A stretch of DNA of 63,615 nucleotides, from the NCBI GenBank assembly GCA_028823035.1, contig JAPKCI010000009.1:1-63615 (forward strand), written 5' to 3'. Positions 1 through 63,615 of the stretch are shown piece by piece (position 1 is the stretch's first letter; the number at the start of each line of letters is the position of its first letter). The DNA comes from Rubripirellula sp. (lineage in GTDB: Bacteria; Planctomycetota; Planctomycetia; Pirellulales; Pirellulaceae). The notes below the pieces were generated by a model that saw only the letters and a program-made list of their open reading frames with translations, searched no databases and was not told where the DNA came from. Made by a program: the position numbers and the translations under genes.

Positions 1-1
1 T

Positions 2-1204
2 GATTTCATTGCACGTTTGTCGCTTAAAAACCTTGTCCCTCATACAAATTACACCTGCAAGACACGTATCGGTTTGACACGTGACACGTTGCGTCCAGGT
101 CCGACGGTTGAATTCAAGACGTTACCTGGCAGTTCCGTCGCGGAACCCGTTCGCTTTGCTGTAGTGACAGGGATGAACTATGCAAAATTCCATGGAGATG
201 ATCGTATCAATCGCGCGAGATCCCTCGTCAAGAACAACACCAAGTTGCCCCAGCCCTACTCAGGTCCAGACAAACACCTCGGCTATCCCGCTCTGGCAAC
301 GATTCTGAAAATGCAACCTGATTTTTTTGTCGGAACGGGAGACAACATTTACTACGACACGCCCGATGACCCTCGAGCGAAAAGCATTTCCGAGATGCGT
401 CAAAAGTGGCACGAGCAGTTCATCCAGCCACGATTTCAGGATCTATTTGCCAAGGTCCCAACTTTCTGGATCGTGGATGATCACGATTACCGCGTCGATG
501 ACGGCGACAACTCGGGAGACTTCTTTCCGTTACCCGAAACAGCCCGCCGGATATTGCTGGAACAGCTTCCCTACGCGGCCTTCGAGGAACCCGCGGCAAA
601 GACACATCGCACGCATCGGGTCAGCAAGGATCTGCAAATCTGGTTTCCCGAGAATCGGTTCTACCGAAGTCCCAACGCATGGCCTGATGGACCAGAGAAA
701 ACGATTTGGGGAGAAGATCAGAAAAAGTGGCTAAAAGAGAGCCTTGCCTCCAGCGATGCCACCTTCAAGTTATTGATTTCTCCCACACCGATGGTGGGCC
801 CGGATGACTTGCGCAAAACCGACAACCACTGCGACCTGGGTGGCTTTCAACACGAGCGAGATGAGTTCTTTGATTTTCTCAACGAGAATGGACTTAACGA
901 ACAGAATTTCTTCATCGTTTGCGGTGATCGTCACTGGCAATATCACGCGGTGGATTCGAGTGGCGTCGAAGAGTTTTCCTGCGGGGCTCTTGTCGATGCG
1001 AACTCCCGTCTGGGCAGAATGCCCGGCGATCCTGCCGGAACTGATCCCGAAGGTCTGATCCGTCATTTGCACAAGCAGACCGAACGGAGTGGTGGATTCC
1101 TGATGATCAGCTGTACCCCGGCAAGCAGCGAACATCATGCGAGTCTTTCCTTTGACTTCCACGACGAGCACGGCAAACTGCTGTATCGCACTATCAAACA
1201 GTAA
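2..1204 (+). CDS. PhoD-type metallophosphatase/phosphodiesterase, 5' partial
   Basis: The reading frame is open to the left edge, so the N-terminus, any signal peptide and the start codon lie outside the window; a TTG at 17 is only an internal codon. About 400 residues are visible. The first 35 or so look like the end of the N-terminal beta-sandwich domain of PhoD-like enzymes. The metallophosphatase core follows, with the metal-binding motifs TGDNIYYD, VDDHDYR and, near the C-terminus, CGDRHW. PhoD family members are secreted enzymes that hydrolyse phosphate mono- or diesters using Ca/Fe centres. The substrate here is unknown. In planctomycetes this family is often annotated simply as alkaline phosphatase D family protein. 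The downstream oxidoreductase begins about 170 bp later on the same strand. Confidence 0.85.
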   Translation, partial: DFIARLSLKNLVPHTNYTCKTRIGLTRDTLRPGPTVEFKTLPGSSVAEPVRFAVVTGMNYAKFHGDDRINRARSLVKNNTKLPQPYSGPDKHLGYPALATILKMQPDFFVGTGDNIYYDTPDDPRAKSISEMRQKWHEQFIQPRFQDLFAKVPTFWIVDDHDYRVDDGDNSGDFFPLPETARRILLEQLPYAAFEEPAAKTHRTHRVSKDLQIWFPENRFYRSPNAWPDGPEKTIWGEDQKKWLKESLASSDATFKLLISPTPMVGPDDLRKTDNHCDLGGFQHERDEFFDFLNENGLNEQNFFIVCGDRHWQYHAVDSSGVEEFSCGALVDANSRLGRMPGDPAGTDPEGLIRHLHKQTERSGGFLMISCTPASSEHHASLSFDFHDEHGKLLYRTIKQ

Positions 1205-1376
1205 TGGACCGCGGTCTCGAGAACGGTTTTCGCTGTGGATTTCGGGTCCGATTTTGAGTTCTGCTCGTTGTTTTGTGGATTGGGATTTCGAAGCCGGGTA
1301 TGCTCTAGGGGTCCGGGTTAAAATCCCGTTCATCGAGAGCTGCCGATCCCGCAATTCTGAAATGAGGATAACGCCC

Positions 1377-2684
1377 ATGCCGCGGAAACCTGTCCCTACT
1401 GTTGCATCCGTCGTTGAACCGACGCGCCGACAATTCCTCAAGAAGACCGCTATCGCAACGGGTGCCGTAATCTCGGCGCCAACCATCATTCCCAGTTCGG
1501 CACTTGGGCTCGATGGTGCTGTGCCTCCCAGTGATCGAATCGTGGTGGGGGGAATCGGAATCGGAAATCGAGGCGGCTATGACCTCGGTTGCTTCCTGCA
1601 GCAAAAGGATGTGCAGTTCGTTGCGGTCTGTGACGTCAAAGAGAAGAGACGCACCGCGATCAAGAAACGCGTCGATGAGCATCATTCCAATGACCAATGC
1701 GCGACTTACAGTGACTTTCGGGAGTTGCTCGACCGTAGTGACATCGATGCAGTCCTGATTGCAACTGGTCCCAATTGGCATGCGACGGCCGCGATGACCG
1801 CTGCCAAAGCTGGCAAGGACATGTATTGCGAAAAGCCTGTGACCAAAAACATTTCGCAGAGTCTGATTCTCGCCGATACGATGCGCCGAACCGGACGGGT
1901 TTTTCAAGCCGGAACTCAACGGCGCAATCTGCCACACTTTGCTTTTGCCTGCGAACTGGCTCGGACAGGAAAACTGGGGCGGCTCAAGAAAGTCTATGCT
2001 CACCCAGCCGGAATGCAGGCCATGATGAGTGGCTGGTTGGTTCCCGAAACGGAACCGGATGCTCAGGTCGTCGACTGGAACATGTATCTGGGCCCTGCTG
2101 CCTGGCGACCCTTTAACAAAAAGCTGCTGGATGGATTCAACTTTGAGAAAGGTGGAGGGCTCGTGGGTGGTGGCGTGTTGGAATGGGGATCACACTGTGT
2201 TGATCTCTGTCAGTGGGCGGTCGATGACTGTTTGCCACCTGTTGAATACAACGCGCCCAAGAACGGTGAACTGGTCACCCGTTATGAAAATGGGACAGAA
2301 TTGATCTTCCGTGAAAAAGGCTGGATCCCACTGGGATCCTGTCCCGTTCGATTCGAAGGTGAGAATGGCTGGGTGGAAGCAGGCGACAGCGGAAAAATGG
2401 TCCTCAGCTCACCTGAGTTGCTGGCGGGACGTCAGGTCGATCAGATCGGCGGTTACCCGGCGACCTTCCATGTCCGCGATTTCCTGGATTGCGTCAAATC
2501 GCGTCGTCAGCCCAAAGGTAACGCGGTTGCTGCCTGCAATGCACACATTGCCTGCCATGCCGCAAACATCGCGTTACATCTGGGCAGGCAGGTGAAGTAC
2601 GACAATGTGAAACATGAGTTCATCAACGACGAGCAAGCGAATCGATTGCGGTCAGAGGCTTTGCGGGAACCGTGGCGGCTTTGA
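1377..2684 (+). CDS. Tat-exported Gfo/Idh/MocA family oxidoreductase
   Basis: This 435-residue protein is a member of the NAD(P)-dependent sugar and inositol dehydrogenase family. The N-terminus carries a twin-arginine signal (TRRQFLKKTAIATG) followed by a hydrophobic stretch, so the folded, cofactor-loaded enzyme is probably exported. A glycine-rich nucleotide-binding motif (GGIGIGNRGG) and the family's EKP signature (YCEKPVTKN) are present. The ATG at 1377 is preferred because GAGG lies nine bases upstream; an in-frame ATG at 1362 would add five residues, and the longer open frame upstream overlaps the preceding gene and is not used. Family members oxidise sugars, cyclitols or glycosides, often at C3. 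The exact substrate cannot be read from sequence. It is followed 83 bp later by a HEAT-repeat gene and may be co-transcribed with it. Confidence 0.9.
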   Translation: MPRKPVPTVASVVEPTRRQFLKKTAIATGAVISAPTIIPSSALGLDGAVPPSDRIVVGGIGIGNRGGYDLGCFLQQKDVQFVAVCDVKEKRRTAIKKRVDEHHSNDQCATYSDFRELLDRSDIDAVLIATGPNWHATAAMTAAKAGKDMYCEKPVTKNISQSLILADTMRRTGRVFQAGTQRRNLPHFAFACELARTGKLGRLKKVYAHPAGMQAMMSGWLVPETEPDAQVVDWNMYLGPAAWRPFNKKLLDGFNFEKGGGLVGGGVLEWGSHCVDLCQWAVDDCLPPVEYNAPKNGELVTRYENGTELIFREKGWIPLGSCPVRFEGENGWVEAGDSGKMVLSSPELLAGRQVDQIGGYPATFHVRDFLDCVKSRRQPKGNAVAACNAHIACHAANIALHLGRQVKYDNVKHEFINDEQANRLRSEALREPWRL

Positions 2685-2767
2685 GCTAGCCGGTCCGTTG
2701 ACGCAATTGCACCTGCAGTTCTCTGCACTGCAATCTCCATGACACTCACTCTGCTTTGGAAACACCG

Positions 2768-4909
2768 ATGAAATCAATCCCAACCCCATTGCTTGCGATC
2801 GCCTGCGGCGTCACGATTTGCATTCTGTCGATGCCACCGCTTGTAGCCCAGCAACCGCGGGATTCTGCAACCGAGGAAAAGAAACTCCTCGCTGTACTGC
2901 AATCTGACGCTCCCGCCGCTCAGAAAGCGATCACGTGCAAGGAACTCGCCATTTACGGTTCGAGCGCAGCAGTTCCTGAACTCGCAAAACTTCTGCCAAA
3001 CCCCCAACTCTCGTCTTGGGCCAGAATCCCACTCGAGGTGATTCCCGCTTCGGAATCGGATGACGCTTTAAGATCGGCCGCTGAGTCGCTGCAAGGTCAA
3101 CTGCTTGTTGGCGTCATCAATTCCATTGGTGTTCGTCGGGACGCCAACTCCGTTCCCATTCTGATTACCCGTTTAGAGGACAATGACCAGCAGGTCGCCT
3201 CGGCTGCGGCAGTTGCCCTGGGCAAGATTGGCAACAATGCCGCAACCGAATCATTGCGGACCACCCTACGGATCGGCCCCGAAGGACTGCGGTCGGTGGT
3301 AGCCGAAGCTTGTGTCTTGTGTGCGGAACGTCGCCTGCTGACCGGCAATGCCCCGGAAGCGGCGGAAATCTATGATCAAGTTCGCAATGCCGATGTGCCG
3401 CTGCAGCGGATTGTGGAGTCGACCCGCGGTGCGATTCTGGCACGTGGTCAGGAAGGAGTGCCGTTGCTGGTCGAAACACTTCGTTCACCAGAGAAAAAAC
3501 TGCGTCAATTGGCGTTGGCAACCGTGCGTGAATTTCCTGGCAATCAGGTTGATGCCGCGTTGGCAGCAGAACTCAAACAGGTGTCACCTGAACGGGCGGC
3601 CTGGATCATTCAGGCAATGGCTGACCGACCCGAAACTGTTGTACTGCCAGCTATCCTTGAAGCGGTAGAACAGAACAACAAGCAGCTTCAGGCATCAGCG
3701 ATTGAAGCACTTCGCCGAGTAGGCGATGAATCCTGTCTGGCCAGCTTACTGGGCGTGGCAACAGGCAACGATCCCGATCTGCGACAGGTTGCCAAGGAGA
3801 CTCTGGCGGAACTTCCCGGTGACCGGGTCGATGGCAAGATCGTTGCGATGCTGCCGACGGCCAAGGGGCAGCAATACCCTGTGTTGCTGCATCTCGTCGC
3901 TCAACGTCGAATCGACGCTGTTCCACAGGTCGTCAGGGCACTGGATAGTCAGGACGCAATCGTCCGTCAGGCTGCATTGGTCGCGCTCGGGCAAACCGTA
4001 TCGCTTGATCGACTTTCCTTGCTGGTTACCTCGGTCACAGCACCCCGGCACTCGGAGGATTCCGAGATTGCCCGACAGTCATTGAGAGCAGCCTGCGTTC
4101 GCATGCCGGACCGTGAAGCCTGCGCCAGCCAGCTTTCCAAAGCAATCTCCAATGCATCGACGTCCACGCAGACCACGATCCTCGAGATCTTGGCCGAAAT
4201 GGGTGGGCAGGCCGCTCTTGAAACAGTTTCGGCAGCCGCCATGAGCGCCGATGCTCAGCAACAGGATGACGGCAGCCGTCTGCTTGGAAAATGGAATAGC
4301 GTCGCTGCGGCACCAAGCCTGATGAGTCTCGCGACCTCGGGACCGACGGCAAAGTACAGGCTCCGTGGTTTACGTGGATACATTGGCGTGGCCCGAAAGT
4401 TTCCCATGCCTGAATCCCAACGCGTGGAAATGTGTCGCAAGGCTTTTGATCAAGCGACACGAATCGACGAGCAAAAGTTGGTGCTCGATGTACTAAAAAT
4501 TCACCCCAGTGCCGAGGGCCTGGCATTGGCTCTTCGAGCCCAAAAGGTATCGGCACTGAAAAGTGATGCGACGCTAGCGGCATCACAGATCGCGCAGAAA
4601 CTTGGCGGCAAAGGAATCGACATCGCTGCCATGCTGAAAGCTGGTGGCATAAAAACAGTGAAGCTGCAGATCATTCGGGCTGAATACGGCGCCGATGGCA
4701 TCGTCAAAGATGTCACCGAAATTGTCCGCAAGCGCGCAGGATCTGTTCCTTGGATTGCTTTGCCCGCGGGAGGCTACAACACCAGTTTCGGAGGTGATCC
4801 TGTACCTGGACAGGTTAAGCAGCTAACGATTCAATACCTGATGGACGGCAAACAGGGGACAGCATCATTTGCTGAGAACGCCCCCATCCTGCTGCCGCTG
4901 CCCAAATAA
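2768..4909 (+). CDS. Secreted HEAT-repeat protein with C-terminal DUF3395-like domain
   Basis: The 713-residue protein starts with a signal peptide (about residues 1-29, ending near LVAQQ). Most of its length is alpha-helical HEAT-type repeats, seen as recurring patterns such as VASAAAVALGKIG, LRQLALATV and VRQAALVALGQ. The last 75 residues change character and resemble the DUF3395 beta domain known from the C-terminus of DNAJC11: a YGADG...DVTEIV segment, GDPVPGQVKQL, and a closing LPLP. HEAT repeats normally act as protein-interaction scaffolds; no catalytic motif is visible. The ATG at 2768 gives a clean signal peptide; a TTG at 2756 would add four residues. The gene follows the Gfo/Idh oxidoreductase and may encode its scaffold or partner, which is inference. 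Confidence 0.8.
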   Translation: MKSIPTPLLAIACGVTICILSMPPLVAQQPRDSATEEKKLLAVLQSDAPAAQKAITCKELAIYGSSAAVPELAKLLPNPQLSSWARIPLEVIPASESDDALRSAAESLQGQLLVGVINSIGVRRDANSVPILITRLEDNDQQVASAAAVALGKIGNNAATESLRTTLRIGPEGLRSVVAEACVLCAERRLLTGNAPEAAEIYDQVRNADVPLQRIVESTRGAILARGQEGVPLLVETLRSPEKKLRQLALATVREFPGNQVDAALAAELKQVSPERAAWIIQAMADRPETVVLPAILEAVEQNNKQLQASAIEALRRVGDESCLASLLGVATGNDPDLRQVAKETLAELPGDRVDGKIVAMLPTAKGQQYPVLLHLVAQRRIDAVPQVVRALDSQDAIVRQAALVALGQTVSLDRLSLLVTSVTAPRHSEDSEIARQSLRAACVRMPDREACASQLSKAISNASTSTQTTILEILAEMGGQAALETVSAAAMSADAQQQDDGSRLLGKWNSVAAAPSLMSLATSGPTAKYRLRGLRGYIGVARKFPMPESQRVEMCRKAFDQATRIDEQKLVLDVLKIHPSAEGLALALRAQKVSALKSDATLAASQIAQKLGGKGIDIAAMLKAGGIKTVKLQIIRAEYGADGIVKDVTEIVRKRAGSVPWIALPAGGYNTSFGGDPVPGQVKQLTIQYLMDGKQGTASFAENAPILLPLPK

Positions 4910-5018
4910 CAGACACAGCATTTTCTCGCAAAACGATTCAGGTAGCACCGCGGTCAAAATCGGACGTTTGCTGCGTCTCTCGATATGCAAAAACATTTAG
5001 TTGCAAATCCATTCCGAG

Positions 5019-5753
5019 CTATAAATCCAGCTCGCAAAATGGATTCTTGGACGCAAACTGTGTTTGAATCTGATAGCGGAATCCTGCGGCAGCAAGAACC
5101 GCGATCAGCTCATGTAAGCGTTGTGGCTGATCGGCAAAAGAATGGTATTCCACAAACAGGTTCGATACCCGTGGAAGGTCATCCGCGCAATCCAGCAGAA
5201 CGTCAACTTCAGATCCCTCGATATCCATCTTCAGAAAATCCACTGGCTGTTGCAAAAACGGACGTAACAAACAAGCGTCAACGCTGATCACACCACTGCC
5301 ATCTGGCTCACTTGAAAGGTGGCCTGCATCAGCGATCTCAGACTGAAATGCCAGAACTGTTTCTTCTGTCCAAACGGCGTTCTGGACCAACTCGATAACG
5401 CAATGCTGAAAGGACTCCACGTTCTGTTGAACCGCCTTGACTACATTCGGGTCAAGCTCGAATCCAGTGAGTTGACAGTCTGGATAACGATGCTTAAAAA
5501 ACAACAGACTCAAGCCAATATTTAAACCTGCATCGACAATCCGAGGAGCCGCTGCATCTGTCGCGAATTCATAGATTCGATCCACGAAGATTTCGCGAAA
5601 ACTGTGGTAGAAGGATCGACCATCCACACCATGCAACTCGGGTCCAAACAGCCGTGTACTGAAAGCCTGATATCGCGGCAGTTTCTTCAAACGGCGGAGT
5701 TCGAGCTTGGCACGGAAGCGTCCAAGAAAACCCTGCTGGGCTGGATCAAGCAC
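5019..5753 (-). CDS. FkbM family SAM-dependent methyltransferase
   Basis: This 244-residue protein has the FkbM-type methyltransferase layout: a SAM-binding glycine segment (IVDAGLNIGLSLLFF), an acidic strand end (LTGFELDPN), and the family hallmark LKMDIEGSEVDVL near residue 175. FkbM enzymes O-methylate hydroxyls on polyketides, glycans or sugars, and in bacteria often sit in surface-polysaccharide regions. The start is GTG at 5753; no strong Shine-Dalgarno is visible. The gene is convergent with the HEAT-repeat gene and stands alone. A second FkbM protein at 55227-56123 is clearly diverged from it in sequence. The acceptor substrate is unknown. Confidence 0.85.
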   Translation of the reverse strand: MLDPAQQGFLGRFRAKLELRRLKKLPRYQAFSTRLFGPELHGVDGRSFYHSFREIFVDRIYEFATDAAAPRIVDAGLNIGLSLLFFKHRYPDCQLTGFELDPNVVKAVQQNVESFQHCVIELVQNAVWTEETVLAFQSEIADAGHLSSEPDGSGVISVDACLLRPFLQQPVDFLKMDIEGSEVDVLLDCADDLPRVSNLFVEYHSFADQPQRLHELIAVLAAAGFRYQIQTQFASKNPFCELDL

Positions 5754-6228
5754 CGACTGGACTAAAGGACGTTAGTTCAATTCACACTTTCCTGCCTGAC
5801 GATGACGAATACGGTCGCCGGCAACTGACTTTCCTCTTTCATCGACCTCCGAAAGCTCAGGCCTTAACGATTGGGCAAACAGTTTTGTTATCAAACAACT
5901 CTGGTAAACATGGATTTGATCGCTGGCAAAGCTGTGCTGCCGCGACGCCAATCAGTGCTATCACGTGTTATCCTAGGGTTGCAGTAACATAAAAAGGCGA
6001 GCTGTCAAAGGGATTTCCACCGGAATGCACGTCCGGCTTCGATGGTTGAGTTAGGATGTGTGTTTGCCGCCAGCGTGCTACCCCGCAACATCAAGTCCCA
6101 CCCTGCGACAGCGTTTCGTCACCCATTGATTTCACACCCACCTCAACTCGGCTTGCCACAACCGCGTCTCATACGGTTTCAACTGACAAGACTGTGATCC
6201 TTGCAGCAATGCACCCTGATTTTATGCC
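5754..6228. other. Intergenic region between divergent genes
   Basis: This 475 bp region separates the minus-strand FkbM gene from the plus-strand DUF1549/DUF1553 gene, so promoters for both probably lie here. A small open frame at 6056-6271 (plus) overlaps the downstream start, lacks coding character and was not accepted. A short imperfect hairpin (CCGGA, seven-base loop, TCCGG) lies near 6020. No RNA gene was recognised. Confidence 0.4.
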
Positions 6229-8568
6229 ATGGTCTATCAACTGCGATTTGTCGTTCTGTCTGTTTGCCTGATTGCCAGCTCCGCATGTGCTGGCGAGGCA
6301 AAACCGTCGGTCGATGCTACAACGGTAGAGACTTTTGAACGTCGAATCAGGCCCTTACTAAGCGAACACTGTTACCCCTGCCATTCCTTGAAGGCGAAGA
6401 AGCAGCATGGTGGTTTACAGCTTGATACAGCACAAAGTCTGAAACGTGGTGGGGACAGTGGTGCAGTCCTTGTTCCTGGCAACCCTGAAAAAAGTCTGCT
6501 GATCGCAGTGGTGCGTCATGAAGGCGACGTTCACATGCCACCCAAAGGAAAACTATCCGATCGAGAGCTCGACGCATTGACCGAGTGGGTGAAACGCGGA
6601 GCATTTTTTCCTGATTCAGGTGCGCAGGAGCCATCGACCTCGGGCAGCATCGACTATATCGAGGGACGCCAGTTCTGGTCGTTTCAGCCGGTTCAGCAGC
6701 AGGCTTTGTCAGCACTCGCTGACCACGCTTGGTCCAAGCAGCGAATGGATGATTTTGTATTGGCAGGAATGCACCGGAACGGACTCTCGCCTTCACCTGC
6801 TGCAAACCGTGCAACACTGATCCGTCGCCTCAGCTTTGCAATGACGGGACTGCCACCAAAGCCTGAAGAGGTGCGCCGATTCACTGAGGATGATTCTGCG
6901 GACGCCTACTCAAGGTTGGTTGATTCGCTACTGGAATCCCCTCGTTACGGAGAAAAGTGGGGCAGGTGGTGGCTTGACATGGCGCGTTACACCGACCGGA
7001 CCGCCAGCTGGCTGCATCAGTCAGGACAACCCTATTTGTATCGTGACTGGGTCGTCAGGGCATTGAATGATGACATGCCCTACGACGAGTTCATTCACCG
7101 TCAATTGGCAACCGACTTGATCCCCGAAACAGGGCCGGACGACCTTCCGGCATTGGGGTTCATTGGGCTCAGCCCAACTTACTGGAAAGAACTCAAACTG
7201 CCTTGCGAGATCATCAATGTAATTGTTGCAGATGAGTGGGAAGAACGTGTCGATGCCGTCTCGCGAACCTTCCTCGGCTTGACCGTTGCCTGTGCCCGTT
7301 GTCACGACCACAAGTTTGATCCGATCAGCTCGGAAGACTACTACGCGTTAGCTGGGGTCTTTGCCAGCTGCCGTCAAGTGGAATTGCCCACGGTACCCGC
7401 CGAGTCTTACGCACCCGTACTAGCTGCGAAGCAGAAAGTCGCTGAGCTGGAAGCAGAACTTGCCAAACGAAAAAAGGAAACACCGGTTCCCCAACAACGC
7501 ATTGACGAAATCAATCAAACCGTCAATCAAATCAAGACCACTACACCACTCTACAACCTTCCGCTGGCAACTGCCCTGTCGGAAGAGTCGATGTTTGTCG
7601 TCCGCGCTGGCAAGACACCGCAAGATGGAACACGGCTGGAGTACAGAAAGGAACCCAGAGACTTGCCTTTGTTTGCACGCGGGAATCCCAACCGACCTGG
7701 CCCCATCGTCCAACGTCGCTTTCTGGCAGTATTGTCGGCTGAACCAAAGCCCTATCGGAATGGCAGCGGTCGCCTGGAATTGGCGCAATCAATCACAACT
7801 GAAGCTGCCGCATTGACCGCTAGAGTCCTGGTGAACCGGATTTGGCTGGCGCATTTCGGTCGTGGCCTGGTAACCACGCCAAGTGATTTCGGTCGACAAG
7901 GCTCACCCCCCTCGCATCCTGAATTACTTGACGACCTGGCGGCCAGATTCATTGCCAATGGCTGGTCAATAAAAAAGCTGCATCGAGAGATCCTGCTGTC
8001 AGCAACATGGCAACAAGCTTCGGCAGCAACACCCAATCACCAACGGGACCCTGAAAATCAGTGGTTCTCTTATATGATTCCACGCCGTTTGGACCTTGAG
8101 GAATGGCGGGATGCAATGCTCGACGCAAGCGAGACACTCGATGCCGCTCTGGGTGGGGCGTCGATCGACATTGACAGCGTCAAAAATAGACGACGCACGC
8201 TATACGCAACGGTGCACCGCCGAGACATGTCCCCTACATTCATGGTTCATGATTTCCCCGATCCAACCCAACACAGTTCGCAACGGACCCTTACGATAAC
8301 GGCGATTCAGGGATTATTTGCCCTGAACAGCCCTCTGCTCGCAGATCAGGCAAAGACGCTGGCCAAACGCCAAACGGACAGGACACTGGCGGCAATGCGT
8401 GCCGGGATCATTGACATTCATTGGCGATTGTTTTCACGTCCTCCGACGGAGCGAGAAATCGAGTTGGGTCAGCAATTTGTGGGGGATGAATCTCAGAGCA
8501 TGCAGGCAACTTGGCAGCAATACGCGCATGTTCTTTTGGCCAGCAACGAATTTTTGTTCATCGATTGA
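6229..8568 (+). CDS. PSCyt1/DUF1549/DUF1553 planctomycete haem-motif protein
   Basis: This 779-residue protein begins with a signal peptide ending near SSACAG. It then has a planctomycete cytochrome-like domain with a CYPCH haem-binding motif, a DUF1549 domain (around residues 165-375, which includes a second CxxCH, CARCHDHKFDP) and a C-terminal DUF1553 domain (VLVNRIWLAHFGRGLV... and SATWQQ). The region between the DUF domains has a short charged, coiled-coil-like segment. It is shorter than many family members, which often have extra modules inserted there. The biochemical role is not established; such proteins occur in large numbers in planctomycetes next to a Tat-exported DUF1501 protein, as here (55 bp gap). 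A joint function in the cell envelope, perhaps redox chemistry on complex carbohydrates, is inference. Confidence 0.88.
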   Translation: MVYQLRFVVLSVCLIASSACAGEAKPSVDATTVETFERRIRPLLSEHCYPCHSLKAKKQHGGLQLDTAQSLKRGGDSGAVLVPGNPEKSLLIAVVRHEGDVHMPPKGKLSDRELDALTEWVKRGAFFPDSGAQEPSTSGSIDYIEGRQFWSFQPVQQQALSALADHAWSKQRMDDFVLAGMHRNGLSPSPAANRATLIRRLSFAMTGLPPKPEEVRRFTEDDSADAYSRLVDSLLESPRYGEKWGRWWLDMARYTDRTASWLHQSGQPYLYRDWVVRALNDDMPYDEFIHRQLATDLIPETGPDDLPALGFIGLSPTYWKELKLPCEIINVIVADEWEERVDAVSRTFLGLTVACARCHDHKFDPISSEDYYALAGVFASCRQVELPTVPAESYAPVLAAKQKVAELEAELAKRKKETPVPQQRIDEINQTVNQIKTTTPLYNLPLATALSEESMFVVRAGKTPQDGTRLEYRKEPRDLPLFARGNPNRPGPIVQRRFLAVLSAEPKPYRNGSGRLELAQSITTEAAALTARVLVNRIWLAHFGRGLVTTPSDFGRQGSPPSHPELLDDLAARFIANGWSIKKLHREILLSATWQQASAATPNHQRDPENQWFSYMIPRRLDLEEWRDAMLDASETLDAALGGASIDIDSVKNRRRTLYATVHRRDMSPTFMVHDFPDPTQHSSQRTLTITAIQGLFALNSPLLADQAKTLAKRQTDRTLAAMRAGIIDIHWRLFSRPPTEREIELGQQFVGDESQSMQATWQQYAHVLLASNEFLFID

Positions 8569-8622
8569 AATTGCGGCCGACCATTTCAAGGAACGACACA
8601 ACTTTACAACGGAATAAAAATC

Positions 8623-10011
8623 GTGTTCACACCCCCCCCACAACCGCTGGATCGTCGTCGCTTGCTCCGGCAATTTGGCGGTGGCATGGGGATGATTGGT
8701 GCGGCCAGCCTGTTGTCGTCCATTGAGTCCTCACATGCCGGTTCGCTCCCTGAAGGACAAACACATTTCCCGGCTAAGGCCAAACGGGTGATCCACCTGT
8801 TCATGAACGGTGGTCCCTTTCAATCTGATCTCTTTGACCCCAAACCCGCATTACAGAAATACGCAGGCACCAAACCCAACGGGGCTGATTTACTGACCGA
8901 GCGACCGACGGGTGGGTTGTTACCATCGCCATTCAAATTTCAACGGTGCGGCGAGAGTGGATTGCCTGTCAGTGAATTGTTACCAAAACTCAGCCAACAC
9001 ATCGATGATATCTGTGTCCTGAATTCCATGCACGCCGACAACCCGAATCACGGACCGGCTCTGCTGCAGATGAACAACGGTACGATCACACCGACGCGGC
9101 CCAGTATGGGAGCATGGTTCTTGTACGGCTTGGGCACGGAAAACGAAAACCTTCCCGGCTACGTTGTCTTGTGTCCCGGTCGACCGGTGCGGTTTTCCAT
9201 CCTCTGGAATAGTGCCTTTCTGCCATCAAAGCATCAGGGGACCTATATCAACCATTCCACGATGCAGCCAGACAAGATGCTGCCCCATCTCAAAAATGCT
9301 CAGTGGGACGACAAGACTCAGCGTAGGCAGCTCGATTTGCTGCAACAGATTCATAGTGAACACCAAGTTGGACGTGGTAACGCATCGTTGCTCAATGCAC
9401 GTGTTGCTTCGATGGAAACAGCTTTTCGGATGCAATTCGAAGCCAACGAGGTATTTGATCTCGAGCGAGAGTCAAAGCAGACACGGGCAGCCTATGGCAA
9501 GGGGCACTTTTCCAACGGTTGCCTATTGGCCAGACGAATGGTGGAAAGAGGTGTCCGATTTGTCCAGGTCTATTACGGCAATGGTCAGCCATGGGATACC
9601 CACAGTGGCCACGACACAAAGGTGCCAAAGTTGTGCAAGGACATTGATCAGCCAATCGCCGCTTTATTGACAGACCTGAAGCAACGAGGAATGCTGGATG
9701 ATACATTGATCGTATGGGGAGGCGAATTCGGACGCACGCCAACATCCGAGAACGGTACCGGACGCGACCACAATCACCACGGCTTCACCATGTGGATGGC
9801 TGGGGGCGGTGTCAAAGGAGGAATTTCCTATGGCGAAACCGATGACTTTGGCTTCAAGGCGACAGTCAACAAAATGCATGTGCATGATTTACATGCCACC
9901 ATTCTGCACTTACTGGGCCTCGATCATGAAAAACTGATCTATCGCCATGCAGGACGCGACTACCGACTGACCGATGTTTACGGCAACGTTGCCCAAGAAA
10001 TCCTGGCTTGA
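8623..10011 (+). CDS. Tat-exported DUF1501 protein
   Basis: This 462-residue DUF1501 protein has a twin-arginine-like leader (LDRRRLLRQFGGGMG) followed by a hydrophobic segment. DUF1501 proteins are related in fold to the alkaline phosphatase/sulfatase superfamily. Visible family blocks include FMNGGPFQSDLFDPKP near residue 65, GGEFGRTPTSENG near residue 365 and DHNHHGFTMWMAGGG directly after. The start is GTG at 8623, with GGA nine bases upstream; starting later would remove the Tat arginines. The gene follows the DUF1549/DUF1553 gene after 54 bp in the standard planctomycete pairing, so the two are probably one operon. The substrate and reaction are unknown. Confidence 0.9.
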   Translation: MFTPPPQPLDRRRLLRQFGGGMGMIGAASLLSSIESSHAGSLPEGQTHFPAKAKRVIHLFMNGGPFQSDLFDPKPALQKYAGTKPNGADLLTERPTGGLLPSPFKFQRCGESGLPVSELLPKLSQHIDDICVLNSMHADNPNHGPALLQMNNGTITPTRPSMGAWFLYGLGTENENLPGYVVLCPGRPVRFSILWNSAFLPSKHQGTYINHSTMQPDKMLPHLKNAQWDDKTQRRQLDLLQQIHSEHQVGRGNASLLNARVASMETAFRMQFEANEVFDLERESKQTRAAYGKGHFSNGCLLARRMVERGVRFVQVYYGNGQPWDTHSGHDTKVPKLCKDIDQPIAALLTDLKQRGMLDDTLIVWGGEFGRTPTSENGTGRDHNHHGFTMWMAGGGVKGGISYGETDDFGFKATVNKMHVHDLHATILHLLGLDHEKLIYRHAGRDYRLTDVYGNVAQEILA

Positions 10012-10075
10012 CCAGAAACATCAAATTCGGTCGGTTGCAACTGGGACGAAATCGCCGAACACCTCCGCTGGCCGA

Positions 10076-11683
10076 TCATGTACCAGACTTCTGTTTTTTG
10101 CTCGGATTCGGATTCGGCTGCTTGCCCGACTTTGAATTTGGCTTCTTGTCTGTCTTCTTGTTTGGCGTCGAATTTGGCGTCGAATTTGGCTTTTTGCGAG
10201 GTTTCTTGCTCGGCTTCAGGGGGCCATAAGTGTCCAGTAGAATTTTATCGACCGCCGCACGGTCCGAACGGTTTAGAAATGCTTCTAGCATAGGGTCACC
10301 AGTACGTTTCATCTGATCGATGAGTTGTTGCTGCATGGAGGCAATGGTACCTGCATGTTCACTCTGATCAATCAAATTGTGCAGGCAGTCAGCGTCGGTC
10401 TGCAGGTCATAAAACTCTTCAGGAACTCGATAGCGAAAAAGCTGGATTCTGGCAGCAATCGCGGCATCTGATTCAGACGCGGCTTGCATGGCCGCCATCG
10501 TTTTTCCTTCATTATTATTACGATACCAGTGTTTCTGATCGCTGAAGGGATTGTAAATGTAGCCGTATCTCGCGTTCTGGATGGCACGCATCGGAACCGC
10601 GTCCGCACCTGCTTTGGAATCAATCTGTGTGTAAACCTGTTCGCGTCCGGATTGCTTCTGCCCTTTCAGTATGGAAAGAAACGAAGTTCCATCGAGTCCT
10701 GCTGGCCCTTTCACGCCTGTAGCCTCTAAGAACGTCGGAAAGAAATCGACAACAGAAACGAAATCCGTTTCATTGGCGGAATGGGGGTCTACAATCCCAG
10801 GCCACCGAACGAGGCATGGAGTTCGCGAACTGTGGAACCAGGCATTGCACTTTGCGAACGGTAGCGCAATTCCATTGTCCGATATGAAAATCACCAGCGT
10901 GTTGTCTACCATGCCGGACTCATCCAAGGCTTGCATCACGCGGCCAAACGTATCGTCAAGACGTCGTGTCGAATTCAAGTATTGGGCAAACTCCTCACGC
11001 ACGCCTGGCAGGTCGGGCAGAAATCCGGGCACGGTGACTTCCGACGCTGTGTAGGTGCGTGATGGCATCGCCGCACCTTTGGTTAATTTATCGGGGTTGC
11101 AGTAAGGCCGGTGCGGATCGTGCGAATTGACCATGAAATAAAACGGCTTATTTTCTTTCTTGCTCCGTTCCAGAAACGTCTTACTGCGTTGGTAATAGAG
11201 TTCCGGGTTGCGTCCGTTCCCGAGTTCCTTCTGGTCAAAAGCGTAGTCCCACTTCATGGATGTCTTGGGTGAGGAATGTCCCACCTTTCCTAGGATGCCG
11301 GTCAGATAGCCCCCTGCCTGCATCGCATTCACGATATCAGGAACATCCTCACGAGCTGGCATGAAGCCCATGGCGCCAGACCGATGGCTATAACGTCCTG
11401 TGGCAATCACCGCGCGACAGGGAGCACAAATGGCGACGTTAACATGCGCGCGATTGAAACGCAGGCCTTGTGCAGCAAAGGCATCGAGACTCGGAGTCAG
11501 GTCGACCGGGCGACCGCCATAGCAACCAAGTGATTCCGCATGCAGGTCGTCCGCCGTGAAAAGCAGGACATTCGTATTTTCGCCAGCTTGGACTGCGTCG
11601 ATTCCGGCCAGGCACACAATGACACACAGCCACTTCCAAGGGCCGATCGAAAAGGACTGTTGATTCTCGTTCGTGCAAAACAT
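10076..11683 (-). CDS. Type I sulfatase with lysine/proline/asparagine-rich tail
   Basis: The 535-residue protein is a secreted family S1 sulfatase. After an N-terminal signal segment it has LLFTADDLHAESLGCYGG (metal-binding aspartates), the formylglycine signature C-A-P-C-R at residues 86-90 with Cys86 as the residue to be modified, a DPHRPYC histidine motif, and FISDNG. It should hydrolyse sulfate esters, probably on algal polysaccharides, in the periplasm or outside the cell. The last 45 residues are a low-complexity tail built from K, P, N and S. The ATG at 11683 gives a better signal peptide than the upstream in-frame ATG at 11734; neither has a clear Shine-Dalgarno. It is convergent with the DUF1501 gene and divergent from a SASA esterase. 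Confidence 0.9.
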   Translation of the reverse strand: MFCTNENQQSFSIGPWKWLCVIVCLAGIDAVQAGENTNVLLFTADDLHAESLGCYGGRPVDLTPSLDAFAAQGLRFNRAHVNVAICAPCRAVIATGRYSHRSGAMGFMPAREDVPDIVNAMQAGGYLTGILGKVGHSSPKTSMKWDYAFDQKELGNGRNPELYYQRSKTFLERSKKENKPFYFMVNSHDPHRPYCNPDKLTKGAAMPSRTYTASEVTVPGFLPDLPGVREEFAQYLNSTRRLDDTFGRVMQALDESGMVDNTLVIFISDNGIALPFAKCNAWFHSSRTPCLVRWPGIVDPHSANETDFVSVVDFFPTFLEATGVKGPAGLDGTSFLSILKGQKQSGREQVYTQIDSKAGADAVPMRAIQNARYGYIYNPFSDQKHWYRNNNEGKTMAAMQAASESDAAIAARIQLFRYRVPEEFYDLQTDADCLHNLIDQSEHAGTIASMQQQLIDQMKRTGDPMLEAFLNRSDRAAVDKILLDTYGPLKPSKKPRKKPNSTPNSTPNKKTDKKPNSKSGKQPNPNPSKKQKSGT

Positions 11684-12022
11684 GGGCGTGACATCATTGG
11701 AAGAAACAAACAGAGTTGAACAAGTCACAATCATACCAGCAGCAGCCTGACATAGGTCAAAGGCTCTGATTTACGACGTCGTTTGGTAACGCAAATCACG
11801 TCACAACCCGCCTGCCCCCACTCCAGGGCCGGCAATCAACGAATCGCAACCCGCGAGAGAATGAGAATTTTGCGGCTTGATCTTTTCAAGAGGCTGCGAG
11901 GGGCAACGCGGTCCGCTAGACTGCGGATTGAGTCCATGACTGCCCCCCTGATCCCGCACACTGCATCCCACACACTGCTGGCAAAATTCGCTAGCCATCC
12001 CATCCTTTCGGAGCCTTTTACG
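11684..12022. other. Divergent intergenic region between sulfatase and SASA esterase
   Basis: About 340 bp separate two divergently transcribed hydrolase genes, so regulatory sequences for both are expected here. A strong ribosome-binding site (GGAG at 12010-12013, nine bases before the ATG) serves the esterase. The open frame continuing upstream of 12023 lacks a signal peptide and is not part of the gene. No operator or RNA was recognised. Confidence 0.4.
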
Positions 12023-13096
12023 ATGGTCAAACAATCTTCTCTCTATTGTCTCGCCCTGTGTGCAGTAATTAGTTGGTCGACCGCGACCAATGCAATTGCG
12101 GTGGGTGATGACGGCACCGTCAAGGTATTCATCATGGCCGGTCAGTCAAACATGGAAGGCAAGGCCGCCAACGATTTGATCACGCATCAAGCCACCGACG
12201 AAAAGACCAAAGAAATCTTTGCCCATTTGCGAACAGACGGCGACTGGACCGTCCGAGACGACGTGTTTATCAAATTCCTTAACCGAAACGGTGGATTGAC
12301 CATCGGCTATGGCTCCCCCAGCAAAACAGGACCCGAGCTTGAATTTGGCCACATGATGGGTGAATTGTTCGAAGAACCAGTCCTGATAATCAAAACGGCT
12401 TGGGGCGGCCACTCGCTGTACCAGAAATTCCGATCACGCTCGGCCGGTTTACCCAGCGATGAAATCCTGCAAGCCGAACTGGACCGATCCCAGGAACAGA
12501 AACGCAAGCAAAACGAGAAGAGCGGCAAGAGCGATCCCTTGCCAACCATGGCAGACATCAAAGCACCCTACGGATCTTCTTATCAAAACATGATGCAGGA
12601 GGTCAAAGATACATTCGAGAACTATGAGACCATGTTCCCCGCTTTGAAAGGCCAGAAACTGGAAATTGCCGGGTTTGTCTGGTTCCAGGGATTCAATGAC
12701 ATGTTCGGCGACAATGCCCCGAATGAGTACGCCGAGAACATGAAGCACTTCATCAACGATGTTCGCAAAGATCTCGGAAAACCAGATCTGCCGTTCGTCA
12801 TTGCCGCGATTGGCAACAATGGATCACAGCCAGCAAAGGGTGGAATGCTCGCTGTGCAATCAGCGCAGCTGTCCATGAACGACGTAGCCGACTTCAAGGG
12901 AAATGTTAGTGCCTTCCGCACTGATGTCCTTGTGGACAAGGCAGCAGAAGAGCTGTACCCAACATGGAGAGACAATTTCGAACAGTGGAAACTGGTCGGG
13001 TCAGATCGACCCTACCATTACCTCGGCAGCGCAATCTGGTACACCCGGATCGGACACGGAATGGGCGACGAGATGCAAAACCTGCTGAAACCGTAG
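12023..13096 (+). CDS. Sialate O-acetylesterase-like (SASA) secreted esterase
   Basis: The 357-residue protein has a signal peptide (about 1-27) followed directly by VKVFIMAGQSNMEGKA, the SGNH/SASA block I with its nucleophilic serine. The later GFVWFQGFNDMF block matches the conserved Gly/Asn region of the fold. Family members remove acetyl groups from sialic acids or plant and algal polysaccharides. Sialic acid is not implied in planctomycetes, and polysaccharide deacetylation is the more likely role. The start at ATG 12023 is supported by GGAG nine bases upstream. It is most similar by eye to the SASA gene at 53964-55118, which shares the V-F-x-x-AGQSNM and VWFQGFNDMF blocks. It sits divergent from a sulfatase. 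Confidence 0.88.
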   Translation: MVKQSSLYCLALCAVISWSTATNAIAVGDDGTVKVFIMAGQSNMEGKAANDLITHQATDEKTKEIFAHLRTDGDWTVRDDVFIKFLNRNGGLTIGYGSPSKTGPELEFGHMMGELFEEPVLIIKTAWGGHSLYQKFRSRSAGLPSDEILQAELDRSQEQKRKQNEKSGKSDPLPTMADIKAPYGSSYQNMMQEVKDTFENYETMFPALKGQKLEIAGFVWFQGFNDMFGDNAPNEYAENMKHFINDVRKDLGKPDLPFVIAAIGNNGSQPAKGGMLAVQSAQLSMNDVADFKGNVSAFRTDVLVDKAAEELYPTWRDNFEQWKLVGSDRPYHYLGSAIWYTRIGHGMGDEMQNLLKP

Positions 13097-13357
13097 GGCA
13101 GTGACTGCCGGGTAGCCGCCGCTGAGCAGCTAACCGACTGTCAGAAGATACACATCGGTGAACTGCGGCACATTAAATTTCCGCAGTACAAGCCGACACT
13201 CTCCTGTCAGCACAGGACGGCAACGAAACGCCCAGAAAGGTGTGCCGTCCTGTCAGCCAGCGTTTCCAGTTCATCTGTTTGTTGTGCGTGTGGCATCCGA
13301 ATTGCCAGCTCAACCGACGCTGAGTTTCCGATGATTAATCCAGGCAGGTAACAGATC

Positions 13358-14869
13358 ATGCATTTCTCTAAATACATCACGTTCAAGGGTTCGGTTCTGC
13401 TTGCTGCTTTGATCACTTTGCCCGCGACATGCTGCGGCCAAATGATGGCTGGCGTGGCCAAGGTTGACGTCACCGACTACAAATCTGGACCGGTCCATGA
13501 TCCGCTTTACGTCAAGGCGCTCGTGCTGAAACAGGGCGGAGAACAGGCCGTGATCGTGACCGTTGATGCGGTCGCGATCGGGGGAATCGGATACATCAAG
13601 GACGACTACCTGGGAAAAGTCCGGTCAGCGATTCAAGAGACCCTCGGGATTCCGGGCACACGCATTCTGGTCAACGCCAGTCACTGCCACGGAGTGGTGC
13701 GTGGTGATATCGACATGCTGACGATCGATGCGATCAAGGCAGCCGCGTCCGAGTTGGTTCCCGTCCGTATCGGAGTCGGGCACGGCCACGAAGATCGAGT
13801 TGGAGAAAATCGCCGACTGCTGATGAAAGACGATCGAGAAATTGACGTTCGCCATGCTTACTCGATGCCACCAGACAAAGACGTTGTCGGAGTCGGCCCC
13901 ATTGATCCCGAGATAGGCGTGCTAAGACTTGATCGAATGTCAGGTACTCCGTTGGCCGTGATTTACAATTTTGCCTGCCATCCTATCCAGGGCGTACCCA
14001 GCGGTGCAAATACCGCTGACATTACCGGACTGGCATCGACAGTCATCGAAGACAATCTGGGCGGGGGAGCAATGGCACTTTTCCTGCAAGGATGCGGCGG
14101 TGACATCAACCCTGTTTTTTACAAGCATGTTGATCAGCCCCGCGACGCGGTGTCATTGGGTAATCTTCTTGCCTTGAGCACACTCAAAGCCGTACGGGCC
14201 GTCGAAACAAAACAAGACGATCGATTTCAGTGGATCCATGAAACACTCGAGTTACCGCGAGCCGATCTTGCCTCAAAAATCATCGATCAGGAACAAGAGC
14301 AACTGAGGCTGGCACAATCTTTACGAGGCACCACTCTGAGTTTAAAAACGTTTCTGCCTCTCGTGGTCAAATATCGCTTGTCCGACCAGTATCCCGCCTA
14401 CTATTCGCACCGGTATCTGCATGAGGAGGCATTAGGACGCAAAGAATTGTCCGTCATGGATGCACGCAACCGTCAAGACATCAAGTCCTACATTCAAAAC
14501 ATCGAAACGATGGAGAAGCTCACCCGCGTGAACACAAACCTCCGGTTGTTGAAGATGCACCAGAAACAAAATCTGGAAGCTCCCAAGAGAACCGTGGATG
14601 TCGAATTGATTGGGTGCCGCATCGGCGACTTTGTGCTGACAAGTTTCCCTGGCGAGCTGACAGTACAAATCGGGTTGAACCTGAAGGGCAAGTCTCCTCA
14701 CCAGCATACGTTCATTGCAGGCTATACCAACGGGTACATCTATTACGCACCGACCACCGAGCAACTGGCCAACGTGGGTGGAGCGCAGGAAGACAGTGAT
14801 TGCATCCTGGCGCCCCACTGGCAGGCGATTTACGAGCAAAGAGCTGTCGAAATCCTCGAAAAACTCTGA
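13358..14869 (+). CDS. Neutral ceramidase-like secreted hydrolase
   Basis: The 503-residue protein has a signal peptide (1-27) and the N-terminal domain of the neutral/alkaline ceramidase family: VNASHCHG near residue 108, NFACHPIQG near residue 206 and the block FLQGCGGDINP near residue 245. In characterised ceramidases the last block reads GDVSPN and contains the catalytic serine; here asparagine occupies that place, so ceramide hydrolysis is doubtful. The zinc-binding histidine segments are kept, suggesting an active metallohydrolase with another amide or ester substrate. The start is well supported by AGG nine bases upstream of ATG 13358. It lies 261 bp after the SASA gene in the same direction. 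Confidence 0.82.
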   Translation: MHFSKYITFKGSVLLAALITLPATCCGQMMAGVAKVDVTDYKSGPVHDPLYVKALVLKQGGEQAVIVTVDAVAIGGIGYIKDDYLGKVRSAIQETLGIPGTRILVNASHCHGVVRGDIDMLTIDAIKAAASELVPVRIGVGHGHEDRVGENRRLLMKDDREIDVRHAYSMPPDKDVVGVGPIDPEIGVLRLDRMSGTPLAVIYNFACHPIQGVPSGANTADITGLASTVIEDNLGGGAMALFLQGCGGDINPVFYKHVDQPRDAVSLGNLLALSTLKAVRAVETKQDDRFQWIHETLELPRADLASKIIDQEQEQLRLAQSLRGTTLSLKTFLPLVVKYRLSDQYPAYYSHRYLHEEALGRKELSVMDARNRQDIKSYIQNIETMEKLTRVNTNLRLLKMHQKQNLEAPKRTVDVELIGCRIGDFVLTSFPGELTVQIGLNLKGKSPHQHTFIAGYTNGYIYYAPTTEQLANVGGAQEDSDCILAPHWQAIYEQRAVEILEKL

Positions 14870-15293
14870 TTGCCGACACGGTCCACTGGTCAACCTCGTT
14901 CTTGGCGACTGCGGGAACTGCGACTGTGGGAACTGTGACTGCATCAACAACAGTTCCCTACTCCCGAGTCAACATGCCGCAGAAGGCTCGAACGCCAGCG
15001 GCAGGCGACGCCCAATGGAATTCGGTGCAAACTGGATGGAATTGTGATGTCGGATGGGATAAACATACAATGCGTAGCCATCCTACAATGTGTAGCGAAA
15101 GCGGCAGTTGGCGTATGGCAGGGAACTTGTACCTGAGTAGCGATGAGATAACAGTTATGATGGAGACGATTCAAAACATTGCCCTACACTGAACGAAGCG
15201 ACATGATTCGCCTAACAAGTGCTGCAACCACCAAGAGGTGTTTGCCGGGGCCTGCCAATTAATCTCACCCGTTTTGCCACTCATTGGTCACAG
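14870..15293. other. Intergenic region with short direct repeats
   Basis: This 424 bp stretch holds no convincing gene. It contains a 15 bp tandem repeat at 14907-14942 (listed separately) and two near-identical copies of TACAATGYGTAGC around 15066-15092. Open frames crossing the region on both strands have no recognisable product. The promoter of the following DUF1592-type gene is probably here. Confidence 0.4.
14907..14942. repeat. 15 bp tandem repeat, 2.4 copies
   Basis: The unit GACTGYGGGAACTGY occurs twice in full and then begins a third time. It lies just after the ceramidase-like gene. Its GCGGGAACTG core resembles the repeats at 58811-58975 and 63541-63615. Confidence 0.8.
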
Positions 15294-17693
15294 ATGTTTC
15301 GTTATTCCTTTTCTGCTGTACTGCCCCAACGAGTAAGCAAACTGGTCTTCCAGCCTATCGTTGTCTTGATACAGATTCTGGTTGCTGCCCACTGCACTAC
15401 CGAAGTGCTATGGTCGCAAACAACCGGTCAGGCAGTCGCCAAGTCACGCGACAACCAAGAGGAAGTCGGTTTGCAGGAGGATGTAATTCCGCTCCTGCAG
15501 GAACATTGCTATGGATGCCATGTCGGCGCAGACGCCAAGGCGGGACTGAAGCTCGATGAACTGGTGACGACCCCTGCGGATCAAGAAACGGCAGACATGT
15601 GGCTACGAGTCCTTCAGACACTTCAATTCGATGAGATGCCGCCACCCGAAGAAGAACGCCCCGATCCGATTGAAAAATCGAAGGCGATCATCTGGATCGA
15701 ACACCAACTCTCAATATCAGAACTTCATGCGTCCTATCGTCTGAAACTGATGAATCCAGATTACGGAAATTACATCAGTCACGAGCTGCTGTTTTCCGGG
15801 ACGATCAAGACATTGCCTTTCTCACCATCAAGACTGTGGCGACTCAGTCCGCAGATTTTCCAACACAAGGGAATCCGTGACGCTCAAAGCCCATTCAGTT
15901 TCATCACAAGCGAGCGTGGCATACGCGATTACGCAGCCGCCAGTGGGGTCGATCAAAGTACGGTCGAGATGATCCTGATCAACACCGACCAACTGCTGGA
16001 CATCTGGACCAGAGAAGGAAAATTCGACTCACTGGCTGACGACAAGTCGATGCCAGCCGACGAGCATTTGGCCGACATGCTGAAAATTGAATTCCGACGT
16101 GCCATTGGACGCTTACCCCAACCAGAGGAACAGGCGAAATACCTTGCGTTTCTGCGCAAGAACATGGCCGATGGAGGAAATTTGGACGGGTTCAAAACGA
16201 CCATCAAGGCGATGTATCTGTCGACCGAATCGATTTACCGGATGGAACTTGGTCTGGGTGACATCGACTCGCATGGCCGTCGTCATTTGTCGCCTGAGGA
16301 GCTGACCTACGCGATTTCCTACGCCCTGACCGACTCCATCCCGGAACAGAACAAGTTGATACGCGAGGCGATCACGGCCAACAAATTGCAGAACCGTGAT
16401 GACGTTGCGAAACTGGTCGAGTCAATCCTTGCCGACGGGATAAACCCTCGGAACACGCCAAGAGTCATGCGGTTCTTTGAAGAATTCTTTGGATACAACC
16501 AGGCTGACAAAGTATTCAAGGACATGTCACGGGTTCATCAAGCTGACATCAAACAGTGGAATACCAATCGATTGATGTACGAAGCCGAACAACTGGTTCA
16601 GTATCACGTCAACCGTGACAAGGACGTCATCGAGGAATTGCTGACGGGCAACCGTTTCTATGTGGCACACCCTGGTGACAATGACATTGCCCGCCAGTAC
16701 TACGACGAAGTCATTCAGGATGATTATGCGGAACAGAAAGTAGCCCGCAGAATCGCCGACTTTGAACGTGCCAAACGAGATCCAAATCGGCCACAAGAAA
16801 AAGAGGAATTGGCACGAATCCGCCAGGATGCAGAATCCAGAAGTAAGCTGGTAAAAATGGCGTTCGAAGATGGGCTAACGCCGTTTCCTGGCTGGCCCTA
16901 CGAACAAAAAAGCGGGAAGCCGGTACGAGGCCAGACAGACCTCATTTACATCGCGGTTTACAATCTGCCGCCCACCCATCGAAAACAACGGCAAGTTTGG
17001 GAATGGCCACTGGAACAGCCTTTTGCACTGCCTGCCGACCAACGCGCGGGCATCCTCACACACCCGGCATGGCTGGCCGCACACTCTGTCAATGATGGCA
17101 ATGACCCGATCCGCCGAGGACGTTGGATTCAAGAAAAACTGTTGGCCGGCGTGATTCAGGATGTGCCACCCGATGTCGATGCAAACGTGCCGAATGATCA
17201 CCATAAGACACTGCGTGAACGTATGGAACCAGTTCGGGCAGAAAGGTGCTGGCGTTGTCACCGAAAGATGAACCCTCTGGGTGAACCGTTCGAAATCTAT
17301 GATGACTGGGGCCGCCACCGCACCGAGGTCTATTTCGACCAGGACGGCCTAATCGTTCACCAACGCGGCAAACAGTTTGAACGACGACTGGCGGAAGGTG
17401 AGATCAGCCCACGGAAAGTTGACGCCACCGGAATGCTGCTGGGAACGGGCGACCCTGCCGTCGATGGAGAAGTCACAAACGCAATCGACCTGATGCGTCG
17501 CCTTGGTCGGTCGGCACGAGCCCGCCAGTCCTTCATCCGTCATCTATTCCGCTTTCTGATGGGCAGAAACGAAATGCTGAGTGACTCACAAACACTGATC
17601 AACGCAGAAACTGCCTACCTGAAAAATGGTGGGAGTTTTCAGGCCATGCTCGTTTCCCTGTTGTGCTCTGACTCATTCCTGTACCGTCGCTGA
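15294..17693 (+). CDS. DUF1592/DUF1588/DUF1585 planctomycete haem-motif protein
   Basis: The 799-residue protein has a hydrophobic N-terminal segment (about residues 15-40, signal peptide or anchor) and then a cytochrome-like domain with CYGCH near residue 81. The C-terminal half carries the DUF1592 (LSTESIYRMELG), DUF1588 (RCWRCHRKMNPLGEPFE, a second CxxCH) and DUF1585 (RHLFRFLMGRNE... to the C-terminus) blocks. A lysine/glutamate-rich segment lies near residue 500. ATG 15294 is preferred over an upstream TTG at 15219 because it gives a plausible export signal. The next gene encodes a DUF1552 protein, the usual partner. The function is not established; membrane-associated redox or polysaccharide-related roles have been suggested for these families, and I can add nothing firmer. 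Confidence 0.87.
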   Translation: MFRYSFSAVLPQRVSKLVFQPIVVLIQILVAAHCTTEVLWSQTTGQAVAKSRDNQEEVGLQEDVIPLLQEHCYGCHVGADAKAGLKLDELVTTPADQETADMWLRVLQTLQFDEMPPPEEERPDPIEKSKAIIWIEHQLSISELHASYRLKLMNPDYGNYISHELLFSGTIKTLPFSPSRLWRLSPQIFQHKGIRDAQSPFSFITSERGIRDYAAASGVDQSTVEMILINTDQLLDIWTREGKFDSLADDKSMPADEHLADMLKIEFRRAIGRLPQPEEQAKYLAFLRKNMADGGNLDGFKTTIKAMYLSTESIYRMELGLGDIDSHGRRHLSPEELTYAISYALTDSIPEQNKLIREAITANKLQNRDDVAKLVESILADGINPRNTPRVMRFFEEFFGYNQADKVFKDMSRVHQADIKQWNTNRLMYEAEQLVQYHVNRDKDVIEELLTGNRFYVAHPGDNDIARQYYDEVIQDDYAEQKVARRIADFERAKRDPNRPQEKEELARIRQDAESRSKLVKMAFEDGLTPFPGWPYEQKSGKPVRGQTDLIYIAVYNLPPTHRKQRQVWEWPLEQPFALPADQRAGILTHPAWLAAHSVNDGNDPIRRGRWIQEKLLAGVIQDVPPDVDANVPNDHHKTLRERMEPVRAERCWRCHRKMNPLGEPFEIYDDWGRHRTEVYFDQDGLIVHQRGKQFERRLAEGEISPRKVDATGMLLGTGDPAVDGEVTNAIDLMRRLGRSARARQSFIRHLFRFLMGRNEMLSDSQTLINAETAYLKNGGSFQAMLVSLLCSDSFLYRR

Positions 17694-17777
17694 AATGAAC
17701 ATTGCCGAATCACATCCCGTCCAGGAAACTGAATGGGCCAGATGGTGCATTCCTGCCATAACGACTGATTGATTTCC

Positions 17778-19184
17778 ATGAATAACAACATGCTGGTGAC
17801 ACGAAGACGTGTGGTACAGGCGATCGGATCCGCCCCCATCGCGCTGACCCCTTTCCTGCAAAGTATCGCAGCACACGCCGCTGGCGATGAGAACGCACTG
17901 CCAAAACGTTTCGTGTTCGTGGTCAAGTCCAGCGGAATTGACAAGCAAAACCTGTTGCCCAGCAGTCTGCCGAATCCGTGGCAACAAGATCGCGATGCAA
18001 TGGTCGATGTGCCGTTGATGGAAAACAATCTGCCAGATAACCTGGCAGCCTTTGCCGAACTCAGGGATCAACTGACAGTCATTCAGGGATTGTCGGGAAA
18101 GAACTTTGTGGGCAACCACACCGCCGGTTATGGCGCTTTATCGTGCCATCACTCCGAACAGGTTGCAGTCGCTGCTACCGTCGACTGCATTTTGGGCCAG
18201 CACCTGTCAGCCGGCCCGTATCGCATGTACGGAATGGCGATGAATGGTCCTTTGTTGGAACAGTACACCCGAGGGCCACAGGACAGTTACTGTTACCCAA
18301 ACCTGTCAGCATCAGCTAAAGGTCGACCGGTCGCCTACCAGGCCAGTCCCAAAAAAGCCTATCTGGAACTGTTTGGCTCTGCGGTAGCCAGTCCTGAACA
18401 GATCCGTCAAAAACTGACCCTCAACAGTAATCTGATGGACTTCATGAAGGATGATGCCCGCCGGATCGAGAAACAACTCTCTGCGGAAGAAAAGGATCGG
18501 TTCTCGCATTACACCGATGCATTCGAATCGTTGCGGATCCGGGAACAAAAGAAAGTTTCTTTAGAGGAAAGCATTAAGAAAAACGCACCCGAGTTGACGA
18601 GCAAATACGACTCGAGCGTCCCGTCGGTACGCATGGGACTTCATTTCGAATTGGCAACCGCCGCGTTAATCACAGGCTTGACCAATGTGATCACGATCCG
18701 ACCCGACACTTTGGGGATCATTTACTCTGAACTGGGTATCAATCAGCACGTTCACGCTCTTGGTCACCTCGGTGATGGCAAGACGGCCAATGGATGGGAT
18801 GGACCTCGGGCCCGCAAGGAAATCGACAAACTGCATCTCAACTACATCGCCAAGATGGCGAAACGACTGAAAAAGGTCCCCGAAGGCAATGGAACCATGC
18901 TGGACAATACGTTGATCGTCTACCTTTCCTGCGCTGGGGGGCAACACCATGACGGGCAACGGGACTGGCCCTTCGTACTGGTCGGTGGAATGCAAAACAA
19001 AGTCAGGTCAGGTCGGTACCTACAATACCCCAGTTATCAAAACGCCGGTCATCGAACCATTGCCAATCTTTACCTCAGCTTGATGCAGTCCGCCGGCATT
19101 AAAACCGCAGATCATTTTGGTCAACTCGATGCTCAACTGAAAGACCTGGACCTGGCCGGACCTCTGTCAGAATTGGCCGGTTGA
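17778..19184 (+). CDS. Tat-exported DUF1552 protein
   Basis: This 468-residue DUF1552 protein begins with a probable Tat signal (VTRRRVVQAIGSAP, then a hydrophobic run ending AHAAG). DUF1552 is the partner family of DUF1592-type proteins, just as DUF1501 partners DUF1549/DUF1553. Conserved blocks include FVFVVKSSGIDKQNLLP, LSCHHSEQ and, near the C-terminus, YLSCAGGQHHDGQRDWPF followed by HRTIANLYLSLM. ATG 17778 is chosen over an in-frame TTG at 17769. It lies 84 bp after the DUF1592-type gene, so one operon is likely; the acetolactate decarboxylase gene starts 50 bp after its stop and may be on the same transcript. Confidence 0.88.
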   Translation: MNNNMLVTRRRVVQAIGSAPIALTPFLQSIAAHAAGDENALPKRFVFVVKSSGIDKQNLLPSSLPNPWQQDRDAMVDVPLMENNLPDNLAAFAELRDQLTVIQGLSGKNFVGNHTAGYGALSCHHSEQVAVAATVDCILGQHLSAGPYRMYGMAMNGPLLEQYTRGPQDSYCYPNLSASAKGRPVAYQASPKKAYLELFGSAVASPEQIRQKLTLNSNLMDFMKDDARRIEKQLSAEEKDRFSHYTDAFESLRIREQKKVSLEESIKKNAPELTSKYDSSVPSVRMGLHFELATAALITGLTNVITIRPDTLGIIYSELGINQHVHALGHLGDGKTANGWDGPRARKEIDKLHLNYIAKMAKRLKKVPEGNGTMLDNTLIVYLSCAGGQHHDGQRDWPFVLVGGMQNKVRSGRYLQYPSYQNAGHRTIANLYLSLMQSAGIKTADHFGQLDAQLKDLDLAGPLSELAG

Positions 19185-19234
19185 GACACCGCTATTTGTC
19201 TTTTGCTCCGCGGAAAAACAAAGCAGGTCTTCTG

Positions 19235-20104
19235 ATGCCAGCAAGCCTTCATCGACTCAAATGTCGTGTATCCAACACGCTCTGGAAAGCATTGCAAATC
19301 GAGCAAACCCGCACGGGTGACAGCATCTCGCACATCGTCGAGCGTGCTTTGGCAAATGAACTGGATGTCCAGCAACACTCGTTGTTTCAAGTCTCTACCA
19401 GCACAGCGTTGGTTGAAGGTGTCTTCGATGGTTGCACGCGAGTGCATGACCTGAAACGTCATGGTGACTTCGGACTGGGAACGTTCGAGGGACTCGATGG
19501 CGAAATGGTGATGCTCGACGGGACCTGTTACCAGATCCGCGATAAAGGCACAGCCCATGAAGTTTCCGATGACGCGTGGGTTCCCTTCGCGACCATCACA
19601 AGGTTCATTGGAAACCATCAATTCCAAATGAACGATGCCAAAAGTTTTCAAGAGATGCTTGAGCAACTCGACCAACAGCGACCTTCGAATAATCTGTTTG
19701 TTGGATTCCGTATCGAAGGTCTCTTTGAGGATTTGTCACTTCGCGCTATTTGCAAAGCTCATCAGGGAGAAAACCTGGTGGAGGCCGTCGAACACCAAAG
19801 TCAATTTCACTCTAATCGAGAAGAGGGAACTCTGGTCGGGTTCTGGGCGCCATCCTATGCCACTTCGATCACTGTCCCAGGATACCACTTTCACTTCATC
19901 AACACAGAACGGAATTTCGGGGGACATGTGTTCAACCTGCGCGGAAAAAATCTTCAGGTCAGCATGCATATCGAAACGGATATCCACCTCGCTATCCCAG
20001 AAACACAACAATTCATGGAAGTCGACCTGAGCGGCGAACCAACCGACGCGTTGGATGTCGCCGAAAAAAGTCCCGAAATATTTCGCGATCGAGAGCAACT
20101 CTAA
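19235..20104 (+). CDS. Acetolactate decarboxylase with N-terminal ribbon-helix-helix-like extension
   Basis: Residues 50-289 of this 289-residue protein match the alpha-acetolactate decarboxylase family (BudA/AlsD), which converts 2-acetolactate to acetoin and CO2. The zinc site is visible: His218 and His220 in GYHFHF and His231 in GGHVFNL, with the same 2- and 11-residue spacing as in the known enzymes. Residues 7-43 (RLKCRVSNTLWKALQ..., TGDSISHIVERALANEL) look like a ribbon-helix-helix DNA-binding domain of the CopG/Arc type: a basic beta strand, helix, TG turn and second helix. This extension is absent from the classical 235-260 residue enzyme. ATG 19235 has AGGT six bases upstream. No acetolactate synthase gene is in the window. 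The decarboxylase call is firm; the DNA-binding call is from pattern only. Confidence 0.85.
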   Translation: MPASLHRLKCRVSNTLWKALQIEQTRTGDSISHIVERALANELDVQQHSLFQVSTSTALVEGVFDGCTRVHDLKRHGDFGLGTFEGLDGEMVMLDGTCYQIRDKGTAHEVSDDAWVPFATITRFIGNHQFQMNDAKSFQEMLEQLDQQRPSNNLFVGFRIEGLFEDLSLRAICKAHQGENLVEAVEHQSQFHSNREEGTLVGFWAPSYATSITVPGYHFHFINTERNFGGHVFNLRGKNLQVSMHIETDIHLAIPETQQFMEVDLSGEPTDALDVAEKSPEIFRDREQL

Positions 20105-20170
20105 AAGCAGCGTCTTGGCATCGCAAAGCCGAAACGGACTCAACCCATCTCACGACAAGTTCCAAGTAGA

Positions 20171-21223
20171 TCACCGCATCGTGGCAACAAACGCTGCCAC
20201 CATTACAACTGCCAACACCACAGCACAAATCATCAGGATTTTTGCGGTTGATTGTTCCTGCGTGCCATCCCTGCCAGAACGCAATCGAGTTGTCAATGAT
20301 TCAGTCTCGTTTTCAACAGCTTGAATATCACCAAAATGCGCATGTACGTTGGACAGTTCGGAAGCGGAAGTTTCGGCCAGAACACGATGCAGTTCATCCG
20401 TGACCTCTGCGGCAGAAACGGGTCGTTCTTTTCTGTTCTTGGAAAGCAGACGATCAACCAATCGACAAAAATCTGGTGGGCAAGCAGGTGCCAGATCGAT
20501 CAGTCGAGGCGACTGGTCTTCGATATGCCTTCGCATCATTTCATAAAAGGTTACGGTTGCATCACCGTCACGTGGTGCGAAAGGAGTTCGTCCAACCAGG
20601 CATTCGAACAAAATGCAGCCGAGCGCATAAAGATCAGCCCGCCCATCGATACTGTCGTCACCGATTGCTTGTTCAGGTGCAATGTAATACGCAGACCCCA
20701 CAGTAGTCCCAGCCAACGTCAGCATCGGTGACTCGACGTCCCGAGCAAGACCAAAGTCGCCCAACTTGAGCCGTCCATCCTCTGATAGAAAAATATTGGC
20801 AGGTTTTAGATCGCGATGCAGGATTCCGTGATCATGAAAATGTTGCAACCCCTGCGCAATCTGAACACCACACTGGCATGTTTCCCGCCAAGGCAAACTG
20901 TGTCGCTGACTCAACACGTCTTCCAACGATCCCCAAGGCAGATACTGCATAGCAAAATAGAGGATGCCATCTTCGACACCACAGTCACGGTAAGCGACAA
21001 TGTGTGGATCATCCAGTTTCTGTGCGACTGCGATCTCACGAATGAACCGAGCATGGATTTCCTCAATCTCATCTGCGCCCGGACGCAGGACCTTGACCGC
21101 TACCTGTGCTTGACATTCGCGGTCATCTGCCACGAACACATTACCGGCACCACCCCCACCAATCTTTCGAGTGATGAGGTACGGACCCAAAATCGAGCCA
21201 ACACCAACCTTTCGATTACTCAT
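20171..21223 (-). CDS. Hanks-type Ser/Thr protein kinase with C-terminal membrane anchor
   Basis: The 350-residue protein is almost entirely a eukaryotic-type protein kinase domain (about residues 15-285): glycine loop IGGGGAGNVF, ATP-binding Lys44 in VAVKVL, catalytic HRDLKPAN with Asp138, and metal-binding DFG at 156-158. A linker of about 40 residues leads to one transmembrane helix at the very C-terminus (ILMICAVVLAVVMVAAFVAT), leaving only a few residues on the far side. It is therefore a cytoplasmic kinase anchored in the membrane with no sensor domain. The start is ATG 21223; a GTG at 21232 in frame is possible. It converges with the acetolactate decarboxylase gene, 66 bp apart, and diverges from the DUF1559 gene. 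Confidence 0.92.
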   Translation of the reverse strand: MSNRKVGVGSILGPYLITRKIGGGGAGNVFVADDRECQAQVAVKVLRPGADEIEEIHARFIREIAVAQKLDDPHIVAYRDCGVEDGILYFAMQYLPWGSLEDVLSQRHSLPWRETCQCGVQIAQGLQHFHDHGILHRDLKPANIFLSEDGRLKLGDFGLARDVESPMLTLAGTTVGSAYYIAPEQAIGDDSIDGRADLYALGCILFECLVGRTPFAPRDGDATVTFYEMMRRHIEDQSPRLIDLAPACPPDFCRLVDRLLSKNRKERPVSAAEVTDELHRVLAETSASELSNVHAHFGDIQAVENETESLTTRLRSGRDGTQEQSTAKILMICAVVLAVVMVAAFVATMR

Positions 21224-21744
21224 TGCTAGCACGTGTCCTGAGCAAAAGATGGGACCGGTTTGATTTCAGAAATGATTTTCAAGCGAGCATGATCCTCAGA
21301 CAAACCTCACGAGCGTGCAATGGCATCCTGAACTGCGGATCATCAAATCGAACCGCGGATCATCAAATTCGATAAATCCACCATCATCCGTCCACGTGGT
21401 ATTTAGTGGACGTGTGTGGGTCCCACCATTCGTCAAGCAAGCTTGGGGGAACCGCTTACTCATCCATCAACGCTGGTATGGCGTGATGCTGAAATGGCAG
21501 TTCACACGGAAAATCCGCAATCAAGTCGAGTCAGCACGGCTCGGGCAACACTGTTTCAGAACTTTTTTCCGCTAAAATCGCATTTACCGTTGTTTTGAAC
21601 TCGATTGATACTCCGGAATGCAATTATCAGGTATGCTGTTGTGTGCCGCTCTATGAACCAAGCAGGGACCAGCCAGAGGAAGGAACGGGCAATCTTTACA
21701 GTGTCTTTGTTTCGTTAAATGACTTCTGCAACTTCAAAATCGTT
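21224..21744. other. Divergent intergenic region with 20 bp direct repeat
   Basis: The 521 bp between the kinase and the DUF1559 gene contain a 20 bp tandem duplication at 21330-21369. The open frame upstream of the DUF1559 start and the small frames at 21315-21598 have no recognisable features. Promoters for both flanking genes are expected here. Confidence 0.4.
21330..21369. repeat. 20 bp tandem duplication
   Basis: Two adjacent copies of GAACYGCGGATCATCAAATY differ at two positions. They lie upstream of both the minus-strand kinase and the plus-strand DUF1559 gene and could be an operator or simply a slippage duplication. Confidence 0.75.
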
Positions 21745-22962
21745 ATGAAAAACAATCAACGAGTCGGGTTTACCCTCGTCGAATTACTGGTAGTAATCGC
21801 GATCATTGGCGTCTTGGTCGGTTTACTACTACCTGCAGTTCAGGCCGCCCGTGAAGCAGCCCGACGCATGAGCTGCAGTAACAATTTCAAACAAATCGGT
21901 CTTGGGTTTCACAATTACCATTCCGCGTACAAAGTGTTGCCAATGGAACGTGGGGGCACATCTCGGTTTGGCAGTAATCTGCAAGCTCGAACCCCGGTTC
22001 CCCAAGGTGCGGCATATGGGGGCAACAACTTTCACAACCTGAGCGTTCTGGTACCGCTACTTCCATTCGTGGAACAACAGGCGCTGTGGCAAGAAATTTC
22101 AAATCCGTATGCAGTCAAGGAACCTGCCTCTGCTGTTGGGCTGTACTTTGCTGCGATGGGACCGCAGGTCGCCATGAGTCTCGCGAATCACAGCAACTTT
22201 CAATATGACCCATGGTTGACCGAAATCCCGACTTACAGATGTCCCAGCGATCCGGGTGTCGGTTTTCCGTCACAGGGACGCACTAATTACGGCGTGAACA
22301 TGGGAGATTCGATTCAGTACCAGAATACTGGCTGGATTCGGCAGAACGGTACAGTCAATCGGGTGGTTGCGGGGCGTGCAAGGAACACCTGCCGAGGCAT
22401 GTTTGTCCCTCGATATGCCACGCGTTTTCGTGACGTTCTAGATGGATTGTCGAATACCATTATGGGCGCAGAAATGAACACCGACATGGGTGATCGCAAT
22501 ATCACCACGCACGCCAACCGTGCTCCGGGAATTTTGAACAACCCCATGTTGTGCGGAAGAGGTCGTGATCCTGCCCGGATGCGGTACTGGAGTCCCACCG
22601 CATCGCTTGTCAACAGTGTTCAAGTCCAGCGTGGATACAAGTGGGCTAATGGGATGTGCGTAAATACAGGTATCACCACGATCATTCCTCCGAATGGTCC
22701 CATTTGCAGCAATGGCAACAATACGTTCACCATTGGCATCTACCCGCCCAGCAGTCGACACCCTGGTGGTGTTCACGTGTTGATGGGTGACGGTTCAGTC
22801 ACATTCATTACGGATTCCATCGAAGCCGGTTTTTGTGGCATTGGCAACGTCAAGTGGAATGGAACCGGTAATCGTTCTCCCGGCAGCAAGAGTGCCTACG
22901 GACTGTGGGGCGCATTGGGAACTCGGGCAAACAGTGAAATCATCGGTCCATGGTCAAACTGA
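21745..22962 (+). CDS. DUF1559 pseudopilin-like surface protein
   Basis: The 405-residue protein begins with a type IV pilin-like prepilin leader: a short basic head, then G/FTLVELLVVIAIIG with the cleavage-site glycine-phenylalanine and Glu5, followed by a hydrophobic helix and the planctomycete continuation LLPAVQAAREAARRMSC. The C-terminus has HPGGVHVLMGDGSVTFI, the H-x(n)-DG motif typical of DUF1559. These proteins are very numerous in planctomycetes and are thought to be assembled by, or tethered through, a type II secretion or pilus-like system. ATG 21745 places the leader correctly; the longer upstream open frame would not. No other pilin or secretion gene is adjacent. Confidence 0.92.
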   Translation: MKNNQRVGFTLVELLVVIAIIGVLVGLLLPAVQAAREAARRMSCSNNFKQIGLGFHNYHSAYKVLPMERGGTSRFGSNLQARTPVPQGAAYGGNNFHNLSVLVPLLPFVEQQALWQEISNPYAVKEPASAVGLYFAAMGPQVAMSLANHSNFQYDPWLTEIPTYRCPSDPGVGFPSQGRTNYGVNMGDSIQYQNTGWIRQNGTVNRVVAGRARNTCRGMFVPRYATRFRDVLDGLSNTIMGAEMNTDMGDRNITTHANRAPGILNNPMLCGRGRDPARMRYWSPTASLVNSVQVQRGYKWANGMCVNTGITTIIPPNGPICSNGNNTFTIGIYPPSSRHPGGVHVLMGDGSVTFITDSIEAGFCGIGNVKWNGTGNRSPGSKSAYGLWGALGTRANSEIIGPWSN

Positions 22963-23208
22963 TTCCTGACCATCTCAAAAGCGAAGTGTGATAGCAAGCG
23001 CGGCCCCAATACTGCTAGTATGGACCTGTGGATAATTATCGTGAAGGCTTGGACATACGGAGCGTCGCCACGACAAGCGAGTTTTCTGTGACAAGGCTCG
23101 CGCCGATTGCATCAAACAGCATGCATGAAGCATCACCGCGTTCCTAACCTTGGCTTGCACAAACGATTTCGAGTTACTCAAGAGAACTTCTGGCGTTCCG
23201 CTATTGCC

Positions 23209-23862
23209 ATGAGCTCAAAAACATTCATTGTCACCGGTGCAACGTGTCTTTGCCTGACCATGCTGTGGCTTGCTTACAGCTTCAAAGAGGCGAGCAACCA
23301 AAACAATGATCCGCTTGGTGGTATTTCACAGGAGAGATACGATGCGATCGTTTTTCTGGACGACATAGAGAGCAACCAGGACAACGGCGCGCAGATCCAC
23401 TTACTGAAATTCATTGACACCCATGGCAACTCGGTATCCACCTCGAAATACAAGGGCCAGAAAAACCTGCTGATCGTCTTCACTCGCGGGTTTTCAGGAA
23501 GGATCTGCCCCTACTGCACCACGCAGACATCTCGGCTGATTAAAAACTACGAAAGGTTTACCGCTCTCGATACCGAAATTCTCTTGATTTTCCCCGGCTC
23601 GACAGACCAATTGCCGGACTTCAAAAAGGCTGGTCTGGAAGTCTCCGGAACCGGAAACGACAAGTTCGGATTCCCGATCCTGCTCGATCCGGATCTATAC
23701 GCGGTGAATAAGCTCAAGATCGCGGACCAACTTTCCAAACCATCAATTTTGGTTCTCAACAAACAGGGCGACGTCGTGATGTTCTACGCCGGGAACAATC
23801 CGGGTGACCGACCATCAATCAATGCGTTGCTGGCCCTACTGGAAACGATGCAGGACCAATAG
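23209..23862 (+). CDS. Membrane-anchored peroxiredoxin-like thioredoxin-fold protein
   Basis: The 217-residue protein has an N-terminal hydrophobic segment (about residues 6-23) that should anchor or export it, followed by a peroxiredoxin/AhpC-TSA-like domain. The active site is probably GRICPYCTTQT, where the CxxC cysteines could be peroxidatic and resolving or a disulfide-exchange pair. Later strands (ILLIFPGS, FPILLDPD, SILVLNKQGDVV) fit the thioredoxin fold. It may detoxify peroxide or keep secreted haem proteins reduced; the latter is inference from the abundance of CxxCH proteins here. ATG 23209 is preferred; an upstream in-frame TTG at 23107 would add 34 residues before the hydrophobic segment. 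It converges with the ThuA multidomain gene with only 12 bp between stops. Confidence 0.75.
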   Translation: MSSKTFIVTGATCLCLTMLWLAYSFKEASNQNNDPLGGISQERYDAIVFLDDIESNQDNGAQIHLLKFIDTHGNSVSTSKYKGQKNLLIVFTRGFSGRICPYCTTQTSRLIKNYERFTALDTEILLIFPGSTDQLPDFKKAGLEVSGTGNDKFGFPILLDPDLYAVNKLKIADQLSKPSILVLNKQGDVVMFYAGNNPGDRPSINALLALLETMQDQ

Positions 23863-23874
23863 ACGCAACCCTGA

Positions 23875-26800
23875 TCATTGATTGACCAGTGAATTCATAT
23901 AGTCGACGATCGCAGCGAGGTCGGTGACCGAATATTTGTCCATCAGGCCTTCCGGCATCACTGACGTCTTTAGAGTCTTGCGGATCTCGATCTCATCCTT
24001 GCTAATCTGATGTTCCTTGGCCTGAGCGTCACGAAGAGTCACACGATCAGCCAATTCATTGGTCACAAATCCAACCACAACACGACCATCAACTGTCAGG
24101 ATGGATGTGGTTGCAAAGCCCTGCGCAATGGTCTTGTTCGGTTGCAGAACAGCCTCGGCAAGCTGCTGTCTTTTGTAAGTTGCTGCAATGTTGCCAAGAT
24201 ATGGCCCCTGCTGCTTGGCGTCTTTGCTGACCGTATGACATGCCACGCAATTCGCCTCTTTAAACAGTTGTTGACCACGAGCCACATCCCCGGACGTCAG
24301 GGTAAATTGCTGCAATGCAGCATCCACACCAATCGATTCAATACGGGGGAGATTTGAGTTCATTTCTTCGGCAATGCGGAGTCTTTTCACTGCACGCTGA
24401 ACAGTTTCTGCCAGAACTGAATCCGGCTGACTCGTCAATTGAAGAATACGATCATCCAGATAGTGGTTCTGTGTTTCCACCGCTACCTTGATCAACCTGA
24501 GTTGCCGATCAGCCTGTTTCCACATGGAATCAATAGCAAGGTTCGCTCGCTCGCGAACCTCGGGGCTGGCGTTCTTTTTTTGAGCAATATCAAGCACTGC
24601 AGCATCCGCCCAAAACGCGACTGCCTTGTCCTCTGATTCGCACACATCCAAAACAACGTCCAGCTGATTTTGCAGTAGTCGCGAGTTCGCAAGACTCTTA
24701 AAGGCTCGCTGCTGGTCGCGTTTCGCCGCATCACCACTGAGACCAGCAACGGCAACCAATGCTGGCTTTAATGCTGCGGGCTGGTTGGATTTAACCAAGG
24801 CTGTGACGGCCTGAGCCAAAGACGCTGATGAAAGGGAGGGGTTCCTGACTGCTGAGGCAAGGAACTCAACACTTCCCTCGGGTAACTGACTCGCGGCGGA
24901 TAGTTTTTCAATGGTTGGGGCCACCAATTCAAAATCATCTGCTGCGATGGCCATCATTTGCTCAACCACATCATCGATCTGGATTCGATGCCGATTGATT
25001 TCGAGAATCAGAGCAGTGACTTCCTCGGCATTGGCTTCTTTCAATTGTCGTTGAAGCCAATCATTGATTCGCGATGTCTCGCTCCACGCCTCAGGTTGAT
25101 AGTACGGTCCCCGGGTGTCTGGCCGCGTGCCCCACGACCCCCCCTTCCAGGATCCCTCTTGATAATGCAACCGGCACAAAGCCGCCCTGAGATGCTGACG
25201 ATTGGTTGCATCCGATTCCTCAGCGGCTCGTTTCAACAAAGCCGTCACAACTTCTGGAGTGTGCATTTTCGCAAGGGCACGCAACCCGGCCGGCTGAACT
25301 TCTGGCTTGGTGGCCAACTGCGCATCGGCAGTCACCAAACAGGCATCCACAGCTTGGCGACTCGCCAGTGCCCTGATGGCGATATGAACCACGACCGAGT
25401 CCGAATGATTCAGAGCCTCAATCATCTCGTCGATCGTGGCATCCTGCTGGATTCGAGCTGCGAGATTTCTGGCTTCGCTTCGCTGAGCAGGAATCTCAGC
25501 CATCGGTTGGCGATACCGCTCATCACCACGTCGCATCAACTCCCGCTGGGCAGCAAGTCGACGTCGGTAGCTGGGATCATCAAGCAGCAAGGCCAACTCA
25601 TCTGACGACAAATCGACAAACATTGGCATCGGCCGATCCTGAATTCCCTTGGGCTTCACGCAGATCACATACCCAACGTCAGAACCGGCCCATTTGAATG
25701 TCGCTCCCTTCCAACTTGCACAGAACAAGCGACTATTGCCGTCAACATCTGCGTCAGTGGGTCGAGTCATCCGAACAAGTGGCTGAGGTGCTGCTGTTTC
25801 CACAAACGTCGCCCCTTGAGGGCTGACCGAATGCCGCCAAATCGCTCCCGTTCCCCAATCGGCCGTCAACGGCGAATCATTCCAGACACCGAAACCGGGC
25901 TCATCAAGATAGGTAGCTCCACAACCTGAACCGCCGCCATAATCGGCAAGAGGAGCAACGCACTCATCTGCAAAGTTCTTGTACAGGCGTGGGTAACCAT
26001 GGTCGTCACCGCCCGTGAAGTGGTGGAACCGTACATCCCAACCGCCTCCATCATTGGTGTTGTCCCGCGCAAACAGATCCATGCGGGGGCTGACCGCAAC
26101 TTCAAGAATATTTCGCGTGCCCGTGGAATAAACCTCAAGCCCGGTCCCATCGGGCCGCACACGAATCACACCGCCGCCGCGATGAGTCAATTTGCGGCCA
26201 TCGGTCCCCTCGGCCCCCATGAATCCAAAATCACCACCCGCGATATACAGCCAGCCATCGACCCCAATGCTCAGGCCGTTGGTGGTGTGATCCGCTGGAC
26301 GTTTGTCATATCCAAAGGCCAAATTGCTGACCAATATTTCCTGCTTATCGGCAACGCCATCTCCATCAACATCGATGAACGCTGAAAGATGAGGTGGGTG
26401 CATCAGATAAAGCCGATCATGGTCCCAGACCAACCCGCGTGGCGCATCAACTTCACAGAACACCTTGGTTTCATCCGCCCGACCGTCACCATCAATATCT
26501 CGCAACCGGATCACGCGTCCACGCTCGGGGTCCCGCCCAAGCGACCCGTTACCGTCAGAACTCACATACAATGTTCCATCGGGGGCAGAGGCAACAAACA
26601 CGGGGTAGTTGACCGCAGGCGGAGCAGCAAACACCGTTGCCTCAAACCCGTCTGCCACCTTCACATCCTTCAGAATCGCAGCCTCCTGTGCTTCACTCAG
26701 AGGTTTGATTTCCGGCGGCAGATTACCTTTCTTGGCGTAGGGATCCGCCAACTTCGGCTCATAGGTAAACGGTTTGCCATCCTGCTTGGTTGGCCAGAGA

Positions 26801-28035
26801 GTCTTGATACCTTCGCCTTTCAACGACACCTCACGGATACTGCACCAACCGCCGACCGCACTCAAACCCATGATGCGCATGTGCTTGACCGGTAGGGTCT
26901 GATTCAACGCAAGATCACCGCTGATGACACGATTATTCTTCGACGCATCGAGCAGCGGTGTCCATTGCTTCCCATCTACTGATCCTTCGACTAAAAACTG
27001 ATAAACGTTTTCAAATTCCCATCTGATCTTAATGGACTTCACCTTGAATGGCCGCTTGAATTCCCACGCCAGCCACTGCGGGTAACTGGCACCAGCGGCA
27101 CACCAGCGGGTTTCTTGGTTGCCGTCAAAAGCATTGAACGGAAAGTTCGGTTCCTGAGTCGAAGAGGCCGATGGCGTCACAAGAGTCGAATCTTTAGGCA
27201 TGACCCCCAGCTTCGGCACAACCGTAGGTTGGTCCCGCTTCTCAATGAAGGTGATTTTATTTTTGCCAGAGTACGCCTGCAGGTACTCAGGACTCAATTT
27301 GCCACACGCCCAAAGCAGTCCTCTTGTCACCAGATCAAGGTACCGGTCATCAGCCACCGTTGCCGTATTGTGACCAAGAGTTGTGCTGAAACTCTTCGCA
27401 CCCTGTTTCTCATTCGTCCACGCAACAACGGCCTTTTCGTCGACTGTTTTTCCGTTCCGGCTAAAAGACTGTGCTCCGGTCGCCAGCGGTTTCGCGTCAT
27501 GCATTGCCGCGTTGTTGTACAGTTCTTCCTTGATGGTCGTCCAATCAGCTAGCCCCTGTGTGATCGGATGTACTTTGTCGACAAACGAAATGGAAATTGG
27601 TTCTTGGGGCCCATGACTTGTCGATTTCAGCCCCAGGTGTTTGAACCACAAATCTGTCTCATTGCGAAACGAATGCATCGCGCAGTGCAAATGGACAGCC
27701 GGAATGGTCCGGTGAACCTCAAGAATACGTTGCAAGACGGCCACATCCTTGTTACTCGCGGCGCACTCGTCGTGAATAATTACATCATAGCCCTTGGCCC
27801 AATCGGGACTCTCGAAGAGCGGAAACGGAGGGTTGGTACTTTGGTCATCAGTCCAGTAAACATCGACCTGGACGTTGGCTCTCTGTTGGATACCCTTGAA
27901 TAAGGCTTCATGCTGTCCCTTGTAATCATGGCAGCACCCTCCAGCAATCAGAAGCGCTTTGATTGGCTTTGTTTCTGCACGCCCCACGGCCCCAAAAATC
28001 AACAGCACAGCAATGGAAAGTTGAATGCGTTTCAT
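23875..28035 (-). CDS. ThuA / F5-8C / PVC-type dehydrogenase / HEAT / haem-binding multidomain protein
   Basis: This 1386-residue secreted protein strings together several domains. After a signal peptide (1-20) comes a ThuA-like domain (about 23-245; ALLIAGGCCHDYKGQHEA, YDVIIHDECAA, HLHCAMHSFR). A galactose-binding/discoidin domain follows (about 285-415). Then comes a beta-propeller of the PVC-type membrane-bound dehydrogenase kind (about 440-815; FVASAPDGTLYVSSDGNG, DIDGDGRADETKVF), then HEAT-like helices (about 845-1190), and finally a haem-binding domain with CVACH at 1263-1267. The domain set suggests binding a glycan, oxidising it, and passing electrons to a c-type haem. ATG 28035 has AAGGA four bases upstream. 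Similar architectures are common in planctomycetes and related PVC bacteria, but no substrate is known. Confidence 0.88.
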   Translation of the reverse strand: MKRIQLSIAVLLIFGAVGRAETKPIKALLIAGGCCHDYKGQHEALFKGIQQRANVQVDVYWTDDQSTNPPFPLFESPDWAKGYDVIIHDECAASNKDVAVLQRILEVHRTIPAVHLHCAMHSFRNETDLWFKHLGLKSTSHGPQEPISISFVDKVHPITQGLADWTTIKEELYNNAAMHDAKPLATGAQSFSRNGKTVDEKAVVAWTNEKQGAKSFSTTLGHNTATVADDRYLDLVTRGLLWACGKLSPEYLQAYSGKNKITFIEKRDQPTVVPKLGVMPKDSTLVTPSASSTQEPNFPFNAFDGNQETRWCAAGASYPQWLAWEFKRPFKVKSIKIRWEFENVYQFLVEGSVDGKQWTPLLDASKNNRVISGDLALNQTLPVKHMRIMGLSAVGGWCSIREVSLKGEGIKTLWPTKQDGKPFTYEPKLADPYAKKGNLPPEIKPLSEAQEAAILKDVKVADGFEATVFAAPPAVNYPVFVASAPDGTLYVSSDGNGSLGRDPERGRVIRLRDIDGDGRADETKVFCEVDAPRGLVWDHDRLYLMHPPHLSAFIDVDGDGVADKQEILVSNLAFGYDKRPADHTTNGLSIGVDGWLYIAGGDFGFMGAEGTDGRKLTHRGGGVIRVRPDGTGLEVYSTGTRNILEVAVSPRMDLFARDNTNDGGGWDVRFHHFTGGDDHGYPRLYKNFADECVAPLADYGGGSGCGATYLDEPGFGVWNDSPLTADWGTGAIWRHSVSPQGATFVETAAPQPLVRMTRPTDADVDGNSRLFCASWKGATFKWAGSDVGYVICVKPKGIQDRPMPMFVDLSSDELALLLDDPSYRRRLAAQRELMRRGDERYRQPMAEIPAQRSEARNLAARIQQDATIDEMIEALNHSDSVVVHIAIRALASRQAVDACLVTADAQLATKPEVQPAGLRALAKMHTPEVVTALLKRAAEESDATNRQHLRAALCRLHYQEGSWKGGSWGTRPDTRGPYYQPEAWSETSRINDWLQRQLKEANAEEVTALILEINRHRIQIDDVVEQMMAIAADDFELVAPTIEKLSAASQLPEGSVEFLASAVRNPSLSSASLAQAVTALVKSNQPAALKPALVAVAGLSGDAAKRDQQRAFKSLANSRLLQNQLDVVLDVCESEDKAVAFWADAAVLDIAQKKNASPEVRERANLAIDSMWKQADRQLRLIKVAVETQNHYLDDRILQLTSQPDSVLAETVQRAVKRLRIAEEMNSNLPRIESIGVDAALQQFTLTSGDVARGQQLFKEANCVACHTVSKDAKQQGPYLGNIAATYKRQQLAEAVLQPNKTIAQGFATTSILTVDGRVVVGFVTNELADRVTLRDAQAKEHQISKDEIEIRKTLKTSVMPEGLMDKYSVTDLAAIVDYMNSLVNQ

Positions 28036-28302
28036 GTGTTCCTTTTCTGAGTGCGACTCCGCTCGATTTTTCGATTCATGAATTCCGATAGCGGGCGGAG
28101 GCGAGTTCGAAAAAACATTACTGATACGAATACCTGCTTGCCCGTGGACGGCAACGGCGTGGTACCCAAACCACGCACCGTTGCGTTCGACACCACTGAG
28201 CCAGTCAAACCAGGAAAAGAAAATACTGGGGGGGGGGAGTCTGCCAAGTTGCTGATGCCACCTGCCATCCGAAGCAACATTCAAACTGGGCGTCGCGCCC
28301 AA

Positions 28303-29418
28303 CTAACGAACATTAGCCTGTATAAATTCTTTGACGATATCGTTGACTTGCCTGCTGACAGGCCCGAATCCGTGCCCACCATTGACGACCTTCAAGTGGG
28401 TGACCTTAGCCTGAGGATAATTATAGCGGACAATCTCTTTACTGAGGGCTGTTCCCTCGCTGTCTCTGAGTTGTTTGCCCTTAAATCCCTGCTGGACTGC
28501 CCAGGCGTAAGCGGTGTCCTGCGCCGACAAATGCCGGGCGGTGCGTCCTCGCATTCCACCCTTGTAAGGCACCACCCGGTCGGCCGTCCCATGAATCGTG
28601 AGAATGTCTCGGGTTCCCACTGGAACTGCTTTCATGTCGTAGATTGCCTTCGAGTCATCCGAGCGATTCCAGAAATCCTTCTGGTGATACTGTTGCTCAA
28701 CCATGGAAGATATCAGTGGCACAGCATTCCGAATAGGAACCGCTTCATCCAGTTCAATCATCAAACGAAAAACGTATCCTGCTCCATTGGAAAATCCGAT
28801 CAGCGAAATATTCGACAGATCAGCATTGAGATACTTCTGTTTGATTTCGGCGACCATGGATTTAAAATACTCAACATCAGGTGCCCTCGACTTTTCGTCT
28901 AAGATATTCCAACTGCGTTGATAGCCCTGAGGCGAGACAACAAGATGGCCTTGTAACAACCTGGGCCACTGGCCGAGGGTCGGGCGTGCACTGCCACCGT
29001 TGCCATGAAACAGAAAAGTCACAGGCCACTTTTTACTCGCATTGGTTGGTGCGTGAACAAAGAATTCCCGATCGAATCCGTCAGGCTCCTGGCTCCAAGT
29101 CTGACGAATGACATGCCGCTTCAGGTCACCGGAGTCAGCGGGAGGCCGTGGACTTTTTGCACTGTAAGTCGCTGCCAAGTGTTCTGCAAGAGTCACTTTT
29201 CCATCATGATCTTTGTCGACCTGATCAAAGATTCTCCGCGGTCCCTCCGGCACCTCTGAACGTCGCAGGATGCCGTCTCCATTTTTATCCCACGCGCGAA
29301 ACATGCGTTCTTGCGGTTGGACCTGCATTGCAGCAACGTGGCACAAATCGACACTGCCCGCGGAAATGAAGACAACAGCAAAGACAAACGCAGAAATTGT
29401 TCTTTTCAAGTGAGTCAT
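28303..29418 (-). CDS. Secreted EF-hand / polyhydroxybutyrate depolymerase-like esterase
   Basis: The 371-residue protein has a signal peptide (about 1-30), then two consecutive EF-hand loops (DKNGDGILRRSE and DKDHDGKVTLAE) expected to bind calcium. A CE1/PHB-depolymerase-like alpha/beta hydrolase follows: oxyanion region FLFHGNGG, nucleophile in GFSNGAG, acid in HGTADRVVPY and histidine in VNGGHGFG. Such enzymes cleave feruloyl, acetyl or polyester bonds. ATG 29418 gives the best signal peptide; in-frame ATGs at 29436 and 29445 and a start at 29481 are possible. The gene lies 267 bp upstream of the ThuA multidomain gene in the same orientation and may be expressed with it. Confidence 0.85.
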   Translation of the reverse strand: MTHLKRTISAFVFAVVFISAGSVDLCHVAAMQVQPQERMFRAWDKNGDGILRRSEVPEGPRRIFDQVDKDHDGKVTLAEHLAATYSAKSPRPPADSGDLKRHVIRQTWSQEPDGFDREFFVHAPTNASKKWPVTFLFHGNGGSARPTLGQWPRLLQGHLVVSPQGYQRSWNILDEKSRAPDVEYFKSMVAEIKQKYLNADLSNISLIGFSNGAGYVFRLMIELDEAVPIRNAVPLISSMVEQQYHQKDFWNRSDDSKAIYDMKAVPVGTRDILTIHGTADRVVPYKGGMRGRTARHLSAQDTAYAWAVQQGFKGKQLRDSEGTALSKEIVRYNYPQAKVTHLKVVNGGHGFGPVSRQVNDIVKEFIQANVR

Positions 29419-29680
29419 CCTGTTTGGAAAAACCATGGCAATCATGAACCGAAAGCTCGAGCAATTCCGCTCTTTCAACACCAGAGATCGGGAAATCCGT
29501 CATGGGCAGCGAGTCGACTGGCGATTTTTGCTGCTGTGCAGTTTAGTCCGCACACGTCTTCACCAAAACCATCCTCTCTGACCATTGCAAGAGAGAGCAT
29601 GCATTGGAAACCCAATCACAACCTGAAAATTTCAGAATTGACTTACGAACGACCGGTTCACTAGGCAACAGGTGGCAACC

Positions 29681-30880
29681 TCACTCACTTGGCGAGGAGG
29701 CTCGCTTCTGACGAAACGCCAGATTCAACGCGACGACGCGGCTGATCGCGATCCCCAGACGCTCCTGAGCGCGGGACTGGTTCGTGGGTGAGACATCCAG
29801 AGACAAGCATGGCTCAACCACAGGAGCGGTGTCCAATTCGGCAGGCACACTGATCGCCTTCAGAATCAAAGGCAATGGCCAGCCTGGCTGCACTTGCTGT
29901 AACAAATTGGCGGTACTCGGGTGCAGCACAACAACACGATCATCCGGACGCAGAAAAGCATTCCAACGATCACGAAACCGATCAATGGATACCGTGTCGC
30001 GAATCTCATCCGGTGACAGTCGCAAGCGTTCCATGAATGATTTGTCCTGAAACGCAGGTGAGTCAATTGCAGACTGAAAACGCTCGCCACTGACTGGACG
30101 GATAGCAGTCCAGTAAATCAGTCGGGGTTTCACTGCCGAGCGATTGCCCGATTCCAGACGATTGCCGGGTTCCTGTTCGCCGTATCCAATCACGATGTTC
30201 TTGAGATCGCCTGTCAACGCTCGAGGAACGTTGGGCATGCCCCTTCGTCGACGTTGATTCTCTCGCCAGTTGGATGTTCCCTGCTTGATCTGGTTGTCGA
30301 TCATTCCATCGAATGTCCCGAGCAAGCGACCGAAACCGGAGGTGTCGGGTTCGATAGCCTGCAAGGCAAACACGACTGCCTCGAGAGTCGAAAGGCCATG
30401 TGCATGGGGCTCGCGACGAATTCGATAGCGGCTTGGGTTCATCGGAGCGAGACAGTATCGCGGTAATTCCTGCAGGCGAGGTATGTCACGGAGTAAGGTT
30501 TTCACATGGTGCCATGTTCCATCAGGAACGATCAATTCGTCAGGGAATTCCGAAGGCGTCAACTCGGAAAGCACCCGCGCATCCAAACCGGGAAACAACA
30601 GCCCGGCACCAGAACTCAATTTAACCTGATCAAATCGATCGGCAAGTTCAGTGTTGTGCCCCACCATCAGTTGACTGCGTTGCAGTGCAAGATTGACGAT
30701 TCGAGCGGTATTGAACGGATGAGACCTCTCGCGACGATGTTGCAGAATGTGAACAGAGGTGCGGTTATCAACAACGGGAATGGTTGAGCAATAACAAAGC
30801 TTCAACGGTCGAAAACAGCCAAAGCAACGCTTGGGTTCATCCAACGTTGGCAACGATCCTTGAGAAGTTCGCGTACTCAT
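29681..30880 (-). CDS. DTW-domain tRNA-uridine aminocarboxypropyltransferase, extended C-terminus
   Basis: The first 215 residues of this 399-residue protein match the DTW family (TapT/DTWD), which transfers the 3-amino-3-carboxypropyl group of SAM to a tRNA uridine to make acp3U. The zinc-binding cysteines Cys19, Cys22, Cys29 and Cys31 (CFGCFRPLKLCYC), a DGTW motif at 120-123 and STLEAV at 164-169 are visible. The classical bacterial enzyme is about 230 residues; here an extra 170-185 residues follow (IVIGYGEQEP..., RLIYWTAIRPVSGERF, DDRVVVLHPSTANLL) that I do not recognise. ATG 30880 is chosen over a TTG two codons upstream. It is divergent from a small lipoprotein gene. Confidence 0.82.
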   Translation of the reverse strand: MSTRTSQGSLPTLDEPKRCFGCFRPLKLCYCSTIPVVDNRTSVHILQHRRERSHPFNTARIVNLALQRSQLMVGHNTELADRFDQVKLSSGAGLLFPGLDARVLSELTPSEFPDELIVPDGTWHHVKTLLRDIPRLQELPRYCLAPMNPSRYRIRREPHAHGLSTLEAVVFALQAIEPDTSGFGRLLGTFDGMIDNQIKQGTSNWRENQRRRRGMPNVPRALTGDLKNIVIGYGEQEPGNRLESGNRSAVKPRLIYWTAIRPVSGERFQSAIDSPAFQDKSFMERLRLSPDEIRDTVSIDRFRDRWNAFLRPDDRVVVLHPSTANLLQQVQPGWPLPLILKAISVPAELDTAPVVEPCLSLDVSPTNQSRAQERLGIAISRVVALNLAFRQKRASSPSE

Positions 30881-31116
30881 TTTCAATGGAGGTGACTGCC
30901 TGAACGGAATTCGGGTTTTCAGAAGAACAACCCCAACCGGAAGAGAAAAAAATGAAACATATTCCCTCGAAGTCTCTTTGAGATCTTACTAGTTCAGGTT
31001 TCGCAGGGTAACTTGTGCCACGGTGTTTTTTTTCACAGGCATCCACTCCGTTCTGACGTTTCAGACCCAATTTCTGCTGACATTCGGTTGCCGCAAGTCG
31101 TTTTCGAGGTAAATCC

Positions 31117-31572
31117 ATGCGTGTCGGACTATTAATTGCTTTGCTCGCTCTTAGCGTTGGATGCGGCAAGGACGGGGCCTTTGAAACAATTGACACCCCC
31201 ACACCCGCAGTCAGTGACATTCCTGACGCAAACCCATTGGCATACCCCAAACTGTATGTCGATGAGGATCTTCCACAGTATCCAGCTGCGATCCTGACAG
31301 ACGTGGGCCGGCAGACCACCTCATTGCGAGATGGGATAAAACTGCAAGCAGTTTCCAACGACGGACTCGCTTTGATCATTCAGTACTTCATCCCCGAAAT
31401 GGAAAAACGCGGTTGGACCTATGACAAGGTGACACGTGGTCGCGTCGAACAACTGCAAGACATGCCGAGGGATATGATTTTTTTCGTCAAAGGAAAAATG
31501 CATTTTTCTGTTACGGCGTCGAAAATCGAAGATGAGCAAACGAAGATCATGATCAATTTCATGGAAGATTGA
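31117..31572 (+). CDS. Small putative lipoprotein, unknown function
   Basis: The 151-residue protein starts with a short hydrophobic leader ending in LSVGCGKD, consistent with a lipobox and lipidation at Cys16, although serine at -3 is not ideal. The mature part is proline-rich at first (TPTPAVSDIPDANP) and then contains a compact domain with IIQYFIPEMEKRGWTYDK and a C-terminal strand pair (MHFSVTASKIE, TKIMINFM), reminiscent of small periplasmic domains found in many planctomycete lipoproteins. No enzyme motif is visible. GAGG lies seven bases before the ATG at 31117. It converges with the UrtA-kinase gene. Confidence 0.75.
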   Translation: MRVGLLIALLALSVGCGKDGAFETIDTPTPAVSDIPDANPLAYPKLYVDEDLPQYPAAILTDVGRQTTSLRDGIKLQAVSNDGLALIIQYFIPEMEKRGWTYDKVTRGRVEQLQDMPRDMIFFVKGKMHFSVTASKIEDEQTKIMINFMED

Positions 31573-31643
31573 TGGCATTCAGGCTGACTCTACGAGTTGG
31601 CAACTTCAAGAGGCTGTGCGTTAACTCTGGAACCTGAATCGCG

Positions 31644-34028
31644 TTAGTTGGCCGGGGCTGACCACTGGTTTCCCCAGCCTAAATAGAGATCATGCAGAGT
31701 AGCTCGCCACTCGGCGGCCTTGCGTGAATGGGGATAAGGTTGTGGTGCGACAGGAGCATCGGCCATCCAGACGATCTCAAACTGCCCATCGGGCATGACT
31801 TTGCCTATGCGAGGTGTCTGATAGGTGTGTTGGGTGGCAGCATCGATCCGCAGCGGGCCGGCCGCAGATTCGACCCGCTGGTTCAACATGGAACGCCGAA
31901 TAGCGACAGGATCATCGCTTCCTGCTTCCATGACAGCCTGCGCCCACAATTTGAAGCCAAAGTACGCAGCTGCCATGGGGTCTGTGAAGACCCGCTGTGG
32001 TCCATACTTGGCGTGAAATGCTGCGAGCAACTGTTCGTTCAACGGCGACTTGATATTCTGAAAGTAGGTCCACGCTGCGTAATCATTCGTCATTTTTGCA
32101 GTTCTCATGAACCGCAATTCTTCTTCGCCGATGCTGAATGAAATGGTCGAGATGTCGGCAAGGTCCGAATCAAAACGCAGCTGATTAAAGAACGCAGTGT
32201 TGCTGGAACCATTGATACAACTAAGAATCACATCTGGCTTGGCGGCCTTGATTTCCTGAATGGCCGGGCCAAAGCCTGAACTGTCCAGCGGCACAAAAAC
32301 TTTACCCACCAGTTCGGCCCCCAGTTCATCCAGCTGATCTGAAATGATCTCGCTGGCGATTCGAGGAAAAACATAATCCGACCCGATCAGAAAGAACCTT
32401 TGATTTTTCTGCGATTCGTAAGCCCACTGGACAGCCGGGATAATCTGCTGGTTGGGTGCAGCCCCTATATAAATGACATTCGGCGATTCCTCGATCCCTT
32501 CATACTGAACCGGGTAGATCAACAGGTTGTTGTGCTCCTCAAACAGGGACACAACCGTCTTTCGACTGGCTGAGGTCCAACAGCCGAACACAGTGCTAAC
32601 CTTGTAATCGACCAGCAGACGCTCCGCCTGCTCGGCGAAAGTTAAAGAGTCTGATCTTCCATCCAGAATCATCGGTTCCACTTTTCTGCCCAGCAATCCC
32701 CCTGCTTGATTGGTTTCCTCAATGGCCAACAAAACCGCATCGACCACGGGCGATTCACTTTGCGCCATGGTGCCACTAAGCGAATGCAAGACACCGACTT
32801 GTATCGGCTCACCGGTAAAAACGGGCACAGCGACTGGCAGACTGGCCGACGCTGGTGAAGACTCAGTTCCCGGACCAACACCTCCGTCATCCGATTGCCT
32901 GCCCATCCAGAAAAAGATGACAAGCACTGCAACAACGGCCAACACGGCGCCGGCAATCAACGACCGGGAAAACGTTGTCCCGGCAGATGGCTCAGTCGCA
33001 ACCGTTGCATCACTGCTGCGGGAACGCATGACGGCAACGGTAACAGGAACAACCGCTTCACCCGCCAATTCCCTCTGCAGTGAATCCAAATCAGCCCTCA
33101 TCTCATCCATTGATTGGTAACGGGCCTCGCGGTCTTTGCCCATCGCACTCCTGATGATGTTGACACAGGCATCGGGCAACTCTGGGCAAAGATCCTGAGG
33201 ATTAGGAGGATCATCATTGCAGTGGGCAAACATCACGTGAACGATGCTGCCTCTCTGCTGATACGGAGTCTTCGCCGTTAACAAACTGTAATAGGTCGCC
33301 CCCAGAGAATAGACATCACTTCTAGCATCAACTGTTTCAGAACGGCACTGCTCTGGACTCATGAACGAAGGCGTTCCAATCACTTGACCAGTCTTGGTCA
33401 TCGACAGAGCATCGTCTTCAGTGGGTTTGGCAAGCCCGAAATCTGAGACCTTGACGGCCCCCTCTTCAGTGAGCAGAAGATTCGCCGGCTTGATGTCCCG
33501 ATGAACAAGTCCACGCCGGTGAGCCGATGCAAGACCAAGGCATGACTCCGAGATGATCCGCGTCGCTTCAGCAACATCGTAGGGTCCCTCTTTCTTCAGC
33601 ACATCCGACACACTGCCGCCGGCAACAAGTTCCATCGCCAGGAAGTGAGTCGAGTCATCTTCGCCAATCTCATAGATGGTGACGATGTTGGGATGATTAC
33701 TCTTGGCAGCACTTCGGGCCTCGGCACGAAAACGCATCAAAGAATTTCCGTCCTCGCATAGATCGGGTGGTAATAATTTGATTGCCACAGTTCGATCGAT
33801 CGAACTGTCGATGCCCTTCATCACCAATCCCATGCCACCCTTACCAAGAAACCCGGTGATCTGGTACTTACCCAAACGCTGCCCCAGCCATTGGTCGGGG
33901 TCATGCTTTACGCGGTGCGTATAGGTAGCCTCAGCATCAAACCTGCGTGTCGACAATGACTCGGAGTCGTCGACGCCGTGAGTAACCTGATGCGACTCCT
34001 GCAATGGATCTTCATCGTTACTATTCAT
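31644..34028 (-). CDS. Ser/Thr receptor kinase fused to UrtA-like urea/amide-binding domain
   Basis: The 794-residue protein has a complete Hanks-type kinase (about residues 55-320; Lys84, HRDIKPAN with Asp178, DFG at 196-198), a single transmembrane helix (about 356-376), a short linker and a full type I periplasmic-binding-protein domain (about 408-790). That domain carries blocks typical of UrtA/FmdD urea and short-chain-amide receptors: GVLHSLSGTMA, FGCWTSASRK (481-490), YPVQYEG (505-511), GAAPNQQIIPA (522-532) and GSDYVFPR (549-556). Topology predicts kinase inside and binding domain outside, giving a one-polypeptide receptor kinase for urea or a related amide. No urea transporter or urease gene is adjacent. 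ATG 34028 is the only early start in the frame. The domain assignments are firm; ligand and output are inferred. Confidence 0.9.
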   Translation of the reverse strand: MNSNDEDPLQESHQVTHGVDDSESLSTRRFDAEATYTHRVKHDPDQWLGQRLGKYQITGFLGKGGMGLVMKGIDSSIDRTVAIKLLPPDLCEDGNSLMRFRAEARSAAKSNHPNIVTIYEIGEDDSTHFLAMELVAGGSVSDVLKKEGPYDVAEATRIISESCLGLASAHRRGLVHRDIKPANLLLTEEGAVKVSDFGLAKPTEDDALSMTKTGQVIGTPSFMSPEQCRSETVDARSDVYSLGATYYSLLTAKTPYQQRGSIVHVMFAHCNDDPPNPQDLCPELPDACVNIIRSAMGKDREARYQSMDEMRADLDSLQRELAGEAVVPVTVAVMRSRSSDATVATEPSAGTTFSRSLIAGAVLAVVAVLVIFFWMGRQSDDGGVGPGTESSPASASLPVAVPVFTGEPIQVGVLHSLSGTMAQSESPVVDAVLLAIEETNQAGGLLGRKVEPMILDGRSDSLTFAEQAERLLVDYKVSTVFGCWTSASRKTVVSLFEEHNNLLIYPVQYEGIEESPNVIYIGAAPNQQIIPAVQWAYESQKNQRFFLIGSDYVFPRIASEIISDQLDELGAELVGKVFVPLDSSGFGPAIQEIKAAKPDVILSCINGSSNTAFFNQLRFDSDLADISTISFSIGEEELRFMRTAKMTNDYAAWTYFQNIKSPLNEQLLAAFHAKYGPQRVFTDPMAAAYFGFKLWAQAVMEAGSDDPVAIRRSMLNQRVESAAGPLRIDAATQHTYQTPRIGKVMPDGQFEIVWMADAPVAPQPYPHSRKAAEWRATLHDLYLGWGNQWSAPAN

Positions 34029-34219
34029 AAGCAGGATGTTTTCGAGGGACCTGCCAATATTAAAGTAAGAGTACCGTTCTGGAATGAACCGGAACCATCG
34101 CTAATCCCCGAATGAGTTCAACAGTTCACGATGGTTGTTCTACCCGTGATTCACCGTCGTTTGATCATGCAAACGATTTAAGCAAGATAGTCAACCGACT
34201 TTGCCGCCGCTCGATAAAT

Positions 34220-34426
34220 TCAGTCGTCACTTAGCTCAACATTCTCGGCTCTGGGCCCTTTAGGTCCCTGACCAACGGTGTAGGTCACATTCTGGCCTTC
34301 ATGCAGGTCATTGTAAGCGACTCCCTCAACAGCAGAACTGTGGAAGAACATGTCTTTACCATCGTCTTCGGTAGAAATGAACCCAAAACCCTTGTCGGTC
34401 AGACGCTTGATCGTTCCCTTTTCCAT
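34220..34426 (-). CDS. Cold-shock-domain RNA-binding protein (CspA family)
   Basis: The 68-residue protein is a single cold-shock domain of normal length, with RNP1 KGFGFI and RNP2-like DMFFHSS, beginning MEKGTIKRL. It binds single-stranded RNA or DNA and acts as an RNA chaperone. It stands alone between the UrtA-kinase gene and a one-TM protein gene. The ATG at 34426 lacks a strong Shine-Dalgarno. Other family members are translated from long structured 5' leaders, and the 507 bp upstream without a clear gene could hold one, but no structure was demonstrated. Confidence 0.95.
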   Translation of the reverse strand: MEKGTIKRLTDKGFGFISTEDDGKDMFFHSSAVEGVAYNDLHEGQNVTYTVGQGPKGPRAENVELSDD

Positions 34427-34933
34427 CTTTGTTTATCCAATACTCATTCTGTAAGTAAGCAAATATCTCAACAGGTCAAGATACAGTGCCACAATCATAC
34501 CGGTCCGACCGTCTGGTGTGTGAGCCGGAACCGCATTAACGCCCGGAGAACGAAAAAACCCTGGCGGAAAGGTCGATATCCGGTCGCCAAAGAGCATCAG
34601 ACCGATGCTGCAAAGCATGAATGAACGCATCGGCATCTAACGCAACATGATCATCCCCGATCGCCAGAGACCCACAAAGCCCCATCCTTCTATCTGCTTG
34701 GCCCCCTGGGCTAGTCACCCAACCTCAACCGAACTGATCAAATCGCTAAGGCTTCCTATTCTGATGTATTTCAAGATTTCGAATTGAAGACTTCTCCTTT
34801 CCATCGACGTTGCACCGTCGTACGACTGACCGGCCTTTGCATAGCTGGCGATTTCCACCAGCATTTCGCTGAACTCCCTCGGCCCATTCTCTTCAGCTAC
34901 CTGCCGCCCTGCCTCCGAAAGATCGACAAGAAG
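34427..34933. other. Intergenic region upstream of the cold-shock gene
   Basis: The 507 bp between the one-TM protein gene and the cold-shock gene hold several small open frames on both strands (34433-34636, 34536-34718, 34784-34996) without recognisable products. The region probably carries the cold-shock promoter and leader. No tRNA or other RNA was recognised. Confidence 0.35.
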
Positions 34934-35506
34934 TTAGATGCAAGCCTCATTCCTATGCACTCGGCGATCAACTGCATGCGTAGGGTCGACAGTTAACCTA
35001 TCTGCTCTGAGCAGGAAGCTCTCGATCATCTTCCGGTATTTCAGGCCAGACGTATCCTTTTCTGCGGTCACAGCCATGCCTGAAAACTCATTGCCTGACT
35101 GGTCCAGATCCACCTGACCAAGGCCCATTGCCTGCTGGCCTGAGAAGCCCCCGTACTCGCTTCCACCGCCGCGTCGACCAGCGAAGTTGGGGTTAAAATA
35201 AAAGAAGCTTGCCAGAGCAACAATTCCACCGGCGACCAGAACGCTCAAAAACTGGCTCACCAACAGCCCCTGCTGGACTCGAACCATTCTGTCTTTCAGC
35301 CCCCGCACCTGTCGCAGCAATTTGACCTGTTCCTCCAGCAGATCACGCATGCTGGGTTCTTCAGTAGCATCCTTATTGAAAGCCTCGACTGACTCGGCAC
35401 GCCGGTCCAACTGTCCTTGCAAGAAATTGGGAAGGGCTGGTTCAGCAGTCGCTTGCTCTGAATCCTCTGCCTGCAGTGGGTCAGTATTTCCTGCAGTGTC
35501 TGTCAC
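34934..35506 (-). CDS. Hypothetical protein with one transmembrane helix and coiled-coil-like segment
   Basis: I do not recognise the family. With a GTG start at 35506 (AGAGG six bases upstream) the protein is 190 residues; the frame remains open to a TTG at 35629 and an ATG at 35617, so a longer N-terminus is possible. It has an acidic N-terminal part, a helical segment rich in E, L and R (MRDLLEEQVKLLRQVRG) and one transmembrane helix (LSVLVAGGIVALASFFYF). After the helix come a glycine-rich stretch (NFAGRRGGGSEYGGF) and a C-terminal tail. The topology suggests a small membrane protein with a cytoplasmic coiled coil. It lies downstream of the SASA gene at 35724 on the same strand. Confidence 0.55.
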   Translation of the reverse strand: MTDTAGNTDPLQAEDSEQATAEPALPNFLQGQLDRRAESVEAFNKDATEEPSMRDLLEEQVKLLRQVRGLKDRMVRVQQGLLVSQFLSVLVAGGIVALASFFYFNPNFAGRRGGGSEYGGFSGQQAMGLGQVDLDQSGNEFSGMAVTAEKDTSGLKYRKMIESFLLRADRLTVDPTHAVDRRVHRNEACI

Positions 35507-35723
35507 TTGTCGCCTCTTCTCAACTTCACAACCAATCTCAATCCGGGCCCTGAACGCTTCGTTGACAGTGTCGTGCCCAGACAAGATGAAACCTAGTCGC
35601 CGCTCGGCAACTCGCATTCCGATTTTCAAATCTCTTCACCCGTCTGTCCCAATCCGCAGGTCACCCGAAACAGACAATGCGACATGAATCACAAGCAACT
35701 GACCCATCATTCCAGCTATAAGA

Positions 35724-36653
35724 TTACGGTTTGCTTTTCAGTAATTTCAGCATCGACTGGCCCATTCCTTCACCAATCAGATAGTACGTTTCAGCGTTGC
35801 TATTCCAATGATAAGACTGTCCCGAAGGTGAGACTTCTTTGGGACGGAAAAAATCTTTGGTGCCTACGAATCCAACATTTCCTCGAAACGTTTCTCGCTG
35901 AGCAGCGGCGGCTTGCGCCTTCATGAGCGACACAGCCCTCGGGTGTGTTTCTTCCCGACCACTCATGCCGGTCTCGGCAATCACGAACGGAAGACCGGGA
36001 GCCTCAAGATCGTTTCGGATGTCGTGGATGAAATGCACCATATTCTCTTCGTAACGATCGTTGAACGCCTGATTCACACGGTCGTTCCAACCCTGATGCC
36101 ACCCGAACCCTGCCAATTCAAATTCACAATCTGAGTATTGGGGAAACAGAGTCTTGGCATCACGCAACGTTTCACGGGTCAATTTCAATAGTTCTTTGTA
36201 ATAAGGGCCCACCTCACCACCAGCCGATGGGGGACGGAAATCCTTCGCCAAACTCTTACCGCCCCACGCAACCTTGATCAACAGAACGGGTGATTCAAAA
36301 GCATTCCCCACAACTTGCCCGAAACCGAGTTCTGGACCGATGTAACCTTCTCGATGCCCGAACCCGGGGGATAAGTTACCTTTCCGATCCAAATACACAA
36401 TCTGTACATCTGAACGTTCAATCCAATCACCTTGTCCATCAACAAGACCACTGTACTTGTCCGCCATCGCTGGATCCGCGACCAACCATTCCAAAGAACC
36501 TTTTCCACCATTTGCCTGCTGCTCAGCAGCAACTTTCCCATGCCCCTCCATATTAGATTGGCCGGCAAGCACAAAAACCTTCACGTTCTCTTTGGCAGGT
36601 ACCGAGCACGTGATGCCAGAAGCAAATATGAAGCAAAGCAATAATCGAATCAT
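35724..36653 (-). CDS. Sialate O-acetylesterase-like (SASA) secreted esterase
   Basis: The 309-residue protein has a signal peptide (about 1-20) and the SGNH/SASA start block VKVFVLAGQSNMEGHG with the nucleophilic serine. Later blocks LLIKVAWGGKSLAKDFRPPSAG and GFGWHQGWNDRVN match the other SASA proteins in the window, and SFQ-type insertions are absent. It should remove acetyl or similar ester groups from a polysaccharide. ATG 36653 gives a clean signal peptide. It is the shortest of the four SASA proteins here and, unlike the pair at 12023 and 53964, has HQGWND instead of FQGFND. A 14 bp tandem duplication lies just upstream at 36689-36716. Confidence 0.88.
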   Translation of the reverse strand: MIRLLLCFIFASGITCSVPAKENVKVFVLAGQSNMEGHGKVAAEQQANGGKGSLEWLVADPAMADKYSGLVDGQGDWIERSDVQIVYLDRKGNLSPGFGHREGYIGPELGFGQVVGNAFESPVLLIKVAWGGKSLAKDFRPPSAGGEVGPYYKELLKLTRETLRDAKTLFPQYSDCEFELAGFGWHQGWNDRVNQAFNDRYEENMVHFIHDIRNDLEAPGLPFVIAETGMSGREETHPRAVSLMKAQAAAAQRETFRGNVGFVGTKDFFRPKEVSPSGQSYHWNSNAETYYLIGEGMGQSMLKLLKSKP

Positions 36654-36688
36654 CCGTTAATACTGTCCTGTGAATAAATGACGGCCGT

Positions 36689-36716
36689 GCACAGTGGCAT
36701 TGGCACAGTGGCATTG
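36689..36716. repeat. 14 bp tandem duplication
   Basis: Two perfect adjacent copies of GCACAGTGGCATTG lie 36 bp upstream of the minus-strand SASA start. They overlap no accepted gene and could be a regulatory site or a slippage product. Confidence 0.8.
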
Positions 36717-36730
36717 TGCAGATTCGCGAA

Positions 36731-37030
36731 TCATGCAGAGTCGCGGACACCGATCGCACGAACGGCATCCCTGCGTTCTACATGATACTCCATTTCGGTG
36801 TGCCATTCCCCCCACATCAAATTCCCGTCGACCACTGTTCTGAACTCGAACGGGGTGGACTGAGCAGGCTGAAATTGTAGAAACGGACGATGCTTGATCT
36901 GAACCTGCCAGCACTGCACGTTCAGGCTTAGGCCCTCTTGCCTGCGAAGTTTTCCCCTTACGGGACGACGCAGACCTTCCGTTTTGCTTATTCTGTAGGC
37001 AATCTGTTTGCCCTTCCATTCGTTGACCAT
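36731..37030 (-). CDS. Possible small protein, unknown
   Basis: This 99-residue frame starts with ATG at 37030 and reads as a soluble, tryptophan-containing sequence (MVNEWKGKQIAYRISK..., NLMWGEWHTEMEYHVERR) with codon usage not unlike neighbouring genes. I do not recognise it. Only 15 bp separate its start from the ATG used for the divergent lactonase-like gene, leaving no room for both ribosome-binding sites. Either the lactonase starts at 37085 or this frame is false. It is oriented with the SASA gene downstream. Confidence 0.35.
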   Translation of the reverse strand: MVNEWKGKQIAYRISKTEGLRRPVRGKLRRQEGLSLNVQCWQVQIKHRPFLQFQPAQSTPFEFRTVVDGNLMWGEWHTEMEYHVERRDAVRAIGVRDSA

Positions 37031-37045
37031 TGAAAATTGATTGCC

Positions 37046-38377
37046 ATGACTCGCTCTTTGTTTGACTGCTGTGCGACAAAACTGATGCCCCCAATTGCCC
37101 GGCTGAGAACCCTGGCTGCCTGCATCTCAACAGGAACCGCATTAGCAACGCTGATTTTGGGGAATCCCCTCCAAGCGCAAACCAGCCATCAGCAAGCCGG
37201 AGATCGTGCGTCACTGATCGCCTACGTCGGAACCTTCAGTTCGCCACTGGAAGATATGCTACCAACCCAGGTCGATCTTCCACCCGGTAATGGCCTGGGA
37301 ATCCACCTGTTTCGCGTCGACCGAAAGAGCGGTGACATGACACCGATTGGTGTTACCCGTAGTGGCACGAGCCCGAGTTGTCTTGCCATTAGTGACTCAG
37401 GGACTCGCATGTATTCGGCGAACGAAACCGATCGCCTTGGGGATAGCAAAGAGGGAACCGTTAGTGCGTATGCGATCCGCCCTTCAGACGGCCAACTGGA
37501 ATTGCTCAACACTGTTGCCTCAGGCGGTGCAGGGCCAACCTATGTCAGCCTGCATCCTTCGGGTCGATACCTGTTGGTTGCCAATTATTTTGGTGGTTCC
37601 GTCTCGGTCCTGCCAATTGTCAAAGATGGACGCCTTGGCAAAGCAACCGACATCAAAGTTGACGAAGGCACCATCGGCCCCACGACATCCAGAAACGCAC
37701 CTCCCGGCAGCAAGGCTTTTAGTGGTCATGACCGAACCCATGCACACATGATCCAATCCGATCCTACCGGCAAGTTCGTCCTGCATGTCGATCTTGGTCT
37801 CGACAAAATCTATGTTTGGAAATTCGACGCCGAGAAAGGAAAGCTGACGCCGGCAGAAACCCCCAGCGTTTCGTTGCCCCCCGGTGATGGCCCGAGACAC
37901 TTTCATTTCCATCCCAATGGACACTGGCTGTATTCGATTCAGGAAGAAGGATCGACCATCGTGCTGTTTGACTATGACGGCGAGACAGGACGCCTGAGCC
38001 AGCGGCAAACAATTTCAACGTTACCCAAGGGGTTTGCGGGCAGCAATTTTTGCTCAGAGATCCTTGTGTCACATGATGGTCGTTTCATCTACGCAGGTAA
38101 CCGACTGCACGACAGCATCGGTATTTTTTCAGTGGGTTCAAACGGTGAGCTCACTCATGTTGACGACGAATGGACTCGAGGCAATTACCCTCGCAGTTTC
38201 AGCTTTGACCCCACAGGTCGTTTTCTTTACTGCGGCAATCAACGTGCCGACCATCTGACCGTCTTTGAGATTAACAAGAAGAACGGCCAGCTGGATTTCA
38301 CCGGACACTACGTTCCCGTCGGCAACCCGTCCCACATCGTTTTTTTGGATCTGGCCAACCCTGTCGTTGCAGACTGA
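37046..38377 (+). CDS. Secreted lactonase-family seven-bladed beta-propeller
   Basis: The 443-residue protein belongs to the lactonase/6-phosphogluconolactonase-like beta-propeller family. It has an N-terminal hydrophobic leader ending near PLQAQ and then repeated propeller strands: GAGPTYVSLHPSGRYLLVANY, GPRHFHFHPNGHWLYSIQE and PRSFSFDPTGRFLYCGNQ. In cytosolic relatives the enzyme opens 6-phosphogluconolactone; an exported form more likely acts on other sugar lactones, for example those made by secreted sugar dehydrogenases. Starts at 37046 and 37085 are both possible; the second gives a more compact signal peptide. The lipase gene follows 186 bp downstream. Confidence 0.85.
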   Translation: MTRSLFDCCATKLMPPIARLRTLAACISTGTALATLILGNPLQAQTSHQQAGDRASLIAYVGTFSSPLEDMLPTQVDLPPGNGLGIHLFRVDRKSGDMTPIGVTRSGTSPSCLAISDSGTRMYSANETDRLGDSKEGTVSAYAIRPSDGQLELLNTVASGGAGPTYVSLHPSGRYLLVANYFGGSVSVLPIVKDGRLGKATDIKVDEGTIGPTTSRNAPPGSKAFSGHDRTHAHMIQSDPTGKFVLHVDLGLDKIYVWKFDAEKGKLTPAETPSVSLPPGDGPRHFHFHPNGHWLYSIQEEGSTIVLFDYDGETGRLSQRQTISTLPKGFAGSNFCSEILVSHDGRFIYAGNRLHDSIGIFSVGSNGELTHVDDEWTRGNYPRSFSFDPTGRFLYCGNQRADHLTVFEINKKNGQLDFTGHYVPVGNPSHIVFLDLANPVVAD

Positions 38378-38477
38378 CAACGGACAACGCCACCGATGAT
38401 GACGGCAAGCCATCTGCACCAGATTGACATGGAGCCAAGTCACCCATTCACTACAATGGGCCTGACTCGGAAGAACG

Positions 38478-38542
38478 GCGTCAGCCCTCTGCGTCAGCCC
38501 TCTGCGTCAGCCCTCTGCGTCAGCCCTCTGCGTCAGCCCTCT
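38478..38542. repeat. 13 bp tandem repeat, five copies
   Basis: Five perfect head-to-tail copies of GCGTCAGCCCTCT end 21 bp before the ATG chosen for the lipase gene. The period is not a multiple of three, so the array is unlikely to be coding, and supports a lipase start downstream of it. Copy-number change would alter the leader of that gene. Confidence 0.95.
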
Positions 38543-38563
38543 GCCCTTTGGATGTCTCACAGC

Positions 38564-39619
38564 ATGACTGTTCATTCAATTCCCGGAACGAAGGTGCTGG
38601 GAATCATCCCCTGGCCCCTGCTTGCCGTGCTGGGGTTGCTGCTTACCGGGACACCAGCCAGTCAAGCCGACGATCACTCACGTTTCCCTGACAAGCGGGT
38701 GCCCGAACTCCCGACCTTCAGATCGCTTTTTGGGCCGAATTACAGTCATGCCTATCTGAAGCATGCAGATCAGTTTCCTTTCCGCCCCACGGCTCAGCAG
38801 TTCGAACGAGTCAACGCTTGGTGGTTAGCTGAACTTTCCATGCTGGCATACGCCGATGGTGACGGTTTTATCAAACGCCAACTCAAGGCCGCCGGCATGC
38901 ACCATGTCAAGCGTTACGCCAGCCCCGAGGGCAGTCTGCATGACACGCAAGTGATTGTCGCGCATGACGCCCACACAATACTGGTCGCCTTCCGAGGGAC
39001 AGAGCCTGATCAGTGGAAGGACTTCCTGACAGATCTCAATGCTCATCAAACAGCCTCCGCCTCTGGCGGGAAAGTACATTCCGGTTTTAGCTCAGCACTC
39101 CAGAGCGTGTGGAACCAAATGAAACCCGAACTGGACCGTTTATCTTCCGAAGGACGTCGCGTCTGGTTCACCGGTCACAGTCTGGGGGCTGCTCTGGCCG
39201 TGTTGGCAGCCCATCAATTTGGAAAGCCGGCCGGCGTCTACACGTTTGGCTCGCCGCGGATTGGGAATTCAGAATTTGCCAGAAAATACGCTCATCCTAC
39301 CTATCGGGTAGTCAACAACACCGATTTTGTCACGGAGGTTCCGCCGCCGCTGCTGTATTATCACATCGGTGACTTGATGTACTTCGACAGCGACCACCAT
39401 CTAACCTCTGGCATTGCTGTTTCAGGCTTGATCAAAGATAGGACTCGGAGTCAAGCGACGGCCATGATGGACCGCATCAGTCAATGGGCGAAATTAGATC
39501 TGGATACGAAGCCTGTAAAAACAGTGCGGGATCATGCGCCAATCCTGTATGCCATTCACTGCTGGAATGAACTGATCCGACAACACCGATCGAACGAAAA
39601 TCGAACAAAAGGGCGATGA
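38564..39619 (+). CDS. Secreted class 3 lipase
   Basis: The 351-residue protein has a signal peptide (about 1-35) and the lipase class 3 fold. The nucleophilic Ser206 sits in GHSLG, the catalytic aspartate is probably Asp254 in NNTDFVTEVPP, and the histidine lies near the C-terminus in DHAPILYAIHCW. The oxyanion segment VAFRGTEPDQWKDF is typical. It should hydrolyse triacylglycerols or other lipid esters outside the cytoplasm. ATG 38564 gives a clean leader; ATG 38552 is four codons upstream. The longer frame starting at 38396 crosses a 13 bp repeat array and is not believed. The lactonase-like gene precedes it on the same strand. Confidence 0.9.
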   Translation: MTVHSIPGTKVLGIIPWPLLAVLGLLLTGTPASQADDHSRFPDKRVPELPTFRSLFGPNYSHAYLKHADQFPFRPTAQQFERVNAWWLAELSMLAYADGDGFIKRQLKAAGMHHVKRYASPEGSLHDTQVIVAHDAHTILVAFRGTEPDQWKDFLTDLNAHQTASASGGKVHSGFSSALQSVWNQMKPELDRLSSEGRRVWFTGHSLGAALAVLAAHQFGKPAGVYTFGSPRIGNSEFARKYAHPTYRVVNNTDFVTEVPPPLLYYHIGDLMYFDSDHHLTSGIAVSGLIKDRTRSQATAMMDRISQWAKLDLDTKPVKTVRDHAPILYAIHCWNELIRQHRSNENRTKGR

Positions 39620-39837
39620 ACACACTCGGCTCGCATTACCCTTTCACCGACAATAACGACAAGGATTCGGTTCCCAACGACGGTAACAGACAGATTGAAT
39701 TCCACCCCCTGTTTCACAGCTTGGATATCCTGCCTTTGTCATCACATCTAATCCTCGACAAATGCATGGGAAGATCCGCAGCAATTTAAAACAGTCCATT
39801 CCCCCCGATTAAGCGCTCGATTATCTTTTGTTGGAAC

Positions 39838-39975
39838 TCAAACATGATCCGAGCCAGGCACCTGGTACCTACTGACACGCTGAACGGTGTCCGACTGCAT
39901 GGGCCAATTGTCAGACCGCGGAAAACAGAAAATCAGAGTAGCGATCAGGATCACGGCAAAACGCAAAACGTTCAT
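39838..39975 (-). CDS. Possible 45-residue secreted or membrane peptide
   Basis: A short frame begins with ATG at 39975 and ends with TGA at 39838-39840. The first 18 residues (MNVLRFAVILIATLIFCF) form a convincing hydrophobic leader or membrane helix; the remaining 27 are polar and include tryptophan and proline. AGG directly abuts the ATG, which is too close for a normal ribosome-binding site. It is divergent from the large kinase gene, whose start is 123 bp away. Such short frames can arise by chance, so confidence is low. Confidence 0.3.
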   Translation of the reverse strand: MNVLRFAVILIATLIFCFPRSDNWPMQSDTVQRVSRYQVPGSDHV

Positions 39976-40098
39976 CCTGTCTGGAATGCCCGATTCGTGT
40001 AGGCATGATTAACATTTCGACTGCACGAATACGCGGTCGAAAATGCAATAGAATGAAATTTGCTGCAGTCGCTCGCTGAGAAAAACAGGAATGGCCTG

Positions 40099-43000
40099 AT
40101 GCCGGAAAACGAAAAACAGTCGATTACAGAACGCGCGAGAAAAATTGCACTGGCAGCGATGGCGGAGTCGACGTCTTTGGTATCACCATCCATCGATGAA
40201 ATCCTGGAAGCCAATCCCGACATCGCGACGGAGGTAAAACGGCAATTGAAACTGCTCGGCTTTGTGAAGACAGCCACTGAGAAAGATGAATCGGTAATCG
40301 AGGCGGATTCTGATCAGTCTGCCTTTGAAACGACACGGGTGATCAGCGATCTCGATACTGGCTACGAATTCCACAACCAACCTACCTTGGCACGCTGCCC
40401 AAATTGCCGTCAGCAACTTCCAACCGTCGAATTTTCGGAGGAAGAATACTCTCACAGGATCACATGTGAGAACTGTAAAAATTCGGTGCTGCTGCTCAAC
40501 AATCGCAGGCGACTTCATACCGGGTCAAAGATTGCCCATTTCGAATTGGTATCACCCTTGGGGGCGGGATCTTTCGGACTGGTCTGGAAAGTATGGGATA
40601 CGAAACTGCAACGACACGTTGCACTCAAAATACCACGACGTGGTTTATTGACTGGCGAACAGCAAGATCTATTTCTTCGCGAAGCCCGCGTTGCTGCTGC
40701 CATCCGCCATCCGCACGTGGTCGCCATTCACGATACGGGAGTGGACCGCGGCACAGTCTATATCTGCAGCGATCTGATCGATGGCACAACCTTGGCACAG
40801 TGGCACCGAGAATCCTGCGATTCTCCGATGGCTGCTGCGGTAATGATGCAGAAAATTGCGATGGCGCTTCAGGCGATCCATGAATGCTCTGTCATCCATC
40901 GCGATCTGAAGCCCAGCAATGTGATGGTGGATTCAAAGAATGATCCCCAAGTCATGGACTTCGGCTTGGCAAAGCAGGATGTCTTTGAGGCAACCATGAC
41001 TTTGAGCGGTGAAGTGATGGGAACTCCTGCCTACATGTCACCCGAGGCAGCCAAAGGGGAATCGCGATCGTCGGACCCACGAACCGACATCTACTCAATG
41101 GGCGTGATGCTCTACGAGCTTCTCACCGGTGAGTTACCCTTCCGTGGCGACTTCACTCAACTTGTGCAACAGATTCTGCACGCCAAACCCCGCTCGCCAG
41201 TTGACATCAACCCGACAACACCAAGCGTCCTGGAAACAATCTGCCTGAAATGCATGGAGAAAGATCCTCGGGACCGCTATCAGACCGCCAGAGAACTTGC
41301 AGAAGATCTGAGCAGATTCGCAACCGGCAATACGATTTCGGCTCGTCCGCAAACATTCTCAAAGCGGTTGCTCCGCACAACCCAATCGCATCCATGGATG
41401 ACAGTCACTGCAATCAGCTTCGCCATCACCACCATCATGCTTCCCCTTGCCCTGAGTATGGCAGTCAGGCACCAAACCGACGCCACCAACGCAAGGGAAG
41501 AAGTAAAGAACGCGAACAAAGCAGCCTCCAGCGCAAGGGAAGAAGTCAAAGACGCGAACAAAACAGCCTCCAGCGTGATAGCTGAACTTGAGCGGTCACA
41601 AGCGGTTAAAAACTACAAAATCACAATCGATCAGTCGGCGGACATGATCTTTTCTCAACCGCTCGAAAGCATGCGAACGGCTATCGAAACGGCAAAAACA
41701 ATTCAGCTTGATTCAAGCTTGAAATCGGGAAACCAAACCAAACTACTCATTCAACTCCAGCAAACCCTGCAAGACTCACTCCGCACGCTAGGTGGTGAAC
41801 CCATCAAAATAAAAGGGGCAGTCATCGACTCGGTGCAATCACCCACCAATGGTAACTTCGCATTCTTGACCAAAACATCGAATGCGCAGCCACCCGTTGG
41901 TTCCAGATTCACACGCAAGCTCATGCACACCACAATCGACGCGACTGAAATAACAGCCAATAGCAAGCCCGTTTCCAAAATCACGTACCATCCCACGACG
42001 ACCGTCAACCAAATCAAAATTGATCCGACGGGCGAGTACGTATTGACCTACAACAGTGATCTGGAAAATCCTGGCGCCGCGATGGCCACCAGATTGAGTC
42101 AATCTTTTGGCAAAGTATCTCAGGGAATAATTCCGCATGCCATTGCAAGTTCATGTTTCCCCACCTGGTCGACGGACCTTTGGATTGTCGATGCCACTGG
42201 CATGGTGACCTGCTGGCCTACCGGAGTCGAGGGGAAACTCAGTCCAAAACACAACCTGGCCACGACCCTACCAGTAAAACGCATCCACGCTTTACCCTCA
42301 GCAGGTCAACTGGTAACAGAATCTGAGCAGGGGATTCAATTATGGAACGTCCAGGTTGGCGAGAACATCGCCAACTCGTTACCACTCGCCGGTCCCACCT
42401 GCAAATTCGTTCCGTTCTTGCCCCGAACTCGATTGAGGACTGCCCCAATACCCGAAACGACTGCTGGATGGTGGAATCGTCAGACGAACGAGTTGGTTCT
42501 GGAAACATGGCAAATCGGCTCATTTGACAAACGCGAGCGGTGGACTGCTTCCTTGCCCAAGGTTGAGGACATCGGAGCGTGCTACCACAGTGAGGATCAA
42601 GAATGGCTATGTGCAAATCTTATTGTCAATGGTGTCGGATCCTGGCACTGGTGGTCGCTGACAAAACCCGATACACAAGCACAGAGCATTCCTCTTGCTG
42701 GCGATCCGCAAATGGGAATCGAGGTCAGCCCCGAAGAAAAAGACATCATCGTTGGATCAAGAAAACGTCTATCGCAGTTTCGGGTTACTGCCGGCACGCT
42801 ATTGCTACATCAAAGCTTCCTTGCCAACGACAAGAATATCGAAACCTTTGCATGGCTTGGGAACAGCCACCGAATTGCAGTAGCTTACGGGAACGAGGTT
42901 CACGTTCACCAACTGCATGAGGCCCACCATCCTGCGTCTGCTGTTCAACGTGAGCGAAGGGAAATTCCCGACAGCACGATTCTGCTTGGTCGTGATTCGC

Positions 43001-44418
43001 CGATAACCCGGATTTTCAGTGGCTCGGATGGTCAGGCAATCGTGACTTTGGATACCGATAGTCGCATGCGAAAATGGGTGATTTCCGAGCCCAACCACGA
43101 CTCCCTCTTCGAACTGGGTTCGGCGACTGGGGAGGCTACAAACCCTAATCCAAAAGTACAGATCCACGATACCGGAAAGATCGCGTTGGCGCTCGATTCA
43201 AATGGCCTTCTCACCGTCTGGAACACTCAACGAATTCGCAATTTTTTCAGCAACTGGTACGTCGTAAAACAGCAACCATCGATTGCCCATGCGACGCTGC
43301 AAGGCTCGACTCTGGCAATCGCGAGTGAGGATGGGAAGGTGGATGTTTTTTCCGTCAGCACCAACGGTTTTCTGTCAGAAAAATACCAAACAACATCACA
43401 AGTGAAGTTCTTGCAGATCAGCGAGAACGAACGATGGCTGTGTCTGCTTGGCAACGGCGATTCGTCGATGGTGGATTTGAGCCAACCCAACGACACACCA
43501 TGGAAACTGCCTGAACCCGGAAATCCCATCGCCGCCGCTTTTATCGGTGAAGGTTCCAACCTTCTCACCATCAACGAAAACAAGGAGTGCAAAGTCTGGA
43601 ACCCAAAAGAAAGGACATCGACAACCCCGGAAAGCGATCTGGGAAACAAGTGCACGGGTACTCTGGTGCCGGGAAAGAAGGCTGTAATGTATCCATTTGA
43701 GTTTGGTAATATCACGCTGATCCAGCCCTCGCCCCAAGGGGGATACATTTGCAAAAACTCTCAATTCCACCGAAGATCTGAGCAAATGCACTTTGTTCAA
43801 AGCGATGATGGTGAACACCTGCTAGCCGAGGTCAAACCCAAAAAAGAGACTCTCGGCGGGGCTGTGGTGACGAAGTTTGGAAAAACGGCAGACCTCGCAA
43901 AATTCCCCTTTTGGGATTCGCTTGACCCACCGCCGCCAAGCAGCACGACAAGTGGTGTCAATAATCTGCTGGCCATCAGTCCAGATAATCGTTGTTTGAT
44001 TCGTAGCGGCATTGCCGGATTCCACGCGTGGTACTTTCCGGAAAGCAGGCTGGAATATTTTCCGAATGTGGATCTGTCCACCGACGCTGCTACCGAGTTG
44101 CTGTTTTCACCTGACGGACAATGGCTGATTGTCGGACACAACAGCGGGATGATTCGTCTGTGGCCAATTTCGGAGAACGCAGTACATCCGACCCCAATTG
44201 AATTCGATTTACACAAATCACCCATCACTTCCATCGCGGTTGATCCGCTGTCCCGCTGGTGTCTGTTTTCCAGCAATGACAAAATCTGCCGTATGCCTCT
44301 GGACATTAAGATTCTTGAGGAACAAGCAAACAAACGATTCCGCATTGAGTCTGTGCTACCCCCTGCCAAGGCGACGCAGGGATCCGGTCCCAAGAAGAGC
44401 GCACCTGCAACGCCTTGA
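40099..44418 (+). CDS. Zn-ribbon Ser/Thr protein kinase with large C-terminal propeller-like region
   Basis: The 1439-residue protein has an N-terminal helical region, a CPNC...CENC zinc ribbon (Cys100, 103, 123, 126) and a Hanks-type kinase (about 147-410; Lys177, HRDLKPSN with Asp269, DFG at 287-289). One transmembrane helix follows (about 433-455), then a short coiled coil with two repeats of AREEVK(N/D)ANK(A/T)ASS, and about 900 residues of WD40-like beta structure (for example LLFSPDGQWLIVGHNSGMIRLWP). The propeller part would lie outside the cytoplasm if the helix spans once. CAGGA lies eight bases before ATG 40099. An ECF sigma gene follows after 193 bp, a pairing typical of planctomycetes, so the kinase probably controls that sigma factor. 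Confidence 0.9.
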   Translation: MPENEKQSITERARKIALAAMAESTSLVSPSIDEILEANPDIATEVKRQLKLLGFVKTATEKDESVIEADSDQSAFETTRVISDLDTGYEFHNQPTLARCPNCRQQLPTVEFSEEEYSHRITCENCKNSVLLLNNRRRLHTGSKIAHFELVSPLGAGSFGLVWKVWDTKLQRHVALKIPRRGLLTGEQQDLFLREARVAAAIRHPHVVAIHDTGVDRGTVYICSDLIDGTTLAQWHRESCDSPMAAAVMMQKIAMALQAIHECSVIHRDLKPSNVMVDSKNDPQVMDFGLAKQDVFEATMTLSGEVMGTPAYMSPEAAKGESRSSDPRTDIYSMGVMLYELLTGELPFRGDFTQLVQQILHAKPRSPVDINPTTPSVLETICLKCMEKDPRDRYQTARELAEDLSRFATGNTISARPQTFSKRLLRTTQSHPWMTVTAISFAITTIMLPLALSMAVRHQTDATNAREEVKNANKAASSAREEVKDANKTASSVIAELERSQAVKNYKITIDQSADMIFSQPLESMRTAIETAKTIQLDSSLKSGNQTKLLIQLQQTLQDSLRTLGGEPIKIKGAVIDSVQSPTNGNFAFLTKTSNAQPPVGSRFTRKLMHTTIDATEITANSKPVSKITYHPTTTVNQIKIDPTGEYVLTYNSDLENPGAAMATRLSQSFGKVSQGIIPHAIASSCFPTWSTDLWIVDATGMVTCWPTGVEGKLSPKHNLATTLPVKRIHALPSAGQLVTESEQGIQLWNVQVGENIANSLPLAGPTCKFVPFLPRTRLRTAPIPETTAGWWNRQTNELVLETWQIGSFDKRERWTASLPKVEDIGACYHSEDQEWLCANLIVNGVGSWHWWSLTKPDTQAQSIPLAGDPQMGIEVSPEEKDIIVGSRKRLSQFRVTAGTLLLHQSFLANDKNIETFAWLGNSHRIAVAYGNEVHVHQLHEAHHPASAVQRERREIPDSTILLGRDSPITRIFSGSDGQAIVTLDTDSRMRKWVISEPNHDSLFELGSATGEATNPNPKVQIHDTGKIALALDSNGLLTVWNTQRIRNFFSNWYVVKQQPSIAHATLQGSTLAIASEDGKVDVFSVSTNGFLSEKYQTTSQVKFLQISENERWLCLLGNGDSSMVDLSQPNDTPWKLPEPGNPIAAAFIGEGSNLLTINENKECKVWNPKERTSTTPESDLGNKCTGTLVPGKKAVMYPFEFGNITLIQPSPQGGYICKNSQFHRRSEQMHFVQSDDGEHLLAEVKPKKETLGGAVVTKFGKTADLAKFPFWDSLDPPPPSSTTSGVNNLLAISPDNRCLIRSGIAGFHAWYFPESRLEYFPNVDLSTDAATELLFSPDGQWLIVGHNSGMIRLWPISENAVHPTPIEFDLHKSPITSIAVDPLSRWCLFSSNDKICRMPLDIKILEEQANKRFRIESVLPPAKATQGSGPKKSAPATP
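41491..41574 (+). repeat. 42 bp in-frame tandem duplication within the kinase gene
   Basis: Two adjacent 42 bp units encode the 14-residue coiled-coil repeat just after the kinase's transmembrane helix. The copies differ at only a few bases, so the duplication is probably recent. Confidence 0.9.
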
Positions 44419-44611
44419 ATCCGACCCAAGGTGCTTGTTTCTATCCGAAAAGGTAGACAACAGCACTGCCATGAAACAAACTTGTCTCTATGTGTTTTTC
44501 TTTGGGTAGACACCGCTCTTTCCGTGCTCAATAATCCTTTCCATGTCTAATCATTTTGGACGTCTGTTTCCTTAGAACTTGATTGCTCCGCTGACAACTC
44601 GGATCAACGGC

Positions 44612-45232
44612 ATGACCAGCGAAACGCCAGCAGAAACTGAACTATTACAACTTACCCAATCAGGGGACGAACAGGCGTGCCGCGAACTGCTGCTGCGGCA
44701 GGCAGACCGACTGGAACGCTACATCACAGAACGCATGCCGCAAAAGCACCAGGGCAGTTTCAGTGCAGAAGATATTCTGCAGGAATCTCTGTTCGCAATT
44801 CACCGCGATCTTGCTTCCTACTCACCTCAATCCGGGGCATCGTTTCACTCGTGGTGCTACAGAATCGCAGACAACCGCCTGCTGGATGCAATTCGCCATG
44901 CAGAACGCAAGAAACGGGGAGGCGACCGAAAGAAAGTCGAGGGATCTCCAGATCAGTCCGAAGTGAACTTCGTCGACCGTATCCCTGGCAACACGACTTC
45001 ACCGAGTGTGCGTGTGGTGCGCAAAGAAAAGGCCGCCGCCCTTCACGAGGCAATGGAAGACCTGCCGGAGAACCAGCGTGAAGCATTGAAGATGCGTTTC
45101 ATCGAAAATCGTTCGCAAAATTCCATCGCGGGCCGTCTTGCCGTCACCCAGGCAGCCGTTGAAGGGTTATTGAAACGCGGAAAAAACAAACTCGCTGATA
45201 TGCTTGACTCGCTCTCAAGCCGCCGCCGCTAA
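44612..45232 (+). CDS. ECF-type RNA polymerase sigma factor
   Basis: The 206-residue protein has the ECF sigma layout. Region 2 spans about residues 15-95 (FSAEDILQESLFAIHRDL, then SFHSWCYRIADNRLLDAIRHAERKKR cut here for length). Region 4 spans about 140-195 (LPENQREALKMRFIENRS, SIAGRLAVTQAAVEGLLKRG). It should direct RNA polymerase to a small regulon. ATG 44612 is preferred; the frame extends to 44579. No anti-sigma factor gene follows. Because the upstream gene encodes a large transmembrane kinase, control by phosphorylation rather than by an anti-sigma factor is likely, as proposed for kinase-linked ECF groups in planctomycetes. Confidence 0.9.
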   Translation: MTSETPAETELLQLTQSGDEQACRELLLRQADRLERYITERMPQKHQGSFSAEDILQESLFAIHRDLASYSPQSGASFHSWCYRIADNRLLDAIRHAERKKRGGDRKKVEGSPDQSEVNFVDRIPGNTTSPSVRVVRKEKAAALHEAMEDLPENQREALKMRFIENRSQNSIAGRLAVTQAAVEGLLKRGKNKLADMLDSLSSRRR

Positions 45233-45359
45233 TCCCAACATCGCAGCAAAGATCGACACACGTTCCCGACAACGCAACGCTCTGCGATCAAAAAGTTGCG
45301 ATCAACCTTGGTACCCAATGCTAGTTCCGCATCGTCAGAAACAGCGAACGTGCAGAGAC

Positions 45360-47213
45360 TCATAGGGGAATGTAGCAAACAGTGTTGGACAGCAGGATCA
45401 TGACAAACACAAGGCAAGTTGTCATCGGCCCCAGGTAGATCCTTCCGGTAAGCCTGAAAAAGTATCGATTGAAATAGGGCAGCACAAACATCATCGGTAC
45501 CACGCCAAACAACAGATTGACGTACAACCAACCGTCGGTCCAATGAACGGTTCCTGTCAGGGCATAGACCGTGTACTGCACCATCACAATCAAGACGAGC
45601 CCTGCCGTGTTGGCGATCCCTGCCAGCAGCATGCTCTTCCATTCATCCTGACCCTTGAAACGCATCGCTCCATTGACGCGTAAGGAATTGGACAGGAAAA
45701 AAACGAAAAACAGGGGAGCGTACATCAACAGCAAGAAAACAAGTCTTGCCTGAAATACTCGCGAACCAAGAAAAACGAAACGGTAATCAACATGAAAGAA
45801 GTAATAGATGCCAAACAGCAACAGGAAAAAGAAGAGAAACAGGACGATCGCCAACACCAACGTACGTCGCAATTCAAGCAGGCTTGAAACTGCGCCCCAC
45901 ATCTCTTTTCGGATACCGTGCTTTCGCCCGTAGAAGTGATGAGTTGCCGCGAAAATCAGCAGCCCGACACTGCCGTTGAAAACGGCCCATAGCAGCACTG
46001 CATTATTCATGCGTTGAGGGAAAAACCATGTTTGCTGCCGACTGGATGCAGCAACAAACAGTTGCTGTGACAGTTCCGCCAGTGGGATGTAGGAAAAACA
46101 GGCAATGCACGCCGACAACGTGAACAATCCCCAAAAGATTCCTTTTCCTTTTGCATCTGGTTTGGGCAGCGGTTCAGGCAAAGGGTGCACCAGTGGCTGA
46201 AAGTACTCAAGTTGCAGCAACAGATGCGCGGCCGGAACCAAAGCCAGCATCGCCGCCGTCAACGAAAGCAGTGTCAACAATTCTTTCCAGTACCAGACCT
46301 GATCGGTTACTTCCAGATCGGGATCCAAATCGAAAACCGTTTCAAAGAACTTCAATTGGTTTGCGGTGGCCACACGATCATAAGGCTGAAATGGATGGAG
46401 CACCGGTTCATTGTAGACCACTCGCAAATTGCGATCCGCAGTACTGCCATAGTAGTGGCCAAGCTCAATTTCGTTCAGATCTGTCACAACGCGTGGACGC
46501 GTTGAATTGATCAGCCTCAGTGCCTCGGGCGCACGTCTCATGTCACCATGCTTGAGTTCATTGCGGTAAGCACCTTCGTCATACAGTGCATAGCTGACCC
46601 CCACATTACATCGCACATCCCGTAACACTTTATCGGTTAACGTCAAAACGTAACCGGAAACAAAAACAGAATGCAGCTTGCTTGGCTCGTCGGTTTTATT
46701 CGCCTGCTTGCCAAAGAAACTTGCTCCTCGAATGGCAGCATTGCCTCCTGCAGAGTGTCCGGTTGCGGCAATACGTTCCCGGTCGATGTAATTCAAATTC
46801 GGCGTATCATGGGCGTAGCTCACCACGGCAAACATCCCATAACCTTCGGTCGTCGCCGCTCGACGACTCATCGATGAACTGGAGGTTCCCTGCGCATAAG
46901 GGTCAATCGCAATGACGACCACCCCACGTCTGGAGAGTTCCAAGGACAGGTTAGAAAGCGTTTCCTTGGACCGTTGAAAGCCGGGGACGACGATAACCAA
47001 GGGCGCCGGATTCTCGAGGGTCGCCGTTTTGGGTTTGAATAAATCAGCAGTTAACCACTGCCCATTCTGGGTCGGGATTTTGATTCCCATGACCGCGACC
47101 TGCCCCCCGGATCGCTGCAGGTACGACGCGGCAAGACTGGCGAGAACAACGACCATCACCAGCAGCAACAGAAATCGGCGACTCCTTTGCGTACTCTCAG
47201 TAGCATGGTTCAT
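45360..47213 (-). CDS. Alpha/beta hydrolase fused to a polytopic membrane domain
   Basis: The 617-residue protein starts with one transmembrane helix (about 15-32), then an alpha/beta-hydrolase domain (LVIVVPGFQRSKETL, VVVIAIDPYAQG and the nucleophile motif GHSAGGNAA near residue 158). From about residue 325 onward there are roughly eight to nine hydrophobic helices, including LSLTAAMLALVPAAHLLL and LVLAIVLFLFFFLLLFGIYY. The hydrolase part probably faces the periplasm. The substrate is unknown; coupling of a dienelactone-hydrolase-like domain to a membrane domain suggests action on a lipid or membrane-embedded ester. ATG 47213 is preferred over GTG 47246. It lies 74 bp after the permease gene, on the same strand. 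Confidence 0.75.
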   Translation of the reverse strand: MNHATESTQRSRRFLLLLVMVVVLASLAASYLQRSGGQVAVMGIKIPTQNGQWLTADLFKPKTATLENPAPLVIVVPGFQRSKETLSNLSLELSRRGVVVIAIDPYAQGTSSSSMSRRAATTEGYGMFAVVSYAHDTPNLNYIDRERIAATGHSAGGNAAIRGASFFGKQANKTDEPSKLHSVFVSGYVLTLTDKVLRDVRCNVGVSYALYDEGAYRNELKHGDMRRAPEALRLINSTRPRVVTDLNEIELGHYYGSTADRNLRVVYNEPVLHPFQPYDRVATANQLKFFETVFDLDPDLEVTDQVWYWKELLTLLSLTAAMLALVPAAHLLLQLEYFQPLVHPLPEPLPKPDAKGKGIFWGLFTLSACIACFSYIPLAELSQQLFVAASSRQQTWFFPQRMNNAVLLWAVFNGSVGLLIFAATHHFYGRKHGIRKEMWGAVSSLLELRRTLVLAIVLFLFFFLLLFGIYYFFHVDYRFVFLGSRVFQARLVFLLLMYAPLFFVFFLSNSLRVNGAMRFKGQDEWKSMLLAGIANTAGLVLIVMVQYTVYALTGTVHWTDGWLYVNLLFGVVPMMFVLPYFNRYFFRLTGRIYLGPMTTCLVFVMILLSNTVCYIPL

Positions 47214-47287
47214 GTTTGGTCTCAAATCACCGCCAACAGCGGACACTCAAATCCGGATCGCACCCAGCATCCGCAAACCTCGCGTCC

Positions 47288-48739
47288 TCATCTGCCATCA
47301 TCAGACGCAGGATCATTCAGATTGTCCTGTTCGTCCAGAATCAGTCTGCGACGTTCAGCATCCGAAATACTAGCTCGTTGCCCGCTCGAACCGAGCCAAA
47401 CGATCGCACCCAATACTACCAGACCTGCAAGAATCGGCCATTCCCATGAATCAAGAGGATAGGCTGCGGGGCTTTGCGGAATCAAGGTCGCCAGCAAGAT
47501 AGAAAACGATCCTATCATTGCGATCGCAATCAGGAGTTTTGCGTGAAGCGGAGTTGTCTGTTCTGATCGTGCCAGAATAGCAGTCAACGACATCGTCACG
47601 CCGAGAAATGCGAATGCAATGCAAACTGATCCCACATTGACGAGTACCAGCACAGCCGGCTTACCAAGAAAGGCCCCGGCAACCGTGACCAGGGACGCAA
47701 ACAAAATCGCTGCCCATGGCGTCCCAAAACGCGAGTGTGGACGTCCAAAAACAGGATGGATCACGCGTCCCCGCCCCATCGCGAACAAGACCCGCGTTCC
47801 TGACAGGAAGAAACCATTCCAACTGGTCAGCAGCCCAATCAAGGCCACCACCAGAACCAGCCTTGCAATCAGTGGCGACTGAAATGCCTGCTCAAACGCA
47901 GCGACCGTCGGCAGGGCTTCGTCCTGAATGCTGCCTAGCGGCGTAACCATCGCAACGGACAGGATCACCGCGGCATAGAACAGCGTCGCACCAACAATGG
48001 ACCACAACAGTACGCTGCCAAGCTTTTTCGCCGACACGCGTTGAGTCCGCTCCTCGGCCGCCTGCGGAATGGTATCGAATCCCACAAACCAGAATGGGAC
48101 TGTCACGAAAACAGTCAGCACACCTACCCAGACCGCTTTTCCCTCACCAGGCCCAAAGGCTGGCGAGAGATTCTCGAGATTGCCATTCACAAAACCAGCC
48201 ACAACGAAGGCGACAGTGCAGACCACAAGCAACACGGTCAAGCAGGACTGCAGAACCATTGCCATGCCGACACCGAAAAAATTCACGCTGGCAATCAGTG
48301 CCGTCAATACTCCGGCAAGCAACAGATGAGAAAGGTAGACGGTCGTCCCATCCACCTGATAACAGGGCCAGAAATCAATGGGAACGAGGTAAGATGCAAC
48401 CATGCCAATCGAAACGGCTTCGAACGCCGAGACAGACAGATAGCCAAAGGTCAGAAACCAGCCAATCAAGAACGATTCACCCGTTCCAAACGCCTTGTAG
48501 GCATAGGCGACTTCTCCGCCAGAAACCGGCAGCATTTCCATGACCTTGGCGTAGCAGTAGCCAATCGCCAGCATCAGGGTCCCACCCAGCGCGAAGGCCA
48601 GAATCGCCCCGACTGGCCCGGCATCTGACAGCCAACCCTTGATCCCCGTCAGCCAGCCTACCCCGATCATCGAGCCAAAAGCCAGGGAAAAGAACCCCAG
48701 CTTGCTAATGGCTTTCTGCAATTGTGGTCGTTGATTCAT
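47288..48739 (-). CDS. APC-superfamily amino acid permease
   Basis: The 483-residue protein has about 12 transmembrane helices and the APC-family first-helix motif (FGSMIGVGWLTG) with the broken glycine helix, followed by GGEVAYAYKAFG and the helix 6 region VPFWFVGFDTIPQAAEE. It should import an amino acid or amine by cation coupling. It is 50 bp downstream of a class III aminotransferase gene on the same strand, so the pair probably takes up and transaminates the same compound, such as 4-aminobutyrate or a related omega-amino acid; the exact substrate is inference. ATG 48739 is the start. Confidence 0.9.
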   Translation of the reverse strand: MNQRPQLQKAISKLGFFSLAFGSMIGVGWLTGIKGWLSDAGPVGAILAFALGGTLMLAIGYCYAKVMEMLPVSGGEVAYAYKAFGTGESFLIGWFLTFGYLSVSAFEAVSIGMVASYLVPIDFWPCYQVDGTTVYLSHLLLAGVLTALIASVNFFGVGMAMVLQSCLTVLLVVCTVAFVVAGFVNGNLENLSPAFGPGEGKAVWVGVLTVFVTVPFWFVGFDTIPQAAEERTQRVSAKKLGSVLLWSIVGATLFYAAVILSVAMVTPLGSIQDEALPTVAAFEQAFQSPLIARLVLVVALIGLLTSWNGFFLSGTRVLFAMGRGRVIHPVFGRPHSRFGTPWAAILFASLVTVAGAFLGKPAVLVLVNVGSVCIAFAFLGVTMSLTAILARSEQTTPLHAKLLIAIAMIGSFSILLATLIPQSPAAYPLDSWEWPILAGLVVLGAIVWLGSSGQRASISDAERRRLILDEQDNLNDPASDDGR

Positions 48740-48789
48740 GTTGTCTCGACCACGGCGAGGAGGTCGTCGCCAAAGCGGGACACAGGGAA

Positions 48790-50103
48790 TCAGGACGTCA
48801 GCGCAACGGTCGCCCGACTTTCCATGGCAGCGTCCAAGCTGTCGTCAAAGATACTGATTGCTTCGTCAATGTCATCACGACTGACATTCAAGGGTGGTAT
48901 CCAACGAATCACGTTACCGCCGATACCACAGGTTAACAGCATCAAGCCCCGGTTGAGGCACTCCTGCTGCAGCAGGGAGACGAGTTCTTTGTCGGGACCA
49001 TGCTCTGCCATCAATTCAACCCCCACCATCAGGCCCGGTCCCCGCACATCCGTCCGGTGCGGTAAACGGGACAAGGAATCGCGTAGACGCTCGCTCAAGT
49101 AGTCTCCCTCGCGTGCAGCATTCTCGATCAACTGTTCCTCGCGAATCACACGCAACGTCGCCAGCCCAGCAGCCATTGCAAGAGGTGATCCACCACCATA
49201 AGTCCCGCCGTGAGACCCGAGTTTCCACTTGGACATCAACTCGGCTGCCGCGCCGATCGCTGACATTGGTAAACCACTGGCAATGCCCTTGGCCATGACA
49301 AGGATATCGGGTCGCACTTCACTGGACTCAAGAGCCCACATGTGGCCGCTGCGGGCAAACCCCGATTGAATCTCATCCGCGATCAGCAGGATACCAGTGC
49401 GATCACAGATCTTTCTCAAACCTTGAAGGAATGCTTTGGGTGCCGGCAGATAGCCCCCCTCACCCAGTACCGGTTCAATCAGCATTGCCGCCGTTTCGGA
49501 GGGCATCGTCTGTGTCTTCAGCAAACGCTCAAGATCTGCCAACGCTGCATCGACTGACACATCAGGGTCACACTGATCACTAAACGCGTTCGGAAACGAC
49601 GAAAAAAATACGCCTGACGGCAACGGTTGATACCCCTCGCGATAAATTCCCTTGCTGCTGGTCAAGGCCATCGTCATCGCGGTCCGACCGTGGAACCCAC
49701 CCTGAAAAGCGATCACATTGGGACGACCTGTGGCAACCCTTGCCAACTTGATGGCGCCCTCTACTGCCTCGGAGCCACTGTTGGCAAAGAAAAAAGTATC
49801 GATGGAATCCGGAGTCGCATCGCGAATCGCAGCAGCATACTCCACCGTTTTCTCGGGCAACATACAATTCATCTGCCCGAACAACAGCTTGGCAGCTTGC
49901 TCTTGAACGGCTTGCACAATCAACGGATGGCAGTGCCCGGTTGCTGTGACACCGATCCCACTGGTGAAATCAAGGTACGAACGACCCTCGACATCGTAAA
50001 CTCGCGATCCCTCACCACGAACAATGGGGGTTTTTGCCAAGCGGCCCCAAACAGATGAAATGGCAGCGGTCATATCAGCTGAAAAATCAGATCGATGGTC
50101 CAT
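48790..50103 (-). CDS. Class III PLP-dependent aminotransferase (4-aminobutyrate-type)
   Basis: The 437-residue protein is a full-length fold-type I, class III aminotransferase. FANSGSEAVEGAIKLAR near residue 106 binds the cofactor phosphate, Asp243 in IADEIQSGFARSG holds the pyridine nitrogen, and Lys272 in MAKGIASGLP forms the Schiff base. The overall pattern is closest to 4-aminobutyrate aminotransferase (GabT) and acetylornithine-type enzymes. With the adjacent permease it could degrade 4-aminobutyrate, beta-alanine or a similar omega-amino acid, giving a semialdehyde. No semialdehyde dehydrogenase gene is next to it. GGGAAG six bases before ATG 50103 is a good ribosome-binding site. Confidence 0.88.
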   Translation of the reverse strand: MDHRSDFSADMTAAISSVWGRLAKTPIVRGEGSRVYDVEGRSYLDFTSGIGVTATGHCHPLIVQAVQEQAAKLLFGQMNCMLPEKTVEYAAAIRDATPDSIDTFFFANSGSEAVEGAIKLARVATGRPNVIAFQGGFHGRTAMTMALTSSKGIYREGYQPLPSGVFFSSFPNAFSDQCDPDVSVDAALADLERLLKTQTMPSETAAMLIEPVLGEGGYLPAPKAFLQGLRKICDRTGILLIADEIQSGFARSGHMWALESSEVRPDILVMAKGIASGLPMSAIGAAAELMSKWKLGSHGGTYGGGSPLAMAAGLATLRVIREEQLIENAAREGDYLSERLRDSLSRLPHRTDVRGPGLMVGVELMAEHGPDKELVSLLQQECLNRGLMLLTCGIGGNVIRWIPPLNVSRDDIDEAISIFDDSLDAAMESRATVALTS

Positions 50104-50361
50104 TGGTTCTTCCCATGTTGAAAAGAGGTTCGGTTTCCCACGGCAACCGCAAAAAAAGCGTTTTAACAGCCAAGCTCAATCGAGCTTGCACCGCTTTGAT
50201 GACAGCTCACCTTAGAATTCATCTAAACTGCCAATCGCAGACCAATCGGAAAGAACGCTGGGTCTTACCACCATGAATGAGGAATCATAGACAAGCTTCA
50301 GCGTCTCCTCCATGCCAGCCCCCCCATAAGAGGTGATTGAAATTCATCGAGTGAATCCAAA

Positions 50362-50679
50362 TCAAATACGTCTGGCCTGCCAACGCTGTTCACCCAACCC
50401 AACAGGAAACAACACGACTAGTTTCCCACGGTCCCCAACCCAACCACAGCCAGTGAACCCCTGCCAGAATGCCGCCAACTGCAGCTCGGCAGCTTGAATA
50501 GGAACCCGACGAGCACTCACCTGTGGGAACGGCAACCAAATACAGTCAAGAATACGCCGCACAATCGGACGACTTGCCTTCTCAACTGTTGTCCTACACG
50601 AACCCCGACTTTGCCAAACGGGAACCAGGCATTGCTGCACGCCTTCTGGCACGGCGCAGCGATCAGGTTTAGACGGCAT
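50362..50679 (-). CDS. Possible small protein, unknown
   Basis: This frame lies in the 745 bp between the aminotransferase and the DUF2341/LamG/SASA gene. From ATG 50679 it encodes 105 residues (a GTG at 50694 would add five). The sequence is rich in tryptophan, valine and arginine (LDCIWLPFPQVSARRVPIQ, ELQLAAFWQGFTGCGW) and its codon usage is plausible, but I recognise no family and no clear ribosome-binding site. It may be real, a gene remnant or chance. The rest of the interval (50104-50361 and 50680-50848) shows nothing else. Confidence 0.35.
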   Translation of the reverse strand: MPSKPDRCAVPEGVQQCLVPVWQSRGSCRTTVEKASRPIVRRILDCIWLPFPQVSARRVPIQAAELQLAAFWQGFTGCGWVGDRGKLVVLFPVGLGEQRWQARRI

Positions 50680-50848
50680 TGGCCTGAGTAACACATCGAT
50701 TCGCTGCCATGGTTAGAATCTCGTGAATCCCTGTATGTTTTCCGTCCAACAAACTTGGTCAGTCTCGTACGCGACCCTCAAGATGCCCGCATTCTCAGCC
50801 TGCCTAAAGCACTGACACCCCCTGCCATTCACTCTCCGCCCTGACCTC

Positions 50849-53839
50849 ATGAAAACCTCTCAACTGATCTTCGCGTTATCACTGCTCGTCGGGATTCCGG
50901 GGAATCAATCAGAAGCTTCTGACGGGCGTTACTCCGGCTCGCTGTTCATCAACACCACCTCCACAGGAGCCGCCCTTCCAGCCAATGCTTCGGTAAAGGA
51001 TTTCCCGCTACTCATCCGCCTGAGCAACGACTGGTTCAACTTCGCAGAAGCAAAGAAGGATGGAGCGGACATTCGTTTTATGACGACGCAAGGCAGGCCA
51101 CTTGCCTATCAAATCGAGCATTGGGATGCCGCCATTGGCGAGGCCAGCATCTGGGTTCGAATACCGGAGATCCAAGGCCAGACAACTCAGGAAATCCGAA
51201 TGAGCTGGGGTGACGCCAAGGCAACATCCGAGTCCAGTGGCAAAGCTGTCTTCAACGAATCCAATGGTTATCTCAGTGTTTGGCACATGAACGAAGTGGT
51301 CGCGGACGAAGTCGGTACGCTGGAATCGAATGACACCGGGACCACAGAAACTCAGGGCATGATCGGCATCGCGAGACATTTCGAAAATCGCGGCATTTTC
51401 TGTGGCGACCAAATCAACACTTACCCAACCGGCAACAGCGTTCACACCAGCCAAGCCTGGTTTCGCTCAGAAGCATCCCGTGGACGAGTACTCGCCTGGG
51501 GCAACGAAAAGGCGCAGGGGAAAGTGGTAATGCAATACCGCAGTCCACCGCAGGTACACATGGAATGTTATTTTTCGGACGCCAATGTTGATGGAAATAT
51601 CACAACCTCCATGCCTCAGTGGGTCCACGCAGTTCATACCTATCGGCGGGGAGAATCGTTGATCTACATCAACGGAGTTCTGGCTGGAACGGGGAATCCA
51701 CGGGCAACGCCATTGAATGTCCAAAACCCATCGCGGATGTGGATCGGCGGCTGGTACAACAACTACAACTATGTGGGTGACATCGATGAGGTCAGGGTCT
51801 CAAAAACGATCCGCAGTCCTGAGTGGATAAAGCTGGAGTACGAAAACCAGAAACCGCTTCAGACGCTTGTCGGTCCAATCACTCAAAAAGGCTCGACGTT
51901 TTCCGTGTCGCAAGATTCGATCACGATCAAGGAAGGCGAACGCACCCATCTGTCCCTAATCGCCGAGGGCGCCCAGAAGATCTACTGGGTTTCGATCGTC
52001 AACGGCAAGGAAGAAATCCTTGCGGTCGATCGTTTCCATCTGACCTACGAATCCAAGCGGGTCTCCGGGGACGAACACCGGATATTGAAAGTCAAAGCCA
52101 ACTACGCGAATCGTCAGGAAACGATTGACATTCCGGTCGTCATTCAGGAATCCATTCCCGAACCCAGATTCACCCTGCAGGCACCGTCCCATTGGAATGG
52201 ACGAGAAATCATTGAAGTCGTACCGAAACTGGAAAACATGGACCAGATGCATTCCGCCAAAAAGGGACTACTGAAGTACGACTGGACCGTTGTCGGATTG
52301 GCAACCATCAAACAGGTTAAGCCAGGAAAACTGATTCTGCAGCGAGCACAAAACAGCGGACCACTGACCGTTACGGCAACGATCGGAAATGGTGGCCAGC
52401 CAACCTCGGTCACCACGCAAATCATGGTAGAGGAACCACAGCAGGATGCCAGAGTGGTTCGTACACCGATGGCAATCGAGAGGCCAGTTGACAATCAGTT
52501 CTACGCACGAGACGACAGCAATACGGGAACGCTGCATTTCAGAGGGACACTGAACGAACCGGCTGATACCGTTTTCCTCAAAGTCTATGCGGACGGCACT
52601 TTGCTCAACCATGAAAAGCAAAGCGTGCAGCAGGGGAAACCCTATGAATTCAAAACCCAACTCGCTGCAGGACTGACCGTCTATCGAGTTGAGTTCGGAA
52701 TCGAAAAAAACGACAGGTCAAAAATCACATACACGGCAGACAACCTTGTCTGTGGTGATGCCTACATCATCGACGGACAATCCAACGCTCTGGCAACAGA
52801 CACCCATGAAACGGCACCCCCTGAAACCAACAACTGGATTCGCAGTTATGGCAAGCCAGAAACCCTGCCCGCCGCCAATGACAGCACCGAACAAAACCTC
52901 TGGTGCCTGCCTGTTTGGAAAGCACGGAATGGTGAGAAAGCTGAACTTGGCTATTGGGGAATGGAACTTGCCAAACGCCTGGTAAAAAGCCAGCAAGTCC
53001 CCATCTGCATTATCAATGGTGCTGTGGGTGGCACGCGCATCGATCAACATCAGCGGAACGAACAAAACCCCACCGATCTAAGCACCATCTACGGTCGCCT
53101 GCTGTGGCGAGTTCGCCAAGCAAAGCTGACTCACGGCATAAGCGCGATCCTGTGGCATCAGGGAGAAAACGATCAGGGTGCAGCAGGTCCCGACGGTGGC
53201 TACGGATGGCAGACCTATCAGCAATACTTTGTTGAGATGTCCGCGGCTTGGAAACGGGACTTTCCCAACGTCGAGCAATACTACGTTTTTCAGATCTGGC
53301 CGAATGCTTGCAGCATGGGCAATGGCAATGGTGACATGCTGAGGGAAGTACAACGCACCCTGCCAAATCTCTATTCAAAGATGAGCATCCTGTCGACGCT
53401 GGGGATCGAACCCCCGGGAGGCTGCCATTATCCACTGACGGGATGGGCAGAATTTGCCAAGTTGATTCAACCGGTCATGGAGCGTGATCTCTATGACAAG
53501 GAATTCACACAGGCCATCACCGCTCCCAATCTGCAGCGTGCTGCCTTTGCCGACAAAACGGCAGACACCATCCATCTGGATTTTGATCAACCGGTCGTTT
53601 GGTCTGATGATTTAGTGGACGAGTTTTATCTGGATGGCGAACCCAATCAAGTCGCCTCTGGAAGTGCAACCGGTCAACGTCTGACTCTGAAACTGAACGC
53701 TCCCTCACAGTCGCGCAAGATCACCTATCTGAAGGAACAATCGTGGAGTCAAAAGAAACTGTTGAAGGGTACCAATGGGATTGCCGCTTTGACGTTTTGC
53801 GATGTCGACCTTGCGCCCCTCGATAGTCCCCGCCGATAA
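50849..53839 (+). CDS. DUF2341 / LamG-like / SASA multidomain esterase
   Basis: The 996-residue secreted protein has a signal peptide (1-23) and a DUF2341-like domain (about 30-130; FPLLIRLSNDWFNF, GADIRFMTTQG). A LamG/concanavalin-A-like domain follows (about 135-345; SVWHMNE, MWIGGWYNNYNYVGDIDEVRVSK), then about 270 residues of beta-rich linker with Ig-like character. The SASA/SGNH esterase domain is C-terminal (about 640-900; AYIIDGQSNALATDT, CIINGAVGGTRID, LWHQGENDQG). The DUF2341-LamG pair probably binds a glycan or protein surface and positions the esterase. It is the largest of four SASA proteins here and is followed after 124 bp by another, suggesting a joint role. Confidence 0.85.
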   Translation: MKTSQLIFALSLLVGIPGNQSEASDGRYSGSLFINTTSTGAALPANASVKDFPLLIRLSNDWFNFAEAKKDGADIRFMTTQGRPLAYQIEHWDAAIGEASIWVRIPEIQGQTTQEIRMSWGDAKATSESSGKAVFNESNGYLSVWHMNEVVADEVGTLESNDTGTTETQGMIGIARHFENRGIFCGDQINTYPTGNSVHTSQAWFRSEASRGRVLAWGNEKAQGKVVMQYRSPPQVHMECYFSDANVDGNITTSMPQWVHAVHTYRRGESLIYINGVLAGTGNPRATPLNVQNPSRMWIGGWYNNYNYVGDIDEVRVSKTIRSPEWIKLEYENQKPLQTLVGPITQKGSTFSVSQDSITIKEGERTHLSLIAEGAQKIYWVSIVNGKEEILAVDRFHLTYESKRVSGDEHRILKVKANYANRQETIDIPVVIQESIPEPRFTLQAPSHWNGREIIEVVPKLENMDQMHSAKKGLLKYDWTVVGLATIKQVKPGKLILQRAQNSGPLTVTATIGNGGQPTSVTTQIMVEEPQQDARVVRTPMAIERPVDNQFYARDDSNTGTLHFRGTLNEPADTVFLKVYADGTLLNHEKQSVQQGKPYEFKTQLAAGLTVYRVEFGIEKNDRSKITYTADNLVCGDAYIIDGQSNALATDTHETAPPETNNWIRSYGKPETLPAANDSTEQNLWCLPVWKARNGEKAELGYWGMELAKRLVKSQQVPICIINGAVGGTRIDQHQRNEQNPTDLSTIYGRLLWRVRQAKLTHGISAILWHQGENDQGAAGPDGGYGWQTYQQYFVEMSAAWKRDFPNVEQYYVFQIWPNACSMGNGNGDMLREVQRTLPNLYSKMSILSTLGIEPPGGCHYPLTGWAEFAKLIQPVMERDLYDKEFTQAITAPNLQRAAFADKTADTIHLDFDQPVVWSDDLVDEFYLDGEPNQVASGSATGQRLTLKLNAPSQSRKITYLKEQSWSQKKLLKGTNGIAALTFCDVDLAPLDSPRR

Positions 53840-53963
53840 TGCCATTCCCCCGCCAAGAACATGAACGGAACCGGGAATCCCAGGCCACCCTGCCCCGGTT
53901 CTGATCCCGACTTCCATGCTCCTGGTGGTTACCATTCTGCCTGTCACCGTAGAAAGCACTTTC

Positions 53964-55118
53964 ATGCCACCGTCTAACTGCAGCATTCGAAACCATTTTC
54001 AGTTCACCCTGATGATCGTGTTGGCTATCGTTTTCTTGACAACGCTGTCAAATCCCACCACCGCCATTGCGAAACCACTGAAGGTATTTGTACTGGCTGG
54101 CCAGTCCAACATGGACGGACAGGCAGACATCCGCACCATTGACTTTTTGGGTGAAGACAGTGACCCGGACCGCGCCGCATTGCTAAAAACATTCAAACCT
54201 GATGGCCGGAAACTGGTAACTCGCGATGATGTCTGGGTCGCCAACGCTGGTGTCTATGACAAACTGCAACCGGGATTCGGGGGGCGGCGAAACTACGATC
54301 AAGTCGGCAACAAGATAGGGCCTGAATACGCCTTTGGATATTACATCGGAGAGGCCTTTAATGAGCAGGTCCTGCTGATCAAATATGCCCCCGGTGGCAA
54401 GAGCCTGCATGTCGATTTCCGGCCACCCAGCGCGGGAAAAACAGGCGATGGAAAGATCGATTCAAAGAAACTCAGCCAGGAAGCGGCGGACAAATGGAAC
54501 AACGGAAAACAGGAACCGATCGTCGGGTTGGAATACCGCAAACTGGTTCGCTACGTGGACGCAACTCTGGCCGATCTGAAAACGCACTTCCCCGACTACA
54601 ACGAAGCTGAGGGATACGAAATTGCCGGTTTGGTCTGGTTCCAAGGCTTCAATGACATGTTCAACGTCGAGGGCCGCCAACAGTACGGACAGAATCTCGT
54701 CCACCTCATCCATGATCTTCGCAGCGACTTTAATGCACCCCGAATGCAGGTAATCGTCGGTGTCATGGGTGTCAACGGACCGCACAATGAAGAAAATCCA
54801 AAACAGCGGGACGTCCGCAATGGTCAGCGATTCATCAACGGCGTACCCGACTTGAAAGGCAACGCCCGGGCCATTGAAACCGCTGGCTTCTGCCATCCTG
54901 ATATTGTCGCGATCAAAACGGCGGGCTGGCTCAACAAAATCCGCGACCTAAAAACCAACCCGATCACCAACGATGAAAAGTCAATGCTCGCTCGAGCGAC
55001 ATCCAATCAGGGATACCATTATTATGGTGAAGGTCGGTTTTTCATTCTGACTGGAAAAGCGTTTGCAGAAGCGATGCTGGATCTGCTGGCATCTGGCAAG
55101 GCCCCCGGCCCTCAGTGA
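53964..55118 (+). CDS. Sialate O-acetylesterase-like (SASA) secreted esterase
   Basis: The 384-residue protein has an N-terminal hydrophobic leader (about residues 15-35, ending TTAIAKP) and then LKVFVLAGQSNMDGQA with the SGNH nucleophile. Block LLIKYAPGGKSLHVDFRPPSAG and GLVWFQGFNDMFNVEG match the SASA genes at 12023 and 35724, and the C-terminal YHYYGEGRFFILTG matches the YHYLGSAIWYT block of the first. It is slightly longer than those two. ATG 53964 is preferred; an upstream in-frame ATG at 53916 would add 16 residues. It follows the DUF2341/LamG/SASA gene and may be co-transcribed. It probably deacetylates a polysaccharide. Confidence 0.88.
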   Translation: MPPSNCSIRNHFQFTLMIVLAIVFLTTLSNPTTAIAKPLKVFVLAGQSNMDGQADIRTIDFLGEDSDPDRAALLKTFKPDGRKLVTRDDVWVANAGVYDKLQPGFGGRRNYDQVGNKIGPEYAFGYYIGEAFNEQVLLIKYAPGGKSLHVDFRPPSAGKTGDGKIDSKKLSQEAADKWNNGKQEPIVGLEYRKLVRYVDATLADLKTHFPDYNEAEGYEIAGLVWFQGFNDMFNVEGRQQYGQNLVHLIHDLRSDFNAPRMQVIVGVMGVNGPHNEENPKQRDVRNGQRFINGVPDLKGNARAIETAGFCHPDIVAIKTAGWLNKIRDLKTNPITNDEKSMLARATSNQGYHYYGEGRFFILTGKAFAEAMLDLLASGKAPGPQ

Positions 55119-55226
55119 CAGGGATCACGCGATGCAATACGGACAGCCGAACTGCGATCCAAGCGTCTCGACTGCCGGCCCCGCTGATCAGCCGGAAAAC
55201 CTGAACGTGTTGTTTTGTTACAAGAA

Positions 55227-56123
55227 CTACGCAGCAACTCGGCTGCGGTGGATTCTCGAAGGGTGTCGAAACAGAAGATTCGTGTACGAATAAGAATCTT
55301 TTACTTTGTACGGCTGACAACGGAAATTTTGATATTCAAAAACCTCATATCCGTAGTCCTGAAGCAGAACGACATTCTGTCGACTCGGTTCATTTTCGGT
55401 GCGTTCGCATACGGGGTCTCCCAGCTCAAGCACAATGGTGGGGTGACAACGCTGAATCACGTTGGCCATTCCCTCCAGAACGGGAACCTCGGCACCCTCC
55501 GTATCGATTTTCAGAAAATCAGGGTCCCCATGTTGCTGAGCAAAATCATCCAACTTGATCGCTGGAACCTGAATTTCACGGGTCCCCGCTTTTGTTTCAC
55601 CGCTCTCCCATTTGTCACCCACAATAAAATTCAGACTGCTATCCCCAAGACCTTGGTCCAAGAAGGTGAGATGTCCTGATTCCCTGTAGGCAGCCACCTG
55701 GTTGCAGGTGATGTTGTCACGTCTTGCCGCGTTCTCTGAAAGCACCTGAAAAGTATTGGCCGTTGGTTCAAAGGCAAAGACCTGCCCTTCTGGACCTACC
55801 AAAGTTGATGCCAGCAAACTGAAGTAACCAAAATGTGATCCGACATCGTAAAAGGTCATGCCTGGCTCGAGACAATCAATGAATATCGAAGTCACATCTT
55901 CCTCGAAAAAACCATAACGACCCAACTTCCCCGAAACGTACTCGGGATAGACGATTGTCATTTCCTGCCCCCAAAACAAGGGCACCGAAACTTGGCGAGG
56001 CTTACCAGACCATTTTGCGAATTTCTTCGTGACACGCCATTTGGCCCACCGGGGCAAGTCATGAAAACTTGATTGATCACGTTGTGCCACCCAGCAGAGA
56101 TTAACTTCTTCCCTATCCATCAT
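55227..56123 (-). CDS. FkbM family SAM-dependent methyltransferase
   Basis: The 298-residue protein shows the FkbM pattern: FYDVGSHFGYFSLLAS as the SAM-binding loop, VFAFEPTANTFQVL after the next strand, and the family hallmark LKIDTEGAEVPVLEG. An N-terminal segment of about 70 residues precedes the fold. ATGs at 56123 and 56120 are adjacent; GGGG lies a suitable distance from the second. A TTG at 56180 would give 317 residues. The gene converges with the SASA gene at 53964. It is clearly different from the shorter FkbM protein at 5019-5753. It could methylate a sugar in surface polysaccharide; the acceptor is unknown. Confidence 0.88.
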   Translation of the reverse strand: MMDREEVNLCWVAQRDQSSFHDLPRWAKWRVTKKFAKWSGKPRQVSVPLFWGQEMTIVYPEYVSGKLGRYGFFEEDVTSIFIDCLEPGMTFYDVGSHFGYFSLLASTLVGPEGQVFAFEPTANTFQVLSENAARRDNITCNQVAAYRESGHLTFLDQGLGDSSLNFIVGDKWESGETKAGTREIQVPAIKLDDFAQQHGDPDFLKIDTEGAEVPVLEGMANVIQRCHPTIVLELGDPVCERTENEPSRQNVVLLQDYGYEVFEYQNFRCQPYKVKDSYSYTNLLFRHPSRIHRSRVAA

Positions 56124-56355
56124 CTTCCCCGGAATCCACCCTCGAAGTTGCCAGCAAACCAGTTTGGTGGAGTACAGCAAACAAGAAAGTCTCTATCAAT
56201 CTTGATTTACGGCAATGCTCTCACCCCCTGTCGCCGTCACTCCTTAGCGGCAACCCCACGGATCTCGCCTGTCTTCGGTACATCACCCATCTTGCCAGAC
56301 TGAAACACAGGCCGATGGACGGGGACCACGCGGTTAAACAATGCAAGCAACTGTC

Positions 56356-58557
56356 TTATTGCTGGCCATAAATCGGTGGTTGCCAACCTTGAGGCAAGCG
56401 TCCCTGGGGCCGAACTCCGCGAGCTTCTTTCGGAATGGGGTGATCAGCGGCAGTTGCCAAAGGCAAGCTATCGGGCAGGTGCTTGACTTCAAAGTCTTTG
56501 TATTGAACAGTCATCGCCGGTCCAACGTGCACCTGGACGGCCAGAACGCCTTCAAGTTTTCGACCATGTTCGTCGAAATCGATGAGGTCGGCAGTCTTGT
56601 GTCCATCAATCCAATGTTGATGGTGGTTCCCCTCAACCAGCACACGGTACTCATGCCACTGATCGGCAGCAAATTCGGGCACAGGCAAAGTGTCAATCAC
56701 CCACCCTTGCCCCTTAGTATCGATGATGACTTTCTCGCCCGTATGCGACAGGATACGTCGCCCCCGTTCTTCATAGAGCATGCCGTTGTACTTCGGATTA
56801 TTTGCAACCACGTCGCATTGATAACCGGTCACGACATCCAACCCCAAGTCGGGACGCGAAGTGCCACGATACTGGATACCACTGTTGCCACCCGCTGTTA
56901 CTTTGACTTTGACCCGCAGGTCAAAATTACGAATGGTCGATGCCTTCCAGGTCAGAAATCGATTCTTTTTGAGCGAACCATCAGTCACACCCGTAATCGC
57001 TCCGTCCCGGACCGACCAATACTCACGATCACCTGACCATTGCCGAAGGCTTTTCCCGTCAAAGACCTTCATAAAACCATCGGCATTAACGCCACCGGCA
57101 TTTTTGGCAGATGCCACCGGATTCGGGACCGTCGATAGACTCAATCCGGCGGCCGGATCCAGCGGGCCACCATATTCATTGACTCTCTCGGTAGTACGTT
57201 GCCGCATCGCAGTCAGCACACCAGCAAACGCTGGATCGTCTGCCAGATTGACCAACTCATCGGGGTCGTTGTTCAGATCATGCAGAAACTCATGGTTTCC
57301 ATGATCGAAGTAGCGGACGTACTTGTAGTTTTTGTTTCGCAAACCTTCAAATGCGGGGATGCGATTTCGGACAGCAAAATGTTCATGAAACGTCTCATCT
57401 CGCCATTCCCCGTATTGTTCTCCACTGACAATTTGTTTCAGGCTGCGGCCCTGATAACGTTCGGGAATCCCGATGCCTGCCCAATCAAGAAAAGTTGCCG
57501 GTAGATCCAGATTCAAAACGGGTTCTTTTGCAACCTGCCCCTGCTTTGACGCTTTCACTCGAGGATCATGGACAATCAAGGGAACACGCAGTGACTCTTC
57601 AAAGTGGGACCATTTGCCAGCCAACCCTCGATTGCCCATGTGGTACCCGTTGTCAGCGGAATAAACAATGATCGTGTTTTCCGCCAACCCAGCTTTCTCC
57701 AAAGCCTCCATGAATCTTCCGATCGCACCATCAATACCGCTGACCATGCGGTAATAGGCACGCACATTGGTCTGATACTTTTGGTCGGTGTTCCAACGCC
57801 AGAAAAAACGCTCGCGGTTGATCGTGGTTTTCAAAAAATCTGGCAACGCGTAAAAGATAGCCGGATCATTCAACCGTGGGGGTGCAATCACAATGTCTTC
57901 GTACATGCCGTCGACGGCGCGCGGCCACGGAAAATGCCCGATCCCAGGTCGGCGATCACTGTCCTCTGCATGACAGGCATTGAACCACATGTTCAATGCA
58001 AACGGCTTGCCCTTGGGCTGCGATTTGATGAACTCAATGCCACGATCAACAATGACCTCTGTCTCGTGGCGCAAACTCCCATCTGGCTGCTTCTTGTAAA
58101 AGGGATTGCGACCAATCGCTTCGAATTCATCAAAGTGATCTTCCCGTTTGAATTTCCGTGGCATCTTGGCGTGCCACTTACCGTAGTAACCGGTGCGATA
58201 GCCCTGCTGACGCAGGATGTCAGAGTAAAGCGTTTCCGCCGCTTCGGCTGTCGCCGTGTCGGGGTTGCCCGAGGTCCCAAAACTGCGGCCCGTTAGTCCG
58301 GTCAGAATCGTCGTACGACTGACCCAGCAGATTGAGTGACTGACACACGCGTTGTCAAAACGTGTGCCGAGGCGCGCCAACGCATCAATGTTGGGCGTTT
58401 TAATGACAGGGTTGCCATAACACCCCAGCGTGCTGGTCGTTTGATCATCGGCAAAGAAAAAAACGATATTCGGAGGCTCTGCTGCAGTGACAGAACTGCT
58501 AAAGGACAGCACGCAAACAAGCACAAAGACCGACAATGAGCGAAAACTGGAAAGCAT
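56356..58557 (-). CDS. Sulfatase fused to a DUF1080 (3-keto-disaccharide hydrolase) domain
   Basis: The 733-residue protein has a signal peptide (about 1-26) and a type I sulfatase domain (about 29-480; NIVFFFADDQTTSTLGCYG, YSADNGYHMGNRGLAGKW). A DUF1080 domain follows (about 493-693; FMKVFDGKSLRQW, GNSGIQYRG). DUF1080 members include 3-keto-disaccharide/glycoside hydrolases. The formylglycine site reads C77-W-V-S-R81, lacking the proline of the usual C-x-P-x-R. Fusion suggests desulfation and cleavage, or binding, of the same glycan by one secreted protein. ATG 58557 is chosen for the signal peptide; the frame runs to 58599. It is oriented with the FkbM gene downstream. Confidence 0.88.
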   Translation of the reverse strand: MLSSFRSLSVFVLVCVLSFSSSVTAAEPPNIVFFFADDQTTSTLGCYGNPVIKTPNIDALARLGTRFDNACVSHSICWVSRTTILTGLTGRSFGTSGNPDTATAEAAETLYSDILRQQGYRTGYYGKWHAKMPRKFKREDHFDEFEAIGRNPFYKKQPDGSLRHETEVIVDRGIEFIKSQPKGKPFALNMWFNACHAEDSDRRPGIGHFPWPRAVDGMYEDIVIAPPRLNDPAIFYALPDFLKTTINRERFFWRWNTDQKYQTNVRAYYRMVSGIDGAIGRFMEALEKAGLAENTIIVYSADNGYHMGNRGLAGKWSHFEESLRVPLIVHDPRVKASKQGQVAKEPVLNLDLPATFLDWAGIGIPERYQGRSLKQIVSGEQYGEWRDETFHEHFAVRNRIPAFEGLRNKNYKYVRYFDHGNHEFLHDLNNDPDELVNLADDPAFAGVLTAMRQRTTERVNEYGGPLDPAAGLSLSTVPNPVASAKNAGGVNADGFMKVFDGKSLRQWSGDREYWSVRDGAITGVTDGSLKKNRFLTWKASTIRNFDLRVKVKVTAGGNSGIQYRGTSRPDLGLDVVTGYQCDVVANNPKYNGMLYEERGRRILSHTGEKVIIDTKGQGWVIDTLPVPEFAADQWHEYRVLVEGNHHQHWIDGHKTADLIDFDEHGRKLEGVLAVQVHVGPAMTVQYKDFEVKHLPDSLPLATAADHPIPKEARGVRPQGRLPQGWQPPIYGQQ

Positions 58558-58753
58558 GGCAGGCGAAGTCCTGGAGTTCAGTACATGATCGACGGGCACA
58601 ATGTATCCCCGCGATGCTGCCCCAAAATCACCTCTGGGGCTTCTGACAGTTTAATGAATCAAGCTGCCGATGTATCCCAACGCAACAACAAAGACAAAAT
58701 TCCATCCATCGAGGACCCAGACACAGCTGGCCGTCAGAATGATTAGAAAGTCA

Positions 58754-60181
58754 CTATTTTGCTGGAACAGCGGGGGCTGGGTTTGTCGAAACTGCAGGGG
58801 TGGGCGTTACTGGAGTCGCAGGAACTGGAGTCGCAGGAACTGGAGTCGCAGGAACTGGAGTCGCAGGAACTGAAGTCGCAGGAACTGAAGTCGCAGGAAC
58901 TGAAGTCGCAGGAACTGAAGTCGCAGGGGCTGGAGTCGCAGGAACTGGAGTCGCAGGAACTGGAGTTGCAGGAACAGCGGGAGCAGTACCCGCAGTATCA
59001 ACGGTTTCACCCGCTCGCACCTTCTGTGTACCCTCGACGATCACCATGTCGCCAAGTTTCAAACCTGAGGTAATGACGTACTGCTCCTGATAAAGCGTTC
59101 CTACGGTGACATCGCGGATTTCAACTTTCTTGGAATCATTCACGACGTAAACTTGTTCGCCCAACTGCGATTCGACGACAGCGGCTTTGGGAACGAGCAA
59201 AGAACCAGGAGTCTCGCCCAGAATGACTTCAATTGGCACATACTGCCCAGAGATCAAGGTTTCGGTCTTTGCACTTTCTTCCGGGTTGGCAATGATTCCG
59301 CGGACCATCAGCGTATCGGTGGCAGGGTCAATTTCCGAGCTTATGTAATCGAGGGTTCCTTCAAGCGGATACTCTTTGCCATTTGGCAACAACAGTTTGA
59401 ACTTGATGTTTGACAGATCTGCTTTGATTCCCGTCAATTCGCCACTGGTCACGGCCTGCATTTCAAACAACTCATTGCGGGTAACCTTGAACTCAACATA
59501 GATCGGATCGATTTGAACGAGCGACGTCAGGATGGTTGTTTCCGCATCGACCAATTGCCCGACATTCCGTTTCGTGTTCTGGATTCGTCCCCTAAAGGGC
59601 GCGTTCAGACGGGTATATTCAAGATTCAACTTAGCCGTTTCGAGATTGGCCTTGTCCTGTTGGATATCGGCGTTGGTTTCAGCTTCCTTGGCCACCGCCT
59701 GTTCCTTTTGCTGCTGCGAACCGGCTCCCTGCGCCGCCAAGTCGGTATAACGCTTGACCTCACCCGTCCAGAAGGTGAGTTGGGCATTGCTACGCGTCAA
59801 ATCAGCTTCCACGACGTCGAGTGCTGCCTGAAAGGGCCGGGGATCAATTTCATAGAGCCACTGATCTTTTTCGACGATGCTTCCCTCGACGAATTTACGT
59901 TCGGTGATGTATCCCGTTACCCGAGGGATAACATCGACGTACTTGACGGCCTGCACCGTTCCACTGAAGGGATAAATGATGGGAACTGTTTTCTGAACGA
60001 CTGCAACAACCACAACTGAAGGCGGCTGTTTTGGTGTGACGACCGGTTTTTTGTCGCACCCCAATGCAACCGCAACCGTAACCGTCAGCAGCAACACCGA
60101 CGTATTGAGCAAACATTGACAGACGCGCTGAAACCGAATCCCAGTCGCACCACAGGCAGTTGTTGTAAGCACCTTTATCAT
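58754..60181 (-). CDS. RND efflux periplasmic adaptor (membrane fusion) lipoprotein
   Basis: The 475-residue protein has an N-terminal leader with a lipobox (VALGCDKK), then the typical adaptor layout: a barrel/lipoyl strand (YPFSGTVQAVKYVDVIPRVTGYI), an alpha-helical hairpin with glutamine-rich helices (GAGSQQQKEQAVAKEAETNADIQ cut here at its core), the returning lipoyl half (LNAPFRGRIQNTKRNVGQLV) and the membrane-proximal domain (LVPKAAVVESQLGEQVYVV). It should link the inner-membrane pump to an outer-membrane channel. The C-terminal 70 residues are a V-P-A-T-P/S repeat encoded by a 15 bp tandem array. Its start lies 10 bp after the pump's stop codon, so the two form an operon with the pump gene first, the reverse of the common order. 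Confidence 0.92.
   Translation of the reverse strand: MIKVLTTTACGATGIRFQRVCQCLLNTSVLLLTVTVAVALGCDKKPVVTPKQPPSVVVVAVVQKTVPIIYPFSGTVQAVKYVDVIPRVTGYITERKFVEGSIVEKDQWLYEIDPRPFQAALDVVEADLTRSNAQLTFWTGEVKRYTDLAAQGAGSQQQKEQAVAKEAETNADIQQDKANLETAKLNLEYTRLNAPFRGRIQNTKRNVGQLVDAETTILTSLVQIDPIYVEFKVTRNELFEMQAVTSGELTGIKADLSNIKFKLLLPNGKEYPLEGTLDYISSEIDPATDTLMVRGIIANPEESAKTETLISGQYVPIEVILGETPGSLLVPKAAVVESQLGEQVYVVNDSKKVEIRDVTVGTLYQEQYVITSGLKLGDMVIVEGTQKVRAGETVDTAGTAPAVPATPVPATPVPATPAPATSVPATSVPATSVPATSVPATPVPATPVPATPVPATPVTPTPAVSTNPAPAVPAK
58811..58975. repeat. 15 bp tandem repeat, 11 copies, encoding a V-P-A-T-P/S tail
   Basis: Eleven head-to-tail copies of TGGAGTCGCAGGAAC (plus-strand reading) lie inside the adaptor gene. 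Four neighbouring copies have GAAG for GGAG, changing the encoded residue from Pro to Ser, and one has GGGGC for GGAAC. Because the unit is 15 bp, copy changes keep the frame. The array is open in several frames on both strands, which creates false open frames. Confidence 0.98.
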
Positions 60182-60191
60182 CCAATTTCAA

Positions 60192-63100
60192 TCATGGAGT
60201 GGTTTTAGATTCTGAGCCAGCCTTGCGTGATGTCCGGGACTTCATGGTCCATTCACGCATATGCTGAACTGTGTAATAGAAAATCGGCACAAAAATGATC
60301 AGTACCGTAGCCACAGCTAGACCACCAACCACCGTCGTCCCAAGCGAACGCCGTGAATTGGCGCCAGCACCGGTCGCAAATACGAGTGGCAACAGGCCGA
60401 TGATGAAAGCCAATGCCGTCATCAGGATCGGTCGTAAACGCACCCGCGCTGCTTCCATCGCTGCTTGCAGAATTGTCGCTCCATTGCGTCTCTGCTCAGC
60501 TGCAAATTCAACGATCAGAATCCCATTCTTGGCCGTCAATCCAATCAGCATCACCAAGCCAATTTGCCCATAGACATCAAGATCAAGCCCGCGAACAGCC
60601 AAGGCCCCCGCCGCCCCGAGCAGCCCCAATGGAACCCCCATCAACACCATGATCGGCATCGTCCAGCTTTCATATTGGGCCGCCAGCACGAGAAACACAA
60701 ACACAAGTGAAAGGGCGAAAATCAATGGAGCAAGATTGCCTGCCTTCAATTGCTGATAAGTGATCCCAGTCCATTGAAAACCAAATCCATCCGACAACTC
60801 GTTGTTAGCCAAATCCTCCATGGCTGAGATCGCTTGACCCGAACTGTAGCCCTGTGCGTTTCCACCGTTCACAGCGACTGCCTTGTATTGGTCGTAGTGG
60901 GGAATGTTGTAGGGGCCTACCAGTGGTTCCGTCCGGATGAATGCGTTGAGGTCGATCATATCCCCCTCCTTGTTACGCACTTTCAAACGCCCGATGTCTT
61001 CGACGTCTGAACGAGCGTCTTCCTCTGCCTGCAGGTAGACACGGTAGACCTTGCCGTACTTGTTGAATTCGTTGACGTACAAAGATCCGAGGTTGATTTG
61101 CAATGTCGCAAACAACTCAGTAATCGAGACACCGTGAATCTTTGCTTTGGTTCGATCCACATCAAGATATCGTTGCGGAACCGAATCATTGAACGTGCTA
61201 TAGACACCGGCCAGTTCGGGTCTGTTTTTGGCGGCGCGGATAAAATGGTCACTCGCCTCGCTCAGCGCGGTCACACCGCGATCGTTCAAATCTTGAATTT
61301 CGAACGTGAACCCACCCGTGGATCCCAGTCCGGGAATCGCAGGAGCGTTGGCAATTTTGACTCTGGCCCCAGCAATCGTCGCCATTTTCTGATTCAGCGA
61401 CTTGATGATCGAACGCAACTGGGTCTGCGGCGTAGTGCGTTCGCTCCAAGGCTTCAGCACAACAAAGGCAAAGCCTGCATACGGCTGCTTGACCGAGTCG
61501 ATGATGTTGTAACCAGACACCTCAACCACATCAGCAACCCCGTCGGTCTGCAAGGCAATTTCGCTGACCTGATCCATGATTTCACGGGTTCTGGCGATGG
61601 TCGCTGCACTGGGCAGGTCAGCAATTGCCATCACATAACCCTGATCTTCTTCCGGGACAAACCCGGTGGGGGTCGAGATGAACAGATAGACCATCAACAC
61701 GCACAGACCGGCAAAGGCTGCCATTGTCACGTACCACAGTTTGGACATCCATCTGACGGCCTCCGCGTAACCAGAGGAGAACTTATTGAAACCCGTATTG
61801 AAGGCACGGAACAGAAAATTCTTTTTTCCACTCGCCGGTTTCAACAAGACAGCACACAAGGCGGGACTGAGCGTCAAGGAATTGATCCCGGACAACCCCA
61901 CTGCGATCGCAATGGTCAGGGAAAACTGGTTGTATAGCTGCCCGGTCATGCCGGGAATGAACGAAACCGGAACAAAGACAGCCATCAGCACCAACGTGGT
62001 CGCGATGATCGGACCGCGAACCTCAGCCAGTGCCTCCTTGGTGACCTGGTTCAAATCCTTACCACCTTCATCGAGCCGACGCATCACGTTTTCGACCACG
62101 ACAATCGCGTCATCAACGACGAGTGCGACCGCCAGCACCATTCCCAACAGGCTAAGCGTGTTGATAGAAAACCCGAACATCAGCATGAAGGCAAACGTGC
62201 CGATCAGAGAAACGGGCACCGCAATCGTTGGAATCAACGTTGCACGCACGTTTTGAAGAAAGATAAAGACGACGACAATCACCAAACCAATCGCCTGAAG
62301 CAGTGTTACCAACACCTCATGAACTGAATCCGTAATGAATTCGGTGGTGTCATAGCGCACGACCCACTCCAAGTCCGCGGGGAAGTGGTCCGCGAGGCCG
62401 TCCATGGTCTTCTCAAGTTCTTTTTTGATCTGCAGTCCGTTCGCATCAGCCAATTGAAAAACAATGATGGTGGCTGTCGGCTTCCGATTCAACTGGGTTC
62501 CCCAGTCATATTCCTCACTGCCAAGCTCGACGCGAGCAATGTCCTTGATCCGCACCACTGACCCACCAGCAGTCGCACGAACAATGATGTTCTCGAACTG
62601 CGAAACCTGCTCAAGCCGGCCCAAGGTACTGAGCTGGAATTCAATCGTCTGACCCTCAGGTGCCGGAGCCTGCCCAATCTTGCCAGCGGCCACCTGCTGG
62701 TTCTGTTCCTTGATCGCCTGCTGGACGTCGGTCGCCGTCATACCAAGGTTGTTCAGTTTGGCTGGATCCAGCCAGATACGCATGGCGTATTTACTGAGTC
62801 CAAAATTAGTCACCGAAGCAACGCCAGGAATTCGCGTCAATGCATCGGTCAGGTGGATGTCGGCATAGTTTTGAAGAAACGTCGCATCGTGTGTCCCGTT
62901 GGGCGACAACAAACTGACCGCCAATAACATATTGGTCGAATGCTTTTCGATCGTCAGACCAACCTGCTGCACTTCTGAGGGAAGCTGTGACAATGCCTCG
63001 TTGCTGCGAGTCAACAGTTCCATCTGACCGATGTTCTGATCGAATCCGACATCAAACGTCACCGTGATGATCGAATCACCGTTGTTGGTGCTGTTGGACG

Positions 63101-63332
63101 ACATGTAAATCATACCGGCCGAACCGTTCAACTGTTCCTCCAGCGGTGTTGTCACCGTCTTGGAAACAACATCTGCCCCCGCACCGAGATACTGCGTGGA
63201 AACCTGAACCTGAGGCGGTACCAATGGGGGGAACTGAGCGATCGGCAGGACCGTCATACTGATCGCCCCCGCCATGATCATGATCAACGCGATCGCAGAG
63301 GCGAAAACGGGTCGGTCGATGAAGAAATTCAT
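60192..63332 (-). CDS. RND multidrug efflux permease (HAE1 family, AcrB/MexB-type)
   Basis: The 1046-residue protein is a full-length HAE1-type pump, as expected for AcrB-like proteins. It begins MNFFIDRPVFASAIALIMI and includes the family block QNVRATLIPTIAVPVSLIGTF. The proton-relay aspartates are in VVDDAIVVVENVMRR, and the C-terminal half carries LAAQYESWTMPIMVLMGVPL and GLTAKNGILIVEFA. It should export drugs, bile-salt-like compounds or metabolites using the proton gradient, with the adaptor encoded immediately downstream. No outer-membrane channel gene is visible in the window; it may lie beyond the right end or elsewhere. ATG 63332 is the natural start; no strong Shine-Dalgarno is visible. 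Confidence 0.95.
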   Translation of the reverse strand: MNFFIDRPVFASAIALIMIMAGAISMTVLPIAQFPPLVPPQVQVSTQYLGAGADVVSKTVTTPLEEQLNGSAGMIYMSSNSTNNGDSIITVTFDVGFDQNIGQMELLTRSNEALSQLPSEVQQVGLTIEKHSTNMLLAVSLLSPNGTHDATFLQNYADIHLTDALTRIPGVASVTNFGLSKYAMRIWLDPAKLNNLGMTATDVQQAIKEQNQQVAAGKIGQAPAPEGQTIEFQLSTLGRLEQVSQFENIIVRATAGGSVVRIKDIARVELGSEEYDWGTQLNRKPTATIIVFQLADANGLQIKKELEKTMDGLADHFPADLEWVVRYDTTEFITDSVHEVLVTLLQAIGLVIVVVFIFLQNVRATLIPTIAVPVSLIGTFAFMLMFGFSINTLSLLGMVLAVALVVDDAIVVVENVMRRLDEGGKDLNQVTKEALAEVRGPIIATTLVLMAVFVPVSFIPGMTGQLYNQFSLTIAIAVGLSGINSLTLSPALCAVLLKPASGKKNFLFRAFNTGFNKFSSGYAEAVRWMSKLWYVTMAAFAGLCVLMVYLFISTPTGFVPEEDQGYVMAIADLPSAATIARTREIMDQVSEIALQTDGVADVVEVSGYNIIDSVKQPYAGFAFVVLKPWSERTTPQTQLRSIIKSLNQKMATIAGARVKIANAPAIPGLGSTGGFTFEIQDLNDRGVTALSEASDHFIRAAKNRPELAGVYSTFNDSVPQRYLDVDRTKAKIHGVSITELFATLQINLGSLYVNEFNKYGKVYRVYLQAEEDARSDVEDIGRLKVRNKEGDMIDLNAFIRTEPLVGPYNIPHYDQYKAVAVNGGNAQGYSSGQAISAMEDLANNELSDGFGFQWTGITYQQLKAGNLAPLIFALSLVFVFLVLAAQYESWTMPIMVLMGVPLGLLGAAGALAVRGLDLDVYGQIGLVMLIGLTAKNGILIVEFAAEQRRNGATILQAAMEAARVRLRPILMTALAFIIGLLPLVFATGAGANSRRSLGTTVVGGLAVATVLIIFVPIFYYTVQHMREWTMKSRTSRKAGSESKTTP

Positions 63333-63540
63333 GACTCAGATAGATTCCGATGGCAGGGAATGGGACGTCCAAGACGACGAGGTTAGCAGCAAATAGCGTC
63401 CAGTAACAGCAGCCAGCCGACAGTGAGGCATTCCTCTGGTCCTGCTGCCCGCACGATCCACGTGCTCTTGAACCAATCAAACGTCTTTCAACGAGGCGAA
63501 TGTATCGAGCGTCCCCTACGATTCGTCAAACAGAACCCTC
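63333..63540. other. Region upstream of the RND operon
   Basis: About 200 bp between the pump start and a tandem repeat contain no recognisable gene and should include the operon promoter. A small minus-strand frame overlapping the pump gene (63076-63480) is a shadow. Confidence 0.4.
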
Positions 63541-63615
63541 GTGTGGCACTGCAGGAAACTGTGTGGCACTGCAGGAAACTGTGTGGCACTGCAGGAAACT
63601 GTGTGGCACTGCAGG
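63541..63615. repeat. 20 bp tandem repeat, at least 3.75 copies, cut by the window end
   Basis: Perfect copies of GTGTGGCACTGCAGGAAACT run to the right edge, so the full copy number is unknown. The array lies about 210 bp upstream of the RND pump start. Its GCAGGAAACTG core resembles the 15 bp repeats at 14907 and 58811. Confidence 0.95.

Follow-up and report, generated by a model that had tools for sequence, protein, structure and literature searches.

A UrtA-like ectodomain in a putative receptor Ser/Thr kinase of Rubripirellula sp., a candidate sensor of external urea

Architecture of the kinase gene

The stretch of DNA analysed here (hereafter the window) comprises 63,615 nucleotides of contig JAPKCI010000009.1 from Rubripirellula sp. 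One ORF on its minus strand starts with ATG and encodes a protein in which a Hanks-type kinase and a UrtA-like binding domain are found together. The features of this gene are as follows.

31644–34028, minus strand: whole gene of the kinase–transmembrane–UrtA-like receptor protein, 794 aa
33111–33866, minus strand: Hanks-type Ser/Thr kinase domain, residues 55–306 (Pfam PF00069, 163.4 bits, and motif audit)
33351–33443, minus strand: activation segment DFG...SPE, residues 196–226 (motifs; loop 199–216 of the model with pLDDT below 50)
32904–32960, minus strand: single transmembrane helix, residues ~357–375 (hydropathy 2.88; helix 360–375 in the model)
31722–32804, minus strand: UrtA-like type I periplasmic binding domain, residues 409–769 (PF13433, 453.5 bits; TIGR03407, 422.5 bits)
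32133–32579, minus strand: nine urea-pocket residues W484, S486, Y505, Q508, E510, Y552, F554, N606 and S632 (UrtA alignment)
31647–31721, minus strand: C-terminal tail with W-x3-W (WGNQW), residues 770–794, common to signalling relatives

Both domains were detected by Pfam within this one ORF, the binding domain (Peripla_BP_5) against a cut-off of 27 bits. The kinase domain is complete according to the motif audit, with the catalytic residues K84, E103, D178, N183, D196 and E226 present, and only one hydrophobic segment was found, the next best separate window scoring 1.24. The initial annotation, which described an intact Hanks-type kinase, one transmembrane helix and a complete type I binding domain in a single polypeptide, was thus confirmed by Pfam and hydropathy, and the four motifs it had listed (FGCWTSASRK, YPVQYEG, GAAPNQQIIPA and GSDYVFPR) were found at residues 481, 505, 522 and 549. 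The full-length AlphaFold2 model, calculated from a 51-row alignment, had a mean pLDDT of 84.5 and a pTM of 0.59, with pLDDT values below 50 at residues 1–38, 199–216, 326–361 and 375–390; how the two domains lie relative to each other was not interpreted.

Upstream of the kinase gene, on its strand, is an ORF (34220–34426) judged by eye to be cold-shock-like, and a 151-codon ORF with no Pfam match faces the gene downstream. The UrtA-like kinase gene seems to stand alone. Neither a urea transporter nor a urease gene was detected by the Pfam scan of the 18 other ORFs of the window, as had been stated for the adjoining genes, and the only transporter among these ORFs is an amino acid permease located 13 kb away.

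Family, fold and urea pocket of the ectodomain

The UrtA model TIGR03407 was the top-ranked NCBIfam model for this protein, with 422.5 bits for the whole protein and 425.4 bits for the ectodomain, values that do not reach its cut-off of 492.75; five UrtAs adjoining UrtB scored 593–618 bits with the same model. Other binding models scored 188.2 bits (archaeal urea-ABC) and 36.8 bits (branched-chain) on the whole protein. A higher score for a branched-chain binder had been named as the outcome that would speak against a UrtA-type ectodomain; this comparison was run, and a branched-chain amino acid binder was rejected on its 36.8 bits. In a phmmer search against the PDB the best match was 8tg1 (377.9 bits), followed by UrtA chains (289–294 bits) and AmiC (156.8 bits). 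A model of the ectodomain only, obtained from 43 rows, reached a pLDDT of 94.5 and a pTM of 0.93, and when it was used with Foldseek the six top rows were urea-binding proteins (E 1e-46 to 3e-41), AmiC coming next (from 2e-32). The UrtA-type assignment of the ectodomain is therefore upheld by profile, sequence and fold comparisons.

Loss of the urea-contacting residues had been named as a second outcome of this kind. According to the parts of PMC10392092 that deal with P. marinus UrtA, nine residues are close to urea (W120, S122, Y141, Q144, E146, Y190, F192, N246 and S274); urea binding is greatly reduced or lost on mutation of W120, S122, Q144, Y190 or N246, reduced by mutation of Y141, E146 or S274, and little affected by that of F192. 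The pocket signature of the window protein in the alignment, WSYQEYFNS, is identical to that of P. marinus UrtA at all nine positions, and the urea pocket has therefore been retained.

Recurrence of the fusion, non-fused relatives and origin

An ectodomain match with E ≤ 1e-30 was present in 35 of 147 genomes of relatives, the host's own genome included. Kinase matches were also held by 21 ORFs at the 30 loci L009–L038, and second fusion copies were verified in genomes G107, G109, G132 and G141, which gives 25 fusions in 21 genomes. In a sample of 392 genomes of the phylum, 40 genomes showed a match with E ≤ 1e-60, at 47 places. Ten of these 47 places, that of the window excluded, were examined: five are kinase fusions (L124–L128), three carry a histidine-kinase H-box motif past the binding domain (L129–L131) and two have neither (L132, L133). 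Among named genome contigs, the best 80 of 588 confirmed stretches contained 13 kinase fusions, 11 of them in records titled as planctomycete, together with one from a deltaproteobacterial MAG (L101) and one from a record titled 'bacterium' (L042). After three duplicates were removed, at least 40 distinct fusion proteins were obtained, that of the window included. The catalytic residues D, N, D and E are present in all 42 kinases of the fusion rows (two duplicate rows included), while K and E are found in all but one of them (41), the exception being L012, whose ORF is ended by the contig end. A hydrophobic segment above 1.6 was found in 19 of the 21 fusions at L009–L038, with peaks of 1.54 and 1.52 in L019 and L034.

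It might be argued that an assembly chimera or a frameshift had fused two genes. No point in favour of this was found, and against it stands the occurrence of the same architecture in at least 40 distinct proteins, among them that in the record of Thalassoglobus neptunius strain KOR42 (L044), so that its probability is negligible. Since an ORF with kinase and binding domain recurs across genomes, the sequence error at the linker that had been proposed as a possible refutation is excluded.

The pocket columns are conserved far above average in the fusions: mean identity to the window protein over 26 fusion rows was 0.93 in the pocket and 0.59 over all columns, and nine random columns attain the pocket level with P 0.0003. 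All nine pocket residues are kept in 27 of the 40 distinct fusions listed, the window protein included. The pocket is altered in the other 13 (L018, L020, L023, L024, L026, L030, L034, L101, L120, L121, L122, L123 and L128), with at least three changes in L020, L030, L034, L101, L121–L123 and L128, so membership in the fusion family alone does not fix the ligand. Four genomes have two fusions, and in each of them the two copies differ in signature, as in G107 with WSYEEYFNS and WSYTEGYSK. Judged from the sequences, such differences may reflect ligand diversification among the receptor kinases.

The 80 loci from named contigs were the best of 588, selected by closeness to the fusions, and ratios among them are therefore not ratios of the whole family. 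Within this set, 51 of the 67 non-fusion loci adjoin a signalling receptor gene on the same strand, a partner being a stop-to-stop ORF whose start lies no more than 400 bp ahead of the gene end or 1000 bp beyond it. The outputs of these 51 partners are histidine-kinase (24), MCP (17), SpoIIE (4) and unclassified (6, some cut by a contig end). The initial annotation had stated that the signal would pass without a two-component system; this holds for the kinase fusion itself and fails for its non-fused relatives, of which 24 of 67 in this set have a histidine-kinase partner. The partner profile represents the N-terminal sensor half and was built from nine partners, which consequently match it by construction. 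Pfam gave HAMP over cut-off in all nine and dCache_1 in eight (over cut-off in L051, L064, L066 and L109; not listed for the L097 partner), with outputs HATPase/HisKA in L049, L051 and L055, SpoIIE in L052 and L066, and MCP in L064, L097 and L109; the L050 partner, ended by the contig end, showed PAS domains only.

No partner receptor gene was found within 1 kb of any of the 13 fusion loci in the same set of 80, two of which (L041 and L046) have less than 500 bp downstream. Strong partner receptors (over 280 bits) were present in 6 of the 147 genomes and in none of the 21 fusion genomes (p 0.59; up to 12 candidates scored per genome). A downstream partner is also absent from 16 of the 67 non-fusion loci. 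Six of these 16 adjoin a permease over the UrtB cut-off (L102, L110, L112, L116, L117 and L119), one (L077) encodes a TrmB-type regulator with the binding domain fused to it, one has its partner upstream (L067) and eight are unexplained (L059, L060, L061, L065, L070, L071, L090 and L118). As regards the pocket, WSYAEYWVA was seen in 10 of the 17 MCP-linked relatives of this set, and the same pocket as in the window protein in 20 of the 24 histidine-kinase-linked and three of the four SpoIIE-linked rows.

Three relatives (L049, which is cyanobacterial, L050 and L055) score 499–529 bits with TIGR03407, above its cut-off, and adjoin HAMP receptor genes in which the dCache_1 match is under its own cut-off. 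Some binding proteins that act in signalling would therefore be tagged by the NCBI UrtA model as subunits of a urea transporter, and 'urea transporter' calls based on UrtA only can mislead, a matter that also touches nitrogen-cycle surveys.

The W-x3-W tail was found in 13 of 13 fusion rows from the best 80 of 588 and in 27 of 27 further fusion rows, that is, in all 40 distinct fusions listed, as well as in 47 of the 51 partner-linked binding proteins of the former set; it is missing from all seven UrtAs whose genes adjoin UrtB or lie a few kb away. This pattern was picked after inspection of the tails, a stricter one having under-counted, and it matched none of 320 other 75-residue stretches. 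The UrtA-like protein of L038 has W-x3-W in a tail that differs otherwise; it is not one of the seven UrtB-near UrtAs, having been left out of the transporter count because its genome (G079) lacks a UrtB match, and it was included as a UrtA row in both trees. These are quick trees with SH-aLRT support only. In the 101-row tree, 25 of 26 fusion ectodomains formed one group (support 81), with L114 outside, and the UrtA rows, L038 included, formed a clade of their own with two urea-binding PDB chains (support 100). A fork with support of 98 united this clade with histidine-kinase- and SpoIIE-linked proteins, the fusions being excluded.

These data bear on the proposal that UrtA was captured from the transporter as the sensor of a kinase. 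A direct origin of the ectodomain from the UrtA of a urea ABC transporter has in its favour the shared family and pocket, together with the AU test, in which forcing fusions and transporter UrtAs together cost 6.25 log units and was not rejected (p-AU 0.415; L034 and AmiC omitted, L114 not treated as a fusion). The placement of the UrtA clade with histidine-kinase- and SpoIIE-linked proteins, away from the fusions, and the distribution of the tail argue against it, and we regard this origin as unlikely. The capture is thus not established: the nearest relatives, within the best 80 of 588, lie mostly in signalling operons and share the tail, which the UrtB-near UrtAs lack, and the AU value fits either origin. 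These sequence comparisons favour a signalling origin, in which the fusion ectodomain would descend from binding proteins of its own subfamily that serve in signalling.

Urea genes, proposed function and comparison with known systems

The host genome (7.4 Mb in 523 contigs, 99.58% complete) was searched, together with those of its relatives, for urease, UrtB, urea carboxylase and FmdA/AmdA. In each genome no more than the first 4 urea carboxylase, 8 urease, 15 UrtB and 12 partner-receptor candidates were scored, so that a match may have been missed. In the host genome there is no other Peripla_BP_5 protein and no match to urease alpha or to the arginase family, and FmdA/AmdA gave none at E 1e-10. 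With up to 15 candidates scored, it has no UrtB over the cut-off and two weak UrtB matches (best E 2.0e-6), and its urea carboxylase match, under the cut-off, covers the first 441 of 1201 profile positions. Urease was over the cut-off in 7 of the 147 genomes, with one fragment under the cut-off in G011 (up to 8 candidates each), UrtB in 5 (up to 15 each) and urea carboxylase in none (up to 4 each). The urea carboxylase rows listed end by profile position 468 of 1201, and such partial rows probably represent ordinary biotin carboxylase. FmdA/AmdA-type genes occur in 38 of the 147 genomes.

None of the 21 fusion genomes has a urease, UrtB or urea carboxylase over the cut-off, so no downstream urea use is visible in them, and FmdA/AmdA-type genes are present in 6 of the 21, as compared with 32 of the 126 others. 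Fisher tests between fusion and other genomes gave p 0.59 for urease, 1.0 for UrtB and 0.79 for FmdA/AmdA. None of these is significant, and the safe claim is only that the fusion does not need urease, UrtB, urea carboxylase or FmdA/AmdA genes. A link of the fusion to urea metabolism was rejected, there being no association with urease, UrtB or FmdA/AmdA and no urea carboxylase over the cut-off in any of the 147 genomes. Among the matches listed, the 14 largest clusters of neighbouring genes included fusion loci only singly, and hence no phosphorylation target is indicated.

The protein is probably a receptor Ser/Thr kinase that crosses the membrane once and responds to external urea or a very close analogue, which would serve as a signal and not to feed urea catabolism. 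We infer the membrane topology, urea as the ligand, dimerisation, and that urea acts as a signal and does not gate its own catabolism. A cytoplasmic kinase would be joined through the transmembrane helix to a Venus-flytrap domain outside the cytoplasm, which carries the UrtA-type urea pocket. External urea, or the analogue, would close the flytrap, and closure would lead to a rearrangement or dimerisation of two receptors, whose paired kinases would trans-autophosphorylate the activation segment; the active kinase would then phosphorylate cytoplasmic targets. Given a UrtA-like ectodomain with an intact urea pocket, the cell may sense urea directly.

The same receptor kinase could have another small amide or urea-like compound as its true ligand (formamide, acetamide, guanidine, hydroxyurea or a purine-breakdown product), urea being only a weak one. 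The variability of the pocket in the wider family, both in the 13 altered fusions and in the MCP-linked relatives, is in keeping with this, as is the finding that none of the 21 fusion genomes has urease, UrtB or urea carboxylase over the cut-off and that some have FmdA/AmdA-type genes. Nevertheless, the nine pocket residues of the window protein are those of urea-bound UrtA and its top sequence and fold matches are urea-binding proteins, while FmdA/AmdA genes are not enriched in fusion genomes and gave no match in the host; we consider a different ligand rather unlikely, though less so than a direct origin from the transporter. Alternatively, the binding domain might be a ligand-free or degenerate scaffold acting in contact or dimerisation only. 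The missing urea genes of the host and the fusions with three or more pocket changes would agree with such a scaffold, which the conservation of the pocket columns makes very improbable.

A broader reading, which we put forward tentatively and rate somewhat below an even chance, is that the UrtA-type urea receptors are not transporter parts only, a large signalling branch of them having been mis-annotated, in which one flytrap module with the W-x3-W tail would couple urea or near analogues to several outputs: histidine kinase, chemoreceptor or SpoIIE phosphatase through a dCache–HAMP-type neighbour, and Ser/Thr kinase by fusion, mainly in Planctomycetota. Switches in the pocket would then represent new ligands, and the hosts of the fusion would sense urea as an ecological cue that they cannot use. 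To our knowledge, few bacterial receptor Ser/Thr kinases have a known ligand. The pocket of the window protein predicts a simple, cheap and testable ligand, which would yield a clean system for flytrap-gated kinase activation. There presumably exists an NCBI product name of the kind 'bifunctional serine/threonine-protein kinase/ABC transporter substrate-binding protein'; if so, annotation pipelines already see the kinase–binding-protein architecture.

A narrow open-licence search found no literature on fusions of Ser/Thr kinases with UrtA-type domains, which is weak evidence of absence. The parts of a planctomycete kinase survey considered here (PMC11032199) name TPR, WD40, sulfatase-modifying, DUF1080 and tubulin-like domains, and the terms urea and substrate-binding are absent from its main text. 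Binding-protein domains have long been recognised as extracytoplasmic sensors, as stated in the portion of PMC1592074 used here.

Among known systems, the closest in fold is UrtA of the UrtABCDE ABC transporter (PDB 8hic, 7s6e and 7s6f, with 8tg1 a periplasmic urea-binding protein by its title), which shows 40–47% identity and, in 8hic, the same nine pocket residues. The fusion differs from transporter UrtA in being tethered to a kinase through a transmembrane helix, in its extra W-x3-W tail, in its score below the TIGR03407 cut-off and in a host genome without UrtB over the cut-off. AmiC of the Pseudomonas amidase operon (1pea, 1qnl and 1qo0; Foldseek rows 7–10, 26–27% identity) has the same fold in signalling use, its partner being AmiR (title of 1qo0) and not a kinase. 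Its pocket, YSYPEYYVT, differs from that of the fusion at five of nine residues; an AmiC-type amide receptor was rejected on this ground, and AmiC stays a fold relative. The nearest non-fused relatives in the best 80 of 588 are the UrtA-like binding proteins beside histidine-kinase, MCP or SpoIIE receptors, which have the same C-terminal tail; these systems consist of two genes with other output domains, whereas the fusion is one polypeptide.

Substrate-binding domain and Ser/Thr kinase are also combined in the SBP_bac_3–Pkinase fusions tabulated for Actinomycetes and other Gram-positive bacteria in PMC13293324, which involve another class of binding protein; the two Peripla_BP_5 genes in that table have no co-occurring domain. 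The PASTA-type kinases PknB, PrkC and Stk1 likewise have a cytoplasmic Hanks kinase, one transmembrane helix and an extracytoplasmic sensor, and ligand-linked dimerisation is described for PknB in the part of PMC6213207 consulted. The PASTA-kinase model NF033483 gave 314.9 bits over residues 53–322 of the window protein, short of its cut-off of 450, and Pfam found no PASTA repeat in it; in place of such repeats, its sensor is a flytrap-type binder of small molecules.

Other kinase genes in the window and second fusions in related genomes

When the full-length protein was used as query, 61 matches were obtained in the whole of its own genome. Three further genes were located in the window, of which the cold-shock-like ORF, named by eye, lies upstream of the kinase gene (31644-34028) on the same strand:

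20171-21232, minus strand, Hanks kinase
34220-34426, minus strand, putative cold-shock-protein-like ORF of 68 codons
40060-44418, plus strand, Hanks kinase with WD40-type repeats

Among the relatives, second kinase fusions with altered pockets were found in genomes G109, G132, G107 and G141 (loci L120-L123), and in three of these four proteins Y190 was replaced with G and S274 with K or R.

UrtA-like domains fused to other outputs

Histidine kinase and UrtA-like domain were combined in one protein at loci L035, L036 and L129-L131. HisKA, HATPase and response-regulator domains were identified in L035 by Pfam, L036 was judged to be a histidine-kinase fusion by its likeness to L035, and the H-box motif was present in L129-L131. 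No hydrophobic segment above 1.6 hydropathy was detected in L035 or L036, and these two proteins may therefore be cytoplasmic, although two of the kinase fusions were missed at this threshold as well. In a Pacearchaeota MAG (L077:7209-9185) the UrtA-like domain, with the pocket WSYEEYFNS, is fused to a TrmB-type HTH; this protein is possibly a cytoplasmic regulator responding to urea or amide.

Binding-protein genes adjacent to receptor genes

Within the best 80 of the 588 confirmed stretches, a receptor gene followed the UrtA-like binding-protein gene at 51 of the 67 non-fusion loci (within L049-L115). These receptor partners contain HAMP and often dCache_1, and their output is a histidine kinase, MCP or SpoIIE. 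The same best 80 include 17 binding proteins linked to an MCP, and 14 of them (e.g. L064, L078, L086, L089 and L094) have a pocket switched from WSYQEYFNS, reading WSYAEYWVA in ten, WSYAEYWVS in two and WSYAEYWAS in two. This switch is likely to reflect a ligand change tied to chemotaxis. Three signalling binding proteins (L049, L050 and L055) scored 499-529 bits, above the NCBI UrtA cut-off, so that model would label them as urea transporter subunits.
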